Below are positions 1 through 64,000 of a stretch of 64,000 nucleotides of DNA, in pieces. The DNA lies in assembly GCF_017833295.1 (NCBI RefSeq), contig NZ_JAFIBW010000001.1, forward strand, positions 6,118,501-6,182,500, written 5' to 3'. The notes beneath the pieces were generated by a model. It worked only from the letters and a program-made list of their open reading frames with translations. It was not told the origin of the DNA and ran no database searches. Position 1 is the first letter of the stretch, and every line of letters starts with the position of its first letter. Both the position numbers and the translations under genes were made by a program. This DNA comes from Methylobacterium sp. PvR107. Its GTDB lineage: Bacteria > Pseudomonadota > Alphaproteobacteria > Rhizobiales > Beijerinckiaceae.

Positions 1-33
1 CGGCCGGGGATCGGCTATCCGTCGGCGCCGCCC

Positions 34-109
34 GGGCCCGTAGCTCAATGGTTAGAGCCGGCCGCTCATAACGGTCTGGTTGCAGGTTCGAGTCCTGCCG
101 GGCCCACCA
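34..109 (+). tRNA. tRNA with CAT anticodon, probably tRNA-Ile2 (lysidine type)
   Basis: A full cloverleaf can be drawn. The 7-bp acceptor stem is GGGCCCG/CGGGCCC, the D arm is GCTC/GAGC, the anticodon stem is GGCCG/CGGTC with loop CTCATAA (CAT at 67-69), and the T arm is GCAGG-TTCGAGT-CCTGC. The 3' ACCA is encoded. Base pair 1-72 is G-C and the anticodon stem lacks the three consecutive G-C pairs of initiator tRNA, so it is not fMet. The D loop and the TTGG variable region resemble the minor isoleucine tRNA whose C34 is changed to lysidine by TilS, but an elongator Met tRNA cannot be excluded without covariance scoring. Confidence 0.93.
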
Positions 110-209
110 TGCGGCCTGTCCAGCGCCAGTCCGGCCGCTCGCGTTGCTGAGGAACCGTTCGACCGCGCGCGGGTCTACCAGGCCGATCTCATGACGCGAC
201 ACCCTTCAG

Positions 210-238
210 CCCGCCCGGCTCGCCGGCGCGGGTTTTTC
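210..238 (+). terminator. probable Rho-independent terminator downstream of the tRNA
   Basis: A GC-rich stem (CCCGC at 210-214 with GCGGG at 228-232, continued inward by CCGGC/GCCGG) is followed directly by a run of five T at 233-237. It lies about 100 bases past the tRNA with no gene between. Confidence 0.55.
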
Positions 239-367
239 TCGGGCCGGTGCGGGACGGCCCTGCCGGGACGGCCGACGCGGCGGCGCGAATAAGCCGGGTC
301 GGAATTCGCGCAGAACCGCCGCCCCGACCGTGGGTTACCTCCCGAAGGTGCCTCACGGAGTGGTTGA

Positions 368-637
368 TTGCCCCGCTACTTCTTCGACATACACGACGGC
401 CAGCTCCAACCGGATACCGAGGGAACGGAGTGCGCGGACTTCGAGGCTGCCCGCCGGGAAGCGATGATCAGCCTGCCGGAGATCGCGCGCTGGATCATCC
501 CGAGCGACGGTGACAATCAGGCCTTTACCGTGCTGGTCCGGGACGAAGGCGGGGCTCTCGTCTACACGGCCACGCTGACCTTCGCGGCCCTGCGGCTGGA
601 CAGCGGGCCCGATTCCGGGCGCGGCCCGACCGGGTAG
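368..637 (+). CDS. DUF6894 family protein
   Basis: An 89-residue soluble protein that opens PRYFFDIHDG and carries the D..G.E...F..AR.EA pattern, then VRDE.G..V near residue 60. This is the layout of the small DUF6894 family, which is abundant in Methylobacterium and rhizobia and has no known biochemical role. The start is TTG at 368: GGAG at 357-360 is correctly spaced, and the family normally begins M-P-R-Y/F-F/Y-F. The C-terminal Gly/Arg-rich tail is probably unstructured. It stands alone, with no neighbour close enough to form an operon. Confidence 0.8.
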   Translation: MPRYFFDIHDGQLQPDTEGTECADFEAARREAMISLPEIARWIIPSDGDNQAFTVLVRDEGGALVYTATLTFAALRLDSGPDSGRGPTG

Positions 638-666
638 CGGCCGTCCCGTTCGCCCCCGACGGGCGG

Positions 667-691
667 TGAACAGGATCCGCCCATTGGCGTT
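667..691 (+). promoter_or_regulatory. possible EcfG-type (general stress) promoter
   Basis: TGAAC, 16 bases, then CGTT. This is one mismatch from the alphaproteobacterial EcfG consensus GGAAC-N16/17-CGTT. It ends 54 bases before the start of the small exported protein at 745. A single near-match in GC-rich DNA is weak evidence. Confidence 0.25.
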
Positions 692-744
692 GCTCCTTTG
701 TCGCCCCCGAGAGGCGGCGCGAGGAAACACGCGAGGGCTCCCCC

Positions 745-1032
745 ATGAAGACGCTGATATCCCTGATCGCCGCCGGCCTCCTGGCGACGGGCTCCGTGGC
801 CCTGGCCGCCGAGGGAACCAACGCATCCGGCAGCGCCGCTCCGCACGGCAACCGCATGCAGGGCTCGCCGAACGCGGCCGGCTATACCGGCAAGAGCGAC
901 ACGACCGGCTCGACCCATGTCGGCGCGCCGGGCTCGGAGATGCCGAAGCAGGACGGCCGCATGCAGGGCTCGCCCAACGCGGCCGGCTTCCAGAAGGAGG
1001 GCGGCACGACCGGCAGCTCGGGCGGCCGCTGA
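745..1032 (+). CDS. small exported protein with an internal duplication
   Basis: A 95-residue protein with a clear Sec signal peptide (basic MK, hydrophobic LISLIAAGLLATGSVALA, cleavage near AA-EG). The mature part is low-complexity, rich in Gly, Ser, Thr and Asn, and contains the same block RMQGSPNAAG twice (about residues 37-46 and 72-81), separated by a Gly/Thr-rich linker. GAGGG at 733-737 supports the ATG. No family was recognised. Such small Gly/Asn-rich secreted proteins are common and mostly uncharacterised in Methylobacterium. The duplication points to internal repeat growth rather than a folded enzyme. Confidence 0.7.
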   Translation: MKTLISLIAAGLLATGSVALAAEGTNASGSAAPHGNRMQGSPNAAGYTGKSDTTGSTHVGAPGSEMPKQDGRMQGSPNAAGFQKEGGTTGSSGGR

Positions 1033-1130
1033 TCCCGGCGCGCCTTCGTCGGACGGACCGGGATGAACCCGCGCGCCGGCGTCGCCATAGGCCGCCGGCA
1101 GCCGCGGCGGCTGCGCCACGAGGACGATCC

Positions 1131-1343
1131 ATGACGCACGGCGCGCGCAACGACAGCCCCGCCACGGTGACGGCGATCAAGCGTGGGGATGTCATGGCCC
1201 AGGTCGCGGTCGTGCTCGTCGGCACCGCCGATCGCATGGCCTCGGTGATGACGGTCGATTCCCTCGAAGAGCGGGGTCTCAAGGATGGCGCCACCGTCCA
1301 CGTCCTGGCCAAGGCGGTGAACGTGCTGCTCGTGAAGCCGTAG
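1131..1343 (+). CDS. TOBE/Mop-type molybdopterin-binding protein
   Basis: A 70-residue protein whose whole length matches a single TOBE (Mop) domain: ARN....V..IKRGDVMAQV.V.L, then S-V-M-T-V-D-S-L-E, then LKDGA.V.VLAKA.NVLLVK. Mop-type proteins bind molybdate or tungstate as oligomers in the cytoplasm. They store the oxyanion or supply it to molybdenum-cofactor enzymes. The ATG follows GAGGA at 1120-1124. No modABC or Moco genes are adjacent, so the role as a store or sensor is inferred from the family only. Confidence 0.82.
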   Translation: MTHGARNDSPATVTAIKRGDVMAQVAVVLVGTADRMASVMTVDSLEERGLKDGATVHVLAKAVNVLLVKP

Positions 1344-1465
1344 CGGCGGCACGGGGTTCGCATGGGCGAGGCCGCGCGGCTTGGCCCGCCGCTTCGGCGG
1401 ATCGGTCATCCAGCCGTCATCGGGCTGGCCTAGGGCGGCGCCTCTCCCTCAAGCCAGCCCCTGCG

Positions 1466-1630
1466 ATGACGGGATACGTTGACCCGATGGATTGGTTCGA
1501 CCTGCCTGACGACACGCCCCGGCCGGCGGACGCCGATCGGAGCCGGATGCGGCTCTACATCGCCGCCGGCCTGCTCGGCATCGGCGCCCTCGGCATGGTC
1601 GGCGGCCTCCTGCACATCCTGCCGGCCTGA
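1466..1630 (+). CDS. small single-pass membrane protein
   Basis: A 54-residue reading frame beginning MTGYVDPMDWFDLPDDTP. It has an acidic/polar N-terminal half (residues 1-29) and one strongly hydrophobic segment (LYIAAGLLGIGALGMVGGLL, residues 30-49), ending HILPA. A second in-frame ATG at 1487 (MDWFD) could be the real start. No strong Shine-Dalgarno sequence is visible for either. It lies tail to tail with the czcA-like gene, 12 bases away. The composition (acidic cytoplasmic part, Gly/Leu/Ile helix) looks like a real micro-protein, but no homologue is known to me. Confidence 0.5.
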   Translation: MTGYVDPMDWFDLPDDTPRPADADRSRMRLYIAAGLLGIGALGMVGGLLHILPA

Positions 1631-1642
1631 CGGCGGGACGCG

Positions 1643-4600
1643 TCAGGCCGCACGGTCCGCCCGCGGCTCCGGGAAAGGCGCGCGCCGCCCGGCCGCCGCC
1701 GGCGCGCGCCGGCCGAACCGCGCGTAGAGCGCCGGCAGCACCACCAGGGTCAGCAGGGTCGCGCTGATCAGGCCGCCGATCACCACGGTGGCGAGCGGCC
1801 GCTGCACCTCCGCCCCCGTCCCGGTGGCGAGCGCCATCGGCACGAAGCCCAGGGAGGCGACCAGCGCGGTCATCGCCACCGGCCGCAGCCGGGTGAGGGC
1901 GCCCTCGCGGATCGCCGCCTGCAGCGGCCGGCCCTCGGCGACGCGCTGCTTGATGAAGGTCAGCATCACCAGGCCGTTGAGCACCGCCACCCCCGAGAGG
2001 GCGATGAAGCCGACCGCGGCCGGCACCGAGAGCGGCATCCCGCGCAGCCACAGGGCCGCGATGCCGCCGGTGAGCGCCAGCGGCACCGCGCTGAACACCA
2101 GGAGCGCGTCCCGCGCGCCGCCGAGCGCCGAGGTGAGCAGCAGGAAGATCAGGAAGAAGCAGACCGGCACCACCACGGTGAGCCGCGCCTGGGCCGAGGC
2201 GAGGTTCTCGAACTGGCCGCCCCAGGTCACGGAGGCGCCCGCCGGCAGGGTCACCTGCGCGGCGACCTTCACTTGCGCCTCCGCCACCAGCGAGCCGATG
2301 TCGCGCCCGCGGACATTGGCGGTGACCACGACCCGGCGGCGGCCGTTCTCGCGGCTGATCTGGTTCGGCCCCTCACTCACCGAGAACTGCGCCACCTGCC
2401 GCAGGAGCACGGAGGCGGCCCGGCCGTTCACGCCCGGCGGGAGGGGGACCGGCAGGTTCTCCAGGGCCTCCCGGTCCTCCCGGACCTGGTCGGTCAGGCG
2501 GACGACGATCGGCACGCGCCGGTCGCCCTCGAAGACGAATCCGGCTTCCTTCCCGCCCATGGCGGCGCCGATCACCTCCTGGATCGCCCCGGTGCTGAGC
2601 CCCAGCCGCGCCGCCTCGGTCCGGTCGATCCGGATCTCGAAGACCGGCAGGCCGGTGATCTGCTCGACCTTCACGTCGTCGGCCCCCGGGATCCCGCGCA
2701 GGATCGCGGCGATCCGGTTGGCGGTGTCCAGCATCGGCTCGAAGGCATCGCCGAACACCTTCACGGCGAGGTCGCCCCGGGTCCCGGCGAGCAGCTCGTT
2801 GAAGCGCAGCTGGATCGGCTGGGAGAACTCGTAAGTATTGCCGGCGAGCTCGCCTAAGGACGCCTCGATCCGCTCCTGCAGTTCAGCCTTCGACAGGGCC
2901 GGGTCGGGCCAATCCGCCTGCGGCTTGAGCATGACGAACGTGTCGGAGGAATTCGGCGGCATCGGGTCGGTGGCGACCTCGGCGGTGCCGGTCTTCGAGA
3001 ACACGTAGGCGACCTGCGGGAACTTGGCGATCGCCCGCTCCACCTTGAGCTGCATCGCCTGCGACTGGGTCAGCGACGTGGACGGGATCCGGGTGGCGTT
3101 CAGCGCGATGCTCTTCTCGTCGAGGAGCGGGATGAACTCGGTCCCGAGCCGGGTGGCGAGCAGGCCGGCGCCCGCGAGGAGCAGCAGCGCCGCCCCGACG
3201 AACGGGGCGGGCGCCCGGATCGCCGCGGCGAGGAGGGGCCGGTAGAGCGCCTTCAGGCCCCGGACGAGGGGGTTCTCCGACTCGGTGACCCGGCCGGTCA
3301 GCGCGATGGCGATCAGGGCCGGCACGAAGGTCAGGGACAGCACGAAGGCCGAAGCCAGCGCGAGGATGACGGTCAGCGCCATCGGCTGGAACATCTTGCC
3401 CTCGACGCCCGTGAAGGTCAGGAGCGGGACGTAGACCAGGATGATGATTGCCTGCCCGTACAGGGACGGCTTGATCATCTCCTCGGCGGAGTTGCGGACC
3501 GTCTCCAGCCGCTCCTCCCGGGTGAGGGCGCGCCCGATTGCGTGCTGCCGCTCGGCGAGGTGGCGCAGGGCGTTCTCGGTGATGATCACCGCCCCGTCGA
3601 CGATCAGCCCGAAATCGAGCGCCCCGAGGCTCATCAGGTTGGCGGAGATCTTCCCCTCGACCATGCCGGTCACGGTCATCAGCATGGCGGCCGGGATGAC
3701 GAGGGCCGCGATCAGCGCCGCCCGGATGTTGCCGAGGAGCAGGAACAGCACGACGATCACGAGGGCGGCCCCCTCCGCGAGATTCCAGCCCACCGTGCGG
3801 ATCGTGGCCTCGACGAGCTGCGTCCGGTCGAGGACGGTCTGGACGACGATGCCGGGGGGCAGGGTACGCCGGATCTGCGCCAGGCGGGCATCGACGGCGG
3901 CCGCCACCGTGCGGCTGTTCTCGCCGATCCGCATCAGGGCGGTGCCGATGACCGTCTCCTGCCCGTTCTCGCTGGCCGAGCCGGTGCGCAGGTCGCGCCC
4001 GATCCGCACCGTGGCGACGTCGCGGATCCGCACCGGCACGCCGCCGCGGCTGGCCACCACCACGTCGGCGATCGCCTCCGGGCCCTCCAGGCGGCCGGCG
4101 GCGCGCACCACGTAGCTCTCGCCGTTATCCTCCAGGTAGCGGGCGCCCTGGTTGGAATTGTTGGCCTGGAGCGCCCGGGCGACGTCCGCGAAGGAGAGGT
4201 CGAGGGCGGTCAGCGTCGTGGGGTCCGGCTGGACGTGGTACTGCTTCTCGAAGCCGCCGATCGCGTCGACGCCGGCGACGCCCGCGACGGACTTGATCTG
4301 CGGCCGGATGATCCAGTCCTGCACCGTGCGCAGGTAGGCGACCCGCTCCAGCTCCGTCCTGAGATCCTGGCCCTCCGGGGTCCGGTAGCTGCCGTCCGGC
4401 TGCCAGCCCGGCTGGCCGGCCGGCACGGTCGCGCGCTCAGGCAGCGGGGCATACTGGATCGACCACATGGTGATCTCGCCCAAGCCCGTGGAGATCGGGC
4501 CCATCCGCGGCTCGACCCCGGAGGGCAGGTCCTCCCGCGCCTGGGCGATGCGCTCGGCGACCTGCTGGCGGGCGAAGTAGATGTCGAGGGATTCGGCGAA

Positions 4601-4888
4601 GACCGCGGTGATCTGTGAGAAGCCGTTGCGCGAGAGCGAGCGGGTGTATTCGAGGCCCTTGATGCCGGCGAGCGCGGTCTCGACCGGATAGGTGACCTGC
4701 CGCTCGACGTCGGCCGGCGACAGGGACGGGGCCAGGGTGTTGATCTGGACCTGGTTGTTGGTGATGTCGGGCACCGCGTCGATCGGCAGCTTCGTGAGCG
4801 CGACGGCGCCGAAGCCCGATGCCAGCAGCACGAGGAGCAGCACCAGCCAGCGCTGGCGGACCGAGACGGCGAGGATGCGGCTGATCAT
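1643..4888 (-). CDS. czcA: CzcA-type heavy-metal efflux RND pump
   Basis: A 1081-residue inner-membrane proton-driven antiporter of the heavy-metal-efflux RND family, full length for CzcA/NccA. TM1 is at the N-terminus (RQRWLVLLLVLLASGFGAVAL), the first periplasmic loop follows, and the TM4 signature DFGLIVDGAVIITEN is near residue 424. Acidic residues in that signature carry protons. The DFG..DGAV..EN form is that of divalent-cation (Co/Zn/Cd/Ni) pumps, not of the Cu/Ag CusA type. A second six-helix bundle lies in the last third. It starts 10 bases after the stop of the adaptor gene, so the two are one leftward operon. No CzcC-like outer-membrane channel is encoded here, so the pump must borrow one from elsewhere. 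Confidence 0.92.
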   Translation of the reverse strand: MISRILAVSVRQRWLVLLLVLLASGFGAVALTKLPIDAVPDITNNQVQINTLAPSLSPADVERQVTYPVETALAGIKGLEYTRSLSRNGFSQITAVFAESLDIYFARQQVAERIAQAREDLPSGVEPRMGPISTGLGEITMWSIQYAPLPERATVPAGQPGWQPDGSYRTPEGQDLRTELERVAYLRTVQDWIIRPQIKSVAGVAGVDAIGGFEKQYHVQPDPTTLTALDLSFADVARALQANNSNQGARYLEDNGESYVVRAAGRLEGPEAIADVVVASRGGVPVRIRDVATVRIGRDLRTGSASENGQETVIGTALMRIGENSRTVAAAVDARLAQIRRTLPPGIVVQTVLDRTQLVEATIRTVGWNLAEGAALVIVVLFLLLGNIRAALIAALVIPAAMLMTVTGMVEGKISANLMSLGALDFGLIVDGAVIITENALRHLAERQHAIGRALTREERLETVRNSAEEMIKPSLYGQAIIILVYVPLLTFTGVEGKMFQPMALTVILALASAFVLSLTFVPALIAIALTGRVTESENPLVRGLKALYRPLLAAAIRAPAPFVGAALLLLAGAGLLATRLGTEFIPLLDEKSIALNATRIPSTSLTQSQAMQLKVERAIAKFPQVAYVFSKTGTAEVATDPMPPNSSDTFVMLKPQADWPDPALSKAELQERIEASLGELAGNTYEFSQPIQLRFNELLAGTRGDLAVKVFGDAFEPMLDTANRIAAILRGIPGADDVKVEQITGLPVFEIRIDRTEAARLGLSTGAIQEVIGAAMGGKEAGFVFEGDRRVPIVVRLTDQVREDREALENLPVPLPPGVNGRAASVLLRQVAQFSVSEGPNQISRENGRRRVVVTANVRGRDIGSLVAEAQVKVAAQVTLPAGASVTWGGQFENLASAQARLTVVVPVCFFLIFLLLTSALGGARDALLVFSAVPLALTGGIAALWLRGMPLSVPAAVGFIALSGVAVLNGLVMLTFIKQRVAEGRPLQAAIREGALTRLRPVAMTALVASLGFVPMALATGTGAEVQRPLATVVIGGLISATLLTLVVLPALYARFGRRAPAAAGRRAPFPEPRADRAA

Positions 4889-4898
4889 GGCACGATCC

Positions 4899-6215
4899 TC
4901 AATGGTCGTGGTCGGCGTCGGCCTTGCCGAGCTCGGCCTTCAGCAGGAAGGAATTGCCGACCGCGATCTCGGCCCCGGGCTCGAGCCCGGCGGTGACCTC
5001 GTAGGCCTCGTCGTCGGACCGGCCGAGGGTGACCGGCCGCTTCTCGAACCCGTCCGGATTGCGCACGAAGACGACGCTCCGGCCCGCGACCGTCTGGACG
5101 GCCGTCTTGGGGATCCGGACCGGGACCGCGTCCTGCGCGATCTCGACCTCGGCGGTGACGAAGGTGCCGGGCCGCCAGGCGCCGTCGGGATTCGGAAGGG
5201 CGACGATCACCCGGGCCGAGCGCGTGTCGGCATTGAGGAACGGGCTGACGAAGATCAGCCGACCGTCCGCGCGGGGCTGCGCGTCGCTCGCCCGGCCGGG
5301 CGTGATCGTGACCCGGGCGCCCTCCCGCACCTGGGCGAGATCGAGCGTCGGCACCGACAGCTCGATCCAGACCGTGGAGAGGTCCGCCACCGTGTAGAGG
5401 TCCGCCGGATCGCCCTCCTTGCCGACCGCCGTGCCGACATCGACCTTGCGCTCGACGATGCGGCCGGCGAGCGGCGCCCGCAGGGGATAGCGGCGCAGGG
5501 TCGACTGGTTCGGCGTGGCCTCGTCGCGCTTCTGGGCGGCCGCCACCTCGGCGGCGTCGAGGCCGAGCGCCGACAGCTTCTGACGGGCCAGGTCGACCCG
5601 GAGCTGATTCTCGAGATAGGCGGCTCGGGCGGTCTCGAAGGCCGCCTCCGAGGCGGTGCGCGAGGCGAGCAGCTTCTGCTGGCGCTCGAAGTTGATCTTC
5701 TGCAGCTCGGCCTGGACCAGGGCGGTGAGATACTCGCTCTTGGCGTCGGCGACCTCGCGGCTGTCGAGGATGGCGACGATCTCGTTCGCCTGCACGGCGT
5801 CGCCGAGGCGCTTGCGCATCTCCGCCACGGTGCCGACCACCCGGGCCGGGACCCGGGCGATCCGGTCGGTGTCGGGGGTGATGGTGCCGGGCACGAGGAG
5901 ATGGCGCGCCAGCGTGCCGCCCGCCACCGTCCGGGTGGTGATGTCCTGGCCCGCGACCTGGTCGGGCCGCATCCGGATCGCATCCTCCGCGTGGGCCTCC
6001 CCCGACTCGTGCCCGTGCGCGTCGTGGGCCTGGCCCGGGACCGCCGGCCGGTCCGCCGGACCGGAATGGTCCGGATCGCGGCCCTCACCGGCGGCCGGGG
6101 GACGCACCAGGCCGGCGGCGGCGAGCGCTTGGCGCAGGCCGTCGGGCAGGGGTGACAGGGCAGCGCCGACGGCGATGCCGGCGGCCAGGAAGGCCGCGGA
6201 CGGGAGAATGCGCAT
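4899..6215 (-). CDS. czcB: CzcB-type periplasmic adaptor (membrane fusion protein)
   Basis: A 438-residue RND adaptor that links the CzcA-like pump to an outer-membrane channel. It has an N-terminal signal anchor (ILPSAAFLAAGIAVGAAL), then a His-rich stretch (HDAHGHESGEAH, about residues 65-76) that could bind metal. A barrel-sandwich/lipoyl half (IARVPARVVGTV.EM....GD.V...E.V), an alpha-hairpin (about 155-230) and the second lipoyl half (APLAGRIVERKVDVG..V) follow, then beta-barrel and membrane-proximal domains and a tail ending DADHDH. The first gene of the adaptor-pump pair is separated by 145 bases from the upstream small His/Cys gene and is probably co-transcribed with it. Confidence 0.9.
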   Translation of the reverse strand: MRILPSAAFLAAGIAVGAALSPLPDGLRQALAAAGLVRPPAAGEGRDPDHSGPADRPAVPGQAHDAHGHESGEAHAEDAIRMRPDQVAGQDITTRTVAGGTLARHLLVPGTITPDTDRIARVPARVVGTVAEMRKRLGDAVQANEIVAILDSREVADAKSEYLTALVQAELQKINFERQQKLLASRTASEAAFETARAAYLENQLRVDLARQKLSALGLDAAEVAAAQKRDEATPNQSTLRRYPLRAPLAGRIVERKVDVGTAVGKEGDPADLYTVADLSTVWIELSVPTLDLAQVREGARVTITPGRASDAQPRADGRLIFVSPFLNADTRSARVIVALPNPDGAWRPGTFVTAEVEIAQDAVPVRIPKTAVQTVAGRSVVFVRNPDGFEKRPVTLGRSDDEAYEVTAGLEPGAEIAVGNSFLLKAELGKADADHDH

Positions 6216-6360
6216 GCGGGGTGCCCGTGGACTGGCTCGGCCGGGACGGCCGGGCGCCGCGCGCGGCGGCCCCGAGGGTCCCGTTCAGGTGTCGCGGAGG
6301 AATGAGCCCGGGGCCGAGGTCGGCCTCCGGGCCGGACGCGCGCCGGTGGGCGGCGTCAGC

Positions 6361-6732
6361 TCACGCGCGCGGTGGCCGGGGCAGCCGGTCGGGCACGACG
6401 GAGGGGAGCGCCCGCGCGAGCGCCGCAGGGAGCGGCCGGCCCGGGACGGCCGGCGGGGCGATATCGGCCGCGTCCAGGCGGGCGGCCTGATGGCAGCCGC
6501 AATGGAGGTGCGCGCCGAGGCCGGGATCGACATTCCCGGACGCCGTCGCCGCGTCGAGAACCGGGCCCTCGCTCCGGCTGTGATGACCGTCCGCATGGAA
6601 GGCCAGATCCGCCGCGAGACCGACGCCCGGCGCGGCGATGGACAGGATCAGGACGAGCGCCAGCATGCGGGCGGCGATCGCCCACACACCGTGCGCCCGT
6701 GCGGCGCGCCTATCCCGAACCTGGAAGGTCAT
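6361..6732 (-). CDS. small exported His/Cys-rich protein of the metal-efflux unit
   Basis: A 123-residue protein with an N-terminal membrane or signal segment (MLALVLILSIAAPGVGLA) followed by candidate metal ligands: FHADGHHS and then HLHCGCH (about residues 45-80). The start chosen is the ATG at 6732, which has AAGGG five to six bases upstream; the frame is open further but lacks a ribosome site. Small periplasmic His/Cys proteins (CzcI/CzcE-like) often precede czc operons and act as metal sensors or chaperones. Sequence identity to those could not be judged, so the role is inferred from motif and position. The C-terminal third is Pro/Arg/Leu-rich with no evident fold. Confidence 0.6.
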   Translation of the reverse strand: MTFQVRDRRAARAHGVWAIAARMLALVLILSIAAPGVGLAADLAFHADGHHSRSEGPVLDAATASGNVDPGLGAHLHCGCHQAARLDAADIAPPAVPGRPLPAALARALPSVVPDRLPRPPRA

Positions 6733-6811
6733 CGCGACCCTTATGGGCGATCCGGGGCAGGGCGCACAAGTGTCGGCGGGCCGCGGCGCCCGGGTCTGCG
6801 GGAAGCGGCGT

Positions 6812-7837
6812 TCAGGCGCCCAGCCGGAGAACCCAGTCGTAGAAATCCGTCCAGGTCTCCGTCCGGGCCGGGGCGCCGGAAGCCTCGGCCGCATCGGCCT
6901 GCGCGCGGAGGTCGCGGGGGGCGCAGCCGAACGCGGCCTTGAAGGCCTGGGCGAAATGCGCGGGGCTCTCGAACCGCCAGCGATACGCGACCTCCGAGAT
7001 CCGGGCGAAGCGCCCGTCGGCGGCGAGGTCCCGGTACGCCCGGGCGAGCCGGCGCTGCCGGATATAGCCCGAGACGCCCCCGAACGGGACGAACAGGCGG
7101 TACAGGGCGCTGCGCGACAGGCCGAACTGCCGGCCCAGGGTCTCGGCGCTCAGGTCTGCGGACGCGAGTTCGGCCTCGATGAAGCGCCGGATGGCGAGAA
7201 GGAGCGGCGTCCCCATCGGGGCCTGGGCGAGGCGGTCCTCCTCCGGCAAGCCGAAGGCCGCCGCGCCGAGCAGCGCGGCCGTCGCCTGCGCGGCCGCGGC
7301 AGCCTCCCGCTCCGAGAATCCGATGGCGTGCGCGCTCAGGGCGCGCAGATGGTCGTTGACCATCCGGCCGAACGGGGTCGCCCCCCGGATCACCGACCCG
7401 TGGAGACCGTCGAGCGCAGCCTGGTGCGCGCCGAAGAGCGCCCGCGGCAGCACCACGGTGATGGCTTGGTAATCCGTGGACTGGGCGGACAGGGGGCGCG
7501 ACAGGTCGAGCAGGCAGATATCGCCCGGCGTGCAGTCGCGCTCGCGGCCGCCGATCGCGAGCCTGGACTGACCGGCAAGGCGCACATGCGCCAGGATGTG
7601 GTCGACGCCCATGCGGGCCACGAGGGCGGGCTCGCGCTCGAACCGGAGGCCCGAGGCGCTGGCACGGCACAGGATCGCCGTGCCGAGGTGCCGGACCTGC
7701 GACTGGCCGCGGAACGCGGCGACGTCTTCCTTCCGGATCGCGAAGTCCCAGAACGGCGCCACGGCATCACGCCACGCGGCAGCCTGATGGCTGCCGGGGC
7801 GCTCACCCTTGAGCTGCAGGACGGAATTCGACCGCAT
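6812..7837 (-). CDS. AraC-family transcriptional regulator
   Basis: A 341-residue regulator. The N-terminal two-thirds resembles the AraC_binding_2 effector domain (GDICLLDLSRPLSAQS.....VVLPR). The C-terminal AraC DNA-binding domain has two helix-turn-helix units: LSAETLGRQFGLSRSALYRLF and RISEVAYRWRFESPAHFAQAFKAAFGCAPRDLR. The last is the canonical family signature. The frame extends 55 codons further upstream, but that part is Arg/Pro-rich noise; ATG at 7837 gives the usual family length. An AGGA lies rather far (14 bases) upstream of it. Target and ligand are unknown. It could control the efflux genes downstream, or its own promoter. Confidence 0.85.
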   Translation of the reverse strand: MRSNSVLQLKGERPGSHQAAAWRDAVAPFWDFAIRKEDVAAFRGQSQVRHLGTAILCRASASGLRFEREPALVARMGVDHILAHVRLAGQSRLAIGGRERDCTPGDICLLDLSRPLSAQSTDYQAITVVLPRALFGAHQAALDGLHGSVIRGATPFGRMVNDHLRALSAHAIGFSEREAAAAAQATAALLGAAAFGLPEEDRLAQAPMGTPLLLAIRRFIEAELASADLSAETLGRQFGLSRSALYRLFVPFGGVSGYIRQRRLARAYRDLAADGRFARISEVAYRWRFESPAHFAQAFKAAFGCAPRDLRAQADAAEASGAPARTETWTDFYDWVLRLGA

Positions 7838-8143
7838 CGCTCGCGTTACGCGTTCCTGCCCTTGCGTTCTCGCCGCCGGGCTTCTCTTACGACGAGTCCG
7901 GATCGACAGAAAAGGGGGCGCGCGCCCAAAGTGGTTGCCCGCTCCTATACGGGATTTCCCGCAATCCGGACCATGCCCGCTTGGCCCATCATGAAAGACC
8001 AAGGGGAAAATGACCGGGCCTATTCCCGGCGGCGGGCCTGAGATCCGGCCCGAAAACTAGACGTCCCGCGTGCCGGGAGGCCGCGGGACGGGGCGTTTCA
8101 TGGGTGTGAGGCCGGCGGATCCGGCCCCGGGGTTGGCGCTGCG
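7838..8143. other. intergenic stretch without a gene
   Basis: This 306-base gap holds the presumed promoter of the AraC gene, read leftwards, and the terminator of the small exported gene to its right (8053-8090). No coding frame with convincing composition was seen on either strand. Confidence 0.6.
8053..8090 (-). terminator. terminator of the small exported gene (leftward)
   Basis: The inverted repeat CGTCCCGCG (8062-8070) / CGCGGGACG (8082-8090) is followed, read on the minus strand, by AGTTTT (complement of 8053-8058). It lies about 55 bases past the stop of the leftward gene ending at 8144. Confidence 0.55.
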
Positions 8144-8323
8144 TTACTTCCCGCTCGGCGCCGCGCCGCTGCCGGTGGCGCCATTGCCGGAGCTGCCGCT
8201 TCCGGCCGGGGCACCGGATGTGGAGGTGTTGCCGTTGGGCGTGCTCTGCGCGGCGGCCAGGCTGGCGCTTCCGGCGACGAGGGCGAGGGCGAGCAGGGCG
8301 GATTGGACGGTTCGGCTGGTCAT
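8144..8323 (-). CDS. small exported Gly/Ser/Asn-rich protein
   Basis: A 59-residue protein with a textbook signal peptide (MTSRTVQSALLALALVAGSASLAAAQ, cleavage at AAA-Q). The mature part is about 35 residues of Ser, Gly, Asn, Thr and Pro, ending in PSGK. AGGAG five bases before the ATG strongly supports the start. It has no conserved domain and is most likely a small secreted or periplasmic protein of unknown role. In style it resembles the exported protein at 745-1032, but the repeat block is not shared. Confidence 0.65.
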   Translation of the reverse strand: MTSRTVQSALLALALVAGSASLAAAQSTPNGNTSTSGAPAGSGSSGNGATGSGAAPSGK

Positions 8324-8409
8324 GGCTCTCCTGAATCCCGATCGGGGTCTCGACGTGCTGGCCCGTGCCGGCATGGTCAGGGTAACCACCGCCCGCTCGA
8401 GCCTGTTCC

Positions 8410-8424
8410 ATTTCAAGTTGAAAT
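8410..8424. promoter_or_regulatory. perfect palindrome, possible operator
   Basis: ATTTCAA-G-TTGAAAT is a perfect 7-bp inverted repeat around one base. It is AT-rich against a background above 70% GC. It lies 87 bases upstream of the leftward exported gene and 147 bases upstream of the rightward broken gene at 8571. Immediately left, GTTCC at 8405-8409 reads as GGAAC on the minus strand and could be part of an EcfG-like promoter. The binding protein is unknown. Confidence 0.35.
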
Positions 8425-8570
8425 CCGGAACGGGCAGGCTCGAGGGACGCGCACCGGTTCGGCCCCCTGCGGGTCGCGGCCGGATCCGTTCGCCGCCTTC
8501 CGTGCCACCGGGAACATCGCCGCGGCACCCAAGCTTGTCGGAGAATCGAGCCCGGGAGGGTGGCGTGCGG

Positions 8571-8741
8571 ATGTTTCGGATCATGCAGGCGGCAACGGGC
8601 GCCATCCTCTGGATCGGCTCGGCGCTGGATCCCTAGAAGGCCCTCGACGCGATGGCGCGGACAGCCGGCTACCGCGACCGGAACACCATCCCGTCCCACC
8701 TGCATGCCGGGGGCCTCCATGTCGAGGAGGTGGGGGCGTGA
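8571..8741 (+). pseudogene. small gene with an in-frame amber stop
   Basis: One 57-codon frame reads MFRIMQAATGAILWIGSALDP, then TAG at 8634-8636, then continues KALDAMARTAGYRDRN and so on to HVEEVGA and a TGA at 8739-8741. Both halves look like one small alpha/beta protein of a kind common in Methylobacterium (F/Y-R-I-x-A-A-T-G start, ...HVE-V end). GGGAGGG at 8554-8560 supports initiation at the GTG at 8565 or the ATG at 8571. The simplest reading is a recent nonsense mutation (CAG or AAG to TAG). Suppression, or a sequencing error, is possible. Confidence 0.45.
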
Positions 8742-8772
8742 GCCGCCGCCGGACGGAAGCCGGAGACGCATC

Positions 8773-9015
8773 ATGACCAAGCTGTTCATCGCGCAGGTGC
8801 GCGACGCGGGCGGGGAGAAGCCCCTCGTGACCGTCAGGGCCGAGGCCGAGGGCGAGGCGCGCCTGTTCCTGGCCGCGGCCTATCCGGACGCGGAGATTGC
8901 CAGCATCACCGAGCCCAGCGACTGGACGAGCGACGCCGACACCGGAGCCAAAGCCGGCGACATCCGGGAGCATCCCGGCGTGACGTGGCAGCCGCCGTCG
9001 AGCCTGGCCGGTTGA
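8773..9015 (+). CDS. small conserved protein of unknown function
   Basis: An 80-residue, acidic, soluble protein. It begins MTKLFIAQVRDAGGEKPLVTVRAEAEGEARLFLAAAYPDAEIASI, which suggests a small beta-alpha-beta unit (two strands, then a helix rich in Glu/Ala). The C-terminal 25 residues are polar and probably disordered. GGAG at 8762-8765 supports the ATG. It follows the broken small gene by 31 bases in the same direction. The two resemble each other in size and in the pattern of predicted strands, but no clear sequence identity was seen. Confidence 0.6.
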   Translation: MTKLFIAQVRDAGGEKPLVTVRAEAEGEARLFLAAAYPDAEIASITEPSDWTSDADTGAKAGDIREHPGVTWQPPSSLAG

Positions 9016-9095
9016 GGCCGTCCCGGCGGGCGGATTGACGACAAATGTAGCGATGCGGTTGACGGGTCCTCAGCGCGGATCGCCGAGGCTGCGGC

Positions 9096-9452
9096 ATGAT
9101 ATCCGGTGATCCGACACCGCGCCTGTTCGCGGCCGCGGCCGCCCTGACCGGGACCGGCCTCCTGATGTGCCGCTCGGAGCCGTCCTGGGACGGGATCCTG
9201 GCCGGCCTGCTCTGCCTTGGGCTCTGGGGCCTCGGGACCCTCGCGGCACGGCCGGCACGCCCCTTGAGACGCCCACGACCGCGGCGGCCGGTGATCCTGG
9301 AGGCGTTCGTCGTCGAGACGCCCCGGGCCGCACCGGAGCTGCTGCCGGCCCCACGGACGACGGCCCGTGATCCGGCGGCCTCTCCTTGGCTGCCCGAGGT
9401 GCGGGCCCATCGGCAGCGGGTCGTCGAGCGATACACGCGCCAGCGCCGATAG
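9096..9452 (+). CDS. putative small membrane protein
   Basis: A 118-residue frame with two adjacent hydrophobic segments (LFAAAAALTGTGLLMC and ILAGLLCLGLWGLGTLAA, about residues 10-52). A basic Pro/Arg stretch (ARPARPLRRPRPRRP) follows, consistent with a cytoplasmic loop, then a C-terminal tail ending RVVERYTRQRR. No domain was recognised and no good ribosome site precedes the ATG. The positive-inside pattern favours a real inner-membrane protein. Function unknown. Confidence 0.5.
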   Translation: MISGDPTPRLFAAAAALTGTGLLMCRSEPSWDGILAGLLCLGLWGLGTLAARPARPLRRPRPRRPVILEAFVVETPRAAPELLPAPRTTARDPAASPWLPEVRAHRQRVVERYTRQRR

Positions 9453-9626
9453 ATTCGGCCGGCGGCCAGGCCCAACCGCTCACATTCCCGCCATCACCCG
9501 CGATTTGCCGGCCCAGGACGGTCCGGGCCCGGAACTGCCGCGGGCCTCAGGCCCATTCCCAATCGGCAACGGCACAGCCTCCGGGCCGGTCGGTGTCGGC
9601 ACGGAGACTGGCGAGAAGGACGCTCC

Positions 9627-9977
9627 ATGCTCGATCGACCGATCCTCGGGCTGGCCGTGTGGCTCTCGAAGCCCGCGGGCTTCCTGGCGACCTGCTTCAC
9701 CGTCACGGCAGGTCTCGCGGCCGGCGCCCTGCTGAGCTTCGACGACCACTGGGCGCTCGTCTTCAACCTGTTCCTGTCCATCGCCGCGATGCTCCTGGCG
9801 GGCGTGATCCTGGTGGCCGGCGCCCGCGATACCGGCGCCATCCAGATCAAGCTCGACGAGCTCATCCGCGCCGTCGAGAATGCCGACGACCGCCTGGTCG
9901 GGATCGAGGCGCGCAGCGCCGAGGAGCTGGAGCTCATCCGGCAGGGCCAGCATTCGGAACCGGTTGCGGAGCCGTGA
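9627..9977 (+). CDS. low-affinity iron permease family protein
   Basis: A 116-residue inner-membrane protein with two helices (FLATCFTVTAGLAAGALL and ALVFNLFLSIAAMLLAGVILVAGA). The family signature D-T-G-A-I-Q-I-K-L-D-E-L-I-R-A follows, then the A.D.L.GIE....EEL motif near residues 70-105. This is the small bacterial member of the family named after yeast Fet4. Iron transport has not been established for these proteins, and a stress or scaffold role is equally possible. AAGGA about eight bases upstream supports the ATG. No iron-related gene is adjacent. Confidence 0.8.
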   Translation: MLDRPILGLAVWLSKPAGFLATCFTVTAGLAAGALLSFDDHWALVFNLFLSIAAMLLAGVILVAGARDTGAIQIKLDELIRAVENADDRLVGIEARSAEELELIRQGQHSEPVAEP

Positions 9978-10076
9978 CCGCCCGTCGCGCAGTCCGGTGC
10001 GGCGCGGTCGCGAGATTCTGCCGCAGCACCGATCCGGTGCGCCCGGAGTTGGCCGAGAGCCAACCCAGGAGACAGC

Positions 10077-10277
10077 ATGGCGGACAAGACTGACGTGACG
10101 ACCTACACGGTGAAGCAGGCGCTGGCCGCCAAGGTCGACGACCACATCGAGATCGCGGTCGAGACGCAGGACGGCACCACGCTGAAGCTCAAGGCGACCG
10201 CCGACCAGCTGGATGCCCTGGTGGGCGATCTGGAGACGATCCTGGACGCCGATGATGCGGAGGGCGGGGCCGCCTGA
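10077..10277 (+). CDS. small acidic protein of unknown function
   Basis: A 66-residue, strongly acidic protein (MADKTDVTTYTVKQALAAKVDD...). It has a short helix-strand-strand pattern: EIAVETQDGTTLKLKATADQL, then an amphipathic helix DALVGDLETILDADD. AGGAG sits seven bases upstream of the ATG, one of the best ribosome sites in this part of the window, so it is very likely expressed. No known domain. It lies 99 bases after the permease-like gene. Confidence 0.65.
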   Translation: MADKTDVTTYTVKQALAAKVDDHIEIAVETQDGTTLKLKATADQLDALVGDLETILDADDAEGGAA

Positions 10278-10313
10278 GCGGCCTGTCCCGAAGCGGAAGC
10301 CGGCCGGGCGCGC

Positions 10314-10373
10314 AAGGGCGCGGCTTCGGCAAAGGCGCGGCTTCGGCAAGGGCGCGGCGCCCGATCGGGCGCC
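10314..10373. repeat. 17-bp tandem repeat followed by an 18-bp perfect palindrome
   Basis: The unit AAGGGCGCGGCTTCGGC occurs at 10314-10330, 10331-10347 (one mismatch) and partially at 10348-10357. It runs straight into GGCGCCCGATCGGGCGCC (10356-10373), a perfect palindrome with no T-run after it. It sits between the small acidic gene and the AI-2E-family gene. It may be a transcript-end structure or simple repeat growth. Confidence 0.6.
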
Positions 10374-10480
10374 GTCGCCATTGAAGAGTCCGGGCGGACA
10401 TTCCGGCTCAAAACCAAACCGGCCCCCGTGCAGTTGTGCCCATGAGCGTGGGCCGTCCGCGCATGCGTACCGGAGCTCCC

Positions 10481-12439
10481 ATGCCCATCGAGCCGAGTGC
10501 CGCCCCGCGCCAGCCCGCGCAGGTGCCGCCGCCCCTCGTTCCGGGCCTGCGCGGCCTCCTGACCCTCGCGGTCAGCGTCGTCCTGATCGCCGCCCTCTAT
10601 CTCGGCCGCGAGGTGTTCATTCCCCTCGTTCTGGCCGTCCTGCTCAGCTTCGTCCTGGCTCCGGTGGTCAACCTGCTGCGCCGGCTGCGCCTCGGCCGCA
10701 TCCTGTCGGTCATCGTCGCCGTGCTGCTCGCCCTCGGGGTCATCGGCGGCATCGGGACGATCATCGGCACCCAGGTCGCCGGCCTTGCCGGCAACCTGCC
10801 CCAGTACCAGGCCACCGTGCAGAAGAAGGTGGCGGGCCTGCAGCAGGGCTGGCTCGGCGACGCGAACCGCATCCTCCAGAAGTTCAACCACCAGGTGCAC
10901 GACGCGACCCAGAAGGCCGACGCCGCAGGCACGACCGCCGAGACAGGGCCGGCGGGCGAGACGCCCAAGGCGCAGCTCGTGCGCATCGAGCAGCCCGAGC
11001 CCTCGCCCCTGGCGCTGGCCGAGAAGGTGCTCGGCCCCATCGTCTCGCCGTTGACCGACGTCGGCATCGTCCTCGTCGTCGTGGTGTTCCTGCTCCTGCA
11101 GCGGGAGGACCTGCGCAACCGCATGATCCGCCTGTTCGGGTCGAGCGACCTGCACCGCACGACGGTGGCCATGGACGACGCGGCGGGCCGACTCGGCACC
11201 TACTTCCTGGCCCAGCTCGGCATGAACGCCGCCTTCGGGGTCATCGTCGGGGTCGGCCTCTGGTTCATCGGGGTGCCCAACCCGCTGCTATGGGGCGTGT
11301 TCTCGGCGATCATGCGCTTCATCCCCTATATCGGCGCCGTCGCCTCCGGGGTCCTTCCCGTGGCCCTGGCGGCCGCGGTCGACCCGGGGTGGACGATGGT
11401 GATCGCGACCGCGGGGCTGTTCCTGATCGCCGAGCCGATCTTCGGACAGGTGATCGAGCCGCTGCTCTACGGCCATTCCACCGGGCTCTCGCCTTTCGCG
11501 GTGATCGTCTCGACCCTGTTCTGGGGCTTCCTGTGGGGGCCCATCGGCCTGATCCTGGCCACCCCGTTCACCGTCTGCCTCGTGGTGCTCGGCCGCCACG
11601 TGGACAGCCTGGAATTCCTCGACGTCCTGCTCGGCGACCGGCCGCCGCTGACGCCGGTCGAGAACTTCTACCAGCGCATGCTGGCGGGCGACCCGGACGA
11701 GGCGCGCGACCTCGGCGAGGCCATGCTGAAGGAGCGGTCGCTGTCCTCGTACTACGACGAGGTGGCGCTCAAGGGCCTGCGGCTCGCCGCGAACGATTTC
11801 GTGCGCGGGGTCGTGACGCCGGCGCAACTCGACAACATCCGCGCCTCGGCCCGCTCGCTGGTGGATGATTTCGAGGACCATCCCGACGCGGAACCCCAAG
11901 GGGACGACAAGAAGGTCAATCCGGGGGAGACGCCGACCCTGGCCGAGCGGACCCATCCCAAGACCGAGGCCATACCGGGCCAGGCGCCGTCCCGCGACTC
12001 CCTGCCCGAGGCGTGGCGCGGGGACGCCCCCGTCCTTTGCGTGGCCGGGCGCGGCCCCCTCGACGAGGCCTCCTCGGCGATGCTGGCCCAGTTGCTGCGC
12101 AAGCACGGGCTCGGCGCCCGGGTCATCGGCTACGAGGCCGTCGCGCGCGATCGCATCCGCGATCTGGACCTCACGGGCGTGGCGATGGTGTGCATCTCCT
12201 ATCTCGACATCAGCGGCAGCCCCGCGCATCTGCGCTACCTGCTGGAGCGCCTGAAGCGGCGTGCCCCGCAGCTGCCGGTGCTGGTGGGCCTCTGGCCTGT
12301 GGACGAGACGGTGCTCACCGATGCCGCGCTGGGCCGGTCGATCGGGGCCGACGTCTACGTGTCTTCGCTGCGCGACGGGGTCGAGGCCTGCCTGCAAGCC
12401 ACGCAGGCCGCCCCGGGCAGGGGCGCCGAGGCCGCCTGA
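10481..12439 (+). CDS. AI-2E family transporter with a long cytoplasmic extension
   Basis: A 652-residue membrane protein. Residues about 20-365 form the AI-2E/PerM-type permease: an early helix pair (LTLAVSVVLIAALYLGREVFIPLVLAVLLSFVLAPVVNLL), a long soluble loop, then the family core with IMRFIPYIGAVASGVLPV and LFWGFLWGPIGLILATPFTVCLVVLG. The family has been linked to AI-2 export, Na+/Li+ antiport and peptides, so the substrate is unknown. Residues about 380-460 are helical and 460-520 disordered. The last 130 residues (VLCVAGRGPLDEASSAMLAQLLRKHGL...) look like a Rossmann or B12-binding-like fold. The ATG at 10481 has CGGAG in place; a GTG at 10436 is open but unsupported. Confidence 0.85.
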   Translation: MPIEPSAAPRQPAQVPPPLVPGLRGLLTLAVSVVLIAALYLGREVFIPLVLAVLLSFVLAPVVNLLRRLRLGRILSVIVAVLLALGVIGGIGTIIGTQVAGLAGNLPQYQATVQKKVAGLQQGWLGDANRILQKFNHQVHDATQKADAAGTTAETGPAGETPKAQLVRIEQPEPSPLALAEKVLGPIVSPLTDVGIVLVVVVFLLLQREDLRNRMIRLFGSSDLHRTTVAMDDAAGRLGTYFLAQLGMNAAFGVIVGVGLWFIGVPNPLLWGVFSAIMRFIPYIGAVASGVLPVALAAAVDPGWTMVIATAGLFLIAEPIFGQVIEPLLYGHSTGLSPFAVIVSTLFWGFLWGPIGLILATPFTVCLVVLGRHVDSLEFLDVLLGDRPPLTPVENFYQRMLAGDPDEARDLGEAMLKERSLSSYYDEVALKGLRLAANDFVRGVVTPAQLDNIRASARSLVDDFEDHPDAEPQGDDKKVNPGETPTLAERTHPKTEAIPGQAPSRDSLPEAWRGDAPVLCVAGRGPLDEASSAMLAQLLRKHGLGARVIGYEAVARDRIRDLDLTGVAMVCISYLDISGSPAHLRYLLERLKRRAPQLPVLVGLWPVDETVLTDAALGRSIGADVYVSSLRDGVEACLQATQAAPGRGAEAA

Positions 12440-12481
12440 GACGGTTTCCGTTTGACCGCTCCGGTCGAGGTGTCCTTCTCG

Positions 12482-12570
12482 GTCATCACGAGCGCAGCGA
12501 AGTGGCCCAGGGCAGCGCGACATCAGCCGTCGCCGCGCTGTCTGGATTGCTTCGCTCCGCTCGCCAGGAC
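12482..12570. repeat. imperfect palindromic intergenic repeat
   Basis: The arms 12482-12510 and 12542-12570 are about 29 bases each and roughly three-quarters complementary. Their core AGCG.AGCGAAG pairs with CTTCGCT.CGCT. This is the 'GTCAT.ACGAGCG.AGCGAAG...' type of dispersed element found in intergenic DNA of many alphaproteobacteria. It sits just past the stop of the AI-2E-family gene and could fold into a long hairpin at the transcript end. Confidence 0.65.
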
Positions 12571-12743
12571 GGGGGAGCCGAAATCATCCTCCGGAACCGC
12601 TCTGGGACCGCCTGCCGTACCCGCCTGCCGCGTCGTCGCCTTCGACCCCGAACCCGGCCGCGCAGAGCCGGTCGGATACCATCCGGGGCGTCGAGTATTC
12701 TGCTATGGATCGTTGTCGGAGCTTCGCATTGAGGAGACGTTGG

Positions 12744-12872
12744 GTGTCCCGCTGCGTGTTCGCCATCCGGGATGGCGAAATGTCGGCTGATCCGGATCCG
12801 GTCCGCCGCGCGTGCCGGCGCGCCCCGGGCGAGGCGGCGCGCTGCGGCCCGATGCTCGGCTGGGCGCCATGA
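12744..12872 (+). CDS. possible micro-gene coupled to the next gene
   Basis: A 42-residue frame (VSRCVFAIRDGEMSADPDP...GPMLGWAP) starting at GTG, with GAGGAG at 12731-12736. Its TGA (12870-12872) overlaps the ATG of the next gene as ATGA, the usual sign of translational coupling. The next gene lacks its own ribosome site, so this frame could be the element that delivers ribosomes to it. The protein is Cys/Arg/Pro-rich with no known domain. The frame is also open back to an ATG at 12702. Confidence 0.35.
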   Translation: MSRCVFAIRDGEMSADPDPVRRACRRAPGEAARCGPMLGWAP

Positions 12873-13147
12873 CCGGTCCGGACGGCGCCCCAGACCCGGG
12901 CTCGGCTCCGCCGCCGGCGCGCTATCGGCTGCAATGTGTCGTGCACCGGGAGAGCGCGAGCGGCATCATCATCCACGACGAGCAGATTTTCGGGCGCTCC
13001 GAGGTGACCGCGATTGCGGACGCGAAGGCGCGGTTTGCGCATCTGCTCGCCGGCCGCTCGGGCTCGGCGGCCCTGCGGGATGCGGCCGGACGGGTGGTCT
13101 GGTCCACGCAGCAGAATGCTGCGCCCGGGGCGTTCAAACCCCTGTAA
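12869..13147 (+). CDS. small protein of unknown function
   Basis: A 92-residue soluble protein. After a Pro/Gly-rich start (MTGPDGAPDPGSAPPP), it has a compact alpha/beta pattern: YRLQCVVHRESASGIIIHDEQIFG, then a helix EVTAIADAKARFAHLLAG, then AALRDAAGRVVWSTQQ. This resembles other small uncharacterised proteins of Methylobacterium that end with a 'D..G..VW' strand (compare the protein at 30452-30673, which has D-x-x-G-x-L-L-W). The ATG overlaps the upstream stop (ATGA). Function unknown. Confidence 0.55.
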   Translation: MTGPDGAPDPGSAPPPARYRLQCVVHRESASGIIIHDEQIFGRSEVTAIADAKARFAHLLAGRSGSAALRDAAGRVVWSTQQNAAPGAFKPL

Positions 13148-13186
13148 CGGCCTGTCCGGTCGCGCGGCGGCGGCGCCGGGCAGACC

Positions 13187-13360
13187 TCAGCGGTTCGGTT
13201 CCAGATCGATCACCGGTCCGCCGACATCGAAGAATTCGTCCTCGAAGAGCAGGCCTTCTTCAAGCTCATCGTCCTCTCTCCGCCGGAATGGCACGATCGA
13301 GGACAGTACTCCGAGGCAGAGCGCACCGGCAACGAAGGCAATCAGGATGGCGATGCTCAT
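13187..13360 (-). CDS. small single-pass membrane protein with an acidic tail
   Basis: A 57-residue protein: one N-terminal helix (MSIAILIAFVAGALCLGVLSSIV), a basic stop-transfer patch (PFRRR), then a very acidic cytoplasmic tail (EDDELEEGLLFEDEFFDVGGPVIDLEP). The order of hydrophobic, basic and acidic blocks makes a real membrane micro-protein likely, although the ribosome site is weak. It is convergent with the preceding rightward gene. Function unknown. Confidence 0.5.
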   Translation of the reverse strand: MSIAILIAFVAGALCLGVLSSIVPFRRREDDELEEGLLFEDEFFDVGGPVIDLEPNR

Positions 13361-13582
13361 GACGGAACACCCGGGTGCAGCGTGCACCTGCAGCAAGCAC
13401 CGACAAGATTAAGACTCGGTTCCCGCTCGGCGCAATCGAAATCCGCACCGGCGGTGACCGCGGGCTGGATCGGGCCCTGAAATGCCGCGTCCGGCCTCAG
13501 TTCGGCGGCCGTCGGCCCACCGGCCGGTGCCGCGCCGCGGCAGACTCGAGCCCCTGCACGTACGGCGCGATTCGCGTCCCGC

Positions 13583-14065
13583 TCAGCCCTGCGCGGGCAC
13601 CTTATCCTTCTGGTGATCGACCTCGTCGCGGATGCCGTGACCGGCCATCAGGATTTCGGCCATGAACGCGCCGAGCGCCGCCACCGTGCAGACCAGCGCC
13701 GCCCCGAAGCACGCGAACAGGATCGACGCCGTGGCGGCGTCACGCAGCGCTCCGACGAACAGGGTCAGCACCGCCATGCCGATCAGGCCGCCTCCCAGCG
13801 AGGCCAGCACGACGGCGAGGTCGAGGATAAAGGAGCGCCGCCGCAGGAAGGTCAGGCGGCGGCCCAGACGCGCGGCCTCGGCGCTCGTCGCCTTGGCGGC
13901 CTCCGCCGAGAGCGCGTCGACCTTGTCGGAGATCCGGCCGAGCCGGGTCGAGAACACGTTCAGCAGGGTCGCGAGCGCCGAGAGCAGGAAGGCGGGCGCG
14001 AGCGCCACTTGGATGATATGCGCGATGCTGTCGGGCTCGGCGGAGCTGAGGGAGAATCCGAACAT
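13583..14065 (-). CDS. DUF2721 membrane protein
   Basis: A 160-residue inner-membrane protein with three helices (ALAPAFLLSALATLLNV, LDLAVVLASLGGGLIGMAVLTLFVGAL and ILFACFGAALVCTVAALGAFMAEIL). The DUF2721 signature L-L-S-A-L-A-T-L-L-N-V-F-S-T-R-L-G-R-I-S-D-K follows the first helix. The family has no assigned function. Full family length. Its stop is in open DNA; upstream, the leftward micro-genes may belong to another transcript. Confidence 0.8.
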   Translation of the reverse strand: MFGFSLSSAEPDSIAHIIQVALAPAFLLSALATLLNVFSTRLGRISDKVDALSAEAAKATSAEAARLGRRLTFLRRRSFILDLAVVLASLGGGLIGMAVLTLFVGALRDAATASILFACFGAALVCTVAALGAFMAEILMAGHGIRDEVDHQKDKVPAQG

Positions 14066-14170
14066 CGACCCTACGCTCGCGACCGCGTCATGCCCGGGCG
14101 GATCTCGGGGCAGATCTTGGGGATGACCCGGAAAGCGGCAGGGGAGCGCGAACGGACCATGCCGGGAGGG

Positions 14171-14266
14171 TCACCACAGGAGGCCCTCCGCGTGCAACCC
14201 GACGACGAGCAGGGCCAGCGCCGTGAGGAACGCGACCGCGAGGTAGGGGGCCGGGGTGTCGGTCAC
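14171..14266 (-). CDS. 31-residue membrane micro-protein, coupled to the gene upstream
   Basis: VTDTPAPYLAVAFLTALALLVVGLHAEGLLW: a single hydrophobic helix with almost nothing outside it. The GTG start overlaps the TGA of the preceding micro-gene (GTGA), so translation is probably coupled. Very short, but the overlap and the clean membrane segment argue for a real product. It could act as a partner helix for the 50-residue protein. No homologue known to me. Confidence 0.45.
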   Translation of the reverse strand: MTDTPAPYLAVAFLTALALLVVGLHAEGLLW

Positions 14267-14415
14267 CGGAGCCTCCACACCCGCGGATTGGTGGCGACCA
14301 CCGCCAGGACGTAGAAGGCCACGCCGAGCGGCGTCCCGTAGGCCACGACGGCAACGCCGATCCCGATCCAAGCCGACAGAAGCGCCAGCATCGACAGCAG
14401 CGCGAGCGGGTTCAT
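14263..14415 (-). CDS. 50-residue two-helix membrane micro-protein
   Basis: MNPLALLSMLALLSAWIGIGVAVVAYGTPLGVAFYVLAVVATNPRVWRLR: two hydrophobic segments joined by YGTP, then a basic C-terminus, so both ends are probably cytoplasmic. GGGAG is correctly placed before the ATG. It overlaps the 31-residue gene by four bases. Function unknown. Confidence 0.5.
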   Translation of the reverse strand: MNPLALLSMLALLSAWIGIGVAVVAYGTPLGVAFYVLAVVATNPRVWRLR

Positions 14416-14450
14416 GCGCGTCTCCCGAGGTTCAGCCGCTGACCGGATCG

Positions 14451-14843
14451 TCATCGCGCGGGCGACCGTGCCTGCACGACGAACGCCGCCGGCACATAGC
14501 GCCGGATGCAGGCGAGGGAAGCCGCGAGCGCCGGCCGGCTGAGGAACGGCCCGAACACGACCGGCGCATCGCCCGGCGGCGCCGCGAAGGCGTCGCCCGC
14601 ATCGAGGCGGGCCGGGAGCCCGCAGCCCCGGCCCGCTTGCGCGATCGCCGCGCCCGAAGGCGTGGACTCTTCCGGTCCGATGAAGCGCGACAGCAGCGTG
14701 CTGCGGATCGAGCCGGCATAGATCCACCAGCCGACCGTATCCTCCTCGACCGCCCCGGCCGGCCTCGGCAGCCCGGACAGACCGGCGACGACGAGCCCGC
14801 ACGCCGTGAGCTGCCGCGCGATCCGCCCGTTCACGCTCGACAT
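14451..14843 (-). CDS. exported protein of unknown function
   Basis: A 130-residue protein with a signal sequence (RQLTACGLVVAGLSGLPRPAGA). A domain follows with W-W-I-Y-A-G-S, two Cys (GRGCGLPARL and LACIRRYVPAAF) that could form a disulfide, and a closing VVFGPFLSRPALAASL..IRRYVPAAFVVQA. The V-F-G-P-F....A pattern is SPOR-like (peptidoglycan-binding fold), but the match is loose. The ATG at 14843 was chosen because it begins the signal peptide; the frame is open further upstream without support. It is followed after 35 bases by the two micro-genes. Confidence 0.55.
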   Translation of the reverse strand: MSSVNGRIARQLTACGLVVAGLSGLPRPAGAVEEDTVGWWIYAGSIRSTLLSRFIGPEESTPSGAAIAQAGRGCGLPARLDAGDAFAAPPGDAPVVFGPFLSRPALAASLACIRRYVPAAFVVQARSPAR

Positions 14844-15500
14844 CCCTCGCTTCTCCACAGGTCGCCTGTCCTGTCCCGGCCCAAGTTCTGCCGGTGGCAG
14901 GGCGTGTGCGGTCATGCGGTTCCGACCCGCAACCCGGCGGATCCGGGTCAGGGTACGATGATCGGAACGGTGATGCCAAGAACGGGTCCGCGCCATGACA
15001 GTTTCCGCCCGCAAGCACGTTGCCGCGCGCCTGGGTCAGGACTGTGCGGCGGCCGCACCGGCCCGCAGGACAACGTCCCGGATGCGGACCGAACCCCGGC
15101 GACGATCGCCGGGCTGCCGACCGTTCACGCCGGCACGGCGACCGGTCGCGTCGTAAATTAATGTTAACCGCGTTCTGCCCCCCGCGCAGGCTTGCGAGCC
15201 GACCGCCGGTGGGATCTAAGAAACGATGAAGCTTCCTGGTTGGTCCTGGGAACATTCACGAACGAACTCGAGCCCCGTCCGCCCCCGTGCGGCGGGGCTT
15301 TTTGTTTCCGAAAAACTTTCGGATACCGTTTCATAACGCTGCCTGGGCCGGCGAAAAGCGGGATGTGCTCTAACGCACCTAGCTGCTTCCGCCCGAAAGC
15401 CTCGATTCCAGGCTGTTGCAGCGATGCACTATCGCGTCCGCGCATCCTGTCGTTCTTGTCGCGCCGCACACATCCCGCCTAACGGGAGACAGAGGACCAG
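14844..15500. other. long intergenic region holding a candidate small RNA
   Basis: This 657-base gap has no convincing protein gene. It contains an AT-rich spot (TTAATGTTAACC near 15160-15171) and a strong Rho-independent terminator at 15271-15307 with no gene upstream on that strand, which suggests a small RNA of roughly 100 bases. It also holds the promoter and leader of the outer-membrane protein gene. A 36-codon frame from ATG at 15225 (MKLPGWSWEHS...) runs through the terminator stem and is probably chance. Confidence 0.5.
15271..15307 (+). terminator. strong Rho-independent terminator without an upstream gene
   Basis: The stem AGCCCCG (15271-15277) / CGGGGCT (15293-15299) has an inner GC-rich extension. 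TTTTTGTTT starts right after it at 15299. No gene on the plus strand ends before it, so it probably ends a small RNA or a 5'-leader transcript. Confidence 0.75.
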
Positions 15501-16337
15501 ATGATCAAGAAGCTTCTTCTCGCCAGCGCCGCCACGGCTCTCCTGGCCGGCGCCGCCTCGGCCGCCGACCTGCCGCGCCGCGCTGCGCCGCCGCCGGTGT
15601 TCACCCCCGTCCCGGTCTTCACCTGGACCGGCGCCTATTTCGGTATCAACGCCGGCTACGCCTTCGACGCCAGCAGCCGCTCGAACAGCTCGGTGTTCGG
15701 CGTGCCCTTCCCCTACGCCGCCCCCGGCACGACCGCGACCTTCCGCGACCGCAGCCAGGACGGCTTCTCGGGCGGCGCCCAGGTCGGCTACAACTACCAG
15801 TTCACCCCGGGCTCGGGCGTGGTCGTCGGCATCGAGGCCGACGCCCAGTACCTCGACTTCGGCCGCAACCGGAACAACGCCTTCGTCAACGGCGCCGTCG
15901 CCCCGGGCTTCTACGTGACCGACCCGCGCGGCCTGTCGAGCCTCGACTACTTCGGCACCGTGCGCGGCCGCCTCGGCTACGCCTTCGACCGCACCCTCGT
16001 GTACGGCACCGGCGGCTTCGCCTACGGCTCGGGCAGCGCCGACCGTTCGTTCGGCGGCTATGCCGGCAATGACAGCTTCCGCACCGGCTACGCCGTCGGC
16101 GGCGGCGTGGAGTTCGCGCTCCCGACCGAGTCGTTCCTGAACTTCTTCCGCTCCTCGGCGGTGACGTTCAAGATCGAAGGTCTGTACGTGAACCTCGAGC
16201 GCGGCAACCGCAACCAGGGTGCCCTGGTGGTCAACGCCGCCAACCTCGTCCCGGTCGCCTACAGCGCCATCGGCCGCCGCGACGACGAGTTCGCCGTGGT
16301 CCGCGCCGGCCTGAACTACAAGTTCGGCTCGTACTAA
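15501..16337 (+). CDS. Omp25/RopB-like outer-membrane beta-barrel protein
   Basis: A 278-residue porin-family protein of the small 8-stranded type found in Rhizobiales. It has a signal peptide (MIKKLLLASAATALLAGAASAA), then a Pro-rich linker (RRAAPPPVFTPVPVFTWTGAY). Alternating strands carry G.N.GY.F, GGAQVGYNYQF, GTVRGRLGYAF and GTGGFAYG, and the end is FAVVRAGLNYKFGSY, whose terminal aromatic is the usual barrel signal. GGGAGACAGAGGA upstream of the ATG supports strong translation, and codon use is highly biased. Likely an abundant structural outer-membrane protein. Confidence 0.88.
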   Translation: MIKKLLLASAATALLAGAASAADLPRRAAPPPVFTPVPVFTWTGAYFGINAGYAFDASSRSNSSVFGVPFPYAAPGTTATFRDRSQDGFSGGAQVGYNYQFTPGSGVVVGIEADAQYLDFGRNRNNAFVNGAVAPGFYVTDPRGLSSLDYFGTVRGRLGYAFDRTLVYGTGGFAYGSGSADRSFGGYAGNDSFRTGYAVGGGVEFALPTESFLNFFRSSAVTFKIEGLYVNLERGNRNQGALVVNAANLVPVAYSAIGRRDDEFAVVRAGLNYKFGSY

Positions 16338-16481
16338 GGTCTCCTCGCAAATGCCCCTTCCGTGCCGTCCGGCGCGGAGGGGGCCTCCCGGTGATCGGGA
16401 CATTGCGAGGCCTGTGGCCTGCCGCACCGCGCTCGACCTTGAGCATCCCCAGCCCGATCAGACTGGCCGCTTGAGCCGAGG

Positions 16482-16513
16482 AACGTCCCGGGAGTCACTC
16501 CCGGGACGTTTTG
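16482..16513 (+). terminator. Rho-independent terminator of the outer-membrane protein gene
   Basis: A perfect 13-bp stem, AACGTCCCGGGAG (16482-16494) / CTCCCGGGACGTT (16498-16510), has a three-base loop and TTTT across 16509-16512. It lies 145 bases after the barrel gene's stop, just before the convergent leftward gene. Confidence 0.8.
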
Positions 16514-16538
16514 CTATTCTGGCGGCCTCCGGCCGGGT

Positions 16539-17054
16539 TCAGGCCTGGACGGCGTGCGCGAGCTGCGCCTTCGACATCCGCGACCGGCCCGGCACGTTCT
16601 GCGCGCGCGCCTTGCGCATCAGCTCGGCCTTCGTTGTGGTCGCCTCGCCGCCCTTGCCGGTCTTGCGCGCCGCAGCGGCCTTCTCGGCGGCCGCCTTCGG
16701 CTGCTTCGAGAACTGCTTGCCCTTGCGCGTGTCGGCCCGTTTCTTGGCCGTGCTGGCGGCGTATTCCGTGTCGGTCAGGCTCTCGCGGGCCTTCTTGGGC
16801 AGGTAGCGCTCGCCGGTCTTGCCGCTCGCCTTGCCCGACTTCGTGCCCCAGTCCTCGTCGGTCCATTGCTTGAGGTGGTTGTCCTCCGCCTTCTTGCCGG
16901 CGTAGCCGCCACCTTCCTTCTTGTATTCGGCCGTCGCCATCTGGGCCTTGCGCGCCGACCACTGGCCGGGCTTGCCGCCCTTGTTCGACTTCGTGACCTG
17001 CGTCTTGACCTTGTCCCACAGCTTGGGATCGGTCTTCTTGGCAGTTCCTGACAT
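16539..17054 (-). CDS. DUF5872 domain protein with Lys/Ala-rich tail
   Basis: A 171-residue, very basic cytoplasmic protein. The DUF5872 core spans about residues 1-95 (LWDKVK..V..S.KGGKPGQWSARKAQ, GGGYAGKKAEDN.LKQWT.EDWGTKSGK, GERYLPKKARESLT..EYAAST.KKR). A Lys/Ala linker follows, then a C-terminal SAP/Rho-N-like helix pair (TKAELMRKARAQNV.GRSRMSKAQLAHAV), which suggests nucleic-acid binding. The family is of unknown function and is common in alphaproteobacteria. Convergent with the barrel gene, sharing the terminator region. Confidence 0.82.
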   Translation of the reverse strand: MSGTAKKTDPKLWDKVKTQVTKSNKGGKPGQWSARKAQMATAEYKKEGGGYAGKKAEDNHLKQWTDEDWGTKSGKASGKTGERYLPKKARESLTDTEYAASTAKKRADTRKGKQFSKQPKAAAEKAAAARKTGKGGEATTTKAELMRKARAQNVPGRSRMSKAQLAHAVQA

Positions 17055-17333
17055 CGGCGCGCCTCGCGAAAAAAGTTTCGGCGGACAACACGGGACGTGC
17101 TGCTCTGTTCCTGTGGCCCGGTGACCGGGTCCGGAGCCGGGGCCCCAGGGCGGGGGCGATCTCGGTCACGGCGGCGGTTGCGGGCCGCGCATCCTCCTGC
17201 CGCGCATCCGCTCCCAGGCGCCTTGCCCGCAGCCCCGGAGAACCTCCCGGATACGTCGGCGGCCTCGCCGGGTTGGCCACGAAGGATCGGCGCGCCGGAT
17301 GCCGACCTCACGGACTTCGAAAGGACGCGGCAT

Positions 17334-17756
17334 GGCCGAACGCCGTTTCCGGAGCACGCCAGGAACGACATGACGCGGGCCCCGAAGCTGCCGCCGCCGG
17401 TCTACGACCCGGCGGATGTCGCGAAGGCGATCCTGTACGCCGCGGAGCACGGCCCGCGGGATGTCGATATCGGCGGCGGCGGCAAGCTGATGAGCGCGCC
17501 GCGCAAGCGCGTCCCCGCGGTGACCGACCGGATGGGCGCCGCCGGGGTGTCCAAGACCCAGAAGGCCGGATTGGCCGGGCGGGACCGGAACGGAGCCCTC
17601 TACGAGGCCGGCCGCGACGGCGCCGTCCGGGGAGGCTCGCCCCACCTCGTCAGGCGCAGCGTCTACACGCAGGCCTCGATCAATCCGGTCCTGACCGGAA
17701 TCCTGCTCGCGGGCGCCACGGCGGCCGCGGCCTCGCTGCTCGGCCCCCCCGGCCGG
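17334..17756 (+). pseudogene. 3' remnant of a short-chain dehydrogenase (SDR) gene
   Basis: The frame reads GRTPFPEHARNDM, PPPVYDPADVAKAILYAAEHGPRDV and GGGGKLMSAP, the typical C-terminal third of a family of SDR oxidoreductases. The N-terminal Rossmann part (TGxxxGIG, YxxxK) is missing: about 200 residues are absent, and the 240 bases upstream encode no SDR sequence in any frame. The frame then runs through a hydrophobic segment (NPVLTGILLAGATAAAASLLG) without a stop of its own into the next small gene. It is best explained as a 5' deletion followed by drift. Confidence 0.6.
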
Positions 17757-17864
17757 TCCTCAGGGCGGCGCGCCGCGACGCCGTCCCGCCGGCAGGGAAG
17801 CCAATCGTTCAGCGCGGGTTCGCGCGTATCCGGGCGCGCGAACCCGCTTCCGTCGGGAGACCCC

Positions 17865-18077
17865 ATGGCCCGAGATCAGAGCGGCGGCGCGACGCCGTCT
17901 CCCGAGGAACGGGCGGCGGGCGCGCGCGCCGGCCGGAAGCACCTCGGCGAGGACGGACGGCCGCAGACGCCCCCCACCGCCGACGCGCAGGAGGCGGCCG
18001 ACCGCACCGCGACAACGGGGACTGGGAAGCCGGAGCCGATCCCGCGCGCCACCAAGGACGGTCTGGACGGGGCATAG
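17865..18077 (+). CDS. small polar protein of unknown function
   Basis: A 70-residue hydrophilic protein (MARDQSGGATPSPEERAAGARAGRKHLGEDGRPQTPP...). It has no hydrophobic core and is rich in Gly, Ala, Pro, Thr and charged residues, so probably disordered. GGGAG at 17855-17859 precedes the ATG. It lies in the same frame as, and directly after, the SDR remnant, so a C-terminal relic is the alternative. It ends about 30 bases before the ECF-type promoter at 18109. Confidence 0.5.
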   Translation: MARDQSGGATPSPEERAAGARAGRKHLGEDGRPQTPPTADAQEAADRTATTGTGKPEPIPRATKDGLDGA

Positions 18078-18108
18078 GCCTTCGGGCAGGTTCGCCCGAG
18101 ACAGCCCG

Positions 18109-18134
18109 GGAATAAAGCCGCCGGCCTGTCGGTT
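18109..18134 (+). promoter_or_regulatory. ECF-type promoter of the sigma/anti-sigma operon
   Basis: GGAATAAA (18109-18116), 13 bases, then CGGTT (18130-18134), 97 bases before the sigma-factor ATG. Exactly the same two boxes with the same 13-base gap occur at 19598-19623, in front of the regulator gene after the anti-sigma gene. The -35 GGAAT and -10 CGGTT layout is typical of extracytoplasmic-function sigma factors. Autoregulation by the sigma factor encoded downstream is inferred. Confidence 0.7.
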
Positions 18135-18230
18135 CCTGATCCTGTGACTCAGGGCTGCAGGGTGGCGCCCCATGGCTTCACGGGATCTCGACGGAGGCCC
18201 CCCGGCCCGCTGCGCCGCAGGGTGGACCGC

Positions 18231-18773
18231 ATGACCACCCTGGCGCGCGCGCGCTTCAGCCAGCTCGTCCTCCCGCGCCTCGACGAGGGCTACCGCCTCG
18301 CGCACTGGCTCACCGGCAACGCCACCGATGCCGAGGACGTGATGCAGGAGGCCTGCCTGCGCGCCTATCGGGCGATCGAGGCTTTCGCCGAGGGCAACGC
18401 CCGGGCCTGGTTCCTGACCATCGTCCGCAACACGGGCTATTCCTGGCTTCAGCGGAACCGGCCCCGGGCCGTGATCTTCGCCGAGGACCTCGCGCCGGAG
18501 GCCCAGGCCGCGCTGGAGACCGGCGGCATCCTGGCTCAGGCGCCGGAGACGCCCGAGGCGGCGCTCATCGCCCGCGACGATGCGGGGCATCTCGCCCGGG
18601 CGGTGGAGGCCCTGCCGGTCGCCTTCCGGGAGGCGCTGGTCCTGCGCGAGTATCACGGCCTCAGCTACCGGGAGATCGCCGCCGTGACGGGTGTCCCGAT
18701 CGGAACCGTGATGTCGCGCCTCGGCCGCGCGCGGCAGCACCTGCTGGCTCGGCTCGCGGAGGACGGGCGATGA
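18231..18773 (+). CDS. ECF-family RNA polymerase sigma factor
   Basis: A 180-residue group IV sigma-70 factor. Region 2 (FSQLVLPRLDEGYRLAHWLTGNATDAEDVMQEACLRAYRA, then NARAWFLTIVRNTGYSWLQR) binds the core enzyme and the -10 box. Region 4 (LPVAFREALVLREYHGLSYREIAAVTGVPIGTVMSRLGRARQHL) reads the -35 box. The frame is open 29 codons further upstream, but region 2 begins right after ATG 18231, so that start is preferred. Its TGA overlaps the anti-sigma ATG (ATGA). The promoter at 18109 suggests it drives its own transcription. Confidence 0.9.
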   Translation: MTTLARARFSQLVLPRLDEGYRLAHWLTGNATDAEDVMQEACLRAYRAIEAFAEGNARAWFLTIVRNTGYSWLQRNRPRAVIFAEDLAPEAQAALETGGILAQAPETPEAALIARDDAGHLARAVEALPVAFREALVLREYHGLSYREIAAVTGVPIGTVMSRLGRARQHLLARLAEDGR

Positions 18774-19588
18774 CCGACGACGAAACTCTCCTGCTCCTCA
18801 GCGCCTACGCGGATGGCGAGCTGTCGCCCGGCGAGGTCCTGGCCATGGAGCGCCGCCTCGCGGCCGAGCCCGGAGCACGGGTTGCCGCGGAGCGTCTGCG
18901 CACCCTCTCGACGGCGCTGCGCGAGACCCTGGCCGGCCCCCCCGCCCCGGAGGCCCTGCGGGCGCGCGTGATCCAGGGGATCGGCTTCGCAGATCCGCCG
19001 CCCGAGCGCGCAGCGGACGGCTCTCGGGGAGATTCCGGGGGAGGCTGGCGCGGGTCCTGGCGCGGGTCCTGGCGCGGCTCCTGGCAGGCGCTGGCCGCGA
19101 CGCTCCTTCTCGGCCTCGTCGGCGGCGCCACGCTCGGCAGCGGCGCCTATCGCGATCGCCCCGAGCCGCCGGCCACGATCGAGGCCGTGCTGGCCGGCCA
19201 CCTGCGCGGCCTCGCGGCGCCGCAGCCCTTCGACATCGCCTCCTCCGACCGGCACGTGGTCAAGCCCTGGTTCAACGGGCGGACGACCATCGCCCCCGAC
19301 GCGCCGGACCTCGCCGACCAGGGCTTCCCGCTGATCGGCGGCCGGGTCGACATCGTCACCCACACGCCCGTGCCGACCCTCGTCTATCGCCGGGACCGGC
19401 ACGTGATCAGCGTCACGGTGGTCCCGGCCGCCGACAGTCCGCCGGCCGACGAGGAGCGGCGGGACGGGTCCACGATCGTGCGCTGGAGCCTCGGCGATCT
19501 GACCTACTGGGCGGTGTCCGACCTGAACGCGCGCGACCTGCGCGGCTTCGTCGATCTATTCCGGTCCCGGACCGGGCGGCCGGGATAG
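18770..19588 (+). CDS. anti-sigma factor, membrane anchored
   Basis: A 272-residue partner of the sigma factor. The N-terminal anti-sigma domain (LLLSAYADGELSPGEVLAMERRLAAEPGARVAAERLR) is of the RsiW/ChrR-like helical type but lacks the His-x3-Cys-x2-Cys zinc ligands, so it is unlikely to sense redox through zinc. One membrane helix (ALAATLLLGLVGGATLGSGAY, about residues 105-125) leads to a periplasmic sensor domain of some 140 residues with strands (VDIVTHTPVPTLVYRRDRHVISVTVVP). In-frame 12-bp repeats at 19046-19081 give GSW-RGSW-RGSW just before the helix. It overlaps the sigma gene by four bases. Confidence 0.85.
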   Translation: MTDDETLLLLSAYADGELSPGEVLAMERRLAAEPGARVAAERLRTLSTALRETLAGPPAPEALRARVIQGIGFADPPPERAADGSRGDSGGGWRGSWRGSWRGSWQALAATLLLGLVGGATLGSGAYRDRPEPPATIEAVLAGHLRGLAAPQPFDIASSDRHVVKPWFNGRTTIAPDAPDLADQGFPLIGGRVDIVTHTPVPTLVYRRDRHVISVTVVPAADSPPADEERRDGSTIVRWSLGDLTYWAVSDLNARDLRGFVDLFRSRTGRPG

Positions 19589-19597
19589 GATGTCCCA

Positions 19598-19623
19598 GGA
19601 ATAAAGTTCATCGCCGTACGGTT
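19598..19623 (+). promoter_or_regulatory. ECF-type promoter of the LuxR-type regulator gene
   Basis: GGAATAAA (19598-19605), 13 bases, CGGTT (19619-19623): same boxes and spacing as at 18109-18134. The inferred transcription start is 30-35 bases before the GTG at 19664. This places the regulator gene in the predicted regulon of the adjacent sigma factor. Confidence 0.7.
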
Positions 19624-19663
19624 ACTCACTCTATCGCCCCATCGATTTGATGAGGATCCGCGC

Positions 19664-20437
19664 GTGATCGCCGAAATCGGACCGAATACGGCAATATCCG
19701 GAGACGTATCCGGATCCGCGCCCAAACCCGTGCGGGCTTGGCGGCTCATCGCCGGTGGGAGCGACCGCACCGCCTTCGACCCGGGGCTCGTCGAGACGGC
19801 GCTCCAGCTGCTGATCGAGCATTTCGAGCAGGGTCTGGCGGTCACCGACCGGTGCGGACGCGTGCAGTTCCTGAATCGTGCCGCCCGCGCCTATCTCGGC
19901 CGGGGCCTGCTGCGCCTCGAGCAGGGCTGCCTGCGCGGGACCAAGCCCGCGGACGCCGCGGCCCTGCGCAGGATCGTTGCGGACGCCGCCGCCGGGCATG
20001 GCGGCTCGGCGCGCCTCGAAGGCGAGGGCGCTCCGCTGCTGGTCGCCGCCTGCGCGATCCTGCCCTCCGCCGGCGCGGTCCCCGGGGGCGCCGTGCTCCT
20101 GCGTCTCGTCGATCCCGCGGCGGCGCGGCTGCCGACCGCCGCAATGCTCCAGGAGCAGTTCGGCTTCACCCCCGCCGAGGCGGCTCTGGCGGGGGACATC
20201 CTGGCCGGAAACGACCTCGCGGCGAGCGCGGCACGCCGCAGGATCACCCGGAACACGGCGCGCGTCCATCTGCGCCACCTCTTCGAGAAGACCGGCACCC
20301 GCCGGCAGGCGGAGCTGATGCGCCTGCTCCTGCTCTGCCCGCAGCCGATCGCCGCCGCACAATCTGGCGGCACCGAAATATCCGCTCCCGGGCCGCTCAG
20401 TCGTTCAAATGGGGGATGCGGATACAAGACAATATAG
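19664..20437 (+). CDS. PAS/LuxR-type helix-turn-helix regulator
   Basis: A 257-residue cytoplasmic regulator. Residues about 45-150 form a PAS-like sensor (LLIEHFEQGLAVTDRCGRVQFLNRAARAYLGRG...). Residues about 165-225 are a LuxR/GerE DNA-binding domain (FGFTPAEAALAGDILAGNDLAASAARRRITRNTARVHLRHLFEKTGTRRQAELMRLL). The GTG at 19664 follows GAGG at 19652-19655; the ATG at 19650 meets a stop after five codons. It has an ECF promoter matching that of the sigma operon, so it probably relays the same signal to further genes. Confidence 0.82.
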   Translation: MIAEIGPNTAISGDVSGSAPKPVRAWRLIAGGSDRTAFDPGLVETALQLLIEHFEQGLAVTDRCGRVQFLNRAARAYLGRGLLRLEQGCLRGTKPADAAALRRIVADAAAGHGGSARLEGEGAPLLVAACAILPSAGAVPGGAVLLRLVDPAAARLPTAAMLQEQFGFTPAEAALAGDILAGNDLAASAARRRITRNTARVHLRHLFEKTGTRRQAELMRLLLLCPQPIAAAQSGGTEISAPGPLSRSNGGCGYKTI

Positions 20438-20496
20438 CGACGCTGACTCGGCCGATCGTGGACAAACCACAGATCTTTCGGCTCGACGGAGGCTGA

Positions 20497-20727
20497 ATGA
20501 TGATCTTCTCGCTCCTGAATTCTATCCAGAAGCGTCGCACGGCGGCGCGGAATTTCCGTGTCCTCTCGGCCCTCGACGACGAGATGCTCCACGATATTGG
20601 CCTGGACCGGCGGACGCTCCACACCTTCTGCGAGAACGGCTGCACGCACACACCCGTCCCGCAAAGCCGGCCGGACGCGCCCTTTGCGGCCGTGATGCCC
20701 CGCCCGCTGGGGGCCGCCTTCCGCTGA
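20497..20727 (+). CDS. DUF1127 domain protein
   Basis: A 76-residue protein whose N-terminal half is the DUF1127 helix pair: RRTAARNFRVLSALDDEMLHDIGLDRRTL. DUF1127 proteins are small, Arg-rich and widespread in alphaproteobacteria. Some act as RNA chaperones or in phosphate and carbon metabolism. The C-terminal 30 residues (CTHTPVPQSRPDAP...) are non-conserved. GGAGG just before the ATG gives strong initiation. An AT-rich stretch (CAATATAG near 20431) could be the -10 box. Confidence 0.82.
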   Translation: MMIFSLLNSIQKRRTAARNFRVLSALDDEMLHDIGLDRRTLHTFCENGCTHTPVPQSRPDAPFAAVMPRPLGAAFR

Positions 20728-20760
20728 ACGCCCGATCCGGGTGGCCACCCTCGGGGCCGC

Positions 20761-21780
20761 TCAGATCTCGAGGCAGATCTTGCCGAAGTGGCGGTTGCTC
20801 TCCTGGTGGCGGAACGCCGCGACGATCTCGTCGAGCGGGTAGCGGCTGTCGACCACCGGCCGCAGCCCGCAGGCCTCGATCCCGCGGACCATCGCGATCT
20901 GGTGGCGGCGGCTCCCGACCAGCACGCCCTGCAGGCGGATCTGCTTCAGGAGCGCCGGCACCAGGGGCAGCGCGCCCGCCACGCCTGTCAGGATGCCGAT
21001 CACCGAGATGTGGCCGGCGACCCGGACGGCGGCCATGGACTGTTCCAGCGTCGCCGGGCCGCCGACGTCGAGGACGTGGTCGACGCCGCGCCCGTCCGTC
21101 AGGCGCCGGGCGGTCTCGCCCCAGGCCGGGTCGGCGCGGTAATTGATGACATGGTCGGCGCCGAGACCGCGCAGGCGCTCCAGCTTGGCGTCGCTGGAGG
21201 AGGTGGCGATCACCGTGGCGCCCGCCGCCTTGGCGAATTGCAGGCCGAACAGCGACACGCCGCCGGTGCCCTGCACCAGCACGACGTCGCCGCTCGTCAG
21301 GCCGGCATCGGCGTGCAGCGCCCGCCACGCGGTCAGGCCGGCGGTGGTCAGCGTCGCCGCCTCGGCGTGATCCCAGCCCCGGGGCGCGCGGGTGAAGGCG
21401 GTGGCCGGTGCGGTCACCCGCTCGCGGGCGTAGCCGTCGACCCCGTCGCCCGGGACGGTGGCGAAGCCCTCGACCAGCGGCGTGCCCTCGAGCCAGGTCG
21501 GGAAGAAGGTGCTGACCACCCGGTCGCCCACGGCGAATTCGGTCACGCCCGGCCCCACGGCCTCGACCTCGCCGGCCCCGTCGGACATCGGGATGCGCGG
21601 CTCGCTCGGGCCCCACATCCCGCTGACCACGGCGTAGTCGTGATAGTTGAGGGAACTCGCCCGCAGGCGGACGGTGATCGCGCCGGGTCCCGGCTCGGCC
21701 ACCGGCCGCGCGCCGAAGGTCACGTGTTCGAAGCCGCCGCCCGGCTGGACGATGACGGCCCGGGCTGTCGATCCGGTCAT
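20761..21780 (-). CDS. zinc-independent NAD(P)-dependent medium-chain reductase
   Basis: A 339-residue medium-chain dehydrogenase/reductase. The GroES-like domain (SLNYHDYAVVSGMWGPSEPRIPMSDGAGEVEAVGPGV....GDRV) has Ser-Asp where zinc enzymes have Gly-His-Glu, and the lobe with four Cys is missing. It therefore belongs with the quinone-oxidoreductase-like, zinc-free members. The nucleotide-binding fold has VLVQGTGGVSLFGLQFAKAAGATVIATSSSDAKLERLRGLGADHVINY. The substrate is unknown. ATG at 21780 gives the normal family length. Convergent with the DUF1127 gene and divergent from serA. Confidence 0.85.
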   Translation of the reverse strand: MTGSTARAVIVQPGGGFEHVTFGARPVAEPGPGAITVRLRASSLNYHDYAVVSGMWGPSEPRIPMSDGAGEVEAVGPGVTEFAVGDRVVSTFFPTWLEGTPLVEGFATVPGDGVDGYARERVTAPATAFTRAPRGWDHAEAATLTTAGLTAWRALHADAGLTSGDVVLVQGTGGVSLFGLQFAKAAGATVIATSSSDAKLERLRGLGADHVINYRADPAWGETARRLTDGRGVDHVLDVGGPATLEQSMAAVRVAGHISVIGILTGVAGALPLVPALLKQIRLQGVLVGSRRHQIAMVRGIEACGLRPVVDSRYPLDEIVAAFRHQESNRHFGKICLEI

Positions 21781-22003
21781 GACGCACCTGTCGTTCCGCG
21801 GCCTCCTCCGCCGCTGGGCCGCGGACCCTGGCAGGTGGCGCGACCGACGTCGAGGGGCCGGGAAGTCCCAGTCAGTCCGGGCCCGTAGCCCGCGGAGGAC
21901 GTTCCGGCCCGGATGGGCGCGCATGCGCCGCACGCCCTTGCCGCTGCGCTGCGGCACCGGCAAGGTCATAGGTCAGGTTCCGTCCGTCGAAGGAGGAGAG
22001 ACC

Positions 22004-23227
22004 GTGTTGACCGAGCGCGTCGTTCTGACCGAAAGCATTGCGCCGACAGCGTCCAAGATTTTCACGCAGGCCGGGATCGGCGACATCCGGCAATTGCCTC
22101 GGGCCGTCAGCCCCGAGGATTCCGGTGATCTTGCCGGCGCCACGATCCTCGGCATCCGCTCGCGCACGACAGTCACCGCCGCGCTGCTCGACGCACTGCC
22201 CGATCTGACCGCCGTCGGCTGTTTCAGCGTCGGGACCAACCAGGTCGATTGCGAGACGGCGCGCGCCCGCGGCCTGCCGGTCTTCAACGCGCCGTTCTCG
22301 AACACGCGCAGCGTCGCCGAACTCACGATCGGCGAGATCGTGATGCTGCTCCGGCGCATCCTGCCGCGCTCGGAATCCGCCCATGCCGGCGGCTGGGACA
22401 AATCGGCCAAAGGCGCCTTCGAGGTGCGCGGCAAGACCCTCGGGATCGTCGGCTACGGGAATATCGGCGCGCAGCTCTCGAACCTCGCCGAGGCGATGGG
22501 CATGCGGGTGATCTTCTACGACCTGACCGACAAGCTCCGCCACGGCAACACCGAGCCGGCCGAGAGCTTCGAGGCACTGCTCGCCGCCAGCGACGTGGTC
22601 AGCCTGCACGTCCCGGAGACGCCGCTGACCCACGGGCTCATGAGCGCCGACCGGATCCGCGCGATGAAGCCCGGGGCCTGCCTGATCAACAACAGCCGCG
22701 GGACGGTCGTGGACCTGGACGCGCTGGCCGCGGCCCTGCGCGACGGCCATCTCGCCGGGGCCGCGATCGACGTCTTCCCGGTGGAGCCCACCTCCAATGC
22801 GGAGCGCTTCGTGTCGCCCCTGCAGGGCCTCCCGAACGTCATCCTCACCCCGCATGTCGGCGGCTCGACCGAGGAGGCCCAGGACCGCATCGGCGCGGAG
22901 GTGGCCCGCAAGCTGGTCGACTACGTCCAGACCGGCTCGACGCTGGGCGCGGTGAACTTCCCGCAGGTGCAGCTGCCGCCGCGCCTGTCCGGCGCGCGCT
23001 TCCTGCACGTGCACCGGAACGTGCCCGGCGTGCTCGGGCAGATCAACGCGATCTTCTCCGGCCGCGCGCTCAACATCGACGCGCAGTACCTGCAGACGGA
23101 CGGCGAGTTCGGCTACGTCGTGGTCGATGCGTCGGTGCGGCCGGACGAAGCGGAGGCGGTGCACCGCGCGCTGCGGGCCATCGACGGCACGGTCCGGACG
23201 CGGCATCTCCGGCCGGCGGCGGGGTAA
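22004..23227 (+). CDS. serA: D-3-phosphoglycerate dehydrogenase, E. coli type
   Basis: A 407-residue enzyme oxidising 3-phosphoglycerate to 3-phosphohydroxypyruvate, the first step of serine synthesis. It has GTNQVD and NAPFSNTRSVAELTIGE in the substrate domain. The NAD fold has GIVGYGNIGAQL (residues 147-158), LINNSRGTVVDLDAL and the catalytic His in LTPHVGGSTEEAQ (about 284). The C-terminal ACT domain (HVHRNVPGVLGQINAIFSG..LNIDAQYLQTDGEFGYVVVD) binds serine for feedback inhibition. Length and motifs follow E. coli SerA rather than the longer type. GTG at 22004 is chosen for AGGAGGAGAG at 21991-22000. It faces the cysteine desulfurase/encapsulin genes. Confidence 0.93.
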   Translation: MLTERVVLTESIAPTASKIFTQAGIGDIRQLPRAVSPEDSGDLAGATILGIRSRTTVTAALLDALPDLTAVGCFSVGTNQVDCETARARGLPVFNAPFSNTRSVAELTIGEIVMLLRRILPRSESAHAGGWDKSAKGAFEVRGKTLGIVGYGNIGAQLSNLAEAMGMRVIFYDLTDKLRHGNTEPAESFEALLAASDVVSLHVPETPLTHGLMSADRIRAMKPGACLINNSRGTVVDLDALAAALRDGHLAGAAIDVFPVEPTSNAERFVSPLQGLPNVILTPHVGGSTEEAQDRIGAEVARKLVDYVQTGSTLGAVNFPQVQLPPRLSGARFLHVHRNVPGVLGQINAIFSGRALNIDAQYLQTDGEFGYVVVDASVRPDEAEAVHRALRAIDGTVRTRHLRPAAG

Positions 23228-23318
23228 AGAGACCGGATTCGAAAGGTCCGGGACCTGCTGCGGGTGCAGGACGGAGCCCTGCCGAGACACGGCATCACGG
23301 CTCCGCCCCGATACACCG

Positions 23319-23338
23319 CCCAAGGGCAGGCCCTTGGG
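23319..23338. terminator. hairpin between the convergent serA and cysteine desulfurase genes
   Basis: CCCAAGGGC (23319-23327) and GCCCTTGGG (23330-23338) form a 9-bp inverted repeat with a tiny loop between two convergent genes. No T-run follows on either strand, so it may only weakly stop transcription or protect mRNA ends. Confidence 0.35.
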
Positions 23339-23360
23339 AATCCCGCAACGAGGCGCCGGC

Positions 23361-25341
<1,981 letters not shown>

Positions 25342-25355
<14 letters not shown>

Positions 25356-26745
25356 GGTAGTTGCCCAGCAGCACGTTATCGAGGCGGGCGATCGCGTCCT
25401 CGACCAGCACGGCGGCCGAGAAGTAGCGGGTCACGAGGTGCGAGGCGATCGAGTGGTCGTTGGTGCCCATGTAGCGCACCGACAGGCCGGGCTCGATCTC
25501 GCCGGTCACGCCGGACTTCTGCAGCCCGACCACGCCCTGCTCGCCCTCGCCGACGCGCAGCAGCAGGATCGAGGTGGTCTGGGCCCCCGTCACCGGGTCG
25601 ATGTCGACCGGCAGCTTGTCGCTCGGCACCAGCGGCACGCCGCGCCAGGTGATGAACGGGGCGCCGAACAGGTGGACGACGACCGGCGGCACGCCGCGGC
25701 GGGTCGCCTCCCGGCCGAAGGCCGCGATGGCGCGGGGATGGGCCACGAAGAAGGCGGGCTTCTTCCAGACCAGCGTCAGCAGCTCGTCGAGGTCGTCCGG
25801 GGTGGGCGGGCCGCCGCGGGTGGGGATGCGCTGGCGCGGGCCGACCTCGTGGAGCAGGCCGAACTGCGAATTGTTCAAGAGCTCCCACTCCTCGCGCTCC
25901 TTCACGGCGTCGACCGTGAGGCGGATCTGCTCGCGGAGCTGGTCGATCTCGTTGGAATAGAGGTCGGTCACCCGCGTGTGGGTGTTGAGGATCGTCTGGA
26001 TGGTCGAGAGGTGGTACTCGCGCGGATCGACCTCGTAATCCACGAAGGTCGTGGGCAGGCGCGGCTCGCCGGTATGGACCGCCAGCAGCTCGATGCCCTG
26101 CTCGCCGTAGGAATTGGTGTGCCCTTTGAGGCGGTCGCGCTCCTCACGGTACTGCGCGATCTTGGCGCGGATCTCCTCGCTCTCCACCGCGGCGGCGTCG
26201 AGGGTCAGGAGGGTCACGGCCGACAGGGCCTTCACGGCCGGGGCGGGCGCGCTCTCACCGGCGAGACCCGCATCGCCGAAATAGTCGCCCTTCGTGGCCA
26301 GGCCCTGGCGCAGGCGTCCCGTGTAGGGGCCCGACAGGGTCAGCTCGACCGTGCCGTCGGCCACGACCGTGAGGCTGCGGCCCGCGGAACCCTCCTCGTG
26401 GATCACCGCGCCGGCCTGGTGCCGGCTCTCGGTGAACTTGCCGGCGAGGGCGGCGAGCTCGGCATCGCCCAGCCGGCTGAACAGCGGCACGGCGCGCAGG
26501 GAGGACGGGCGGATCACCCGGCCCTTACCATCTCCCTTGTCCTCGGCGGCGAGATCGATCCGGCCGGGCTTGGCCAGCACGACGGCGCGGCGGTTGACGC
26601 GGTAGACCCCGCCCGCCACGTCCACGAAGGGCAGGAGCCGCAGGAGCCAGCGCGGCGTGTTGGCCGCGTTCTGGACCGAGGTGACGGTCGCCGTCGCAAG
26701 ATTGCGTGCCGCCGTGGCGCTCACGCTCAGACCCGGTCCGCTCAT
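25342..26745 (-). CDS. family 2 encapsulin shell protein with cNMP-binding insertion (2B type)
   Basis: A 467-residue HK97-fold shell protein. Residues 1-80 form the N-arm and first strands (ATATVTSVQNAANTPRWLLRLLPFVDVAGGVYRVNRR). About residues 85-190 are an inserted cyclic-nucleotide-binding-like domain (SLRAVPLFSRLGDAELAALAGKFTESRHQAGAVIHEEGSAGRSLTVVADGTVEL...GDYFGDAGLAGE...AVTLLTLD). The remainder is shell fold (DPREYHLSTIQTILNTHTRVTDLYSNEIDQLREQIRLTVDAVKEREEWELLNN, then AHPRAIAAFGREATRRGVPP). Insertion of this domain defines family 2B. The gene precedes and overlaps that of its likely cargo. Whether the domain binds cAMP or another ligand cannot be told from sequence. Confidence 0.9.
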
Positions 26746-27180
26746 CGTTCGTCCTCACTCCAGTCAGGGTTGCAGGCGCGCCGCATCGATCCGCGCGGCG
26801 GCTTTTCGTCCCGCAGCCTGTGCGGGGCGAGCACAAAACGTCTCGGTCAAGACTTGATGACGACAACAGCCTGTCGAGGCCGCATCGTCGCCAGATGAAT
26901 CAGGTCTCTCCCGGCGGTCGGACGATCTTTGTCCGCCGCTCAGCCGGTCTCAATGCATGTCGGCTCCGGCGGGATCTGGATAAAGTCCGATTCGGCCGGC
27001 GGTCAACGAAACGATCTCCCTATTTTTGACCATTCCTTGGAAGCTGATCCTCTGGCATGCACAACGCATAGGACACGACGTTCATCCGGACGCGAGATCA
27101 GAGAATTTAATTTTGCCGGATCGGTATACGCGGCGGCGGCCGGACGACTTTGTTTCAAGGGAAGAATATTTCGGCGCGTC
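26746..27180. other. intergenic region upstream of the encapsulin genes
   Basis: This 435-base region contains a long AT-rich part (about 26970-27150, e.g. CTATTTTTGACC near 27020 and GAATTTAATTTTGCC near 27104), unlike the surrounding DNA. It must contain the promoter of the leftward shell-cargo pair, and it separates that pair from the stop of cysE. No coding frame or recognisable operator was identified. Confidence 0.5.
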
Positions 27181-28026
27181 TCAGATCCCGTCCCCGTAGC
27201 CGAAGGACTGGTCCATGCTGAGCGCCGGCTCCTCGTCCACGGGCAGGCGCGAGACGACCCGGGCCGGCACGCCCGCCACGGTCGTGTGGGGCGGCACGTC
27301 CTGCAGCACCACCGCGGCCGCCGCGACCTTGGCGCCCGCCCCGATCCGGATGTTGCCCAGAACCTTGGCGCCGACGCTGAGCAGCACCCCGCGCTCGATC
27401 TTGGGATGCCGGTCGCCGCTCTCCTTGCCGTTGCCGCCGAGCGTCACCGACTGGAGGATCGACACGTCGTCGGCGATCACCGTGGTCTCGCCGATCACCA
27501 CCCCGGTGGCGTGGTCGATGAACACGCCGGAGCCGATCCGGGCGGCCGGGTGGATGTCGCAGCCGAACACCTCGGAGATCCGGCTCTGGACGTGCAGCGC
27601 CAGGGTCGCCCGGCCCTGGTGCCAGAGCCAGTGGCCGACCCGGTAGGCCTCCAGCGCCGCCAGACCCTTGTAGAACAGGAACGGGTCGAGGTAGCGGCGG
27701 CAGGTCGGGTCGCGCTCGCGGATCGCCACGAGGTCGCGCACCGCGTGGGCGCCGGCCTGCGGGTCCGCCTCGAAGGCCGAGAGGCACAGGTCGCGCATCG
27801 ACAGCCGGGCGAGGTCGCCGTCCCCGAGCCGGTGGGCGAGGCGGTAGGCGAGGGCCTGGGCCAGCGAGCGCTGGTCGAGGATCGTCGCCTGGATGATCCC
27901 GGCATAGAGCGGCTCCTCGATCAGGGCCGCCTCGGCCTCGGCGCGCAGGGCCGCCCAGACCTCGGATTCCGCGGTGCTGCGGCTCGTGGCGCGCAGGGGC
28001 GGCTGGGTCGAAGCCAGGGCTGTCAT
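27181..28026 (-). CDS. cysE: serine O-acetyltransferase
   Basis: A 281-residue enzyme that acetylates L-serine with acetyl-CoA to give O-acetylserine, the precursor of cysteine. The N-terminal helical domain (VWAALRAEAEAALIEEPLYAGIIQATILDQ..LAQALAYRLAHRL) is followed by the left-handed beta-helix of hexapeptide repeats. Active-site region: GSGVFIDHATGVVIGETTVI, then SILQSVTLGGNGKESGDRHPKIERGVLLSVGAKVLGNI and PPHTTVAGVPARVV. Transcribed in the same direction as the shell-cargo pair, 435 bases upstream of it. It supplies the substrate line for the encapsulated desulfurase. Confidence 0.93.
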   Translation of the reverse strand: MTALASTQPPLRATSRSTAESEVWAALRAEAEAALIEEPLYAGIIQATILDQRSLAQALAYRLAHRLGDGDLARLSMRDLCLSAFEADPQAGAHAVRDLVAIRERDPTCRRYLDPFLFYKGLAALEAYRVGHWLWHQGRATLALHVQSRISEVFGCDIHPAARIGSGVFIDHATGVVIGETTVIADDVSILQSVTLGGNGKESGDRHPKIERGVLLSVGAKVLGNIRIGAGAKVAAAAVVLQDVPPHTTVAGVPARVVSRLPVDEEPALSMDQSFGYGDGI

Positions 28027-28066
28027 CGGAGACCGATCGCGGCGGGGGAGGGCGCGTCGACGCCGA

Positions 28067-28273
28067 TCACGGCACGGGCCGGAACAGGTCGGGCAGGTAG
28101 CGCTCCAGGATGTCGTAACCCGGGAACTTCACGTCCACGGTGGCCGGGGCATCGCCCGCGCGGTGGATGCCCACCACCCGGCCCCTCGCGTGACGCCAGA
28201 TGCCCAGGATGTCGGCCAGATCCGGCCGCGCGAACACGACCGCGTCGCCCTGCATCATCGTCGCTGAGGCCAT
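28067..28273 (-). CDS. small protein upstream of cysE, unknown function
   Basis: A 68-residue soluble protein. It begins MASATMMQGDAVVFARPDLADILGIWRHARGRVVGIHRAGDAPATVDVKFPGY and ends LERYLPDLFRPVP. The G-D-x-V, G-R-V-V-G-I and V-D-V-K-F-P-G-Y elements suggest a small SH3-like barrel. It is the first gene of a leftward unit with cysE (40 bases between), so a link to cysteine or sulfur metabolism is likely by position only. The frame is open further upstream, but ATG at 28273 starts the conserved part. Confidence 0.6.
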   Translation of the reverse strand: MASATMMQGDAVVFARPDLADILGIWRHARGRVVGIHRAGDAPATVDVKFPGYDILERYLPDLFRPVP

Positions 28274-28808
28274 CCGGCCGGTCCCCCTGGATTGGCCGCG
28301 CGCGGCGGCCTGATTCTGTGGCGGTCGGCGCCGGACCTGCGGTCGGCCCGGTCGCGATAAGCTCATTTCAAATGCCCCGGGCGACGGAGAACGTTTCGGT
28401 CGCGCACGGCCGAAACGGGAGCATTATTTTCGCTAAGCCTTTGTTACAGAACGATATTTATGGATCGCCCCGCATTTGGCAAGCCCGCGCGCAGGGCCGT
28501 GTCCGCTGGGGCAGGGCCCTGGATCGCGTGCAGTCGCGGCGGCCGCGCCCGCGCCAGACCTCACCTTCTGCTCCGGGACGCGCCTTCGACGAACAACCTG
28601 CGCTGCAAGTCCTCGCCAATTTGGCAGCACATTCTCGGGGCCGCCGCCTAGATTGAAGCGGTCGACGGACAGTCGATGCAGAGCCGGATGAGGTTTGCCG
28701 TGAGCGCCAGCGAAGATCGGATCGCCCTGATGACGGTGCCGTGTCTGCCGTGTTGCCGCGCCCAGCAGGAGGAGACCGCACGACATCTGACACGAGAGGC
28801 GACCAGCG
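28274..28808. other. intergenic region between divergent genes
   Basis: This 535-base region between the leftward cysE unit and a rightward small gene has no supported coding sequence. It contains the hairpin-plus-motif element at 28392-28439 and AT-rich patches such as ACGATATTTATGG near 28452, presumably promoters for both directions. Confidence 0.5.
28392..28439 (-). promoter_or_regulatory. hairpin plus 17-base motif upstream of the cysE unit (copy 1)
   Basis: On the minus strand GGCTTAGCGAAAATAAT (28439-28423) is followed by a hairpin formed by CGTTTCGG / CCGAAACG (28392-28417). A second copy, 15 of 17 bases identical and also followed by a hairpin, lies at 32547-32608 in the same orientation. 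Both stand about 100-150 bases before a leftward start codon. It could be a shared promoter/operator or a structured leader. Confidence 0.4.
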
Positions 28809-29087
28809 ATGCTGACCTATGAGACGGCCCCGAACACCGCGTCTGGCCTGAGCGCCGAGACGGCCGCGTCCCTCGGCCGAGCCCTGTCCCGGAGCGTCCG
28901 CTCCCACCCCTCCCATGAACGCGCCGCCCTGGCGAGCGCCCTCGACGACGGCCTGATGCCCGACGAGGTGGCCCGGATCCTCGCCGGCCGGCGGGTGGCC
29001 GAGGCCTTCCCGGTCCGTTGGGGCGAGAGCCCGGAGGCCTACGCGGCCCGGACCGTCTCCGAGATGTTCGTCGCCTACCTCCAGTAG
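28809..29087 (+). CDS. small protein of unknown function
   Basis: A 92-residue soluble protein, mostly helical by composition (LSAETAASLGRALSRSVRSH..HERAALASALDDGLMPDEVARILAGRRVAEAFPVRWGESPEAYAARTVSEMFVAYLQ). The centre resembles a small helical DNA- or protein-binding unit, but no domain could be named. GAGAGG lies about eleven bases before the ATG, rather far. It is followed after 40 bases by the ClpP-like secreted protein on the same strand. Confidence 0.55.
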   Translation: MLTYETAPNTASGLSAETAASLGRALSRSVRSHPSHERAALASALDDGLMPDEVARILAGRRVAEAFPVRWGESPEAYAARTVSEMFVAYLQ

Positions 29088-29127
29088 CCGCGCCCGAATC
29101 CCCGATCACCTGGACTGGAAACCTGCC

Positions 29128-30360
29128 ATGTCGGTCTTCCCCCGCGGGTGGAAGCGCCGGACGGGAACGGCTGCCTGCGCGCTTGCCCTGGCGCTCGGCA
29201 CCGCGGGCCCGACCGCCGCCGGGCACCCGCCGAAGGGCCGCGCCTCTGCGGCGGACGGGCCGGACATCCCGGCCCGCCTCACGGTCGGCCCGGGCGGCCG
29301 GGACCTGCGGCTCGCGGGCGACCTCACCGAGGGCGTCGCCGCGCGGGTCGCCGGGATCCTCGCCGCGCAGCCGCAGATCGCGCGCATCCACCTCACCAGC
29401 GATGGCGGCCTGGTGGAGGAGGGGGCGGCGATCGGGGTACTCGTGGCGGCGCGGGGGTTGTCCACCTACGTGCCCGATGCCTGCGCGTCGGCCTGCACGC
29501 TGATCTTCGTCCGCGGCCGGACCCGCGCCCTCGCGACCGGAGGACGGCTCGGCTTCCACGCGCCCTACGAACTCGGGGCGCACGGCCGGATGCGCCCGGT
29601 GGATTCCGCGCCGGAGCGGGCCGCCTACCGCGCCGCCGGCCTGCCGGCCGCCTTCGTGGCGCGAGCCCTGGCGGTGCCCCCGGCCGGGATCTGGATCCCC
29701 GAGGCGGAGACGCTGCGCGCGGCCGGCATCGTCACCGAGATCGTCGGCCCGGACCGCTTCCCCGATTCCACCCTCGACGCGGATCCGAGCGAGGCCGGGG
29801 CTCGGGCCGCGATCCTGCGCGCCCTGCCGATCCTGCGGCAGGCCGAGGCGGCGGGGCTCGACCCGATCGCCCGGTGGTACCGGGACGGCTACGCGGCGGG
29901 ACGGCCGGAGGCGGAGGCGGCGGCGGGCCTGAAACGGCTGGCGGCCGCCTATCTGCGGCGGCGATTCCGGGCGGCCGATGACGGCGTCGTCCGGGCGCTG
30001 GGGCGCCGGGTCCTGGCGATGATGCGGGTCGCCGAGCCGCGGGACGCGGCCGCCTGCGGGGCTCTGGCCGCCGGCGACTTGGTGACGCTCGACGCGCGGC
30101 TCCGCGCCGAGAGGCCCGGCGCGTTCGGGCTGGCCCCGCTCCTCGCGCGGACGCGCGGGGTGCTGCCGGCCCGCGGGATCCCGTCCGATCCCGTCGCGGG
30201 CGCCCCGATCCCGCGCGCCCTCCGGTCGGAGGATTGCGCCGGGCGGATCGCCGGCGCGACGCGCGCCCTCGCGCTGCCGCCCCGCCCGTCGGCAGCGGCG
30301 CTCCGGTCCCTGTTCCTGGCCGAGCCGCAGCAGACGCTCGCCAACGGCGCTGCGCCATAG
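29128..30360 (+). CDS. exported ClpP/crotonase-fold protein (COG3904-like)
   Basis: A 410-residue protein with an export signal (GTAACALALALGTAGPTAAG). Its domain carries the ClpP-like hallmarks: IARIHLTSDGGLVEEGAAIGVLVAARGLSTYVPDACASACTLIFVRGRTRALATGGRLGFHAPYE. The Ser of CASACT sits where ClpP-like periplasmic proteins place the nucleophile, and the GFHAPY His would be the base. The pairing suggests a serine peptidase or binding protein, but activity has not been shown for this group. The C-terminal 150 residues are helical and variable. Start ATG 29128. Confidence 0.72.
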   Translation: MSVFPRGWKRRTGTAACALALALGTAGPTAAGHPPKGRASAADGPDIPARLTVGPGGRDLRLAGDLTEGVAARVAGILAAQPQIARIHLTSDGGLVEEGAAIGVLVAARGLSTYVPDACASACTLIFVRGRTRALATGGRLGFHAPYELGAHGRMRPVDSAPERAAYRAAGLPAAFVARALAVPPAGIWIPEAETLRAAGIVTEIVGPDRFPDSTLDADPSEAGARAAILRALPILRQAEAAGLDPIARWYRDGYAAGRPEAEAAAGLKRLAAAYLRRRFRAADDGVVRALGRRVLAMMRVAEPRDAAACGALAAGDLVTLDARLRAERPGAFGLAPLLARTRGVLPARGIPSDPVAGAPIPRALRSEDCAGRIAGATRALALPPRPSAAALRSLFLAEPQQTLANGAAP

Positions 30361-30451
30361 CGCCCCCCTCGACACGCGGCGCCGGCACCTATCTTCGCAC
30401 AGGCAGGCGGGCCACGGCAGGGCGCCGACGGGTCGGGAAGAGGAAGAACGG

Positions 30452-30673
30452 ATGCCGGATTATCGCCTGCGCGGTGCGGCTCGTGGCGAGGACGGGGAGA
30501 TCGGCGTGCCAATCGTCGACGAGGTGCTCACTGCGGTCGACGCCAAGGAGGCGGTGCGGCTGGCCAACAGCCGCTCGCTCGCGGTCGACGACGATGCGGT
30601 CAACGCCCTCTGGCTGGTCGATGCGAACGGGACCCTGCTCTGGTCGCTGCGCCGGGCCGACCGGGAGAGCTGA
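30452..30673 (+). CDS. small protein of unknown function
   Basis: A 73-residue acidic protein (MPDYRLRGAARGEDGEIGVPIVDEVLTAVDAKEAVRLANSRSLAVDDDAVNALWLVDANGTLLWSLRR). The order strand, helix (AKEAVRLAN), strand and D-A-N-G-T-L-L-W resembles other short Methylobacterium proteins in this window that end in a D..G..(V/L)W strand. AGAGGAAGAA upstream of the ATG supports expression. Convergent with the LivF-like gene. No known function. Confidence 0.6.
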   Translation: MPDYRLRGAARGEDGEIGVPIVDEVLTAVDAKEAVRLANSRSLAVDDDAVNALWLVDANGTLLWSLRRADRES

Positions 30674-30700
30674 CGGAGCCGCCCCGCCCCGACGCGGTCG

Positions 30701-31507
30701 TCAGGCCTGCGCGCGGACGCGCGGGTCCGGCGGCCGGTCGGGGGAGGGGCGCGCGGCGCCGCCGAGATATAGGGCCTGGACGTCGTCCCGCGCCCGCAGG
30801 GCCGCGGCGCTGCCGGCGAGCGCGCTGCGTCCGTTCTCCAGCACCACGGCGTGGTGGGCGTGGCGCAGGGCGAGGCGGACATTCTGCTCGGCCACCAGCA
30901 GGGTCAGGCCCTCCGTCCGGTTCAGGCCGGTGAGCACCCGGTAGATGGCCTCCACCACCTTGGGCGCGAGCCCCATGGAGGGCTCGTCGAGGACGAGCAG
31001 CCGGGGCCGGCCCATGAGCGCCCGGCCGATCGCCGCCATCTGCTGCTCGCCGCCCGAGAGCAGGCCCGCGGCGACGTCCTGCTTGGCGGCGGGGGCGGGG
31101 AACAGGCCGTAGACCCGCTCGAGGTCGGCGCGCACGGCCCCGCGGCTCGAGCCGCATCCGAGGCCGCCCGCGACGAGGTTCTCCCGGACGCTCAAGCCCC
31201 GGAAGCAGTGGCGCCCCTCCAGCACGCCCACGAGCCCGGCGCGGACCAGGGCCTCGGTCCGGGTCCGCGTCACGTCCCGTCCGTCATAGGCGAGGCGCCC
31301 GGCCGCGACCTGCCCGCGCAGGGCCGGCAGCAGGTTCGACACCGCGCGCAGCAACGTGGTCTTGCCGGCGCCGTTGGCACCGACCAGGGCGGCGATCTCC
31401 CCCGCCCGGACCGCGAGGCCGACGCCGTGCAGGGCGTGGACCGCCCCGCCATAGACGACCTCCAGCGCCTCGACCTGCAGGAGCGGCGGACCGGCGCCGT
31501 CGCTCAT
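30701..31507 (-). CDS. LivF-type ABC transporter ATP-binding protein
   Basis: A 268-residue ATPase of the branched-chain amino-acid/amide (HAAT) type. Walker A GANGAGKT (43-50), Q-loop region ...VGVLEGRHCFRGLSVRENL, signature LLSGGEQQMAAIGRALMG, Walker B RLLVLDEPSMGLAP and H-loop VAEQNVRLALRHAHH are all intact. VLEGRHCF.GLSVREN is typical of LivF. The ATG overlaps the stop of the broken binding-protein gene (ATGA). No permease (LivH/M) or LivG is nearby, so the ATPase is an orphan of a partly lost system, or works with parts encoded elsewhere. Confidence 0.85.
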   Translation of the reverse strand: MSDGAGPPLLQVEALEVVYGGAVHALHGVGLAVRAGEIAALVGANGAGKTTLLRAVSNLLPALRGQVAAGRLAYDGRDVTRTRTEALVRAGLVGVLEGRHCFRGLSVRENLVAGGLGCGSSRGAVRADLERVYGLFPAPAAKQDVAAGLLSGGEQQMAAIGRALMGRPRLLVLDEPSMGLAPKVVEAIYRVLTGLNRTEGLTLLVAEQNVRLALRHAHHAVVLENGRSALAGSAAALRARDDVQALYLGGAARPSPDRPPDPRVRAQA

Positions 31508-32496
31508 CGGCCCGCCGCAATGGCCTGCTGGCCGCCCCGGGTCTCGGCGGCTTCCTCGGCCGCGCAGTCGCGCGGGGTGAGGCCGTGCTCCTTGGCGTAG
31601 GCGGTCGCGGACGCCTCGATGATCGGGCGCAGGCTCGCCCGGTCGGGGGCGATCCAGTCGGACACGACATTCCACTTCGCCCCGTCCCATTGCTGAAAGG
31701 TGACGCGGCCCTCGCCCTCGTGGTTGGCGCAGGTGACGTTGATCGAGTGGAACAGCCCCTTGGCACCGAGTTCCGCCACCCGGGCCTCGTCGAGGCGCAG
31801 GTGCTCGAAGCCCCAGCGCACCTCGTCGCCGGTGAGCGTCCGCTGGCCGAACCGGCCTTGCGCGATCCGCACCGCCTCGACATTGAGGATGCCGTTCAGC
31901 ACCCCGAGATTGTGGTAGACGCTGCCGATCCGCTTCCGGTCGGCGAGGTTGCCGGTGCCGGGCTCGTAGACCTTGGACACGACCTCCCGCAGCACCGGAT
32001 ATTCGGCCCCCGACGCCTGGGTGGTGATGGCGACGTAGCCCTTGGCGGCCTCGCCCGCCGGGATCACGTCCTCCTCGGAGTTCGACCAGACATTGCCGAC
32101 GATCCGGTCGGCCGGGAATCCGGTCTTCTGCGCGGTCTTGAGGGCCACCGGGTTCATCACGCCCCAGCCGCGCAGCACCACGAAATCGGGCCGCAGGCGC
32201 CGGATCGTGAGCCATTGCGACTGCTGCTCGTTGCCGGGATGCGGCACCTCGATCTGCGCGACCGTGAAGCCGTAGCGCTTGGCGAGCTGCGCGTAGATCG
32301 GGATCGTCTCCGTGCCGTAGCACGGCCTTCCTGTCCCGGCCTGATCGGACGCGGCGCAGCGCAGGCGGCATGATCTCGAAATCCGTCCCGGGCGGGGCGA
32401 CCGCCTCGGCAGAACCCGGCGGCGCCTGTTGAGTGAAGACAATGAGCCAGACGACGACCGATCGTTGCTTGAAATTCCGCCATCTCGACACGTCAA
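31504..32496 (-). pseudogene. 5'-truncated periplasmic binding protein of an HAAT-type ABC transporter
   Basis: From about 32325 leftward the frame encodes a good C-terminal half of a LivJ-like binding protein: YGTETIPIYAQLAKRYGF, PHPGNEQQSQWLTIRRLRPDFVVLRGWGVMNP, then QRTLTGDEVRWGFEHLRLDEARV and VTFQQWDGAKW..VSDW. The first roughly 190 residues, including lobe 1, are missing. The 170 bases upstream are Arg/Ser-rich nonsense in this frame. In the adjacent frame a signal-like MSRWRNFKQRSVVVWLIVF and GRDRKAVL survive, so an internal deletion plus frameshift near 32325 is the best explanation. Coordinates span the open frame. Confidence 0.7.
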
Positions 32497-32546
32497 TCTT
32501 TGATGCGGGACTTCCGGAAAGTCAAAAGCATAGCCGTTCTTATTTA

Positions 32547-32608
32547 GGCCGGCCGCACGAACATTCTTTCGCGGCCGGCCCGGAGGGCGGGATCATTTTC
32601 GCTTAGCC
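32547..32608 (-). promoter_or_regulatory. hairpin plus 17-base motif (copy 2)
   Basis: On the minus strand GGCTAAGCGAAAATGAT (32608-32592) is followed by a 10-bp perfect hairpin, GGCCGGCCGC (32547-32556) / GCGGCCGGCC (32571-32580), with a 14-base AT-rich loop. It matches the element at 28392-28439 in order, orientation and in 15 of 17 motif bases. It lies upstream of the broken binding-protein gene. The rest of the 297-base gap (32497-32793) holds AT-rich promoter-like DNA (ATCTATATAAGTATTC near 32723) for the rightward Crp/Fnr gene. Confidence 0.4.
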
Positions 32609-32793
32609 CCACCCGGCCGCAGGGCAGCGCCTGAGCCCGTCGGCTCGGACCGATCGCGGTGCGCGCCGGTCGAGGAGCGATCGGCCTGCGTCCTGCAACA
32701 ACCCATTCGGCATCGTAATCTAATCTATATAAGTATTCATTTAGCAGACCTCAATGTAGGCTCCTGTTCCCACGCCGCGGCGGAGAACCAGTC

Positions 32794-33534
32794 GTGTCAA
32801 ATCCGCTTGTGCGCAAACTGGAACGCTACGTCCATCTCCAGGAGGCGGACCGGCTGTGCTTGGTCGGCTCGATCGGCCCGGAGCGCATGGTCGCGCCGCG
32901 CACCGACATCATCCACGAGGGCGACGACCCGCGCGCCGTCAACGTCATTCTCGACGGCTGGGCCTGCCGCTACCGGCAATTCGCCAACGGGCGCCGCCAG
33001 ATCGTCTCGCTGCTCCTGCCGGGCGATCTGTGCGACCCGCACATCTTCCTCCTCGACGAGATGGATCACACGATCGGGGCGATCACGCCCGTGCTCCTCG
33101 GCCAGATCTCCGGGCCCACGCTCCAGGCGGCCGTGGCGTGCAGCCCGCACCTGGACCTCGCCTTCCACCGCGAGGCGCTGGCCGCCGCGGCGATCCAGCG
33201 CGAGTGGACGGTCAGCCTCGGCAGCCGCACCGGCATCGAGCGGCTCGCCCACCTGTTCTGCGAGCTGCACGCCCGGCTGGCCGCCATCGGCCTCACGGAC
33301 GGAAATACCTGCCCGATGCCGATCACGCAGAACGACCTCGGCGACGCGATGGGGCAGACCAGCGTCCACATCAACCGGACGCTGCAGGAGCTGCGCGGCA
33401 TGGGGCTGATCACCCTGCGCAGCCGCCGCCTGACCATCCACAATCCTGCGGCCCTGGCCCGGCTCGCGCATTTCAACACCGCCTACCTCCACCTGACGGC
33501 GGAGACCGACCGCCTCGTCGCACGCCAGGCGTGA
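32794..33534 (+). CDS. Crp/Fnr-family transcriptional regulator
   Basis: A 246-residue regulator. The cyclic-nucleotide-binding-like domain (residues about 30-120: IIHEGDDPRAVNVILDGWACRYRQFANGRRQIVSLLLPGDLCDPH) lacks the Cys cluster of FNR. The C-terminal winged helix has PMPITQNDLGDAMGQTSVHINRTLQELRGMGLITLRSRRLTI. The start is GTG at 32794, with GGAGA at 32782-32786. The family's rhizobial and Methylobacterium members of this shape often control stress or oxygen-linked genes; ligand and targets are unknown. It precedes the histidine kinase by 57 bases, so the two may be co-transcribed. Confidence 0.88.
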   Translation: MSNPLVRKLERYVHLQEADRLCLVGSIGPERMVAPRTDIIHEGDDPRAVNVILDGWACRYRQFANGRRQIVSLLLPGDLCDPHIFLLDEMDHTIGAITPVLLGQISGPTLQAAVACSPHLDLAFHREALAAAAIQREWTVSLGSRTGIERLAHLFCELHARLAAIGLTDGNTCPMPITQNDLGDAMGQTSVHINRTLQELRGMGLITLRSRRLTIHNPAALARLAHFNTAYLHLTAETDRLVARQA

Positions 33535-33591
33535 ACCGCGCCCGCATCGCGGCGATTGAGCCAAGTTGGACGAGATCCGTAGAGGCCCGGC

Positions 33592-34326
33592 ATGACAGAC
33601 CCCCGCGACCTGGCCGCCCGCGACTTGGCGGAGCGCCTCGCCGCTCTGGAGGCCGACAATGCCCGCCTGCGCCGGCTGCTGGACGAGGCCGGCGTGCCCG
33701 ACAGCCTGCGCCACGGGATGCGCAACACGATGGCGATGATGCGGACGGTCATCCACCGCTCGGCCGAGCAATCCGCGGATGTCGAAACCTACGTCGCGCA
33801 TCTCGACGGCCGGTTCGGCGCCGTCATGCGCGTGCAGGCCGCCACGGACGCGTTCGGCGATGCCGACCTGCACACCCTGATCTCCGACGAGCTGATGTTC
33901 CACCTCGTGCGCGAGGGCGAGCAGGCCGCGCTCACCGGACCGCGGGTGCGGCTCCGGCCGAAGGCCGCTCTGGTCCTGGCGCTGGCGCTGCACGAGCTGA
34001 CCAGCAACGCGGTGGAGCACGGGTCCCTGGCGCTCCCGCAGGGCCGGGTCAGCGCCGCGTGGCGGGTCGCCGACGCGGAGCCGGGGCCGCCGGTCCTGAC
34101 CCTCGACTGGGCCGAGACCGGCGGCAGCGGGGTAGGGGCACCGGCCCGGCGGGGCTTCGGCACGGACGTGCTGGAGGACATGCTGGCCTACGATCTCGGC
34201 GCGCAGACGGATCTGCGCTACGCGCCGGACGGGCTGCGCTGCACGATCCGCCTGCCGCTCACCGCCCGCATCGGGCACAGCGTGGCGGAGGATCCCGAGG
34301 CGGCCTGGGAGGGCGAGGCGCGGTGA
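33592..34326 (+). CDS. HWE/HisKA_2-type histidine kinase without a sensor domain
   Basis: A 244-residue cytoplasmic kinase. A short coiled coil (LAERLAALEADNARLRRLLDEAG) leads to the phospho-acceptor box LRHGMRNTMAMMRTVIHRSAEQS, with His about residue 41 in R-H-G-M-R-N. The ATPase has the HWE-type N box LALHELTSNAVEHGSL and a G box RRGFGTDVLEDMLAYDLGA. There is no PAS, GAF or membrane input, so its signal must come through a partner. It follows a Crp/Fnr gene on the same strand; no response regulator is adjacent. Such short HWE kinases feed PhyR/EcfG-type stress networks in some alphaproteobacteria. Confidence 0.85.
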   Translation: MTDPRDLAARDLAERLAALEADNARLRRLLDEAGVPDSLRHGMRNTMAMMRTVIHRSAEQSADVETYVAHLDGRFGAVMRVQAATDAFGDADLHTLISDELMFHLVREGEQAALTGPRVRLRPKAALVLALALHELTSNAVEHGSLALPQGRVSAAWRVADAEPGPPVLTLDWAETGGSGVGAPARRGFGTDVLEDMLAYDLGAQTDLRYAPDGLRCTIRLPLTARIGHSVAEDPEAAWEGEAR

Positions 34327-34402
34327 GGCGCGCCCGCGCGGGCACGCGTCGGCGTCCCCAGGGCGTTTTCCGCCGCACGGGTCACCGGTTCGGCGGAGCC
34401 CG

Positions 34403-35089
34403 CTAGACGGCCCCCGCGGGACCGTAGATGGCGCCCGCCAGATCCTCCAGCTTCTCGCGGTCGACCACCGTGATGCGCCCGCGCCGCGCCCGGATCATGC
34501 CGGCGCCTTCGAGCAGGTGGGTCGCGGTCGTCACGGTGGGCCGGCGCACGCCGAGCATCTTCGAGAGCACCTCGTGGGTCAGGGGCAACTCGTCCTGCTC
34601 CAGGCGGTCGTGGGTCATGAGGATCCACCGGGCGAGCCGCGCCTCGACGGTCAGGTCGGCATTGGCGTAGACGGTCTGCCCCACCTGCACGAGCAGGCTC
34701 TGCACGTAGCGGCCGAGCACCCGGCGCAGGCCGGCGCTCGCGTCGAGGGCGTCCTCCAGCGCGCCCGCCGCGATGCGCAGAGCCTCGCCGCTGGCCTGCA
34801 CGATCGCCGTGTGGGGCGTGGTCTGGGCGCCGAGCGCGATCGGCACGCCGACGAAGCCCTCCCGTCCGGTGAGGCCGACCTCGATGCGGCCCTCGCGTGT
34901 GTCGGCCACGAGGGACACGATCCCCTCCTCGACGAAGTAGGCCTGCGCGATCGCCTGCTGGGGCGCGATCAGCACCTCGTGCAGCGGCAGCGGGACCGGC
35001 TCGAGCCGGGAGGCGAGACGGCTGAAATCCTCCGGCGTCAGGGCAGCGAGCAGACGGTTGCGAACGGCAGATTGCTGCGGCTGGGCCAT
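34403..35089 (-). CDS. Crp/Fnr-family transcriptional regulator
   Basis: A 228-residue regulator. The sensor part (VPLPLHEVLIAPQQAIAQAYFVEEGIVSLVADTREGRIEVGLTGREGFVGVPIALG) has the G.EGFVG form seen in the subgroup near NtcA/YeiL-like proteins of Rhizobiales. The winged helix has LPLTHEVLSKMLGVRRPTVTTATHLLEGAGMIRARRGRITVVDREKLE. GGGAG supports the ATG at 35089. It is divergent from urtA across a 306-base gap, so autoregulation and control of urea uptake are both possible, but the gap's recognisable promoter is sigma-54 type. Confidence 0.87.
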   Translation of the reverse strand: MAQPQQSAVRNRLLAALTPEDFSRLASRLEPVPLPLHEVLIAPQQAIAQAYFVEEGIVSLVADTREGRIEVGLTGREGFVGVPIALGAQTTPHTAIVQASGEALRIAAGALEDALDASAGLRRVLGRYVQSLLVQVGQTVYANADLTVEARLARWILMTHDRLEQDELPLTHEVLSKMLGVRRPTVTTATHLLEGAGMIRARRGRITVVDREKLEDLAGAIYGPAGAV

Positions 35090-35395
35090 GGGCTGCTCCC
35101 GGTCCGGGCAGGAGCACGGGCGATCTCCCAGTCACCCGCGCCCGAGGATCCGACGGATGATCGCCATTGTCTCACACCGGACGCAAGACCAGTATGTAGG
35201 AGATTAGTTTTCACGCGCCGATCCGACCGGATGCGGGTTCCGCGGCGCCCGCGGACCTGGATTCGGACCGACCGGCGCCGCCGGGACAGGCAATTGCCGG
35301 TCCGCGGAACGGTCGCACGGCGGCGACTGCCTAAATATGTGGCACATGAATTGCGTGGCCGCCTCGTCTCAACGAAGACGACGAAGGGCACCGCC
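35090..35395. other. divergent intergenic region upstream of urtA
   Basis: This 306-base gap holds the promoter of the leftward Crp/Fnr gene, including AT-rich DNA around 35190-35215 (AGTATGTAGGAGATTAGTTTT). It also holds the sigma-54 promoter of urtA at 35340-35354. No clear NtrC site (GCAC-N6/7-GGTGC) was found, though GGCAATTGCC at 35289-35298 is a perfect palindrome. No gene is visible. Confidence 0.5.
35340..35354 (+). promoter_or_regulatory. sigma-54 (RpoN) promoter of the urt operon
   Basis: TGGCAC-ATGAA-TTGC matches the sigma-54 consensus TGGCAC-N5-TTGCW at every fixed base of the -24 and -12 elements; only the final W is G. It ends 41 bases before the urtA GTG. Sigma-54 with NtrC is the usual route for nitrogen-limitation control of urea uptake, so the operon is probably switched on by nitrogen starvation. 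Confidence 0.75.
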
Positions 35396-36691
35396 GTGAA
35401 AGCATTTGGAACTTGGGGCCCGGCCGCCGCTTTGGCCGCCGGACTCGCGCTGGGCGCCCTCGGGGCGGGGGCCGCACGGGCCCAGGAGACCATCAAGGTC
35501 GGCATCCTGCACTCGCTCTCGGGCACGATGGCGATCTCCGAGACCACCCTCAAGGACGCGATGCTGATGCTGATCGCCGAGCAGAACGCCAAGGGCGGCG
35601 TGCTCGGCAAGAAGCTGGAGCCGGTGGTGGTCGATCCGGCCTCGAACTGGCCGCTCTTCGCCGAGAAGGCTCGGGAGCTGATCAGCAAGGACAAGGTCGC
35701 GGCCGTGTTCGGCTGCTGGACCAGCGTGTCGCGCAAGTCCGTGCTGCCGGTCTTCAAGGAACTCGACAACATCCTGTTCTACCCCGTCCAGTACGAGGGG
35801 GAGGAGAGCGAGCGCAACGTGTTCTATACCGGGGCCGCCCCGAACCAGCAGGCGATCCCGGCGGTCGATTACCTGATGTCGGAGGATGGCGGCGGCGCCA
35901 AGCGCTGGGTGCTGGAGGGGACCGACTACGTCTACCCGCGCACCACCAACAAGATCCTCGAAGCCTACCTCAAAGCGAAGGGCGTCAAGGACGAGGACAT
36001 CCTGATCAACTACACGCCGTTCGGCTTCTCGGACTGGCAGACCGAGGTCTCGAAGATCAAGGCGTTCGGCTCGGCCGGCAAGAAGACCGCCGTGGTCTCG
36101 ACCATCAACGGCGACGCCAACGTGCCGTTCTACAAGGAGCTCGGCAACCAGGGCATCAAGGCGACCGACATCCCGGTCGTGGCCTTCTCGGTGGGCGAGG
36201 AGGAGCTCGCCGGCATCGACGCCAAGCCGCTCACCGGCCACCTCGCCGCCTGGAACTACTTCGAGTCGATCAAGACGCCGGAGAACGAGGCCTTCATCAA
36301 GAAGTGGCAGGCGTTCCGGAAGAACCCCAAGGCCGTCACCAACGACCCGATGGAGGCCCACTATATCGGCTTCAACATGTGGGTGAAGGCGGTCGAGAAG
36401 GCCGGCACCACCGATCCCGACAAGGTGATCGACGCGCTGCCCGGCATCGAGCAGAAGAACCTCACGGGCGGCACCGCGACGATGCTGCCGAACCACCACA
36501 TCACCAAGCCGGTCTTCATCGGCGAGATCGAGGCGAACGGCCAGTTCGACGTGGTCTGGAAGACCGACAAGCTGATCCCCGGCGAGGCGTGGTCGAAGCA
36601 GCTCGAGGGCTCGAAGGACCTCGAGGCCGACTGGGTCAAGCTCAAGTGCGGCAACTACAACACCAAGACCAAGAGCTGCGGCGGCGCCTGA
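35396..36691 (+). CDS. urtA: urea ABC transporter, substrate-binding protein
   Basis: A 431-residue periplasmic binding protein for urea (also short amides). The signal peptide is FGTWGPAAALAAGLALGALGAGAARAQ. The mature start ETIKVGILHSLSGTMAISETTLKDAMLMLIAEQN is diagnostic of UrtA, followed by VVDPASNWPLFAEKARELI, GCWTSVSRKSVLPVFKELDNILFYPVQYEGEE and NYFESI.TPENEAF. The start is GTG at 35396 with AAGGG at 35384-35388; the nearby ATG at 35346 runs into a stop. First gene of urtABCDE, with a sigma-54 promoter just upstream. Confidence 0.95.
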   Translation: MKAFGTWGPAAALAAGLALGALGAGAARAQETIKVGILHSLSGTMAISETTLKDAMLMLIAEQNAKGGVLGKKLEPVVVDPASNWPLFAEKARELISKDKVAAVFGCWTSVSRKSVLPVFKELDNILFYPVQYEGEESERNVFYTGAAPNQQAIPAVDYLMSEDGGGAKRWVLEGTDYVYPRTTNKILEAYLKAKGVKDEDILINYTPFGFSDWQTEVSKIKAFGSAGKKTAVVSTINGDANVPFYKELGNQGIKATDIPVVAFSVGEEELAGIDAKPLTGHLAAWNYFESIKTPENEAFIKKWQAFRKNPKAVTNDPMEAHYIGFNMWVKAVEKAGTTDPDKVIDALPGIEQKNLTGGTATMLPNHHITKPVFIGEIEANGQFDVVWKTDKLIPGEAWSKQLEGSKDLEADWVKLKCGNYNTKTKSCGGA

Positions 36692-36703
36692 GGCGCTGCG
36701 CAT

Positions 36704-36813
36704 CCCCTCTCCCCCTGTGGGGAGGGGTTAGGGGTGGGGTTGGTTCAGAAGGCACCCGACCGCTCGATCCTGCACCACCCCCACATCCGGCTCCTCCCCG
36801 CAAGGGGGAGGAG
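36704..36813. repeat. palindromic intergenic repeat between urtA and urtB
   Basis: Left part 36704-36740: a CCCCTC...GAGGGG hairpin plus TTAGGGGTGGGG. Right part about 36774-36813: ACCACCCCCAC plus a CTCCTCCCC...GGGGGAGGAG hairpin. The halves are imperfect inverted copies, a common dispersed element type in Methylobacterium-like genomes. Lying inside the operon, it may stabilise the urtA message and account for higher levels of the binding protein. Confidence 0.65.
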
Positions 36814-36836
36814 AGTTCGGCCGCGCCAGGAGTGCC

Positions 36837-38408
36837 ATGCTCCGTCTCCTCACCTTCCTCGTCCTGCTGCTGGCCGCCCCCGCGCTGGCCCAGGCGCCCG
36901 ATCCCTACGGCCAGCTCGCCGGGGACGGCTATGCCGAGATCGAGGCCGGCGTCTCCGGCCTCGCGGCGAGCGGCGACCCGCGCGCCGACGCGATCCTCGC
37001 GGCCCTGTCGGACGGCCGCCTGCTGGTGGGCCCGGACAAGACCCTGCTGATCCGGCAGGGCGGCACGGTCGTGGATGCGAGGACCGGCTCAGCCGTGGCC
37101 GACAGCCCCGACCTCAGGCCGGTGCGCGCCAACAACCGGGTCCGCCGGTCGATCGAGGCCGCCCGCGGGCAGCTCGACCTCGCGAGCCCCGATCCGGCCA
37201 GGCGCCGCGCCGCCGCCGACGCGGTGTTCAAGGCGCGCGACGCGGCCGCGCTGCCCGCCCTCGACGCGGCCCTGGCCCGCGAGACCAATCCGGGCGTCCG
37301 GCAGGCTCTCACCGAGGCGCGCGCCGCATTGCTGCTCGCCAGGCCCGGCACCGCGGAATCCGACCGGATCGCCGCAATTCCCGCCCTCCAGGCCCGGGGC
37401 GATGGCGACGCGATGGGCATCCTGCGCGGTCTTGCGGCGGATCCGAGCGAGGCGGTCCGCGCCGCCGCCGCCCGCGGCATCGCGGCGATCGAGACGCGGC
37501 TCGCGGTCGTCGGTGCCCTCCAGAACGTCTGGTACGGGATCTCGCTCGGCTCGGTCCTGCTGCTCGCCGCCATCGGGCTCGCCATCACCTTCGGGGTGAT
37601 GGGCGTGATCAACATGGCCCACGGCGAGATGGTGATGCTCGGCGCCTACACGACCTACGGCGTGCAGGAGCTGATCCGCACCAAGGCGCCGTCCCTGTTC
37701 GGCTGGTCGCTCGCGATCAGCATCCCCTGCGCGTTCCTGGTCGCCGGGCTGATGGGCGTGCTGATCGAGCGGTTCATCATCCGCTTCCTGTACGGGCGCC
37801 CGCTGGAGACCCTGCTCGCCACCTTCGGGGTCAGCCTCGTGCTGCAGCAGGGCGTGCGCTCGCTCTTCGGCCCGACCAACCGCGAGGTCGGCGCCCCGGC
37901 CTTCATGAGCGGCGCCTTCGATTTCTACGGCCTGTCGATCACCTGGGGCCGGATGTGGATCATCGTGTTCGCGATGGCGGTGTTCCTGGGCCTCCTGTTC
38001 GTGCTGCGGAAGACGTCGTTCGGCCTGAAGACCCGGGCGGTCACCCAGAACCGCCGCATGGCCGCCGCGATGGGCATCCGCACGCCCTACGTCGACGCGC
38101 TGACCTTCGGGCTCGGCTCCGGCATCGCGGGGATCGCCGGGGTGGCGCTGTCGCAGATCGACAACGTCTCGCCCAATCTCGGCCAGGGCTACATCATCGA
38201 CTCGTTCCTCGTGGTGGTGTTCGGCGGCGTCGGCAACCTCTGGGGAACGCTGGTGGCGGCGCTGACGCTCGGCGTCGTGAACAAGCTCGCCGAGCCGTAT
38301 ATCGGCGCGGTCCTGGCCAAGATCGGCCTGCTGATCTTCATCATCCTGTTCATCCAGAAGCGCCCGCGCGGCCTGTTCGCGCTCAAGGGCCGGGCGGTGG
38401 AATCGTGA
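36837..38408 (+). CDS. urtB: urea ABC transporter, permease UrtB
   Basis: A 523-residue inner-membrane permease. Unlike LivH it has a signal peptide (RLLTFLVLLLAAPALAQA) and a periplasmic helical-repeat domain of about 200 residues (DPARRRAAADAVFKARDAAALPALDAAL...). The LivH-like core follows: SLGSVLLLAAIGLAITFGVMGVINMAHGEMVMLGAY, ETLLATFGVSLVLQQGVRSLFGPTNREV and VFGGVGNLWGTLVAALTLGVVNKL. This extra domain is a UrtB hallmark. It is separated from urtA by 145 bases containing a palindromic repeat; the stop overlaps the urtC start. Confidence 0.95.
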   Translation: MLRLLTFLVLLLAAPALAQAPDPYGQLAGDGYAEIEAGVSGLAASGDPRADAILAALSDGRLLVGPDKTLLIRQGGTVVDARTGSAVADSPDLRPVRANNRVRRSIEAARGQLDLASPDPARRRAAADAVFKARDAAALPALDAALARETNPGVRQALTEARAALLLARPGTAESDRIAAIPALQARGDGDAMGILRGLAADPSEAVRAAAARGIAAIETRLAVVGALQNVWYGISLGSVLLLAAIGLAITFGVMGVINMAHGEMVMLGAYTTYGVQELIRTKAPSLFGWSLAISIPCAFLVAGLMGVLIERFIIRFLYGRPLETLLATFGVSLVLQQGVRSLFGPTNREVGAPAFMSGAFDFYGLSITWGRMWIIVFAMAVFLGLLFVLRKTSFGLKTRAVTQNRRMAAAMGIRTPYVDALTFGLGSGIAGIAGVALSQIDNVSPNLGQGYIIDSFLVVVFGGVGNLWGTLVAALTLGVVNKLAEPYIGAVLAKIGLLIFIILFIQKRPRGLFALKGRAVES

Positions 38409-39568
38409 GCCCCATGCCGCCCCGCACCCCCCTCATCGACCTGAAGGGCTGGATCTTCCTCGCCGTCCTGGCCGCCTTCTGCGGCGCCGTGCCGGTGCTG
38501 AACCTCGCGGTGCCGGAGGGCTCCGGCCTGCACCTGCCGACCTACCTCGTCGCGCTGTTCGGAAAATACCTCGCCTACGCGCTGCTCGCGGTCAGCCTCG
38601 ACCTCGTCTGGGGCTATTGCGGCATCCTCTCGCTCGGCCACGGGGCGTTCTTCGCGCTCGGCGGCTACGCGATGGGCATGTACCTGATGCGCCAGATCGG
38701 CGCCCGGGGCGTCTACGGCAACCCGGTCCTGCCCGACTTCATGGTGTTCCTGAACTACAAGGCGCTGCCCTGGTACTGGTACGGCTTCGACCATTTCGCC
38801 TTCGCGGCCCTGATGGTGCTGCTGGTGCCGGGCCTGCTCGCCTTCGTGTTCGGCTGGCTCGCCTTCCGGTCGCGGGTGACCGGCGTCTACCTGTCGATCA
38901 TCACCCAGGCGCTGACCTACGCGCTGATGCTCGCCTTCTTCCGCAACGACATGGGGCTGGGCGGCAACAACGGGCTGACCGACTTCAAGGACTTCTTGGG
39001 GCTCTCGGTTCAGGCCCAGACTTTCCGGGTGGGCATCTTCGTCGCCACCGGCATCGCGCTGGCGCTCGGCTACCTGATCGCCCGGGTCATGACGGTCTCG
39101 GCCTACGGAAAGATCCTGATCGCCGTGCGCGACGCCGAGAGCCGCACCCGCTTCCTCGGCTACCGGCCGGAGCACTTCAAGACGCTGGCCTTCACGGTCT
39201 CGGCCATGATGGCGGGCGTCGCCGGCGCCCTCTACGTGCCGCAGGTCGGCATCATCAACCCGGGGGAATTCGCCCCCACCAATTCCATCGAGACCGTGAT
39301 CTGGGTGGCGGTGGGCGGGCGCGGCACGCTGGTCGGCGCGGCGCTCGGCGCCGTGCTGGTCAACTACGCCAAGACCGTGCTCACCGGCGTGATGCCCGAC
39401 GCGTGGCTGTTCGCGCTCGGCGGCCTGTTCGTGGTCGTGACGCTGTTCCTGCCGCGCGGCCTCGTCGGCACCGCGATCGAGCGGTTCGGTAGCCGGCGCG
39501 CGGCCGCCAAGCTGCCGCCGGAGCCCGAGATCGCCCCCAAACTCGCGGAAGAAGGGCAGGGCTCGTGA
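38405..39568 (+). CDS. urtC: urea ABC transporter, permease UrtC
   Basis: A 387-residue LivM-like inner-membrane permease with about nine or ten helices. Markers: LAVSLDLVWGYCGILSLGHGAFFALGGYAMGMYLMR, FRSRVTGVYLSIITQALTYALMLAFFRND.GLGGNNGLTDFKD, GYRPEHFKTLAFTVSAMMAGVAGALYVPQVGIINPGEF and VWVAVGGRGTLVGA-like text near residue 300. The start is GTG at 38405 overlapping the urtB TGA; ATG at 38414 is the alternative. Confidence 0.95.
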   Translation: MSPMPPRTPLIDLKGWIFLAVLAAFCGAVPVLNLAVPEGSGLHLPTYLVALFGKYLAYALLAVSLDLVWGYCGILSLGHGAFFALGGYAMGMYLMRQIGARGVYGNPVLPDFMVFLNYKALPWYWYGFDHFAFAALMVLLVPGLLAFVFGWLAFRSRVTGVYLSIITQALTYALMLAFFRNDMGLGGNNGLTDFKDFLGLSVQAQTFRVGIFVATGIALALGYLIARVMTVSAYGKILIAVRDAESRTRFLGYRPEHFKTLAFTVSAMMAGVAGALYVPQVGIINPGEFAPTNSIETVIWVAVGGRGTLVGAALGAVLVNYAKTVLTGVMPDAWLFALGGLFVVVTLFLPRGLVGTAIERFGSRRAAAKLPPEPEIAPKLAEEGQGS

Positions 39569-40362
39569 GCACCGACCTCGTTGAGCGCCCGGACACACGC
39601 GGCCCCGCCAACCGGAAGCGCGAGACGGACGCGCTGCTCTACGTCGACGACCTGCGGGTGACCTTCGACGGCTACAAGGCCCTGCGCGGCCTGTCGCTGA
39701 CGCTGGCCCGCGGCGAGTTGCGGGCGATCATCGGCCCGAACGGCGCCGGCAAGACCACCATGATGGATTGCATCACCGGCAAGACCCGGCCGGACAGCGG
39801 CATCGCGCTGTTCGACGGCACCCACGACCTCCTGAAGAGCGACGAGCCGGCGATCGCCGACCTCGGCATCGGCCGCAAGTTCCAGAAGCCGACCGTGTTC
39901 GAGAGCCACACGGTGGCCGACAACATCCTGCTGGCGCTGACGGGCCCACGCGCCGCCTTCGCGTCCCTGTTCGGCTGGCGCAACCGGGTGGAGGCCGCGC
40001 GGATCGACGCCCTCTTGGAGACCGTCGGCCTGCTGGCCGATCGCGGCCGCCCGGCGGCCGATCTCAGCCACGGCCAGAAGCAGTGGCTGGAGATCGGCAT
40101 GCTGCTCGCGCAGGACCCCAAGCTCCTGCTGGTCGACGAGCCCGTGGCCGGCATGACCGACGCCGAGACCGCCGAGACCGCCCGCCTGCTCCGCCGGATC
40201 GCCGGCGACCACGCCGTCCTGGTGGTCGAGCACGACATGCACTTCGTCCGCGACCTCGGCTGCCGGGTCACCTGCCTGCACGAGGGCGCGGTGCTGGCCG
40301 AGGGCTCGATCGACGCGGTCTCGGCCGACCCGCGGGTGGTCGAGGTGTATCTGGGACGATGA
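39565..40362 (+). CDS. urtD: urea ABC transporter, ATP-binding protein UrtD
   Basis: A 265-residue LivG-like ATPase. Walker A GPNGAGKTT (57-65), Q-loop RKFQKPTVFESHTVADN, signature ADLSHGQKQWLEIGMLL, Walker B KLLLVDEPVAGMTD and H-loop VVEHDMHFVRDL. The 'LSHGQKQWLEIGM' signature is characteristic of UrtD rather than LivG. The GTG start overlaps the urtC stop (GTGA) and the TGA overlaps urtE (ATGA), so all the urt genes from urtB on are translationally linked. Confidence 0.95.
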   Translation: MSTDLVERPDTRGPANRKRETDALLYVDDLRVTFDGYKALRGLSLTLARGELRAIIGPNGAGKTTMMDCITGKTRPDSGIALFDGTHDLLKSDEPAIADLGIGRKFQKPTVFESHTVADNILLALTGPRAAFASLFGWRNRVEAARIDALLETVGLLADRGRPAADLSHGQKQWLEIGMLLAQDPKLLLVDEPVAGMTDAETAETARLLRRIAGDHAVLVVEHDMHFVRDLGCRVTCLHEGAVLAEGSIDAVSADPRVVEVYLGR

Positions 40363-41060
40363 CCATGCTCTCCGTCGACGGCATCGACCTCTATTACGGC
40401 GCCGCGCAGGCGCTGCGCGGCGTCTCCCTCACGGCCGAGGCCGGGCAGGTCACGACGGTGCTGGGCCGCAACGGCGTCGGCAAGACCTCGCTGCTGCGGG
40501 CGATCGTCGGCCAGCAGCCGGTGCGCTCCGGCGCGATCCGCCTCGACGGCCGACCGATCCAGGGTCTCGCCCCCTACGACCGGGCGCGCGCCGGGATCGC
40601 CTTCGTGCCCCAGGGCCGCGAGATCTTCCCGCTGCTCACCGTGAAGGAGAACCTCGAGACCGGCTTCGCGCCGCTCAAGCGCCGCGACCGCCACATTCCC
40701 GGGGAGATCTACGACCTGTTCCCGGTGCTCAAGGACATGCTGCACCGGCGCGGCGGCGACCTCTCGGGCGGCCAGCAGCAGCAGCTCGCCATCGGCCGGG
40801 CGCTGGTGACGCGGCCGAAGCTCCTCGTGCTCGACGAGCCGACCGAGGGTATCCAGCCCTCGATCATCAAGGATATCGGCCGGGCGATCACCTACCTGCG
40901 CGGCAAGGGCGAGATGGGAATCGTGCTGGTCGAGCAGTATTTCGAGTGGGCCCGCGACCTCTGCGATTCCTACGCGGTGATGGATCGCGGGCAGGTGGTT
41001 CTGGCCGGGCCCCGGGCCGGGATGGTCGAGGCCGACGTGCTCCGGTGGATGTCGGTGTAG
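40359..41060 (+). CDS. urtE: urea ABC transporter, ATP-binding protein UrtE
   Basis: A 233-residue LivF-like ATPase. Walker A GRNGVGKT (36-43), the UrtE-typical VPQGREIFPLLTVKENLETGF, signature DLSGGQQQQLAIGRAL, Walker B KLLVLDEPTEGIQPSI and H-loop VLVEQYFEWARDL. Last gene of the operon. Unlike many genomes, no urease (ureABC) genes follow directly, so urea must be hydrolysed by enzymes encoded elsewhere. No terminator with a T-run was found after it. Confidence 0.95.
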   Translation: MTMLSVDGIDLYYGAAQALRGVSLTAEAGQVTTVLGRNGVGKTSLLRAIVGQQPVRSGAIRLDGRPIQGLAPYDRARAGIAFVPQGREIFPLLTVKENLETGFAPLKRRDRHIPGEIYDLFPVLKDMLHRRGGDLSGGQQQQLAIGRALVTRPKLLVLDEPTEGIQPSIIKDIGRAITYLRGKGEMGIVLVEQYFEWARDLCDSYAVMDRGQVVLAGPRAGMVEADVLRWMSV

Positions 41061-41220
41061 GGCCGGACCATGCGCCGGGCGATGCCCCGGGCCGACGCGT
41101 ATTCAGAAATCGTCATCCACCTTCAGATACATCTCTGTCGAAAACGTCCCATTTCGCGCTTATCTGCCAAGGTTAAACCACAATTCGGGATCGCAATAGC
41201 CCCTCAATACAGGAGCGCCC

Positions 41221-41301
41221 ATGACGATCCTCGATCCGATCACCGGCGAGCTGGTCACGATCGCCGTGCCGCGGCCCCGTCCGCGAAGCGGTTCCCGCTG
41301 A
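41221..41301 (+). CDS. possible 26-residue micro-protein
   Basis: MTILDPITGELVTIAVPRPRPRSGSR, with AGGAG at 41210-41214 ideally spaced before the ATG. The composition (short strand pair, then Pro/Arg tail) looks non-random, and 'LDPITGE' is the sort of motif seen in short conserved proteins. It is too short to judge alone. It stands in the 665-base gap between the urt operon and the FAH-fold gene. Confidence 0.4.
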   Translation: MTILDPITGELVTIAVPRPRPRSGSR

Positions 41302-41321
41302 GTGGGAATCGCGGGCTCAGG

Positions 41322-41516
41322 GTGACCGTCCCCGATCGAAGGGCCGGCCGTTGGCCGGAGCCGTCCGCGCAGCCCCGGATCCGGACGGTCCCGCCGGGCC
41401 TGCTGCTGGTCGGCGCCGGCGGTGAGCGGAAGGCCGCCGAGCTGATTGCCCTGGCCCGAGCGGCCCGCCGAGACACCGCGAACCGCCCCGTCCCGGACCC
41501 CGTGGATCAGGCCTGA
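41322..41516 (+). CDS. doubtful small reading frame
   Basis: A 64-residue frame from GTG: VTVPDRRAGRWPEPSAQPRIRTVPPGLLLVGAGGERKAAELIALARAARRDTANR... It has a plausible strand-loop-helix (GLLLVGAGGERKAAELIALARAARR) but a weak ribosome site. It could belong with the preceding micro-gene or be chance. The remaining DNA of this gap (41061-41220 and 41517-41725) shows nothing further. Confidence 0.25.
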   Translation: MTVPDRRAGRWPEPSAQPRIRTVPPGLLLVGAGGERKAAELIALARAARRDTANRPVPDPVDQA

Positions 41517-41725
41517 CGGGACGTGTTCGCGGCCCGGGTCCGATCCGGCCTGCGCGGCCGGACCGCGGCCGGACCGCGAGCGTCCTGGGGGGCAGCGAAG
41601 CAATCCCGCCGATGCCGCGCCTCACGCGATCACCGCGCGGGTGCGGCCGACCGGGGGGACCGGATCGGCTGCGACGCCTAGTGGGCGTCCGCGGCTCAGG
41701 CGGGGGCGACTCGGGCGGGGGCGAC

Positions 41726-42769
41726 TCAGGCGGGGACCGCCTGGATCACGTTGCGCAGGGTGCCGAGGCCGACGATCTCGGTCTCCATGACGTCGCCCGG
41801 CTTGAGGAATTCCGGCGGCTTGCGCGCGTTGCCGATGCCGGGCGGCGTGCCGGTGGCGATGATGTCGCCGGGCACGAGGGTGAGCCCCCGCGACAGCTCG
41901 GCGATGATGCGGGCGACCTTGAAGTACATCTGCTGGGTCGAGGCATCCTGCTTCACCACGCCGTTGACCCGCGTGATCAGGTGCAGGTCGCCCGGATCGA
42001 GATCGGAGGCCGGCACGATCCAGGGGCCGATCGGGCCGTAGCCGTCCAGGCTCTTGCCCTTGAACCACTGGCCGCCGTGGAGCTTGATCTGCATGTCGCG
42101 GGCGGTGGTGTCGTTGATGACGCTGTAGCCGAAGACGTGGCCCATCGCGTCGGCTTCCTTGATGTTGCGGCCGGCCGTGCCGATGATCACGGCGAGCTCG
42201 ACCTCCCAGTCGATCGCGGTCGAGACCTCCGGGTCGTACGGGATCGGGTCGTAGGGCCCGTTCACGGTGTTCACGCCCTTGGTGAAGAACACCGGATGCG
42301 CCGGGTACTCGGCGTTCGTGCCGCGGACCGCCTGCCCTTCCGCGAAATGCTCCAGGTAGTTCCAGCCGACCGCGTAGATGTTGCGCGTCGGCGCGGGGAT
42401 CGGCGCCAGCAGCCGCACGGTCTCGACCGGCGGGCCGTCACCCGAGGCCGCAGCCTGGCGGACGGCCGCGAGGGCGGCGGGGCCCGCCTCGATGAGCGAG
42501 ACCATCCGGGTCGGGTCGAAGCCCTGCGCGCCGCCGCGCGACAGGTCGACGACGCGCCCGTCCGCGCGCACGGCGCCGAGGCGCGGCGCGCTGCCCGCGT
42601 CGGGCCGGAAGGTGACGAGGCGGAGCGCGTCGCCGCCGGCCGGCGGGATCGGACGCCCCGGGCCGGAGGCGGGATCCTGCGCCGGGGCCTGGGCAAGGGC
42701 CGGCCCGACCAGGGCACCGGCGGCCGTCGCGGCCGCGGACAGGTGCAGGAAATCACGCCGGGTGCTCAT
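41726..42769 (-). CDS. fumarylacetoacetate hydrolase-fold protein with a Tat signal
   Basis: A 347-residue protein. It starts MSTRRDFLHLSAAATAAGALVGPALAQA, a twin-arginine export signal (S-T-R-R-D-F-L). After a linker comes the FAH C-terminal domain: PIPAPTRNIYAVGWNYLEHFAEG, HPVFFTKGVNTVNGPYDPIPYDP, then the metal ligands in DWEVELAVIIGTAGRNI, YSVINDTTARDMQ and KSLDGYGPIGPWIV, ending with PGDIIATGTPPGIG. Such enzymes hydrolyse C-C bonds of acylpyruvates or decarboxylate oxaloacetate, normally in the cytoplasm; export is unusual. GGAGG precedes the ATG. Confidence 0.87.
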   Translation of the reverse strand: MSTRRDFLHLSAAATAAGALVGPALAQAPAQDPASGPGRPIPPAGGDALRLVTFRPDAGSAPRLGAVRADGRVVDLSRGGAQGFDPTRMVSLIEAGPAALAAVRQAAASGDGPPVETVRLLAPIPAPTRNIYAVGWNYLEHFAEGQAVRGTNAEYPAHPVFFTKGVNTVNGPYDPIPYDPEVSTAIDWEVELAVIIGTAGRNIKEADAMGHVFGYSVINDTTARDMQIKLHGGQWFKGKSLDGYGPIGPWIVPASDLDPGDLHLITRVNGVVKQDASTQQMYFKVARIIAELSRGLTLVPGDIIATGTPPGIGNARKPPEFLKPGDVMETEIVGLGTLRNVIQAVPA

Positions 42770-42845
42770 GGATCGCTCGCCTCCACGCCCGCCCTTCGAC
42801 GCGGCGGTGCGGGCGAAGCTTCGAACGCCTGCATTCAAAATGCAA

Positions 42846-43190
42846 TTACGGGGCAGGGCGGCGGGACGCGGATCGAGAACACGTGACCGGGCCGCGCGGT
42901 TTGGCCGGCGCGTCGCCCGCGAGCGCCTCGGCCGCGTAGCGCGCACGGGCCGCCGCGTCCGGCGACAGCCCGGCCCGGGCGCACCAATCCGCGAAGGCAT
43001 CCGGCGCGATCGGGACGCGCACGACCGAGACGCCGCTGCGCTGGACCTCCCGCTCCATCTGCTCGGTGGCGACGCGCCACGTCTCGTAGAGCGGGGGCAG
43101 CTTGTCGCCGTCCGCGAGGCTCGCCCGCAACGCCGCGTAGCGGTCCGGTTCATACCAGGGCAGGCCGACACGGCGGGGGCGGTCCATCAT
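42846..43190 (-). CDS. small conserved protein of unknown function
   Basis: A 114-residue soluble protein (MMDRPRRVGLPWYEPDRYAALRASLADGDKLPPLYETWRVATEQMEREVQRSGVSVVRVPIAPDAFADWCARAGLSPDAAARARYAAEALAG). The pattern 'VGLPWY...Y..LR....DGDKLP..Y..W' with later 'V.VVRVP..PDAFADWC' is a recognisable small family in Methylobacterium and relatives; no function is known. The C-terminal 20 residues are Arg/Ser/Pro-rich and poorly conserved in style. AAGGG before the first ATG supports the start. Confidence 0.65.
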   Translation of the reverse strand: MMDRPRRVGLPWYEPDRYAALRASLADGDKLPPLYETWRVATEQMEREVQRSGVSVVRVPIAPDAFADWCARAGLSPDAAARARYAAEALAGDAPAKPRGPVTCSRSASRRPAP

Positions 43191-43266
43191 GGGTCCCTTC
43201 GAACGGTCACGCTGACGGGGCATCAACACTCCGAGACCGCCGCCGGTTCGGCCGCGCCGTCCCGGC

Positions 43267-44313
43267 TCAGCGCTCCGCCGGCCCGAGGGTGTCGGCCGCG
43301 TAGGCCTCCCGGGCTCCGAGCGGCCTCGGCCGCCCCGTCGTGCTGTCGCGCGCCGTCTGTCGCTCGATCTCGGCGTTCAGCTCGGCCCCGAGCAGCACGA
43401 TGACGACCGAGAGCCAGATCCACGTCATGTAGCCGACGGCCGCGCCGAGCGAGCCGTAGACCCTGTTGTAGCTGTCGAAGCTGGCCACGTACCAGGAGAA
43501 GGAGACGGAGGCGCAGACCCACGAGACGGAGGCGGCGACGCCGCCCCAGCTCACCCAGCGCCATTTGGCCTCGCGCCGGCTCGGACCGTAGCGGTAGGTC
43601 AGGGCCAGGCCGAAACCGACGAGGAGCAAAAGCCCGGGCCAGCGGACGATGCGCAGCGTCACGTCGGTCAGCACGCCGAGGCCGAGCCGGTCGAGGACGA
43701 TCGGCAGGATCACCACCATGCCGGTGGCCGTGAGGGCGAACAGGATCCCGGTGAGCGTGAACAGGAGCGTCGTGGCGTAGAGCCGGACCAGCGAGCGCTT
43801 CTCGCGCTCCTTGTAGATCACGTTGAGCGCGTCGAAGAGGGCGCTCACCCCCGAATTGGCGCTCCAGAACGCGATCGCGACGCTCGCGAGCGAGGCCGTG
43901 CCGAGGGCGCCGGTACCCTGCCTGGCGATCCGGACCAGCTGGTCGGACAGGAGCGCGAGGACATCGTTGGGCAGCACGCCCGCGAGCAGGCTCACGTGCT
44001 GGCTGATGACGTGCGGGTCCGAGAACAGGCCGTAGACCGACACGATGGTGGCGAGCGCCGGGAAGGTCGACAGCAGGGCGAAGAACGCGACGCCCCCCGC
44101 CGTGGCGAGCAGGCGGTCGCGCGGCACGGCGCGCAGGACGCGCCAGAGGATGTCCCGCCACCCCGGGGCCGGGATCTCGGCGGGATCGTCGGCGTCACGC
44201 CCGCGGCCGGGCTCGCGCGCGGAGCGGCGGGCGTCACCCGGATCGGGCCGCCGCGTGCCGACGGAGCGCCAATCCTCGCCCGCATCCTCGTCCTGAGTCT
44301 CGTCCGGCCTCAC
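43267..44313 (-). CDS. YihY/BrkB-family inner-membrane protein
   Basis: A 348-residue protein with six predicted helices. The family core begins PRDRLLATAGGVAFFALLSTFPALATIVSVYGLFSDP and continues IAFWSANSGVSALFDALNVIYKEREKRSLVR, VSWGGVAASVSWVCASVSFSWYVASFDSYNRVYGSLGAAVGYMTWIWLSVVIVLLGAELNAEIERQTARDST. The YNRVYGSLGA and ELNAEIE blocks are diagnostic. The family was once called ribonuclease BN in error; its real role is unknown (possibly transport). The start is GTG at 44313 with AGGA eight bases upstream. Confidence 0.9.
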   Translation of the reverse strand: MRPDETQDEDAGEDWRSVGTRRPDPGDARRSAREPGRGRDADDPAEIPAPGWRDILWRVLRAVPRDRLLATAGGVAFFALLSTFPALATIVSVYGLFSDPHVISQHVSLLAGVLPNDVLALLSDQLVRIARQGTGALGTASLASVAIAFWSANSGVSALFDALNVIYKEREKRSLVRLYATTLLFTLTGILFALTATGMVVILPIVLDRLGLGVLTDVTLRIVRWPGLLLLVGFGLALTYRYGPSRREAKWRWVSWGGVAASVSWVCASVSFSWYVASFDSYNRVYGSLGAAVGYMTWIWLSVVIVLLGAELNAEIERQTARDSTTGRPRPLGAREAYAADTLGPAER

Positions 44314-44458
44314 GAGTGATCCTGCGCGGCGTTTCCCGGCGCGCAGTATGACGCGGATTGGCGGCGCGCCAACAGACGCGGCCGCGGCTGTCGGCGCGCC
44401 GAGACAGGCGCACCGCCTGCGCCCGTGAACCGCCTGTTAAGCCTCTTGGCGCTTCCTC

Positions 44459-45790
44459 GTGGCCCGGAAGGCCCGCCCCGCCCGGGCGCCCGAGACCATC
44501 GAGACGCCGCGCTTGTCCCACGCACGCGCCCACGACCCCGCCGCGCGCTTCGGCGCGGCGACCGGAACCGGCCGCGCGGCGCCGGGCCCGGATTGCCTGC
44601 TGACGATCCTGATCCCCTGCCTCAACGAGGCGGAGACGCTGGCGGCCTGCATCCGCCACGCCCTGGCCTATCTCGCGGAATCCGGGGTGGCGGGCGAGGT
44701 GCTGGTCGCCGACAACGGCAGCACCGACGGCTCTCAGGCCATCGCGGCGGCGCTCGGCGCCCGGGTCATCCCGGTCGCGGTGCGCGGCTACGGCGGCGCC
44801 CTGGCCGGCGGCATCGCGGCGGCGCGCGGGCGCTACGTCATCATGGGCGACGCCGACGACAGCTACGACCTGCGCAACCTCGACGCCTTCGTGACCGAGC
44901 TGCGGGCCGGCGCCGACCTGGTGATGGGCAACCGCTTCCGCGGCGGCATCGGGGCCGGCGCGATGCCGTTCCTGCACCGCTACCTCGGCAACCCGGTCCT
45001 GACCGCGATCGGCCGCCTGCTGTTCCGGAGCCCGGTGCGCGACTTCCATTGCGGCCTGCGCGGGTTCGACCGCGCCCGGATCCTCGGGCTCGGCCTGCGA
45101 ACCACCGGCATGGAATTCGCCAGCGAGATGGTCGTCCGGGCGAGCCTTTCGGGCCTGGTGATCCGGGAGGTGCCCACCACCCTGCGCAAGGACGGGCGCA
45201 GCCGGCCGCCGCACCTGCGCACGTGGCGCGACGGCTGGCGGCACCTGCGCTTCCTGCTCCTGCACAGCCCGCGCTGGATGTTCCTCTATCCCGGCCTGGC
45301 GCTGTTCCTCGGCGGCGCGATCCCCGCCCTGGCGCTGCTCGGCGGCCCGCGCCACCTCGGCCCGCACCTGTCGCTCGACATCCACACCTTCGTGGTCGCC
45401 TGCGTGGCGATGCTCGTCGGCATCCAGATCGTCACCTTCGGCATGATCGCCCGGCGCTACGCCGCACGGCAGGGGCTGCTGCCCGGCGGCCGCCACGGCC
45501 GCGTGCTCGGCGCGCTGAGCCTCGAGACCCTGCTCATCGCCGCCTTCCTGCTCCTGGCGGCCGGCGGTGCCGGGATCGGGTGGTCGGTCCTCGCCTGGAG
45601 CCGCACGGGCTTCGGCGAGCTCGCCGGCGGCGCGCTGCTGCGGCCGCTGATCCTCTCGGCCTGCTCGGTGGCGGCTTCGGTGCAGCTGGCCTTCTCGGCC
45701 TTCCTGCTCGGCATCCTCGAGCTGCCCGGCGGCGATGCCCGCGCCCGCCTGGCGGGCCTGCACGCGGCGATCGGGGCGGCCGAGGCCTAG
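44459..45790 (+). CDS. family 2 glycosyltransferase with C-terminal membrane domain
   Basis: A 443-residue enzyme. The GT-A domain (LTILIPCLNEAETLAACIRHAL, EVLVADNGSTDGSQ, RGRYVIMGDADDSYDL) has the D-x-D-type metal motif and resembles polyprenyl-phosphate-sugar synthases. KDGRSRPPHLRTWRDGWRHLRFLLLHSP then leads to about four helices (LFLGGAIPALALLGG, FVVACVAMLVGIQIVTFGMIA, LLIAAFLLLAAGGAGIGWSVL and LSACSVAASVQLAFSAFLLGIL). It probably charges a lipid carrier with sugar. The GTG at 44459 is the longest option and lacks a good ribosome site; a TTG at 44513 is possible. First gene of a four-gene cluster. Confidence 0.85.
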   Translation: MARKARPARAPETIETPRLSHARAHDPAARFGAATGTGRAAPGPDCLLTILIPCLNEAETLAACIRHALAYLAESGVAGEVLVADNGSTDGSQAIAAALGARVIPVAVRGYGGALAGGIAAARGRYVIMGDADDSYDLRNLDAFVTELRAGADLVMGNRFRGGIGAGAMPFLHRYLGNPVLTAIGRLLFRSPVRDFHCGLRGFDRARILGLGLRTTGMEFASEMVVRASLSGLVIREVPTTLRKDGRSRPPHLRTWRDGWRHLRFLLLHSPRWMFLYPGLALFLGGAIPALALLGGPRHLGPHLSLDIHTFVVACVAMLVGIQIVTFGMIARRYAARQGLLPGGRHGRVLGALSLETLLIAAFLLLAAGGAGIGWSVLAWSRTGFGELAGGALLRPLILSACSVAASVQLAFSAFLLGILELPGGDARARLAGLHAAIGAAEA

Positions 45791-45791
45791 C

Positions 45792-47036
45792 ATGGCGGAG
45801 ATCCGGCACCTGATCGTCACCGGGGCGAGCGGCTATGTCGGCCGCGGCCTCGTCGCCGCCGCGCTCGCCGAGGGACGCGCCGTCACGGCGCTCGGGCGCG
45901 GGTCGCACGGGCTGCCGGCCGGCCTCCGGATCGTGCCCTGGAGCCTCGGGGAGCCCCTGCCGCCCGCCTGCCTCGACCCGGCCCTGCCGCCGGACCGCCA
46001 GGCGCTGGTCCACCTCGCCCATGACTGGCGCGAGCGGGCGCCGGGGGACGACCGCAACCGCGCGGGCACCCGCCTGCTCCGGGACGGGGCGCGGGCCCTC
46101 GGCCTCCGCCGGATCGTGTTCGCGTCCTCGCAATCGGCCCGGCCCGACGCGCCCAACGCCTACGGGCGCGCGAAATGGGCGATCGAGCAGCTGTTCGACG
46201 CCCCCGGCGAGCTCTCCCTGCGGATCGGCCTGGTCTACGGCGGCCCGCCGATGGCGATGTACGGCCTCCTCCGGCGCCTCGCGCGGCTGCCGGTGATCCC
46301 GATGGTCGCCCCCGGCACGCGCGTCCAGCCGATCCACCGGGCGGAGGTCGCGCGCGGCCTCCTGCTCGGCCTCGACGGGCCGCTTTGCGGTGCCGTCGGC
46401 CTCGCCGGCCCGGTCCCGGTCACGTTCGGGGCCGTGCTGACCACGCTGGCTCTCGGCACCGGCGGCCGGCGGCCCACGATCGTGCCGATCCCGCTGCGCC
46501 TCGCGCTCCTCGGCTGCGCGGCGCTGAACGCGATCCCGTTCGGCCCCCGGATCGACCGGGAACGCATCCTCGGCCTCGCCGGCACGCGGCCGATGCCGAC
46601 CGCAGCCGATCTGGCGCGCCTCGGGCTGCAGGTCCGCCCGCTCGCGGACGGCCTCCTCGGCGAACCCGCCACCCGCAGGGCGCTCCTGGAAGAGGGCCGG
46701 ATCCTGGAGCGCTACGTCCTGCGCGCGCGGCCGGGCGGCGCCCTCGTCCGGCGCTACGTGCGGGCCCTGACCCGCGACGGCGCGGTCCCGCCGCTGGCGC
46801 TGCCCCTGCCGGTCCGGGCCGCGCCGGGGCTGCTGCGCTTCATCGAGCCCCTCGACCGGAACGCGCCGCTCGCCCGGCGCCTCGCCCTCGCCATGCGGCT
46901 CGTCGAGGCGAGCCCCGCCGGCGAGGCGGCGCTCGGCCGGCACGGCCGGGCGCGGCGGCTCGCCGGCCTCGCCGCCGACGGCGCGCTCGAGGCCCTGGCG
47001 CTGCCGTTCCGCGCCACCCGCGCCCTGCTGCGATGA
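45792..47036 (+). CDS. NAD-dependent epimerase/dehydratase-like protein
   Basis: A 414-residue extended SDR protein. The Rossmann start HLIVTGASGYVGRGLVAAALAEG has the G-x-x-G-x-x-G nucleotide motif. SSQSARPDAPNAYGRAKWAIEQLF carries the catalytic Y-x-x-x-K (Y and K of YGRAK), followed by LRIGLVYGGP and a substrate region with PIHRAEVARGLL. The C-terminal 150 residues are an extra helical part, Arg/Leu-rich, not found in simple epimerases. Probably modifies the nucleotide- or lipid-linked sugar made by the cluster. ATG one base after the GT2 stop; its own stop overlaps the next start. Confidence 0.8.
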   Translation: MAEIRHLIVTGASGYVGRGLVAAALAEGRAVTALGRGSHGLPAGLRIVPWSLGEPLPPACLDPALPPDRQALVHLAHDWRERAPGDDRNRAGTRLLRDGARALGLRRIVFASSQSARPDAPNAYGRAKWAIEQLFDAPGELSLRIGLVYGGPPMAMYGLLRRLARLPVIPMVAPGTRVQPIHRAEVARGLLLGLDGPLCGAVGLAGPVPVTFGAVLTTLALGTGGRRPTIVPIPLRLALLGCAALNAIPFGPRIDRERILGLAGTRPMPTAADLARLGLQVRPLADGLLGEPATRRALLEEGRILERYVLRARPGGALVRRYVRALTRDGAVPPLALPLPVRAAPGLLRFIEPLDRNAPLARRLALAMRLVEASPAGEAALGRHGRARRLAGLAADGALEALALPFRATRALLR

Positions 47037-48595
47037 CGGCACCGGACGCCGACGTCGTCGTCGTCGGCAGCGGGCCGGCGGGCGTCAGCGCCGCGTGGCC
47101 CCTGGCGGAGGCGGGCCTGCGCGTCATCCTGCTCGACGCCTCGGAGCCGGACGCGGGCCCCGGCCTCGCCCCGGCCCGGCACCGGGCCGATCCGGACCAT
47201 TGGAAGACGCGCTTCGGCGCCGACCTCGCGGCGGTCGAGGCGCCGCCGGACGTCTCGCCGAAATTCGGCACCCCCCGCGCGCGCGCCGCGCGCGCCGGCT
47301 TCCCGGATCGGATCGGGCTCTCGACCGCCGGCTTCTTCGCCGCCGGCTCCCTCGGGCGCGGCGGCCTCTCGACGATCTGGGGGGCGCTCGCGACACCGTT
47401 CACCGCCGCCGAGCGCGCCGGCCTGCCGTTCCCCGCCGCCGAGCTCGACGCCGCCTACGCGCGCGTCTCCCGCAGGATCGGGCTGGGCCGGCCCGCCCCG
47501 CCATCGAGCCCGGCGGCCCGGTTCGTCCTGGCGCGGCACGCCTCGCGGCCCGGGCGGGACGGCGTACGTCTGGAGCCGGCCCCGAACGCCGTACTGGACG
47601 CGCCCCGCGACGGCCGGCAGGCCTGCAATCTGTGCGGGCTGTGCCTCTACGGCTGCGACCGCGGCAGCATCTACGCCAGTGATCTGGAACTGCCGGCCCT
47701 GACCCGCCGGCCGAATCTTTCGTATCGGCCCGGCCATCTGGTCCGCGCCGTCGAGGCCGACGGTGCGGGCCACCGCCTCCGTGTCGAGACGCGGGGCGGG
47801 GCCGTGACCGTGACGGCGCCCCGGGTGGTGCTCGCCGCCGGCACGATCGCCACGACCGGGCTCGCCTTGGCGCGGCTCGGCCTGTTCGACCAACCGGTGC
47901 GGCTCCTCAGCAACCCGGCGGCGGCGGCGGCCTTCCTGGTGCCCCGCCTCGTCGGGATCGACCGGCCCGCGGGCGGCCTGGGCCTCGGGCAGGTGTTCTA
48001 CCGGGCGGGCGACGCGGCGGGCGTCCTCTACGGCGCCGACACGCTCCCCCTCGACATGCTGGCCGGGCGCCTGCCGGTCGGGCGGCCCTTCGCCCTGCGC
48101 GTGGCCCGGGCGCTCGCGCCGGCGCTGCTGCTGGCGACCTGCTACCGGCCCGGCGCGCAGAGCCGGAACACCCTGACGGTGTCGCGGGAGGACGGTTCGA
48201 CCCGGCTGTCGATCCGGGGCGAGCGGACGGCCGAGGCCACGGCGAGCCTCAGGGCGGACCTGTCCCGGCTCGGGCGCGCCCTGCGGCGCGCCGGCGCGCT
48301 GGCCCTGCCGGGCTCGACCGCGATCCTGGAGCCCGGGGCGGACGCGCATTACGCGGGGACGCTGCCCATGGGCGAAGGCATGAGCGGAGGCATGGGCGAA
48401 GGCATGAGCGGGGCCGGCCCGGCCGCCACGACGGCGGAGGGCGAGCTGGCCGGTGCGCCGGGCCTCTACATCGCCGACGGCGCCGCCCTCCCGACGCTGC
48501 CGGCCACGCACCCGACCCTGACCATCATGGCCAATGCCGACCGGATCGGCCGCGCGCTCGCTCGGCGTGCGCAGGCCGGCGAAGACCCGCGATGA
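47033..48595 (+). CDS. GMC-family FAD-dependent oxidoreductase
   Basis: A 520-residue flavoprotein. FAD fold: DVVVVGSGPAGVSAAWPLAEAGLRVILLDAS. A Cys-rich insert, ACNLCGLCLYGCDRGSIYASDLELP (about residues 199-223), is typical of a bacterial GMC branch. The C-terminal GMC signature is GLYIADGAALPTLPATHPTLTIMANADRI. A 24-bp in-frame repeat (48368-48391, 48392-48415) encodes MGEGMSGG twice in the loop after HYAGTLP. It oxidises an alcohol group, here presumably of a sugar or a sugar lipid because of its neighbours. Overlaps both neighbours by four bases. Confidence 0.83.
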   Translation: MTAPDADVVVVGSGPAGVSAAWPLAEAGLRVILLDASEPDAGPGLAPARHRADPDHWKTRFGADLAAVEAPPDVSPKFGTPRARAARAGFPDRIGLSTAGFFAAGSLGRGGLSTIWGALATPFTAAERAGLPFPAAELDAAYARVSRRIGLGRPAPPSSPAARFVLARHASRPGRDGVRLEPAPNAVLDAPRDGRQACNLCGLCLYGCDRGSIYASDLELPALTRRPNLSYRPGHLVRAVEADGAGHRLRVETRGGAVTVTAPRVVLAAGTIATTGLALARLGLFDQPVRLLSNPAAAAAFLVPRLVGIDRPAGGLGLGQVFYRAGDAAGVLYGADTLPLDMLAGRLPVGRPFALRVARALAPALLLATCYRPGAQSRNTLTVSREDGSTRLSIRGERTAEATASLRADLSRLGRALRRAGALALPGSTAILEPGADAHYAGTLPMGEGMSGGMGEGMSGAGPAATTAEGELAGAPGLYIADGAALPTLPATHPTLTIMANADRIGRALARRAQAGEDPR

Positions 48596-50262
48596 CCGGC
48601 GCGCTCCCCCTGCAGCCGGATCGCGGGCGCTCCGGGCTCCCGGCCCGAGCCGAGGCGCCGGCGACCCGGGCCGGGACGGACGGCGCAGCCCTGCCGGGTC
48701 TCTTGCCAGGTCTCTTGCCGGGTCTCTTGCCGGGGCTTTCGCCGGGGCGCGGGCCGCGCTGGATCGACCGGACCGCCCTCGGGCTGACGGCCGCGGCGTT
48801 CCTGGCCTATCTCTGGGTCGCCCTCGCGGCCTCCCGGAAACCCTACTGGATGGACGAGGTCCTCGCGGTCTGGACGGCGCGGCGCGGCAGCGTTGCGGCA
48901 GTGTGGGACGCGCTGAGCCAGGGCGCCGAGTTCTCGCCCCCGCTCTACCATGTTGTGCTGCGGGCGATCCTGGCCGCCGGGTTCGACGAGCCCGTGATCC
49001 TGCGCCTGCCCTCGATCCTGGCGATCGCCACCGTCGCGCTCGCCGCCTTCGTGCTGGCGCGCCGGCGGTTCACCCTCCCGGTGGCGTGCCTCGCCCTGGT
49101 CTTCTGCCTGTCGGGCCCCCTGGTCACCTACGCCATCCAGGCCCGGCAATATGCCGGCGTGGCGGCCTGCTTCGCGCTGGCCTGCACGCTCTGGGACGGG
49201 CCGGCCGAGCGGCCCGTCTCCGGCCGGCGCGCGCTCGGGATCGCGCTCCTGCTCGCGCTCGCCGTGGGGATGCATTTCTACGCGATCCTGCTGGCCGCCG
49301 CCCTGGGCCTGATGGAGCTCGTCTGGATGCTCCGTCACCGGCGCATCCGGTGGCCGATCGTCCTGGCGCTTCTCGCCGCCGCGGCCTCGCTCCTGCTCTG
49401 GCTCCCGATCATGCGGGCGGTGAGCGCCTACAACCATGGGGACACGGCCGCGCCGGACTACTACGCGCGGCCGACGATCGAGCGCCTGATCGCCACCTAT
49501 GTCGAGCTGGCCGGCGGGGACGATCTGCTGCCGCCGGCACCCCTCGTGATCCTGCTGGTGGCGGTCGGCGTCCGGCTGCTCGCCGGCCGCCGCGGCGCCG
49601 CGCAGGGAGACGGCCTCGGCCTCGTCGCCGGAATCACCTGCGCGGTCCCCCTGCTGGTCTTCGCCTTCGCGGCCGTCGTGACCGGGACGTTCAACGCCCG
49701 CTACGTGATCGTGACGGTGCTGGGCGTCAGCCTCCTGGTCGCGCAGGGGGTCGCCGCGCATCGGCGCAGCGGGCTCATCGCCTGCATCCTGATCGGGGTC
49801 GCGGCCGCCGGCCTTCTCTGGAATGCGGGCAAGCCGTGGACCTTCCGCAGGGAGGCGGCGATCGACCTCGCGACCCGCGCCCCGCCGGGCCTGCCGATCG
49901 CGACCGGCAACGGGCTGCGCTTCTTCGAGATCTACGACGGGGTCGACGGGGCGACGCGCAGCCGGCTGGCCTTCCTGCAGGTCCCGGACCTCAGCCGGAG
50001 CCCGGATCCCACCAACGATCATCAGGTCGCGCGCTGGGCGGGGATCGATCCTGCGCTTCCGATCGGGCCGATGGACGCGTTCCTCGCCGCCCATCCCGAT
50101 TTCCTGCTCTACACCGACACGACCGTTCCGGATCAGGCCGCGGCGCTTCTGCGGGAGCGCGGCTACACGGCCACGCCGATCCTCGCACGCGCCGGGATGA
50201 GCCTCCAGCTGGTCCGCCGTCCGGCCGCGGAGCGTCCGGATCTGGCCGGGAACCGGCGCTGA
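48592..50262 (+). CDS. GT39-like polytopic membrane glycosyltransferase
   Basis: A 556-residue inner-membrane protein with about ten helices. The early loop WVALAASRKPYWMDEVLAVWTARR carries the D-E pair typical of the first periplasmic loop in ArnT/PMT-like enzymes, which take sugar from a polyprenyl-phosphate donor. The C-terminal 130 residues are periplasmic and soluble. The N-terminal 55 residues contain a 12-bp tandem repeat (48694-48741, four units) giving LPGLLPGLLPGLSPG. It fits with the lipid-sugar synthase at the head of the cluster. Last gene; overlaps the oxidoreductase gene by four bases. Confidence 0.82.
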   Translation: MTGALPLQPDRGRSGLPARAEAPATRAGTDGAALPGLLPGLLPGLLPGLSPGRGPRWIDRTALGLTAAAFLAYLWVALAASRKPYWMDEVLAVWTARRGSVAAVWDALSQGAEFSPPLYHVVLRAILAAGFDEPVILRLPSILAIATVALAAFVLARRRFTLPVACLALVFCLSGPLVTYAIQARQYAGVAACFALACTLWDGPAERPVSGRRALGIALLLALAVGMHFYAILLAAALGLMELVWMLRHRRIRWPIVLALLAAAASLLLWLPIMRAVSAYNHGDTAAPDYYARPTIERLIATYVELAGGDDLLPPAPLVILLVAVGVRLLAGRRGAAQGDGLGLVAGITCAVPLLVFAFAAVVTGTFNARYVIVTVLGVSLLVAQGVAAHRRSGLIACILIGVAAAGLLWNAGKPWTFRREAAIDLATRAPPGLPIATGNGLRFFEIYDGVDGATRSRLAFLQVPDLSRSPDPTNDHQVARWAGIDPALPIGPMDAFLAAHPDFLLYTDTTVPDQAAALLRERGYTATPILARAGMSLQLVRRPAAERPDLAGNRR

Positions 50263-50398
50263 CGCGCGGCACCCGACACGCGGGCGCAGCCGTCTCCGGA
50301 ACCGAAGGCCACGCGGAGAGGACTTGCCCCGTGGCGCGGGGCCACCGACCCCAGGGCCCAAAACCGCGCTCTGCTCGCGGGTGCCGGCGCCCGGCGCC

Positions 50399-50959
50399 TC
50401 AGTGGCGCGGCTCGTCCTCCGGCTCGGGCAGGAAGCGGGCGAGTTCGAAGCCGATCTCGATCATCAGGTGCTCGATGCGGTTCGTGAGCGCGGGCCGGTG
50501 CAGGGCGCGGGCGAGATCGCGCAGGGCGATGATGTGCTCCGCCATCCGGTTCACGACGCGCTCGCTCTGCACGAGATTGGCCGCCTGCTCCTCCGTCCGG
50601 TCGATGGCGATGCCGCGGCCCCGGATCGCCCGGCCGGCCGGATCGCGCTCGATCCGGCCGCGCATCAGAAGGGTGCGGATGCCGGTCCGGGTGTCCCGGG
50701 TGCGGAACTCGGCCTCCATGGGACCGCCGGTCTCGGCCACCGCGTGCAGGTAGCTCTCGATCCGGATGCGGTCCTCGGGATGGGTGCGGTCCAGGAAGGC
50801 TTCGAGGGACACGCCGCGCGCGGCCGCCTCCGGGTCGAGGCCGAGCAGGGCCGCCAGGGAGGCCGAGAGGGCCAGCTGTCCGGCCCAGTAATCGTGGACC
50901 CACGTGCCGACCACGCCCGAGGCGTCCAGGACGGATTGCGGGATCGGGGCTTCGGCCAT
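50399..50959 (-). CDS. PAS-domain protein
   Basis: A 186-residue cytoplasmic protein. A single PAS fold of the PAS_3 type covers residues about 10-125 (VLDASGVVGTWVHDYWAGQLALSASLAALLGLDP, then FLDRTHPEDRIRIESYLHAV and the PAC part AEFRTRDTRTGIRTLLMRGRIERDPAGRAIRGRGIAIDRTEEQ). A helical C-terminus follows (LVQSERVVNRMAEHIIALRDLARALHRPALTNRIEHLMIEIGFELARFL). It has no kinase or cyclase domain, so it probably signals through a partner. GAGGA before ATG 50959 fixes the start. Divergent from the ParA-like gene. Confidence 0.82.
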   Translation of the reverse strand: MAEAPIPQSVLDASGVVGTWVHDYWAGQLALSASLAALLGLDPEAAARGVSLEAFLDRTHPEDRIRIESYLHAVAETGGPMEAEFRTRDTRTGIRTLLMRGRIERDPAGRAIRGRGIAIDRTEEQAANLVQSERVVNRMAEHIIALRDLARALHRPALTNRIEHLMIEIGFELARFLPEPEDEPRH

Positions 50960-50989
50960 GCCATTCCTCGCCGAGACGTCCGAGATCTC

Positions 50990-51111
50990 TAAACTTGAGG
51001 TTTCCACCTCCAGCAAGCTCCTCATCTCACCTACGAGCACGCTACGGTATCCTGGTGGCGCTGGGAAGGCTGTTAACCCATTCTCTGCCAGGAATCTTAA
51101 CCTGAAGTTTA
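50990..51111. repeat. widely spaced inverted repeat
   Basis: TAAACTTGAGGTT (50990-51002) and AACCTGAAGTTTA (51099-51111) are inverted copies with one mismatch, 96 bases apart. They could be paired operator sites allowing DNA looping, or a site for the partner protein of the ParA-like ATPase. Confidence 0.45.
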
Positions 51112-51167
51112 AGAACCTGTCGCGGAGGATTGTCCCGAGCCGGCAGGAATCCCGGCAGGGTGCCCTC

Positions 51168-51182
51168 TTAACCCCCCGTTAA
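51168..51182. promoter_or_regulatory. CtrA-binding box
   Basis: TTAA-CCCCCCG-TTAA followed by CC matches the alphaproteobacterial CtrA consensus TTAA-N7-TTAA exactly. It is 153 bases before the ParA-like ATG and 209 from the PAS gene. CtrA is the cell-cycle and motility master regulator, so either or both genes are probably cell-cycle controlled. Confidence 0.6.
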
Positions 51183-51334
51183 CCATATCGGCCCCACCGT
51201 GCTCAGGAGCATCCTTGGGTCACAGGATCGTGGCACGCCGCCACGCAGTCACCTGAGGTTGATCCCGTTGGTGCAGCGACCGGGAGTCGCGGCCGCCCGG
51301 ACGGAGTCACGGGGCCTTCTGGAGGACGCCCAGG

Positions 51335-51982
51335 ATGAAAGCGATCACCTTCGTCACGCAGAAGGGCGGCAGCGGCAAGAGCACGCTGTGCATCTCGCTG
51401 GCTGTGGCCGCCCGGGAGGCGGGCCATACGGTCTGCATCCTGGAGATGGACCGCCAGGCCACGATCTCGGACTGGCTCGACCACCGCACGGCCGACGGCC
51501 CGGAGGTCGCCCAGATCGACGCCACGCAGATCGACGCCGTGATGGAGCGCCTGCGCGACTCGGCCTACGATTACGTGTTCATCGATACGCCGGGCGTCGA
51601 TTCCACCGGCACCCTGTCGGCGATCCGCGCGGCGGATCTCTGCATCATCCCGTGCCGGCCGACGCCCGCGGACCTGCGCGCCTTCAAGCCGACGCTGGCG
51701 GCCGTCTACCGGCTGGAGAAGAAGTTCGCCTTCGTGCTGAACCAGACGCCGCCGCGCTCGTACCGGGTCCGCGACGCGGCGGACGGGCTCGCGGTGCTCG
51801 GCATCCTGCCCGACGTGAACATCGTCGCCCGCACCGACCATCAGGACGCGATCGGCCTCGGCCAGGGCGTCACCGAGTTCAACCCCAAGGGCCAGGCCGC
51901 CGGGGAGGTCCGCCGCCTCTGGTCCTGGATCGAGCGCCGCACGCAGTCCCTGAGGACGGGTCAGAATGTCCAAGCCGCCTAA
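51335..51982 (+). CDS. ParA-family ATPase
   Basis: A 215-residue ParA/MinD-type ATPase. The deviant Walker A box is KGGSGKST (10-17), preceded by ITFVTQ. Switch regions are ILEMDRQATISDWLDHR and YDYVFIDTPGVDSTGTLSAIRAADLCIIPCRPTPADL. It is the short chromosomal type without the N-terminal helix-turn-helix of plasmid ParA. Such proteins position plasmids, chemoreceptor arrays or other cargo on the nucleoid. It overlaps the ribbon-helix-helix gene by 17 bases. A CtrA box upstream and a chemoreceptor gene downstream make a cell-pole or chemotaxis role attractive but unproven. Confidence 0.88.
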   Translation: MKAITFVTQKGGSGKSTLCISLAVAAREAGHTVCILEMDRQATISDWLDHRTADGPEVAQIDATQIDAVMERLRDSAYDYVFIDTPGVDSTGTLSAIRAADLCIIPCRPTPADLRAFKPTLAAVYRLEKKFAFVLNQTPPRSYRVRDAADGLAVLGILPDVNIVARTDHQDAIGLGQGVTEFNPKGQAAGEVRRLWSWIERRTQSLRTGQNVQAA

Positions 51983-52292
51983 GCTGAGTCTCGCGGCCAT
52001 CGTCGCCTCGGCGAGCCCGCCGGCCAGATCCGCCCCGGCGATTCGGCTTCAGGGCGCCGAGATCGTGGCGCTAGCCCTCGCGCCGCCGGCGCCGAAGCCG
52101 GCTTCCACGCTCAAGCAGCGCGCCCGCCAGATGTCGGTCTACCTGGAGCCGCCGGTCTACGATCAGTTGCGGGATCTCGCCTATGCCGAGCGGACCAAGA
52201 TGCACGCGCTCCTGCTGGAAGGTCTCGACCTGCTGTTCAAGCAGCGCGGCGCCCGGTCCATCGCGCAGCTGACCGACACGCAGGGCCGCTGA
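51966..52292 (+). CDS. ribbon-helix-helix partner of the ParA-like ATPase
   Basis: A 108-residue protein. The N-terminal 50 residues are Pro/Ala-rich and flexible. The C-terminal half (LKQRARQMSVYLEPPVYDQLRDLAYAERTKMHALLLEGLDLLFKQRG) is a ribbon-helix-helix DNA-binding domain of the antitoxin-like/ParG kind. Its flexible arm could stimulate the ATPase, as with plasmid ParG. It overlaps the ATPase gene by 17 bases, so the pair is co-produced. Its DNA target may be the AT-rich repeats upstream of the pair. Confidence 0.8.
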   Translation: MSKPPKLSLAAIVASASPPARSAPAIRLQGAEIVALALAPPAPKPASTLKQRARQMSVYLEPPVYDQLRDLAYAERTKMHALLLEGLDLLFKQRGARSIAQLTDTQGR

Positions 52293-52436
52293 GGGCGGTT
52301 CGCGGTCCCAGGGCATCGTACACGACCCGGGCACCCTCGTCGCCGAACGCGGCGCGGGTTCCATCGCCCGTGCGGGCGACCGGACTTACCCGTCGTAGGC
52401 GGCCCGGCTGCAGGACGATGCACGGGTCGCCACGCT

Positions 52437-52562
52437 CGTGCGGGAGAGGGACGGGGTGAGGGATCGGGTCTTTCGGAGAAGGCCCGCCCTGATCGCGCGT
52501 CGATGACGCGCCCGATCCTGAGCGTTCTCGTCCCTCACCCCAACCCACTCCCGCACGGGAGG
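52437..52562. repeat. palindromic intergenic repeat
   Basis: CGTGCGGGAGAGGGACGGGG plus TGAGGGA (52437-52463) and TCCCTCACCCCAACCC plus ACTCCCGCACGGGAGG (52531-52562) are imperfect inverted arms about 67 bases apart. Each arm shares the GGGGTGAGGG / CCCTCACCCC core with the element between urtA and urtB. A member of the same dispersed family. Confidence 0.65.
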
Positions 52563-53201
52563 CGGGGGCCCGTCGCGCCTCGCTGAAGACGATGTGTGCA
52601 GGTCGTAGCCCGCCTGGGCGAGGGGCGCGTTGCGGTCGTCAAAACCCTCGGTGCACCACACGCGTGTCCTGTGATCCCAGGGTCTGAGCACGGCCGCGCG
52701 CGCTGGCGGGATGGGGCCTGCAGCGCGCCGGGCCCGTTCCCCATCCCTTCCGCGAGCGGGGTCGCCCAAGGGGCAGCCTGAATCGGCACGGGTCGGGACG
52801 AGGTCTCGCAGATCGGGACCCCCGCTTCCCTGAGGGGCGCAGCGTCCACGGAGGCCGCCGCCTGGTCGCGCCCCATCACGTCCCGTCACGCCTGCCCTGA
52901 GACCACCTGCCTCGCAGAGGCGGCGGCCGCCTGTTGCGGCCCGATCGGATCGGCTCGGAGCCACGCATCATTCGGGATGACATTTGCGGGCCCAAGGATC
53001 TTTCCGGACGCAAGACCTTGCGAATTTTCCAGGGACTCACTTTTCCTGCGCGATCGACTGACGTCGTGAGGTCATCACGCATCCGATCATTCCGTCGACG
53101 CAAATCGCGAAATCTTCCGCAGAGGTTGATTTCCGGACAACAATTTGCTGCATTTGGTCTCGGCCTGCAGATATCTGACCCGGCAGAGTGCGGAGACTTC
53201 A
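52563..53201. other. intergenic region upstream of the chemoreceptor gene
   Basis: About 640 bases with no supported gene. The first two-thirds are GC-rich and featureless. From about 52960 on the DNA becomes AT-richer (AATTTTCCAGGG, TTGATTTCC) and probably carries the promoter of the chemoreceptor gene. Confidence 0.5.
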
Positions 53202-55226
53202 TTGATCAATTCTTGGTTGAGTCATCTTCGAGCGCCAACTGCTTTCCGCCGCGGCATCAGCCTATCAAGCCGCGCGACGTTCATCGTCCTGGCCGTCGTC
53301 TGCACGTCCTTCATCGCCTGCTCGAGCTACATCTACGCCACGCAATCCGTGATCTTCCGGGCGAGTCTCGAGAAGAGCATGTCCAACCTGAGCGCCGCAT
53401 CGGCGCGCAGCGTCGGCCATTGGTTGACCGGCAAGGTTCAGTTGATCCAGCTCATGGCGCAGCAGAGCGCGGTCGTCGGCGTCGGATCGAAGGTCAGCGA
53501 CGTGCTCGGCTTGCCGCTCCCGCGCGAGACCTTCCTGAGCAGCTACGTGGGCGGGCTGGACGGCCACTTCGTCCAGGTTCCAGCGCTGCCCCTTCCGCCC
53601 GGCTTCGATCCGCGCACGCGGCCCTGGTTCAAGCAAGCCGTCGCGGCGGGCGGGCCGATCCTGACCGAACCCTACATCTCGGCGGGCGGGACGTCGGGGA
53701 AAGACGAATTCACGATTACCGTGGCGACCCCGGTCCTGGACAGCACGCACACTCTCCTCGGTGTGCTCGGCGGCGATTTCGACCTCGCCGGGCTCGCCCG
53801 GCTGATCGGGGGGATCGAGGAATCGGGAACGGGCGGGCCAAGCTACGGCTACCTGGTTTCCGGCGCGGGCAACGTGCTGATCCATCCCCGCGGCGCGCTC
53901 GTCGGCAAGCCGCTCACGGATCTGATCGCCGGGCCGCTCCCCAAGATCGAGCCGGGCACCGTGCTGGAGACCCATGAGGGCGACAGGGCGACCTACACGG
54001 TCTTCGCCCGCATTCCGAACCTGCCCCCGTCTCTCGACTGGTATTTCGCCCTCTCGGTCGACGGCGCCACGGTCGCCGCACCGATCACCCGCATGGCCCG
54101 GGACATGGCTTGGTCCACCCTGATCGCCCTGGCTCTGGTCGCCCTCGTGGTCAGCCAGATGATGGTGCGGATCGTGGCACGTCCGCTGAACCGGCTGGTC
54201 GCGGATCTGCAGCGGATGAGCCGGGGCGAGCGTGACGCCGCCATCGCCGAGGCGCAGCGCCGGGACGAGATCGGGCTGGTCGGACGGGCCGTGGAGGGCA
54301 TCCGGGCCCTGGTGGCGGAGAAGGCCCGCGCGGAGGCGGAGGTCCGGCGCTCGACCGCAGAGGCGGCGGCGGGCGAGCGCCGGGGCGCGATGCTCGCGCT
54401 GGCCGACGGGTTCGAGCGGGCGGTGGGCGCCGTGACCGGCTCGGTGGCGGCCGCGGCGGCGGCGCTGCAGGAGACCGCGCGGATTCTGAGCGCCAGCGCG
54501 GGCGAGGCGGCCGCGCAATCGGCCGGGGCGGCCGCCGCGGCCGGGCAGGCCGCCGCCAACGTCCGCATGGTGGCGGCCGCCGCCGAGCAGCTCGGTGCGA
54601 GCGTGCAGGAGATCGCCGGTCAGGTGGCGGGCTCGTCGCGCCTCGCCCAGACGGCGGTGGGCGAGGCGGACCGGACGGGCGGTCTGATGCAGGACCTGTC
54701 CGAGGCCGTGTCCCGGATCGGCGAGGCCGCCGGGCTGATCGCCGCGATCGCCGGCCAGACCAACCTGCTCGCGCTGAACGCCACGATCGAGGCGGCGCGC
54801 GCCGGCGAGGCGGGCCGGGGCTTCGCCGTGGTGGCGGCCGAGGTCAAGGCGCTGGCCGGCCAGACGGCGCGGGCCACCGAGGCGATCACCGGGCACATCG
54901 CGCGCATCCAGGGCTCGACCGGGCAGGCGAGCGCGGCGATCGGCGGAGTCGTCGAGCGCATCCGGGACCTCAACGCCGTGACCGGCTCGGTGGCGGCGGC
55001 GGTGGAGCAGCAGGGCGCGGCCACGCAGGAGATCGTGCGCCATGTCGGTCAGGCCGCGATCGGCACCGACGCGGTCACGGCCAACATCACCGGCGTCGCC
55101 GATGCGGCCGGGCAGACCGGCACGGCCGCCCAGCAGGTCCTGGCCTCCGCGACCGAGCTGACCCGGCAATCCGACCGGCTCGGCCAGGAGGTCGCCCGCT
55201 TTCTCGAGACCGTCCGCGCGGCCTGA
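53202..55226 (+). CDS. methyl-accepting chemotaxis protein with dCache-type sensor
   Basis: A 674-residue transmembrane chemoreceptor. TM1 is [22 protein letters not shown]. The periplasmic Cache domain (about residues 45-290) has the [29 protein letters not shown]...[10 protein letters not shown] motif that lines small-ligand pockets in dCache_1 sensors. TM2 is [18 protein letters not shown], followed by a HAMP and coiled coil. The signalling hairpin has [50 protein letters not shown]. The start is TTG at 53202, with GGAG at 53192-53195. No C-terminal pentapeptide for CheR tethering is visible. Ligand unknown; amino acids or organic acids are usual for this sensor type. Confidence 0.9.
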
Positions 55227-55389
55227 ACGGCACGCGGGGCCGGGGCCTGAACCCCGGCTGCCGGCAGCGTTCAGGCTTCCTTTACGCAACCGATACAAGT
55301 GTGGGTGGACCCGGCCGGTGCTCGTTCGCACGGCCGGATTCGGTCCGCCGCCGGACCCCGGTCACGCGTAGAGTTTGGTGAACCCCACG

Positions 55390-56691
55390 ATGGTGCGCAC
55401 GACCCTTCCCCGGCCTGCGCGCCTCGCCCTGCGGCTCCTGGCCGTCTCGGGCGTGGCCCTGGCCACGGCCAATTGCGCCACCAATCCCCAGCAGCAGAAG
55501 CTCAGCACCGGCAACGGCGTCGACCCGAAATACGGGGTCAAGGCGAGCCCGCGCCTCTACAACGAGGGCGACGTGATCCCGAAGGGCGGCGGTCGCCGCT
55601 ACACCGGCAAGCCCTACGTGGTCGCCGGCCAGACCTACGTGCCCAAGGAGGATCCGAACGGCTACGTGCGCGAGGGCCTCGCCTCCTGGTACGGCTCGGC
55701 CTTCCACGGGCGCATGACCGCCAACGGCGAGGTGTTCGACCGGCACTCGATCGCGGCCGCCCACCCGACCCTGCCGCTGCCGAGCTACGCACGGGTGACC
55801 AACCTCGAGAACGGCTACTCGATGGTGGTGCGCGTCAACGACCGCGGCCCCTACCATGCCGGCCGCGTCATGGACGTCTCGGAGGAGGCGGCCGACGCGC
55901 TGGGCTTCCACCGCCGCGGCACCGCGCATGTGCGCGTCGAGTATGTCGGCAAGGCCTCGGTCGCCGGCAGCGACGACCGCAAGCTGCTCGCGAGCCTGCG
56001 CACCGACGGGCGTCCCGCCGGCCGCTCCGCCGTGATGGTGGCCGATCTCGGCCCGACCGAGGACACGGAACGCTACACGCGCTCCGCCCCGGCGCTCGCC
56101 TTCAAGCCGGCCCAGGATTCCGCTCCGGAGCCCGCTGAAACGCCGGCGCCCCGGCCCGAGAGGGCGGCCCCGGTGCGCGCGCCGATCGTGCTCGCCTCGG
56201 CGGCCGTGACGGTCCCGGCGGCCGTGCAGCCCACCGCGACGCGGGTGCGGGAGTTCCGGCCGCAGCCCGTGCCGGCGGCCGCATCACGGGGCACCGCCCC
56301 GACGGTGGCGGGCCTCAACCCGGCCCTGGCCCATGGCGCGCCGCCGGCGACGGGGCGCGGGACCGTCCTGAGGACCGCCGCGGCGGGCCACATGGCGCCC
56401 GTGCAGGCCGCCCTGCGGCCGACCGCATCGCCCGGCCCCGCGCGGCTCGCCAAGGCCGGTCCCGCAGCGCTGCCGCCCGCGGCCAAGCTCGCCATGGCGC
56501 GCCTCGCCAGTGCGGCGGCGCCGAAAGCCCCCGCGGCGGCGGCGAAAGCCCCCGCGGGCGCGGCTTTCCCGTCCAGGGCCTCCGGAACCGCGGGGATCAC
56601 CAAGATTGCCGCGACCGCCCGGTCGGCGACACCGGCCAAGGGGGCGGCGCCCGCCGGCGCGCACCACCCCCGCCTCGCCGGGATCTACTGA
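55390..56691 (+). CDS. rlpA: RlpA-like septal ring lipoprotein
   Basis: A 433-residue outer-membrane lipoprotein. Signal peptide RLALRLLAVSGVALATANC, with the lipobox L-A-T-A-N-C just before Cys. The double-psi beta-barrel (GLASWYGSAFHGRMTANGEVFDRHSIAAAHPTLPLPSYARVTNLENGYSMVVRVNDRGPYHAGRVMDVSEEAADALGF) is the lytic-transglycosylase-like core with catalytic Asp. There is no SPOR domain; instead a long Ala/Pro-rich tail of about 220 residues follows, unlike E. coli RlpA. First of the rlpA-dacC-tmk-holB block. ATG 55390 is chosen; GTG 55378 is possible. Confidence 0.87.
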   Translation: MVRTTLPRPARLALRLLAVSGVALATANCATNPQQQKLSTGNGVDPKYGVKASPRLYNEGDVIPKGGGRRYTGKPYVVAGQTYVPKEDPNGYVREGLASWYGSAFHGRMTANGEVFDRHSIAAAHPTLPLPSYARVTNLENGYSMVVRVNDRGPYHAGRVMDVSEEAADALGFHRRGTAHVRVEYVGKASVAGSDDRKLLASLRTDGRPAGRSAVMVADLGPTEDTERYTRSAPALAFKPAQDSAPEPAETPAPRPERAAPVRAPIVLASAAVTVPAAVQPTATRVREFRPQPVPAAASRGTAPTVAGLNPALAHGAPPATGRGTVLRTAAAGHMAPVQAALRPTASPGPARLAKAGPAALPPAAKLAMARLASAAAPKAPAAAAKAPAGAAFPSRASGTAGITKIAATARSATPAKGAAPAGAHHPRLAGIY

Positions 56692-56848
56692 GGCCGGCCC
56701 GACGGCGGCCCCCGCCGTCGGCTGCCACTGGATCGCGATGCGGCATTTCGCATTCGATCCCAGCGCGAAACCGTAATATGGTCACGCTTGTTATCCGGAA
56801 ACGGCCGAGGCTCTCGCGGCCCGACGGCAGGCGTGGGACGGAACGGCG

Positions 56849-58081
56849 ATGCGCAGACCCCTTCTCACCCTCCTCGCGGCCGCCTGCGCCCTTGCCGCCG
56901 GCCTTTCCGCCGCTGCCGCCCAGGGCTTCCAGACCGCGGCCCCGCACGCGATCCTGATCGACGCCGATTCCGGCTCGGTCCTGTTCGAGAAGGCCGCCGA
57001 CGAGCGCTTCTCCCCGGCCAGCATGGCCAAGCTGATGACCACCGACATCGTGTTCGAGGCGCTGAAATCCGGCCGCCTGTCGATGGACACCGAGTTCACC
57101 GTCACCGAGGACGCGTGGAAGCGCGGCGGCGCGGGCGGCGGCGGCTCGTCGATGTTCGCGCAGGTCAACAGCCGCATCAAGATGGCGGACCTGCTGCGCG
57201 GCCTGATCGTGCAGTCGGGCAACGACGCGGCGATCACCATCGCGGAGAACATGGCCGGGTCGGAGGAATCCTTCGCGGGGCTGATGAACCAGCGCGCCAA
57301 GGAGATCGGGCTGACCAACTCGACCTTCCGCAACGCCACCGGCTACGCGGCGCCCGACCAGAAGGTCACGGCCCGGGACATGGCCAAGCTCGCGCTGCAC
57401 ATCATCGAGACCTATCCGGATTACTACAAGATCTTCGCCGAGAAGGAGTTCACCTGGAACAAGATCCGCCAGCAGAACCGCAACCCGCTGCTGACCCTCG
57501 ACATCGGCGCGGACGGGCTCAAGACCGGCTACCTGGAGGAATCCGGCTACGCGCTCACCGGCTCGGCGGTGCAGAACGGCCAGCGGCTCGTGCTGGTGGT
57601 CTCGGGCCTCAAGACCGCCCGGGACCGCGCCGCCGAATCGCGCAAGCTGATGGAATGGGGTTTTCGCGCCTTCGAGCCCCGGCAGATCTTCGCGCCGGGC
57701 GAGACCGTGGCCGAGGCCTCGGTGTTCGGCGGCCAGTCGGGCTCGGTGCCGCTGGTGGCGAAGAAGCCCGTGCGGGTGCTGCTGCCGCGGGGCTCCAGCG
57801 ACCGGGTCAGCGCCAGGGCGATCTATACCGGGCCGCTCATCGCCCCCGTGGCGGAAGGCCAGCGGGTCGGGATCCTGCGCGTCCAGCGCGGCGACACCGT
57901 CGCCCTCGACCAGCCGCTCTTCGCCGGCGCCGCGGTGGAGCCCGGCACCCTGACGCAGCGGGCGATGGATGCGGCGCTGGAATTCGGCACCGGCCTCGTC
58001 CGCAAGGCCCTCGACCGGGCCGGCAAGGGCAGCGACAAGGGGGGCGACAAGGGGGCTGCCGGGGCGGCCAACCCGTCGTGA
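56849..58081 (+). CDS. dacC: D-alanyl-D-alanine carboxypeptidase (PBP5/6 type)
   Basis: A 410-residue periplasmic penicillin-binding protein that trims the terminal D-Ala from peptidoglycan stems. Signal peptide PLLTLLAAACALAAGLSAAAAQG. Catalytic motifs: S58-M-A-K61, S123-G-N125 and K225-T-G. The PBP5_C beta domain follows (about residues 275-365), then an amphipathic membrane-anchor helix and a Lys/Gly repeat tail (DRAGKGSDKGGDKGAAG). Its distance to tmk (11 bases) suggests one operon. The exact dac letter (dacA/C) is uncertain. Confidence 0.9.
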   Translation: MRRPLLTLLAAACALAAGLSAAAAQGFQTAAPHAILIDADSGSVLFEKAADERFSPASMAKLMTTDIVFEALKSGRLSMDTEFTVTEDAWKRGGAGGGGSSMFAQVNSRIKMADLLRGLIVQSGNDAAITIAENMAGSEESFAGLMNQRAKEIGLTNSTFRNATGYAAPDQKVTARDMAKLALHIIETYPDYYKIFAEKEFTWNKIRQQNRNPLLTLDIGADGLKTGYLEESGYALTGSAVQNGQRLVLVVSGLKTARDRAAESRKLMEWGFRAFEPRQIFAPGETVAEASVFGGQSGSVPLVAKKPVRVLLPRGSSDRVSARAIYTGPLIAPVAEGQRVGILRVQRGDTVALDQPLFAGAAVEPGTLTQRAMDAALEFGTGLVRKALDRAGKGSDKGGDKGAAGAANPS

Positions 58082-58091
58082 CGGCGCGCGC

Positions 58092-58814
58092 GTGACCGTG
58101 CCGCGGCCCGGGAATCCCGCGCAGGCGGGCGGCGCCTTCATCACCTTCGAGGGCGGGGAGGGCGCCGGCAAGTCGACCCAGATCGCCCGCCTCGCCGCGA
58201 CTTTGCGCGTGCGATCGGGCCGGCCCGTCTGCGTGACGCGCGAGCCCGGCGGCTCGCCGCGGGCGGAGGAGATCCGCACGGCGCTGCTCGACGGCGTCGC
58301 CAAGCCCTACGGCCCCTTCGCGGAGGCCCTGCTGTTCAGCGCCGCCCGGATCGACCATCTCGACCGGCTGATCCGCCCGGCTTTGCGCCGGGGCGAGACC
58401 GTGCTGTGCGACCGCTTCATCGACTCGACCCGGGCCTATCAGGGCGCCGCCGGGGGGCTCGATCCCGGGCTCGTGGATGCCCTGGAACGGGTCGTCGTCG
58501 GCCCGACCCGGCCCGACCTCACCCTGATCCTCGACCTCGCCCCCGAGGCCGGCCTCGCCCGCGCGGCCGGGCGCGGCGCCCGGACGGGGCAGGGGGCCGA
58601 CCGGTTCGAGGCCGAGGCCCTCGACTTCCACGTCCGGCTGCGGGAGGCCTTCCTGGCGATCGCCCGGGCCGAGCCGGAGCGCTGCGCGGTGATCGACGCG
58701 TCCCGCGATCCCGACGCGGTCGAGGCGGCGATCCGCGCCGCCGTCGCGTCCCGGCTGCCGGCGCTCCTGCCCGACCGGCCGGAGGCGGAGGGCAGAAGCG
58801 GCGATGCGGCGTGA
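58092..58814 (+). CDS. tmk: thymidylate kinase
   Basis: A 240-residue enzyme phosphorylating dTMP to dTDP. P-loop FEGGEGAGKST (19-29); TREPGGSPRAEEIR in the dTMP-binding site; LLFSAARIDHLDRLIRPAL and the DRF motif LCDRFIDSTRAYQG; the LID region is GRGARTGQGADRFEAE. The start is GTG at 58092; a second in-frame GTG is six bases later. Followed by a 14-bp tandem repeat and holB, the classic tmk-holB pairing. Confidence 0.93.
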   Translation: MTVPRPGNPAQAGGAFITFEGGEGAGKSTQIARLAATLRVRSGRPVCVTREPGGSPRAEEIRTALLDGVAKPYGPFAEALLFSAARIDHLDRLIRPALRRGETVLCDRFIDSTRAYQGAAGGLDPGLVDALERVVVGPTRPDLTLILDLAPEAGLARAAGRGARTGQGADRFEAEALDFHVRLREAFLAIARAEPERCAVIDASRDPDAVEAAIRAAVASRLPALLPDRPEAEGRSGDAA

Positions 58815-58921
58815 GTTGCGGTGCGACGCCATACCCGGCCCGACCGGTTCCATCCCCGTCGGCAACCGTGTCGGCGGCCCCGGCGGGAGCGCCGAGCCGA
58901 CCCGAACCCGCGGGCAGCGCC

Positions 58922-58995
58922 CTGAAGCCCGTCCCATGAAGCCTGCCCCATGAAGCCCGTCCCATGAAGCCCGTCCCATGAAGCCCGTCCCATGA
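58922..58995 (+). repeat. 14-bp tandem repeat of chained mini-ORFs leading into holB
   Basis: The unit ATGAAGCCCGTCCC starts at 58936 (variant CCTGCCCC), 58950, 58964 and 58978, with a CTG-initial copy at 58922 and the first bases of a sixth at 58992, which is the holB start. Each full unit reads M-K-P-V-P-stop (M-K-P-A-P-stop in the variant), and its TGA overlaps the next ATG as ATGA. The 14-bp period shifts the frame each time. The result is a ladder of five-codon ORFs whose last stop overlaps the holB ATG. Confidence 0.9.
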
Positions 58996-60044
58996 AGCCC
59001 GCCGACCGCGCCGCCGACGATGTCGAGCCCGGGGACCTCCCCGGGATCCCGCGCCCGCGCGAAACCCTGGGGCTGGTCGGCCACGCGGCCGCCGCCGAGT
59101 CCTTCGCGGCCGCGATCGCGGCGGGGCGCCTGCACCATGCCTGGCTGATCGGGGGCGCCCCGGGCATCGGCAAGGCGACCCTGGCCTACCGGGTCGCCCG
59201 GCGCCTGCTCGCCTACCCCGCGGGCGGGGGCCCGGCCGGCCTCGACGTGCCGGCGGGCAATGCCGTCACCGGCAAGGTGGCGGGCCTGTCGCACCCGAAT
59301 CTCGTGGTCCTGCGCCGCCACCGGGTCGCCGGCGCCAAGGCGCTGCCGACCAAGATCTCGGTCGACATGGTGCGCCGGGCGCTCGACCTGTTCGCCGCGA
59401 CGGCCACGGATTCCGGCTGGCGCGTCTGCATCCTCGACAGCGCCGAGGACCTGAACGTCAACGCCGCCAACGCCCTGCTCAAGGTCCTGGAGGAGCCGCC
59501 GCCCCGCGCGCTGTTCCTGATCCTGTCCCACCAGCCCGGCCGGCTGCTCCCGACCATCCGCTCCCGCTGCCGGGCGCTGATGCTGCGCTCCCTCCCGGCC
59601 GAGGACGTCGCCCGGGTGGTGCGCGGCCTGCCCGAGCCCTTCCCGCAGCCCGACGAGACCGCCCTGGCCCGGGCGCTGGCCCAGTGCGAGGGCTCGGTCG
59701 CCCGCGCGCTCGCGATGCTCGACCCGGTCACGTCCGGCCTCGTGGCCGAGATCGAGACCCTGCTGGCCCGGGCGCGCAATCCCGACTGGGGCCGGGTGCT
59801 CAAGCTCGCCGAGACCCTGGCGGGCCGCGACGCCGAGGCGCGGTTCGAGGCCGCCCAGGACGCGGTGCTGCGCTTCGTCTCGGCCGAGCTCGACCGGCGC
59901 CGGGACGAGCCCCCGGCCCGCCTCGCCGCCCTGGTCGAGGTCGCCGACCGGTTCGGCCGCACCGCCCGGGAGGCGGCGATCTACAACCTCGACCGGCGCC
60001 CGGTGGTGCTGTCGCTGTTCGGGGATCTGGCGGAGGTGGGGTAG
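58992..60044 (+). CDS. holB: DNA polymerase III subunit delta prime
   Basis: A 350-residue clamp-loader subunit. It begins MKPADRAADDVEPGDLPGIPRPRETLGLVGHAAAAESF, as in other Rhizobiales HolB. The P-loop GGAPGIGKAT (54-63) is followed by AYRVARRLL. The AAA+ domain has WRVCILDSAEDLNVNAANALLKVLEEPPPRALFLILSHQPGRLLPTIRSRCRALML (sensor 1 and the SRC motif), then the delta-prime C-terminal helical domain. There is no normal Shine-Dalgarno site; the ATG is the last of a series of tandemly repeated ATGs whose mini-ORF stops overlap it. Stop at 60042-60044. Confidence 0.93.
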   Translation: MKPADRAADDVEPGDLPGIPRPRETLGLVGHAAAAESFAAAIAAGRLHHAWLIGGAPGIGKATLAYRVARRLLAYPAGGGPAGLDVPAGNAVTGKVAGLSHPNLVVLRRHRVAGAKALPTKISVDMVRRALDLFAATATDSGWRVCILDSAEDLNVNAANALLKVLEEPPPRALFLILSHQPGRLLPTIRSRCRALMLRSLPAEDVARVVRGLPEPFPQPDETALARALAQCEGSVARALAMLDPVTSGLVAEIETLLARARNPDWGRVLKLAETLAGRDAEARFEAAQDAVLRFVSAELDRRRDEPPARLAALVEVADRFGRTAREAAIYNLDRRPVVLSLFGDLAEVG

Positions 60045-60088
60045 GGCCTCGTTCCCGCGTTATCCATTTCCGAACGCCGGCGGTCACC

Positions 60089-60936
60089 TTATCGGCCGAT
60101 GCTCTCACGCCCCGCCGCCGCGCACTCCTGGTTGAGCGCGAAGAGCCGCGCCAGAAGCTCCTCGTCGGAGAGATCGGTCGGCAGGCCGTAGGCCTGCGGC
60201 GTCGAGGCGGCAGTGGATTGCGTCCAGCCACGCCGGACGCTCGTTGTCGAGCTTGGTCAGCGTCCGCGTCTTGAGGGTTTTCGCGGCCTCCGCATCCTGG
60301 GGCAGCATGCAGTCGGGGTAGCGTTTGGGTTGCCCCGCCTCCAGCATCGCGGCCGTAGATCGGCCGGTCGAGGAAATGGGCCACCGCCCGGGGATCGTGC
60401 CGACGCTCCTGCAGGCGCTTGCCCAGCTCGCCGAACCGGGTGGCGACCTCCGCGGCCAGCGCCTGCGGGCTCAGGTCCGGCTTCAGCGCGTCCGAGCCGC
60501 GGAAGACATGGCGACGTCCGTCCAGGGGCGACGGCTCGCGCAGGTCGTCGAAACCGTCGGTGAGGGTACGCCGGACCGTGTTCGTCCAGTTGGTGTGGAC
60601 GAGGATCCGCTCCATGTCGCAGACGACGAGGTAGGGCGGGTTCGCCGGATCGGGAGCGTCGATCTGGAGCTGGCGCAGGGCGGCGCTCAGGTCCTTGTGC
60701 TGGCCCTTGTACGCGGCCGCGAAGCAGCCGCGCTTCCACACGTCGGCCCAACCATCGCCGCCGCCGGCCTTCCGGACACCGCGCTCGAAGCGAGAGGTCG
60801 CGCCGGTGGCATCCTCCTCGGCGGGCGTCGTCTCCCCCAGGAAATGTCGGAGGTCGCTAAAGCGCTCCTGCGCGCCCTGGCGCTCGCGCAGCTCGCTGCG
60901 GCTCGCCTTCTCGATGAAGGCGGCGGGGGTCAGCGG
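60089..60936 (-). pseudogene. remnant of an MmeI-like DNA methyltransferase gene
   Basis: The frame from about 60936 to 60345 encodes the N-terminus of the large MmeI-type restriction-methylation proteins: LTPAAFIEKASRSELRERQGAQERFSDL, FLGETTPAEEDATGATSRFERG, GGGDGWADVWKRGCFAAAYKGQHKDL, DMERILVHTNWTN and HDPRAVAHFLDRPIY. It then jumps to the extreme C-terminus in shifted frames (YPDCMLPQDAEAAKTLKTRTLTKLDNERPAWLD, then YGLPTDLSDEELLARLFALNQE and a TAA at 60089). Roughly 600-700 central residues, including the methylase core, are gone. It lies against the flow between holB and metG. Confidence 0.8.
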
Positions 60937-60960
60937 CTCGGCGCGGGCTCGGCTTTGCCA

Positions 60961-61801
60961 TGTCGCGCCGGCCGCCGCCAGCGAACCGATCCGGCCGGCA
61001 CGGAAACCGCTCCGGACAAGTCCGCACCGGCCACCTCTACAGCCGGCGGCACGCCGTCCGTCCCTTGACAATATTCCTATTCTGTGCTTCCTAGCCGCAC
61101 CTGCCCACGGCGGTTCGGGAGCGATCCCGGGGCGTCCTTCATGGGTCCCGTGCGGTGGCTGACCGGGCGGGTCCGGGGGTGGGGCGGCGCCCGCGTCGGT
61201 GGCTCTCAGCCGCCATCGCCCCGGGCGGCGTGCCCGGTACGGGGCGTGTCTCGGTGGCGGGCGTGAGACCGGGCGGCCCTTGGCCCGGCGGGGGCGGAAA
61301 TGCCCCCGCGCCGACCCGCCTCTGGGCCGACCCTACGCATCCTGCGGATCCGCCCACGACGAGGCGGGCGAACGGCTGGAAGGCCACGGAGAGTGATAGC
61401 GGGTTCCGGAGGCGCGTGCGCCTCGCCTGAGACCGCTTGGCAGGCCGGCGCAGGACCGGGACGTCGCACAGACGCCGCGACGAGAAAGACGGCACCGGCC
61501 GGGGACCATGCCCGGCCGGTGCCGCGGGCGCCGCGGGGATCGGATCCCGCGCGTTGACTGGCCGACACCTGGGTTCCCGCGGCGTCCCGCGTCCCCTGTG
61601 GTCGCTTCTTGGGCCATGCCCCCGGCGCCAAACGGCGCGCGGGGACGATCGCGCATGGCGGGAGGGGGCCGGGGATCCCCCGCCTCCCGGGCCGGCCGAC
61701 GACGCGATGGCGCCGGTCCCGCGGGCGGCAACGGTTGCGTCCCGGCTCCGGCCGCGCGACAACGCGGGCAGCCTTCCGCGCTCATCCGGAACACCACAGA
61801 C
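60961..61801. other. non-coding stretch between the methyltransferase relic and metG
   Basis: About 840 bases without a credible gene on either strand. The one clear structure is a perfect 13-bp inverted repeat, GGCACCGGCCGGG (61491-61503) / CCCGGCCGGTGCC (61511-61523), with a 7-base loop. Read leftwards it is followed by GTCTTTCTC, so it might be a weak leftward terminator; read rightwards it would be a hairpin in the metG leader. The rest is probably debris of the insertion that separated holB and metG. Confidence 0.45.
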
Positions 61802-63379
61802 GTGACGTCCAACGCCCCGGCGAATCCCCGAAAGACCTTCGGTCTCTCGACCGCGATCTCCTACCCCAACGGCGCGCCCCATATCGGCCACGCCTACGAG
61901 GTGATCGCCGCCGACGCGATCGCGCGCTTCCACCGGCTCGACGGCTACGACGTGCTGTTCTCCACTGGGACCGACGAGCACGGGCTGAAGATCCAGCAGG
62001 CCGCGACCCGGGCCGGCACCACCCCGCGCGCATACGTCGACGGCACCGCCGCCCGGTTCCAGGCGATGGCCGACCGGATGGACTGCGCCTACGACCGCTT
62101 CATCCGCACCACCGAGCCGGGCCATTACGCGGCCGCCCAGGCCATCTGGCGGCGGATGGAGGCCAACGGCGACATCTACCTCGACAAATATGCCGGCTGG
62201 TACTCGGTCCGCGACGAGGCCTATTACGACGCGTCCGAGACCCGGCTCCTGGAGGATGGCAGCCGCCGCAGCCTCGCCACCGACACGCCGGTCGAGTGGA
62301 TGGAGGAGGAGAATTTCCTTTTTCGTTTGTCCGCCTACCAGGACAGGCTGCTCAAGCTCTACGACGAGCAGCCCGGCTTCATCGGGCCGGACACACGCAG
62401 AAACGAGGTGGCGAGCTTCGTGCGCTCCGGCCTCAAGGACCTCTCGGTCAGCCGCACCAATTTCGACTGGGGCGTGCCGGTGCCCGGCCATCCGAACCAC
62501 GTCATGTACGTGTGGGTCGATGCGCTCACCAATTATCTCACCGTCACCGGCTTCCCCGACGAGTCCGATCCGCGAAAAAAATTCTGGCCGATGGATCTGC
62601 ACATCATCGGCAAGGACATCGTGCGGTTCCACGCGGTCTACTGGCCGGCCTTCCTGATGTCGGCCGGGCTGCACCTGCCCAAGCGCGTCTTCGGCCACGG
62701 CTTCCTGCTCTCCAAGGGCGAGAAGATGTCGAAGTCGCTCGGCAACGTCCTCGACCCGTTCGAGCTCGCCGACACCTACGGGGTCGACCCGGTGCGCTAC
62801 TTCGTGCTGCGCGAGGTGCCGTTCGGCGGCGACGGCAGCTACAGCCACGAGGCGATCATCGGCCGGATCAACGCCGATCTCGCCAACGATCTCGGCAACC
62901 TCGCCCAGCGCTCGCTCTCGATGGTCGCCAAGAATTGCGACGGCGCGGTGCCGGAGCCCGGTGCCCTGGATGCAGCCGACACGGCCCTGCTGGCCCAGGC
63001 CGATGCCCTGCCGGAGCGGGCCCGCACCCTGATGGGCGAGCTCGCGCTCCACACCGTCCTGGCCGAGATCTGGGCCGTGGTGGCCGAGGCCAACCGCTAC
63101 TTCGCCGCCCAGGAGCCGTGGAAACTGCGCAAGTCCGACCCGGCGCGGATGAACGCGGTGCTCTACACGACGCTGGAATCCTTGCGCGTCTTCGGCATCC
63201 TGACCCAGCCCTTCGTGCCGGGGGCGGCGGCCAAGCTCCTCGACCTGCTGGCGGTGCCGGCCGACCGGCGCAGCCTCGCCGATGTGGGGGAGGGGGGCCG
63301 GCTGGTGCCCGGCACGACGCTCCCGGCCCCCGCGCCGATCTTCCCGCGCTTCGAGCGCCCTGAAAATCCGGCCGCCTGA
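61802..63379 (+). CDS. metG: methionine--tRNA ligase
   Basis: A 525-residue class I synthetase charging tRNA-Met. The HIGH motif is in [14 protein letters not shown] (27-30), the editing/specificity region in [16 protein letters not shown], the zinc-free connective peptide in [12 protein letters not shown] (no Cys pairs, so the short non-zinc subtype), and KMSKS in [17 protein letters not shown] (about residue 308). The anticodon-binding domain ends near residue 500; there is no EMAP-like tail. The start is GTG at 61802, just ahead of the conserved region; the long open frame upstream is GC-driven. Followed by tatD after 15 bases. Confidence 0.93.
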
Positions 63380-63394
63380 CGGCCCCGAGACCCG

Positions 63395-64000
63395 ATGCTC
63401 ATCGACAGCCACTGCCATCTCGACTTCCCGGATTTTTCCGCCGACCTCCCGGGCGTGATCGCCCGCGCCAGGTCGGCGGGCGTCACCGGGATGCTCACCA
63501 TCTCGACGCGGGTCGCCAAGGCCGACACCTACCGGGCGATCGCCGAGGCCCATCCCGGAATCTGGCACACGATCGGCACCCATCCCCACGGGGCCGCCGA
63601 GGAGCCGGACGTCGCCGCCGAGACGATCGCGGGCCTCGCCCAGGCCAGCCCGCGCTGCGTCGGGATCGGCGAGGCCGGCCTCGACTATCACTATGCCGAC
63701 GCCGCCCCCGAATCCGTGCAGGAGCGGGTGCTGCGCGCCCATATCGCGGCATCCCGCCTCGCTGGCCTGCCGCTCGTGATCCACGCCCGGGACGCCGACG
63801 ACCACATGGCGCGGGTGCTCGCCGACGAGATGGGCCGGGCGCCGTTCCGGGCGGTGCTGCACTGCTTCTCGTCGGGGAGGCGGCTGGCGGAGGCCGGGGT
63901 GGAGCTGGGCCTCTTCGTATCGTTCTCCGGCATCGTCACCTTCCGGCGCTCGCACGACCTGCGCGACATCGCCCGGGGGGTGCCGCTGGACCGGATCCTG
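63395..64000 (+). CDS. tatD: TatD-family metal-dependent hydrolase (cut by window end)
   Basis: The first 202 codons of a TatD-type nuclease, open to the window edge. Metal ligands: D-S-H-C-H-L-D at residues 4-10, IGEAGLDYHY (Glu), LVIHARDADD (His) and VLHCFSSG (His). TatD-family enzymes are 3'-5' exonucleases or deoxyribonucleases and are about 260 residues long, so about 60 residues are missing. The ATG follows metG by 15 bases, the usual metG-tatD coupling. Confidence 0.92.
   Translation, partial: MLIDSHCHLDFPDFSADLPGVIARARSAGVTGMLTISTRVAKADTYRAIAEAHPGIWHTIGTHPHGAAEEPDVAAETIAGLAQASPRCVGIGEAGLDYHYADAAPESVQERVLRAHIAASRLAGLPLVIHARDADDHMARVLADEMGRAPFRAVLHCFSSGRRLAEAGVELGLFVSFSGIVTFRRSHDLRDIARGVPLDRIL

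Follow-up and report, generated by a model that had tools for sequence, protein, structure and literature searches.

Methylobacterium sp. PvR107 encodes a family 2B encapsulin shell directly followed by a SufS-type cysteine desulfurase (CD), and we consider it likely, from sequence comparisons, that this gene set forms a desulfurase-type 2B encapsulin acting like the desulfurase compartments of family 2A. The genes lie in a window of 64,000 nucleotides (positions 6118501–6182500 of a genome consisting of a single contig of 6.36 Mb; Table 1). The gene layout in the initial annotation was borne out: the shell and CD genes overlap by 14 bp (25342–25355), cysE is encoded on the same strand ~435 bp ahead of the shell gene, and serA faces the CD gene, the 3′ ends of these convergent genes being 133 bp apart. 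At the outer end point assigned to the set (28273) stands an ATG inside a small open reading frame (ORF) upstream of cysE. Desulfurase cargo is indeed best known with 2A shells, as the initial annotation held, but its pairing with a 2B shell was already catalogued in 2021 in the available text of PMC8346489. The window set is a further example of this catalogued kind, a 2B shell with a CD.

Table 1. Features of the encapsulin locus (window coordinates)
Feature	Position	Strand	Details
serA	22004-23227	+	phosphoglycerate dehydrogenase; PRK11790, 572 bits vs cut-off 404
SufS-type cysteine desulfurase (CD), proposed cargo	23361-25355	-	664 aa; TIGR01979, NF041166
Leader motif 2, YYFL	24687-24698	-	residues 220-223
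Leader motif 1, LVGRLAREIY	25257-25286	-	residues 24-33; counterpart of LARLANEFFS, matched by eye
Family 2B encapsulin shell	25342-26745	-	467 aa; HK97-type body with inserted CNB-like domain
Candidate luminal cargo loop, LFG..F.TWRG	25627-25683	-	shell residues 355-373
Inserted CNB-like domain	26131-26520	-	shell residues 76-205
Degenerate phosphate-binding cassette	26236-26280	-	residues 156-170; Asp158 for Glu, Pro167 for Arg
Candidate promoter of shell-CD, TTGACC-N17-TTATCC	26978-27006	-	conserved bases
cysE, serine O-acetyltransferase, shell-linked paralogue	27181-28026	-	281 aa; PF06426 and hexapeptide

The main match of the shell protein (PF19307, 4.6e-109, residues 206–461), the only one to this Pfam family in a whole-genome search, places it in encapsulin family 2 (SrpI-like HK97-type shells). 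This match is preceded by a cNMP domain (PF00027, 1.2e-07, residues 109–188). Profile searches against both subfamilies gave 571 bits for the NCBI family 2B model NF041163 (cut-off 400) and 426 bits for the family 2A model NF041162 (cut-off 380). All other CD-type 2B shells scanned (7/7) likewise pass both models, and among three 2B shells of other types one passes the 2A model and two fail it. Despite the NF041162 pass, the presence of the insert rules out a 2A assignment: the cNMP-type domain is located in the E-loop, and the shell falls on the 2B side of a tree of shell bodies (100/99), which upholds the 2B-type call of the initial annotation. The top Foldseek match of the shell model was the 9BHU shell, obtained with a poor body model (mean pLDDT 50.4, too low for use); from the models, only the insert was used. 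No encapsulin was found among the 50 VIA-align matches listed, a list uninformative on the shell fold. Among named shells, the closest come from Methylobacterium sp. UNC378MF (97%), M. longum (96%), and M. fujisawaense (95%). A shell gene is present in 50/199 genomes of the taxonomic family to which the window belongs; within this family, 2B-length frames are seen in two genera, one of them that of the window.

Shell and CD are paired more often than by chance, since a same-strand CD was present at 79 of the 80 loci kept from 325 relatives; at 78 of the 80, the CD frame opens within 300 bp of the shell end. The single locus without a CD (L041) is a 3.5-kb contig, and at another (L081) the CD frame has no leader. 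The available text of PMC8346489 lists CDs in 199 family 2B operons, spread over 9 phyla, and in 1281 family 2A operons, with serine O-acetyltransferases and rhodaneses showing the strongest enrichment among accessory genes. In the literature collection searched, this study alone linked an encapsulin with a serine O-acetyltransferase, and one paper came up for encapsulins in Methylobacterium.

The catalytic part of the CD is of the SufS type (TIGR01979, 544 bits vs 475, residues 267–660). Lys486 (in SGHK) and Cys624 (in RSGHHC) are invariant in 12 CD sequences, and we take them to be the PLP lysine and the active-site cysteine that mark the protein as a SufS member. The enzyme just passes the model NF041166 for "family 2A encapsulin cargo" (808/800 bits) and carries an N-terminal leader of ~265 aa, in which residues 18–33 are predicted as a helix with low confidence, the CD model being too poor for use (mean pLDDT 40.7). 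Two leader motifs, LARLANEFFS and AASPYYFLDG, are described for 2A cargo in the available text of PMC8049743. The window leader has counterparts of both, the first by eye and the second as SDYYFLNL. The pattern Y[FYW][LIVM] occurs in 21/22 leaders of CD-type 2B systems (missing in L143) and in 19/22 2A leaders (missing in 3/22), against shuffle means of 0.7 and 0.6, related sequences not being independent. Our SufS-start pattern left 12 further 2A leaders out of this count, and all of these frames (12/12) contain a YYFL-type pattern. A SufS enzyme whose leader carries counterparts of both 2A motifs is assignable to the desulfurase-type family 2 cargo, and the long leader noticed in the initial annotation is supported as one of the loading type. 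For the 2A system, the leader is reported to be necessary and sufficient for cargo loading, a fragment whose only motif is YYFL to be insufficient, and the loaded enzyme to be ~sevenfold more active (PMC8049743, available text). Alternatively, the CD could be an extra cytosolic SufS that is merely translationally coupled to the shell, and the gene overlap by itself would give such coupling. However, the genome encodes a separate SufS-like enzyme at another site (473.5 bits; 5 kb from a more distant class V aminotransferase of 199.6 bits), and a long leader with 2A-type motifs would otherwise be unexplained, making a purely cytosolic role very improbable.

A matching signal for CD as cargo is present in the shell. 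The candidate luminal loop corresponds by alignment to the luminal "diagnostic motif 2" in the available text of PMC12407261, and its TWRG is found in 23/23 rows of CD-type 2B shells and 32/34 rows of 2A shells, compared with 0/21 rows of other 2B shells. Because these 21 rows form one clade, the TWRG difference amounts to a single event. We propose that the CD is anchored by its leader to the luminal side of the shell, and this loop may be the docking site.

The gene upstream of the shell encodes a serine O-acetyltransferase (SATase_N, PF06426, 5.2e-30; TIGR01172, 223 bits vs 211). Among 69 Methylobacterium-type loci, 66 had enough DNA upstream and 64 downstream of the pair; cysE precedes the shell at 64/66 and is missing at 2/66. 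A second cysE is present in 8/8 shell-bearing Methylobacterium genomes examined and in 0/2 shell-less ones, which carry a single copy. Both counts support the link between shell and cysE that the initial annotation had proposed. The linked copy clusters (100/99) with its shell-linked counterparts in Xanthobacter and Aquabacter, where the end of cysE directly precedes the shell. In a sample across the order (41 genomes examined, 37 matched, 30 loci including that of the window), cysE from the other genomes was nearer the unlinked copy in 29/29 cases, ruling out that the linked gene is the ordinary copy of the order. Judged by these sequence relationships, the window carries a dedicated cysE paralogue that is associated with the shell. 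No cysE stands beside the shell in several CD-type 2B loci outside Methylobacterium, such as that of Kitasatospora. The linked CysE retains a C-terminal DGI; in general, CysE binds cysteine synthase through a C-terminal Ile. The case for serA is different. Its adjacency to the CD in the window genome and three close relatives would fit a unit in which serA feeds serine to CysE, the first step of the serine-to-sulfur line drawn in the initial annotation. Yet serA is convergent, neighbors the CD at only 3/64 Methylobacterium-type loci, and has a 69% identical copy elsewhere in the genome; on these grounds it was rejected as a member of the set, the serine-feeding role is scarcely credible, and we judge serA, from gene order and copy number, to be an incidental neighbor.

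What distinguishes the shell from 2A desulfurase shells is the insert, for which the PF00027 match, the insert model, and structure matches all indicate a CNB β-barrel fold. A canonical cyclic-nucleotide cassette, FGE...R (PMC2246266, available text), is missing from it. In an alignment with PKG I CNB-B that is gap-free over this stretch, FGE is replaced by FGD and the phosphate-binding Arg by Pro167, so that the phosphate-binding cassette looked for after the initial annotation is recognizable as an aligned stretch but degenerate, without its key Arg. Across family 2B, the Arg column contains Arg in 0/44 rows and the Glu column Glu in 3; an Arg stands at another position of the cassette region in 8/44 rows, and the alignment register is unsure for the 21 non-CD rows. 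The insert is kept rather than decaying, as shown by its dN/dS of 0.11–0.30 (body 0.03–0.17; eight comparisons), and Arg146, Gly157, and other residues are invariant in 18 sequences. It is also the fastest-diverging part of the protein, with a mean identity of 42% within CD-type 2B shells (body 77%).

The initial annotation had suggested that cAMP or cGMP bound by the insert gates sulfur mobilization in the shell. The true CNB fold, its purifying selection, and the cGMP-kinase CNB domains that are its closest PDB sequence matches by domain would agree with this. However, with no canonical Arg, Asp in place of Glu, the same lack of Arg in the column throughout the 44 family 2B rows (register unsure for the 21 non-CD rows), and a report, in the available text of PMC12407261 and citing a preprint, that a family 2B insert from a shell not of the CD type does not bind cyclic nucleotides, gating of the window shell by cAMP or cGMP is unlikely on present sequence data, and the suggested control of sulfur mobilization by either nucleotide is highly improbable.

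A different ligand, which the initial annotation also allowed for, is conceivable because CNB domains without the canonical Arg can bind other molecules. The role of the cassette Arg is to coordinate the cyclic phosphate, and among families that lack it some have different ligands, heme in CooA and chlorophenolacetic acid in CprK (PMC2246266, available text); trypanosome PKA, in which the Arg is replaced, binds nucleosides (PMC10959531, available text). In solved 2B shells, the insert is positioned above the two-fold pores (PMC12407261, available text). Together with the retention and constraint of the insert, these observations leave room for a sensor role, rather unlikely overall, in which the insert recognizes a ligand lacking a cyclic phosphate (a nucleoside or a metabolite of the cysteine pathway) and gates these pores. 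Its rapid divergence counts against such sensing, as does the retention of extra ribose-binding glutamates in trypanosome PKA (PMC10959531, available text). As a third option, the insert might bind no ligand and act as a plug or spacer, either narrowing the two-fold pores or mediating contacts on the shell exterior. Low conservation with a retained fold, the position above the pores, and the fact that 2A shells do the same job without an insert all fit this tentative but plausible reading, whereas purifying selection and the strictly kept residues suggest more than bulk. In the desulfurase-type compartment that we favor, the insert would point outward above the two-fold pores, an arrangement known from solved 2B shells. 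It would not be a cAMP or cGMP sensor but may either restrict the pore or sense a ligand lacking a cyclic phosphate.

To place insert and cargo on the history of the shell, a tree was built from 282 columns of the shell body with the insert left out (78 shells, unrooted). Its rows, a subset of the loci, comprise 34 2A shells, 23 representatives of CD-type 2B shells, and 21 2B shells without a neighboring CD. Fifteen of these 21 belong to loci that also encode a terpene-cyclase homologue (L144 and seven cyanobacterial loci); the other six gave no match in searches with one terpene cyclase and one prenyltransferase, and a methyltransferase is nearby at two of these six loci. The tree splits 2A (34 rows) from 2B (44 rows) at 100/99. 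The window shell belongs to a 19-row CD-type 2B clade (100/100) with shells from Xanthobacter, Aquabacter, Aureimonas, Chelatococcus, and Verrucomicrobiota. Three actinomycete and one cyanobacterial CD-type 2B shells side with the 21 non-CD shells. CD-type 2B shells are paraphyletic in the best tree, with the other 2B shells inside, and the AU test does not reject a single CD-type clade (p = 0.105). The tree of inserts separates CD-type 2B shells from the others with weak support (78/89). On the body tree, insert and cargo require one change each, on different branches, and desulfurase cargo therefore spans 2A and 2B. The idea that desulfurase shells gained the insert separately finds no support, one change being sufficient, and gain and loss of the insert are indistinguishable since the tree is unrooted.

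In Kitasatospora sp. NBC_00039 (WP_331741892.1 and WP_331741889.1), a shell with a CNB-like insert is followed by a SufS gene, as in the window, and the two genes overlap by the same 14 bp. NCBI names this shell "family 2B encapsulin nanocompartment shell protein". The Kitasatospora leader, cut by us at 87 aa, contrasts with the long leader of the window CD, and no cysE is among its 13 listed neighbors, whereas the window has a linked cysE. The 2A system SrpI/CyD of Synechococcus elongatus (PMC8049743, available text; L147) has the cargo class and both leader motifs in common with the window, as well as the luminal TWRG loop and a serine acetyltransferase beside the shell. Unlike in the window, the SrpI shell has no insert, and the acetyltransferase is of the EpsC type, in a row with cysK and a rhodanese. 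Terpene-type 2B shells (9BHU of Streptomyces griseus; L197–L203; Streptomyces lydicus, PMC12407261, available text) share the CNB-like insert and its degenerate cassette with the window shell but differ in cargo and luminal loop, and the seven cyanobacterial loci among them (L197–L203) have two shell genes instead of one.

CD-type 2B systems combine the cargo of 2A systems with the insert of terpene-type 2B shells. A clean test of the role of the insert follows from this combination, as enzyme class and loading motifs are shared between shells that have the domain and shells that lack it. For 2A desulfurase shells, the available text of PMC12407261 gives a function in sulfur storage. In the proposed 2B counterpart, the dedicated CysE would supply O-acetylserine, the precursor of cysteine, and cysteine would enter through the shell pores; the enclosed CD would then yield alanine and a persulfide, from which sulfur might be stored or passed on. 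Through its dedicated cysE, the system is tied to the flow of cysteine sulfur in Methylobacterium. A more far-reaching hypothesis is that the repurposed CNB insert is a sensor for a ligand without a cyclic phosphate that opens and closes the two-fold pores, with CD being the older family 2 cargo and the sensor gained or lost around an unchanged loading system. We regard this as unlikely in its entirety; if true, metabolic state would gate sulfur storage in plant-associated methylotrophs.

In the surrounding DNA, Rfam searches at gathering scores returned nothing between 20 and 32 kb of the window. A consensus scan for promoters and terminators found none at 23.2–28.7 kb and also missed the candidate shell-CD promoter (Table 1), whose TTGAC and TA are invariant across eight chosen Methylobacterium sequences. 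The small ORF upstream of cysE had no Pfam family match at E up to 1, and it adjoins 8/8 linked cysE copies and 0/10 unlinked ones.

The linked cysE, the dedicated paralogue upstream of the shell gene, is accompanied in Methylobacterium by a small open reading frame with homologues at 8/8 linked versus 0/10 unlinked cysE loci; a Pfam search (E up to 1) returned no match to it. Between cysE and the shell gene, a promoter-like motif (TTGACC-N17-TTATCC) retains its TTGAC and TA unchanged across eight aligned Methylobacterium sequences, and is a possible separate promoter of the shell–desulfurase pair.

Features in and around the shell locus
Feature	Position	Strand	Remarks
Small ORF	28067-28366	-	Immediately upstream of linked cysE; internal ATG at 28273
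TTGACC-N17-TTATCC	26978-27006	-	cysE-shell intergenic stretch
Cysteine desulfurase	23361-25355	-	

Although linked to a 2B shell, the desulfurase passes the NCBIfam model NF041166, "family 2A encapsulin cargo" (808/800 bits), so automatic names may label 2B cargo as 2A. Among the related loci, the L081 desulfurase frame (439 aa) has no leader and the L092 shell lacks the usual N-terminus, which may reflect real change, frameshift or assembly error.

On the shell tree, the shell of L097, a bog MAG labelled "Bacteroidetes bacterium", fell at very short distance among Methylacidiphilales shells; the MAG may be mislabelled or mis-binned, or the shell gene may have been transferred recently. Cyanobacterial and actinomycete desulfurase-linked 2B shells (L110, L141-L143) formed long branches closer to other 2B shells, and whether desulfurase-linked 2B shells constitute one clade hinges on these rows. 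In Streptomyces sp. BHT-5-2, a single plasmid, NZ_CP081497.1 (L143, L150, L153-L156), carries five family 2 shell genes, and a desulfurase adjoins just one.
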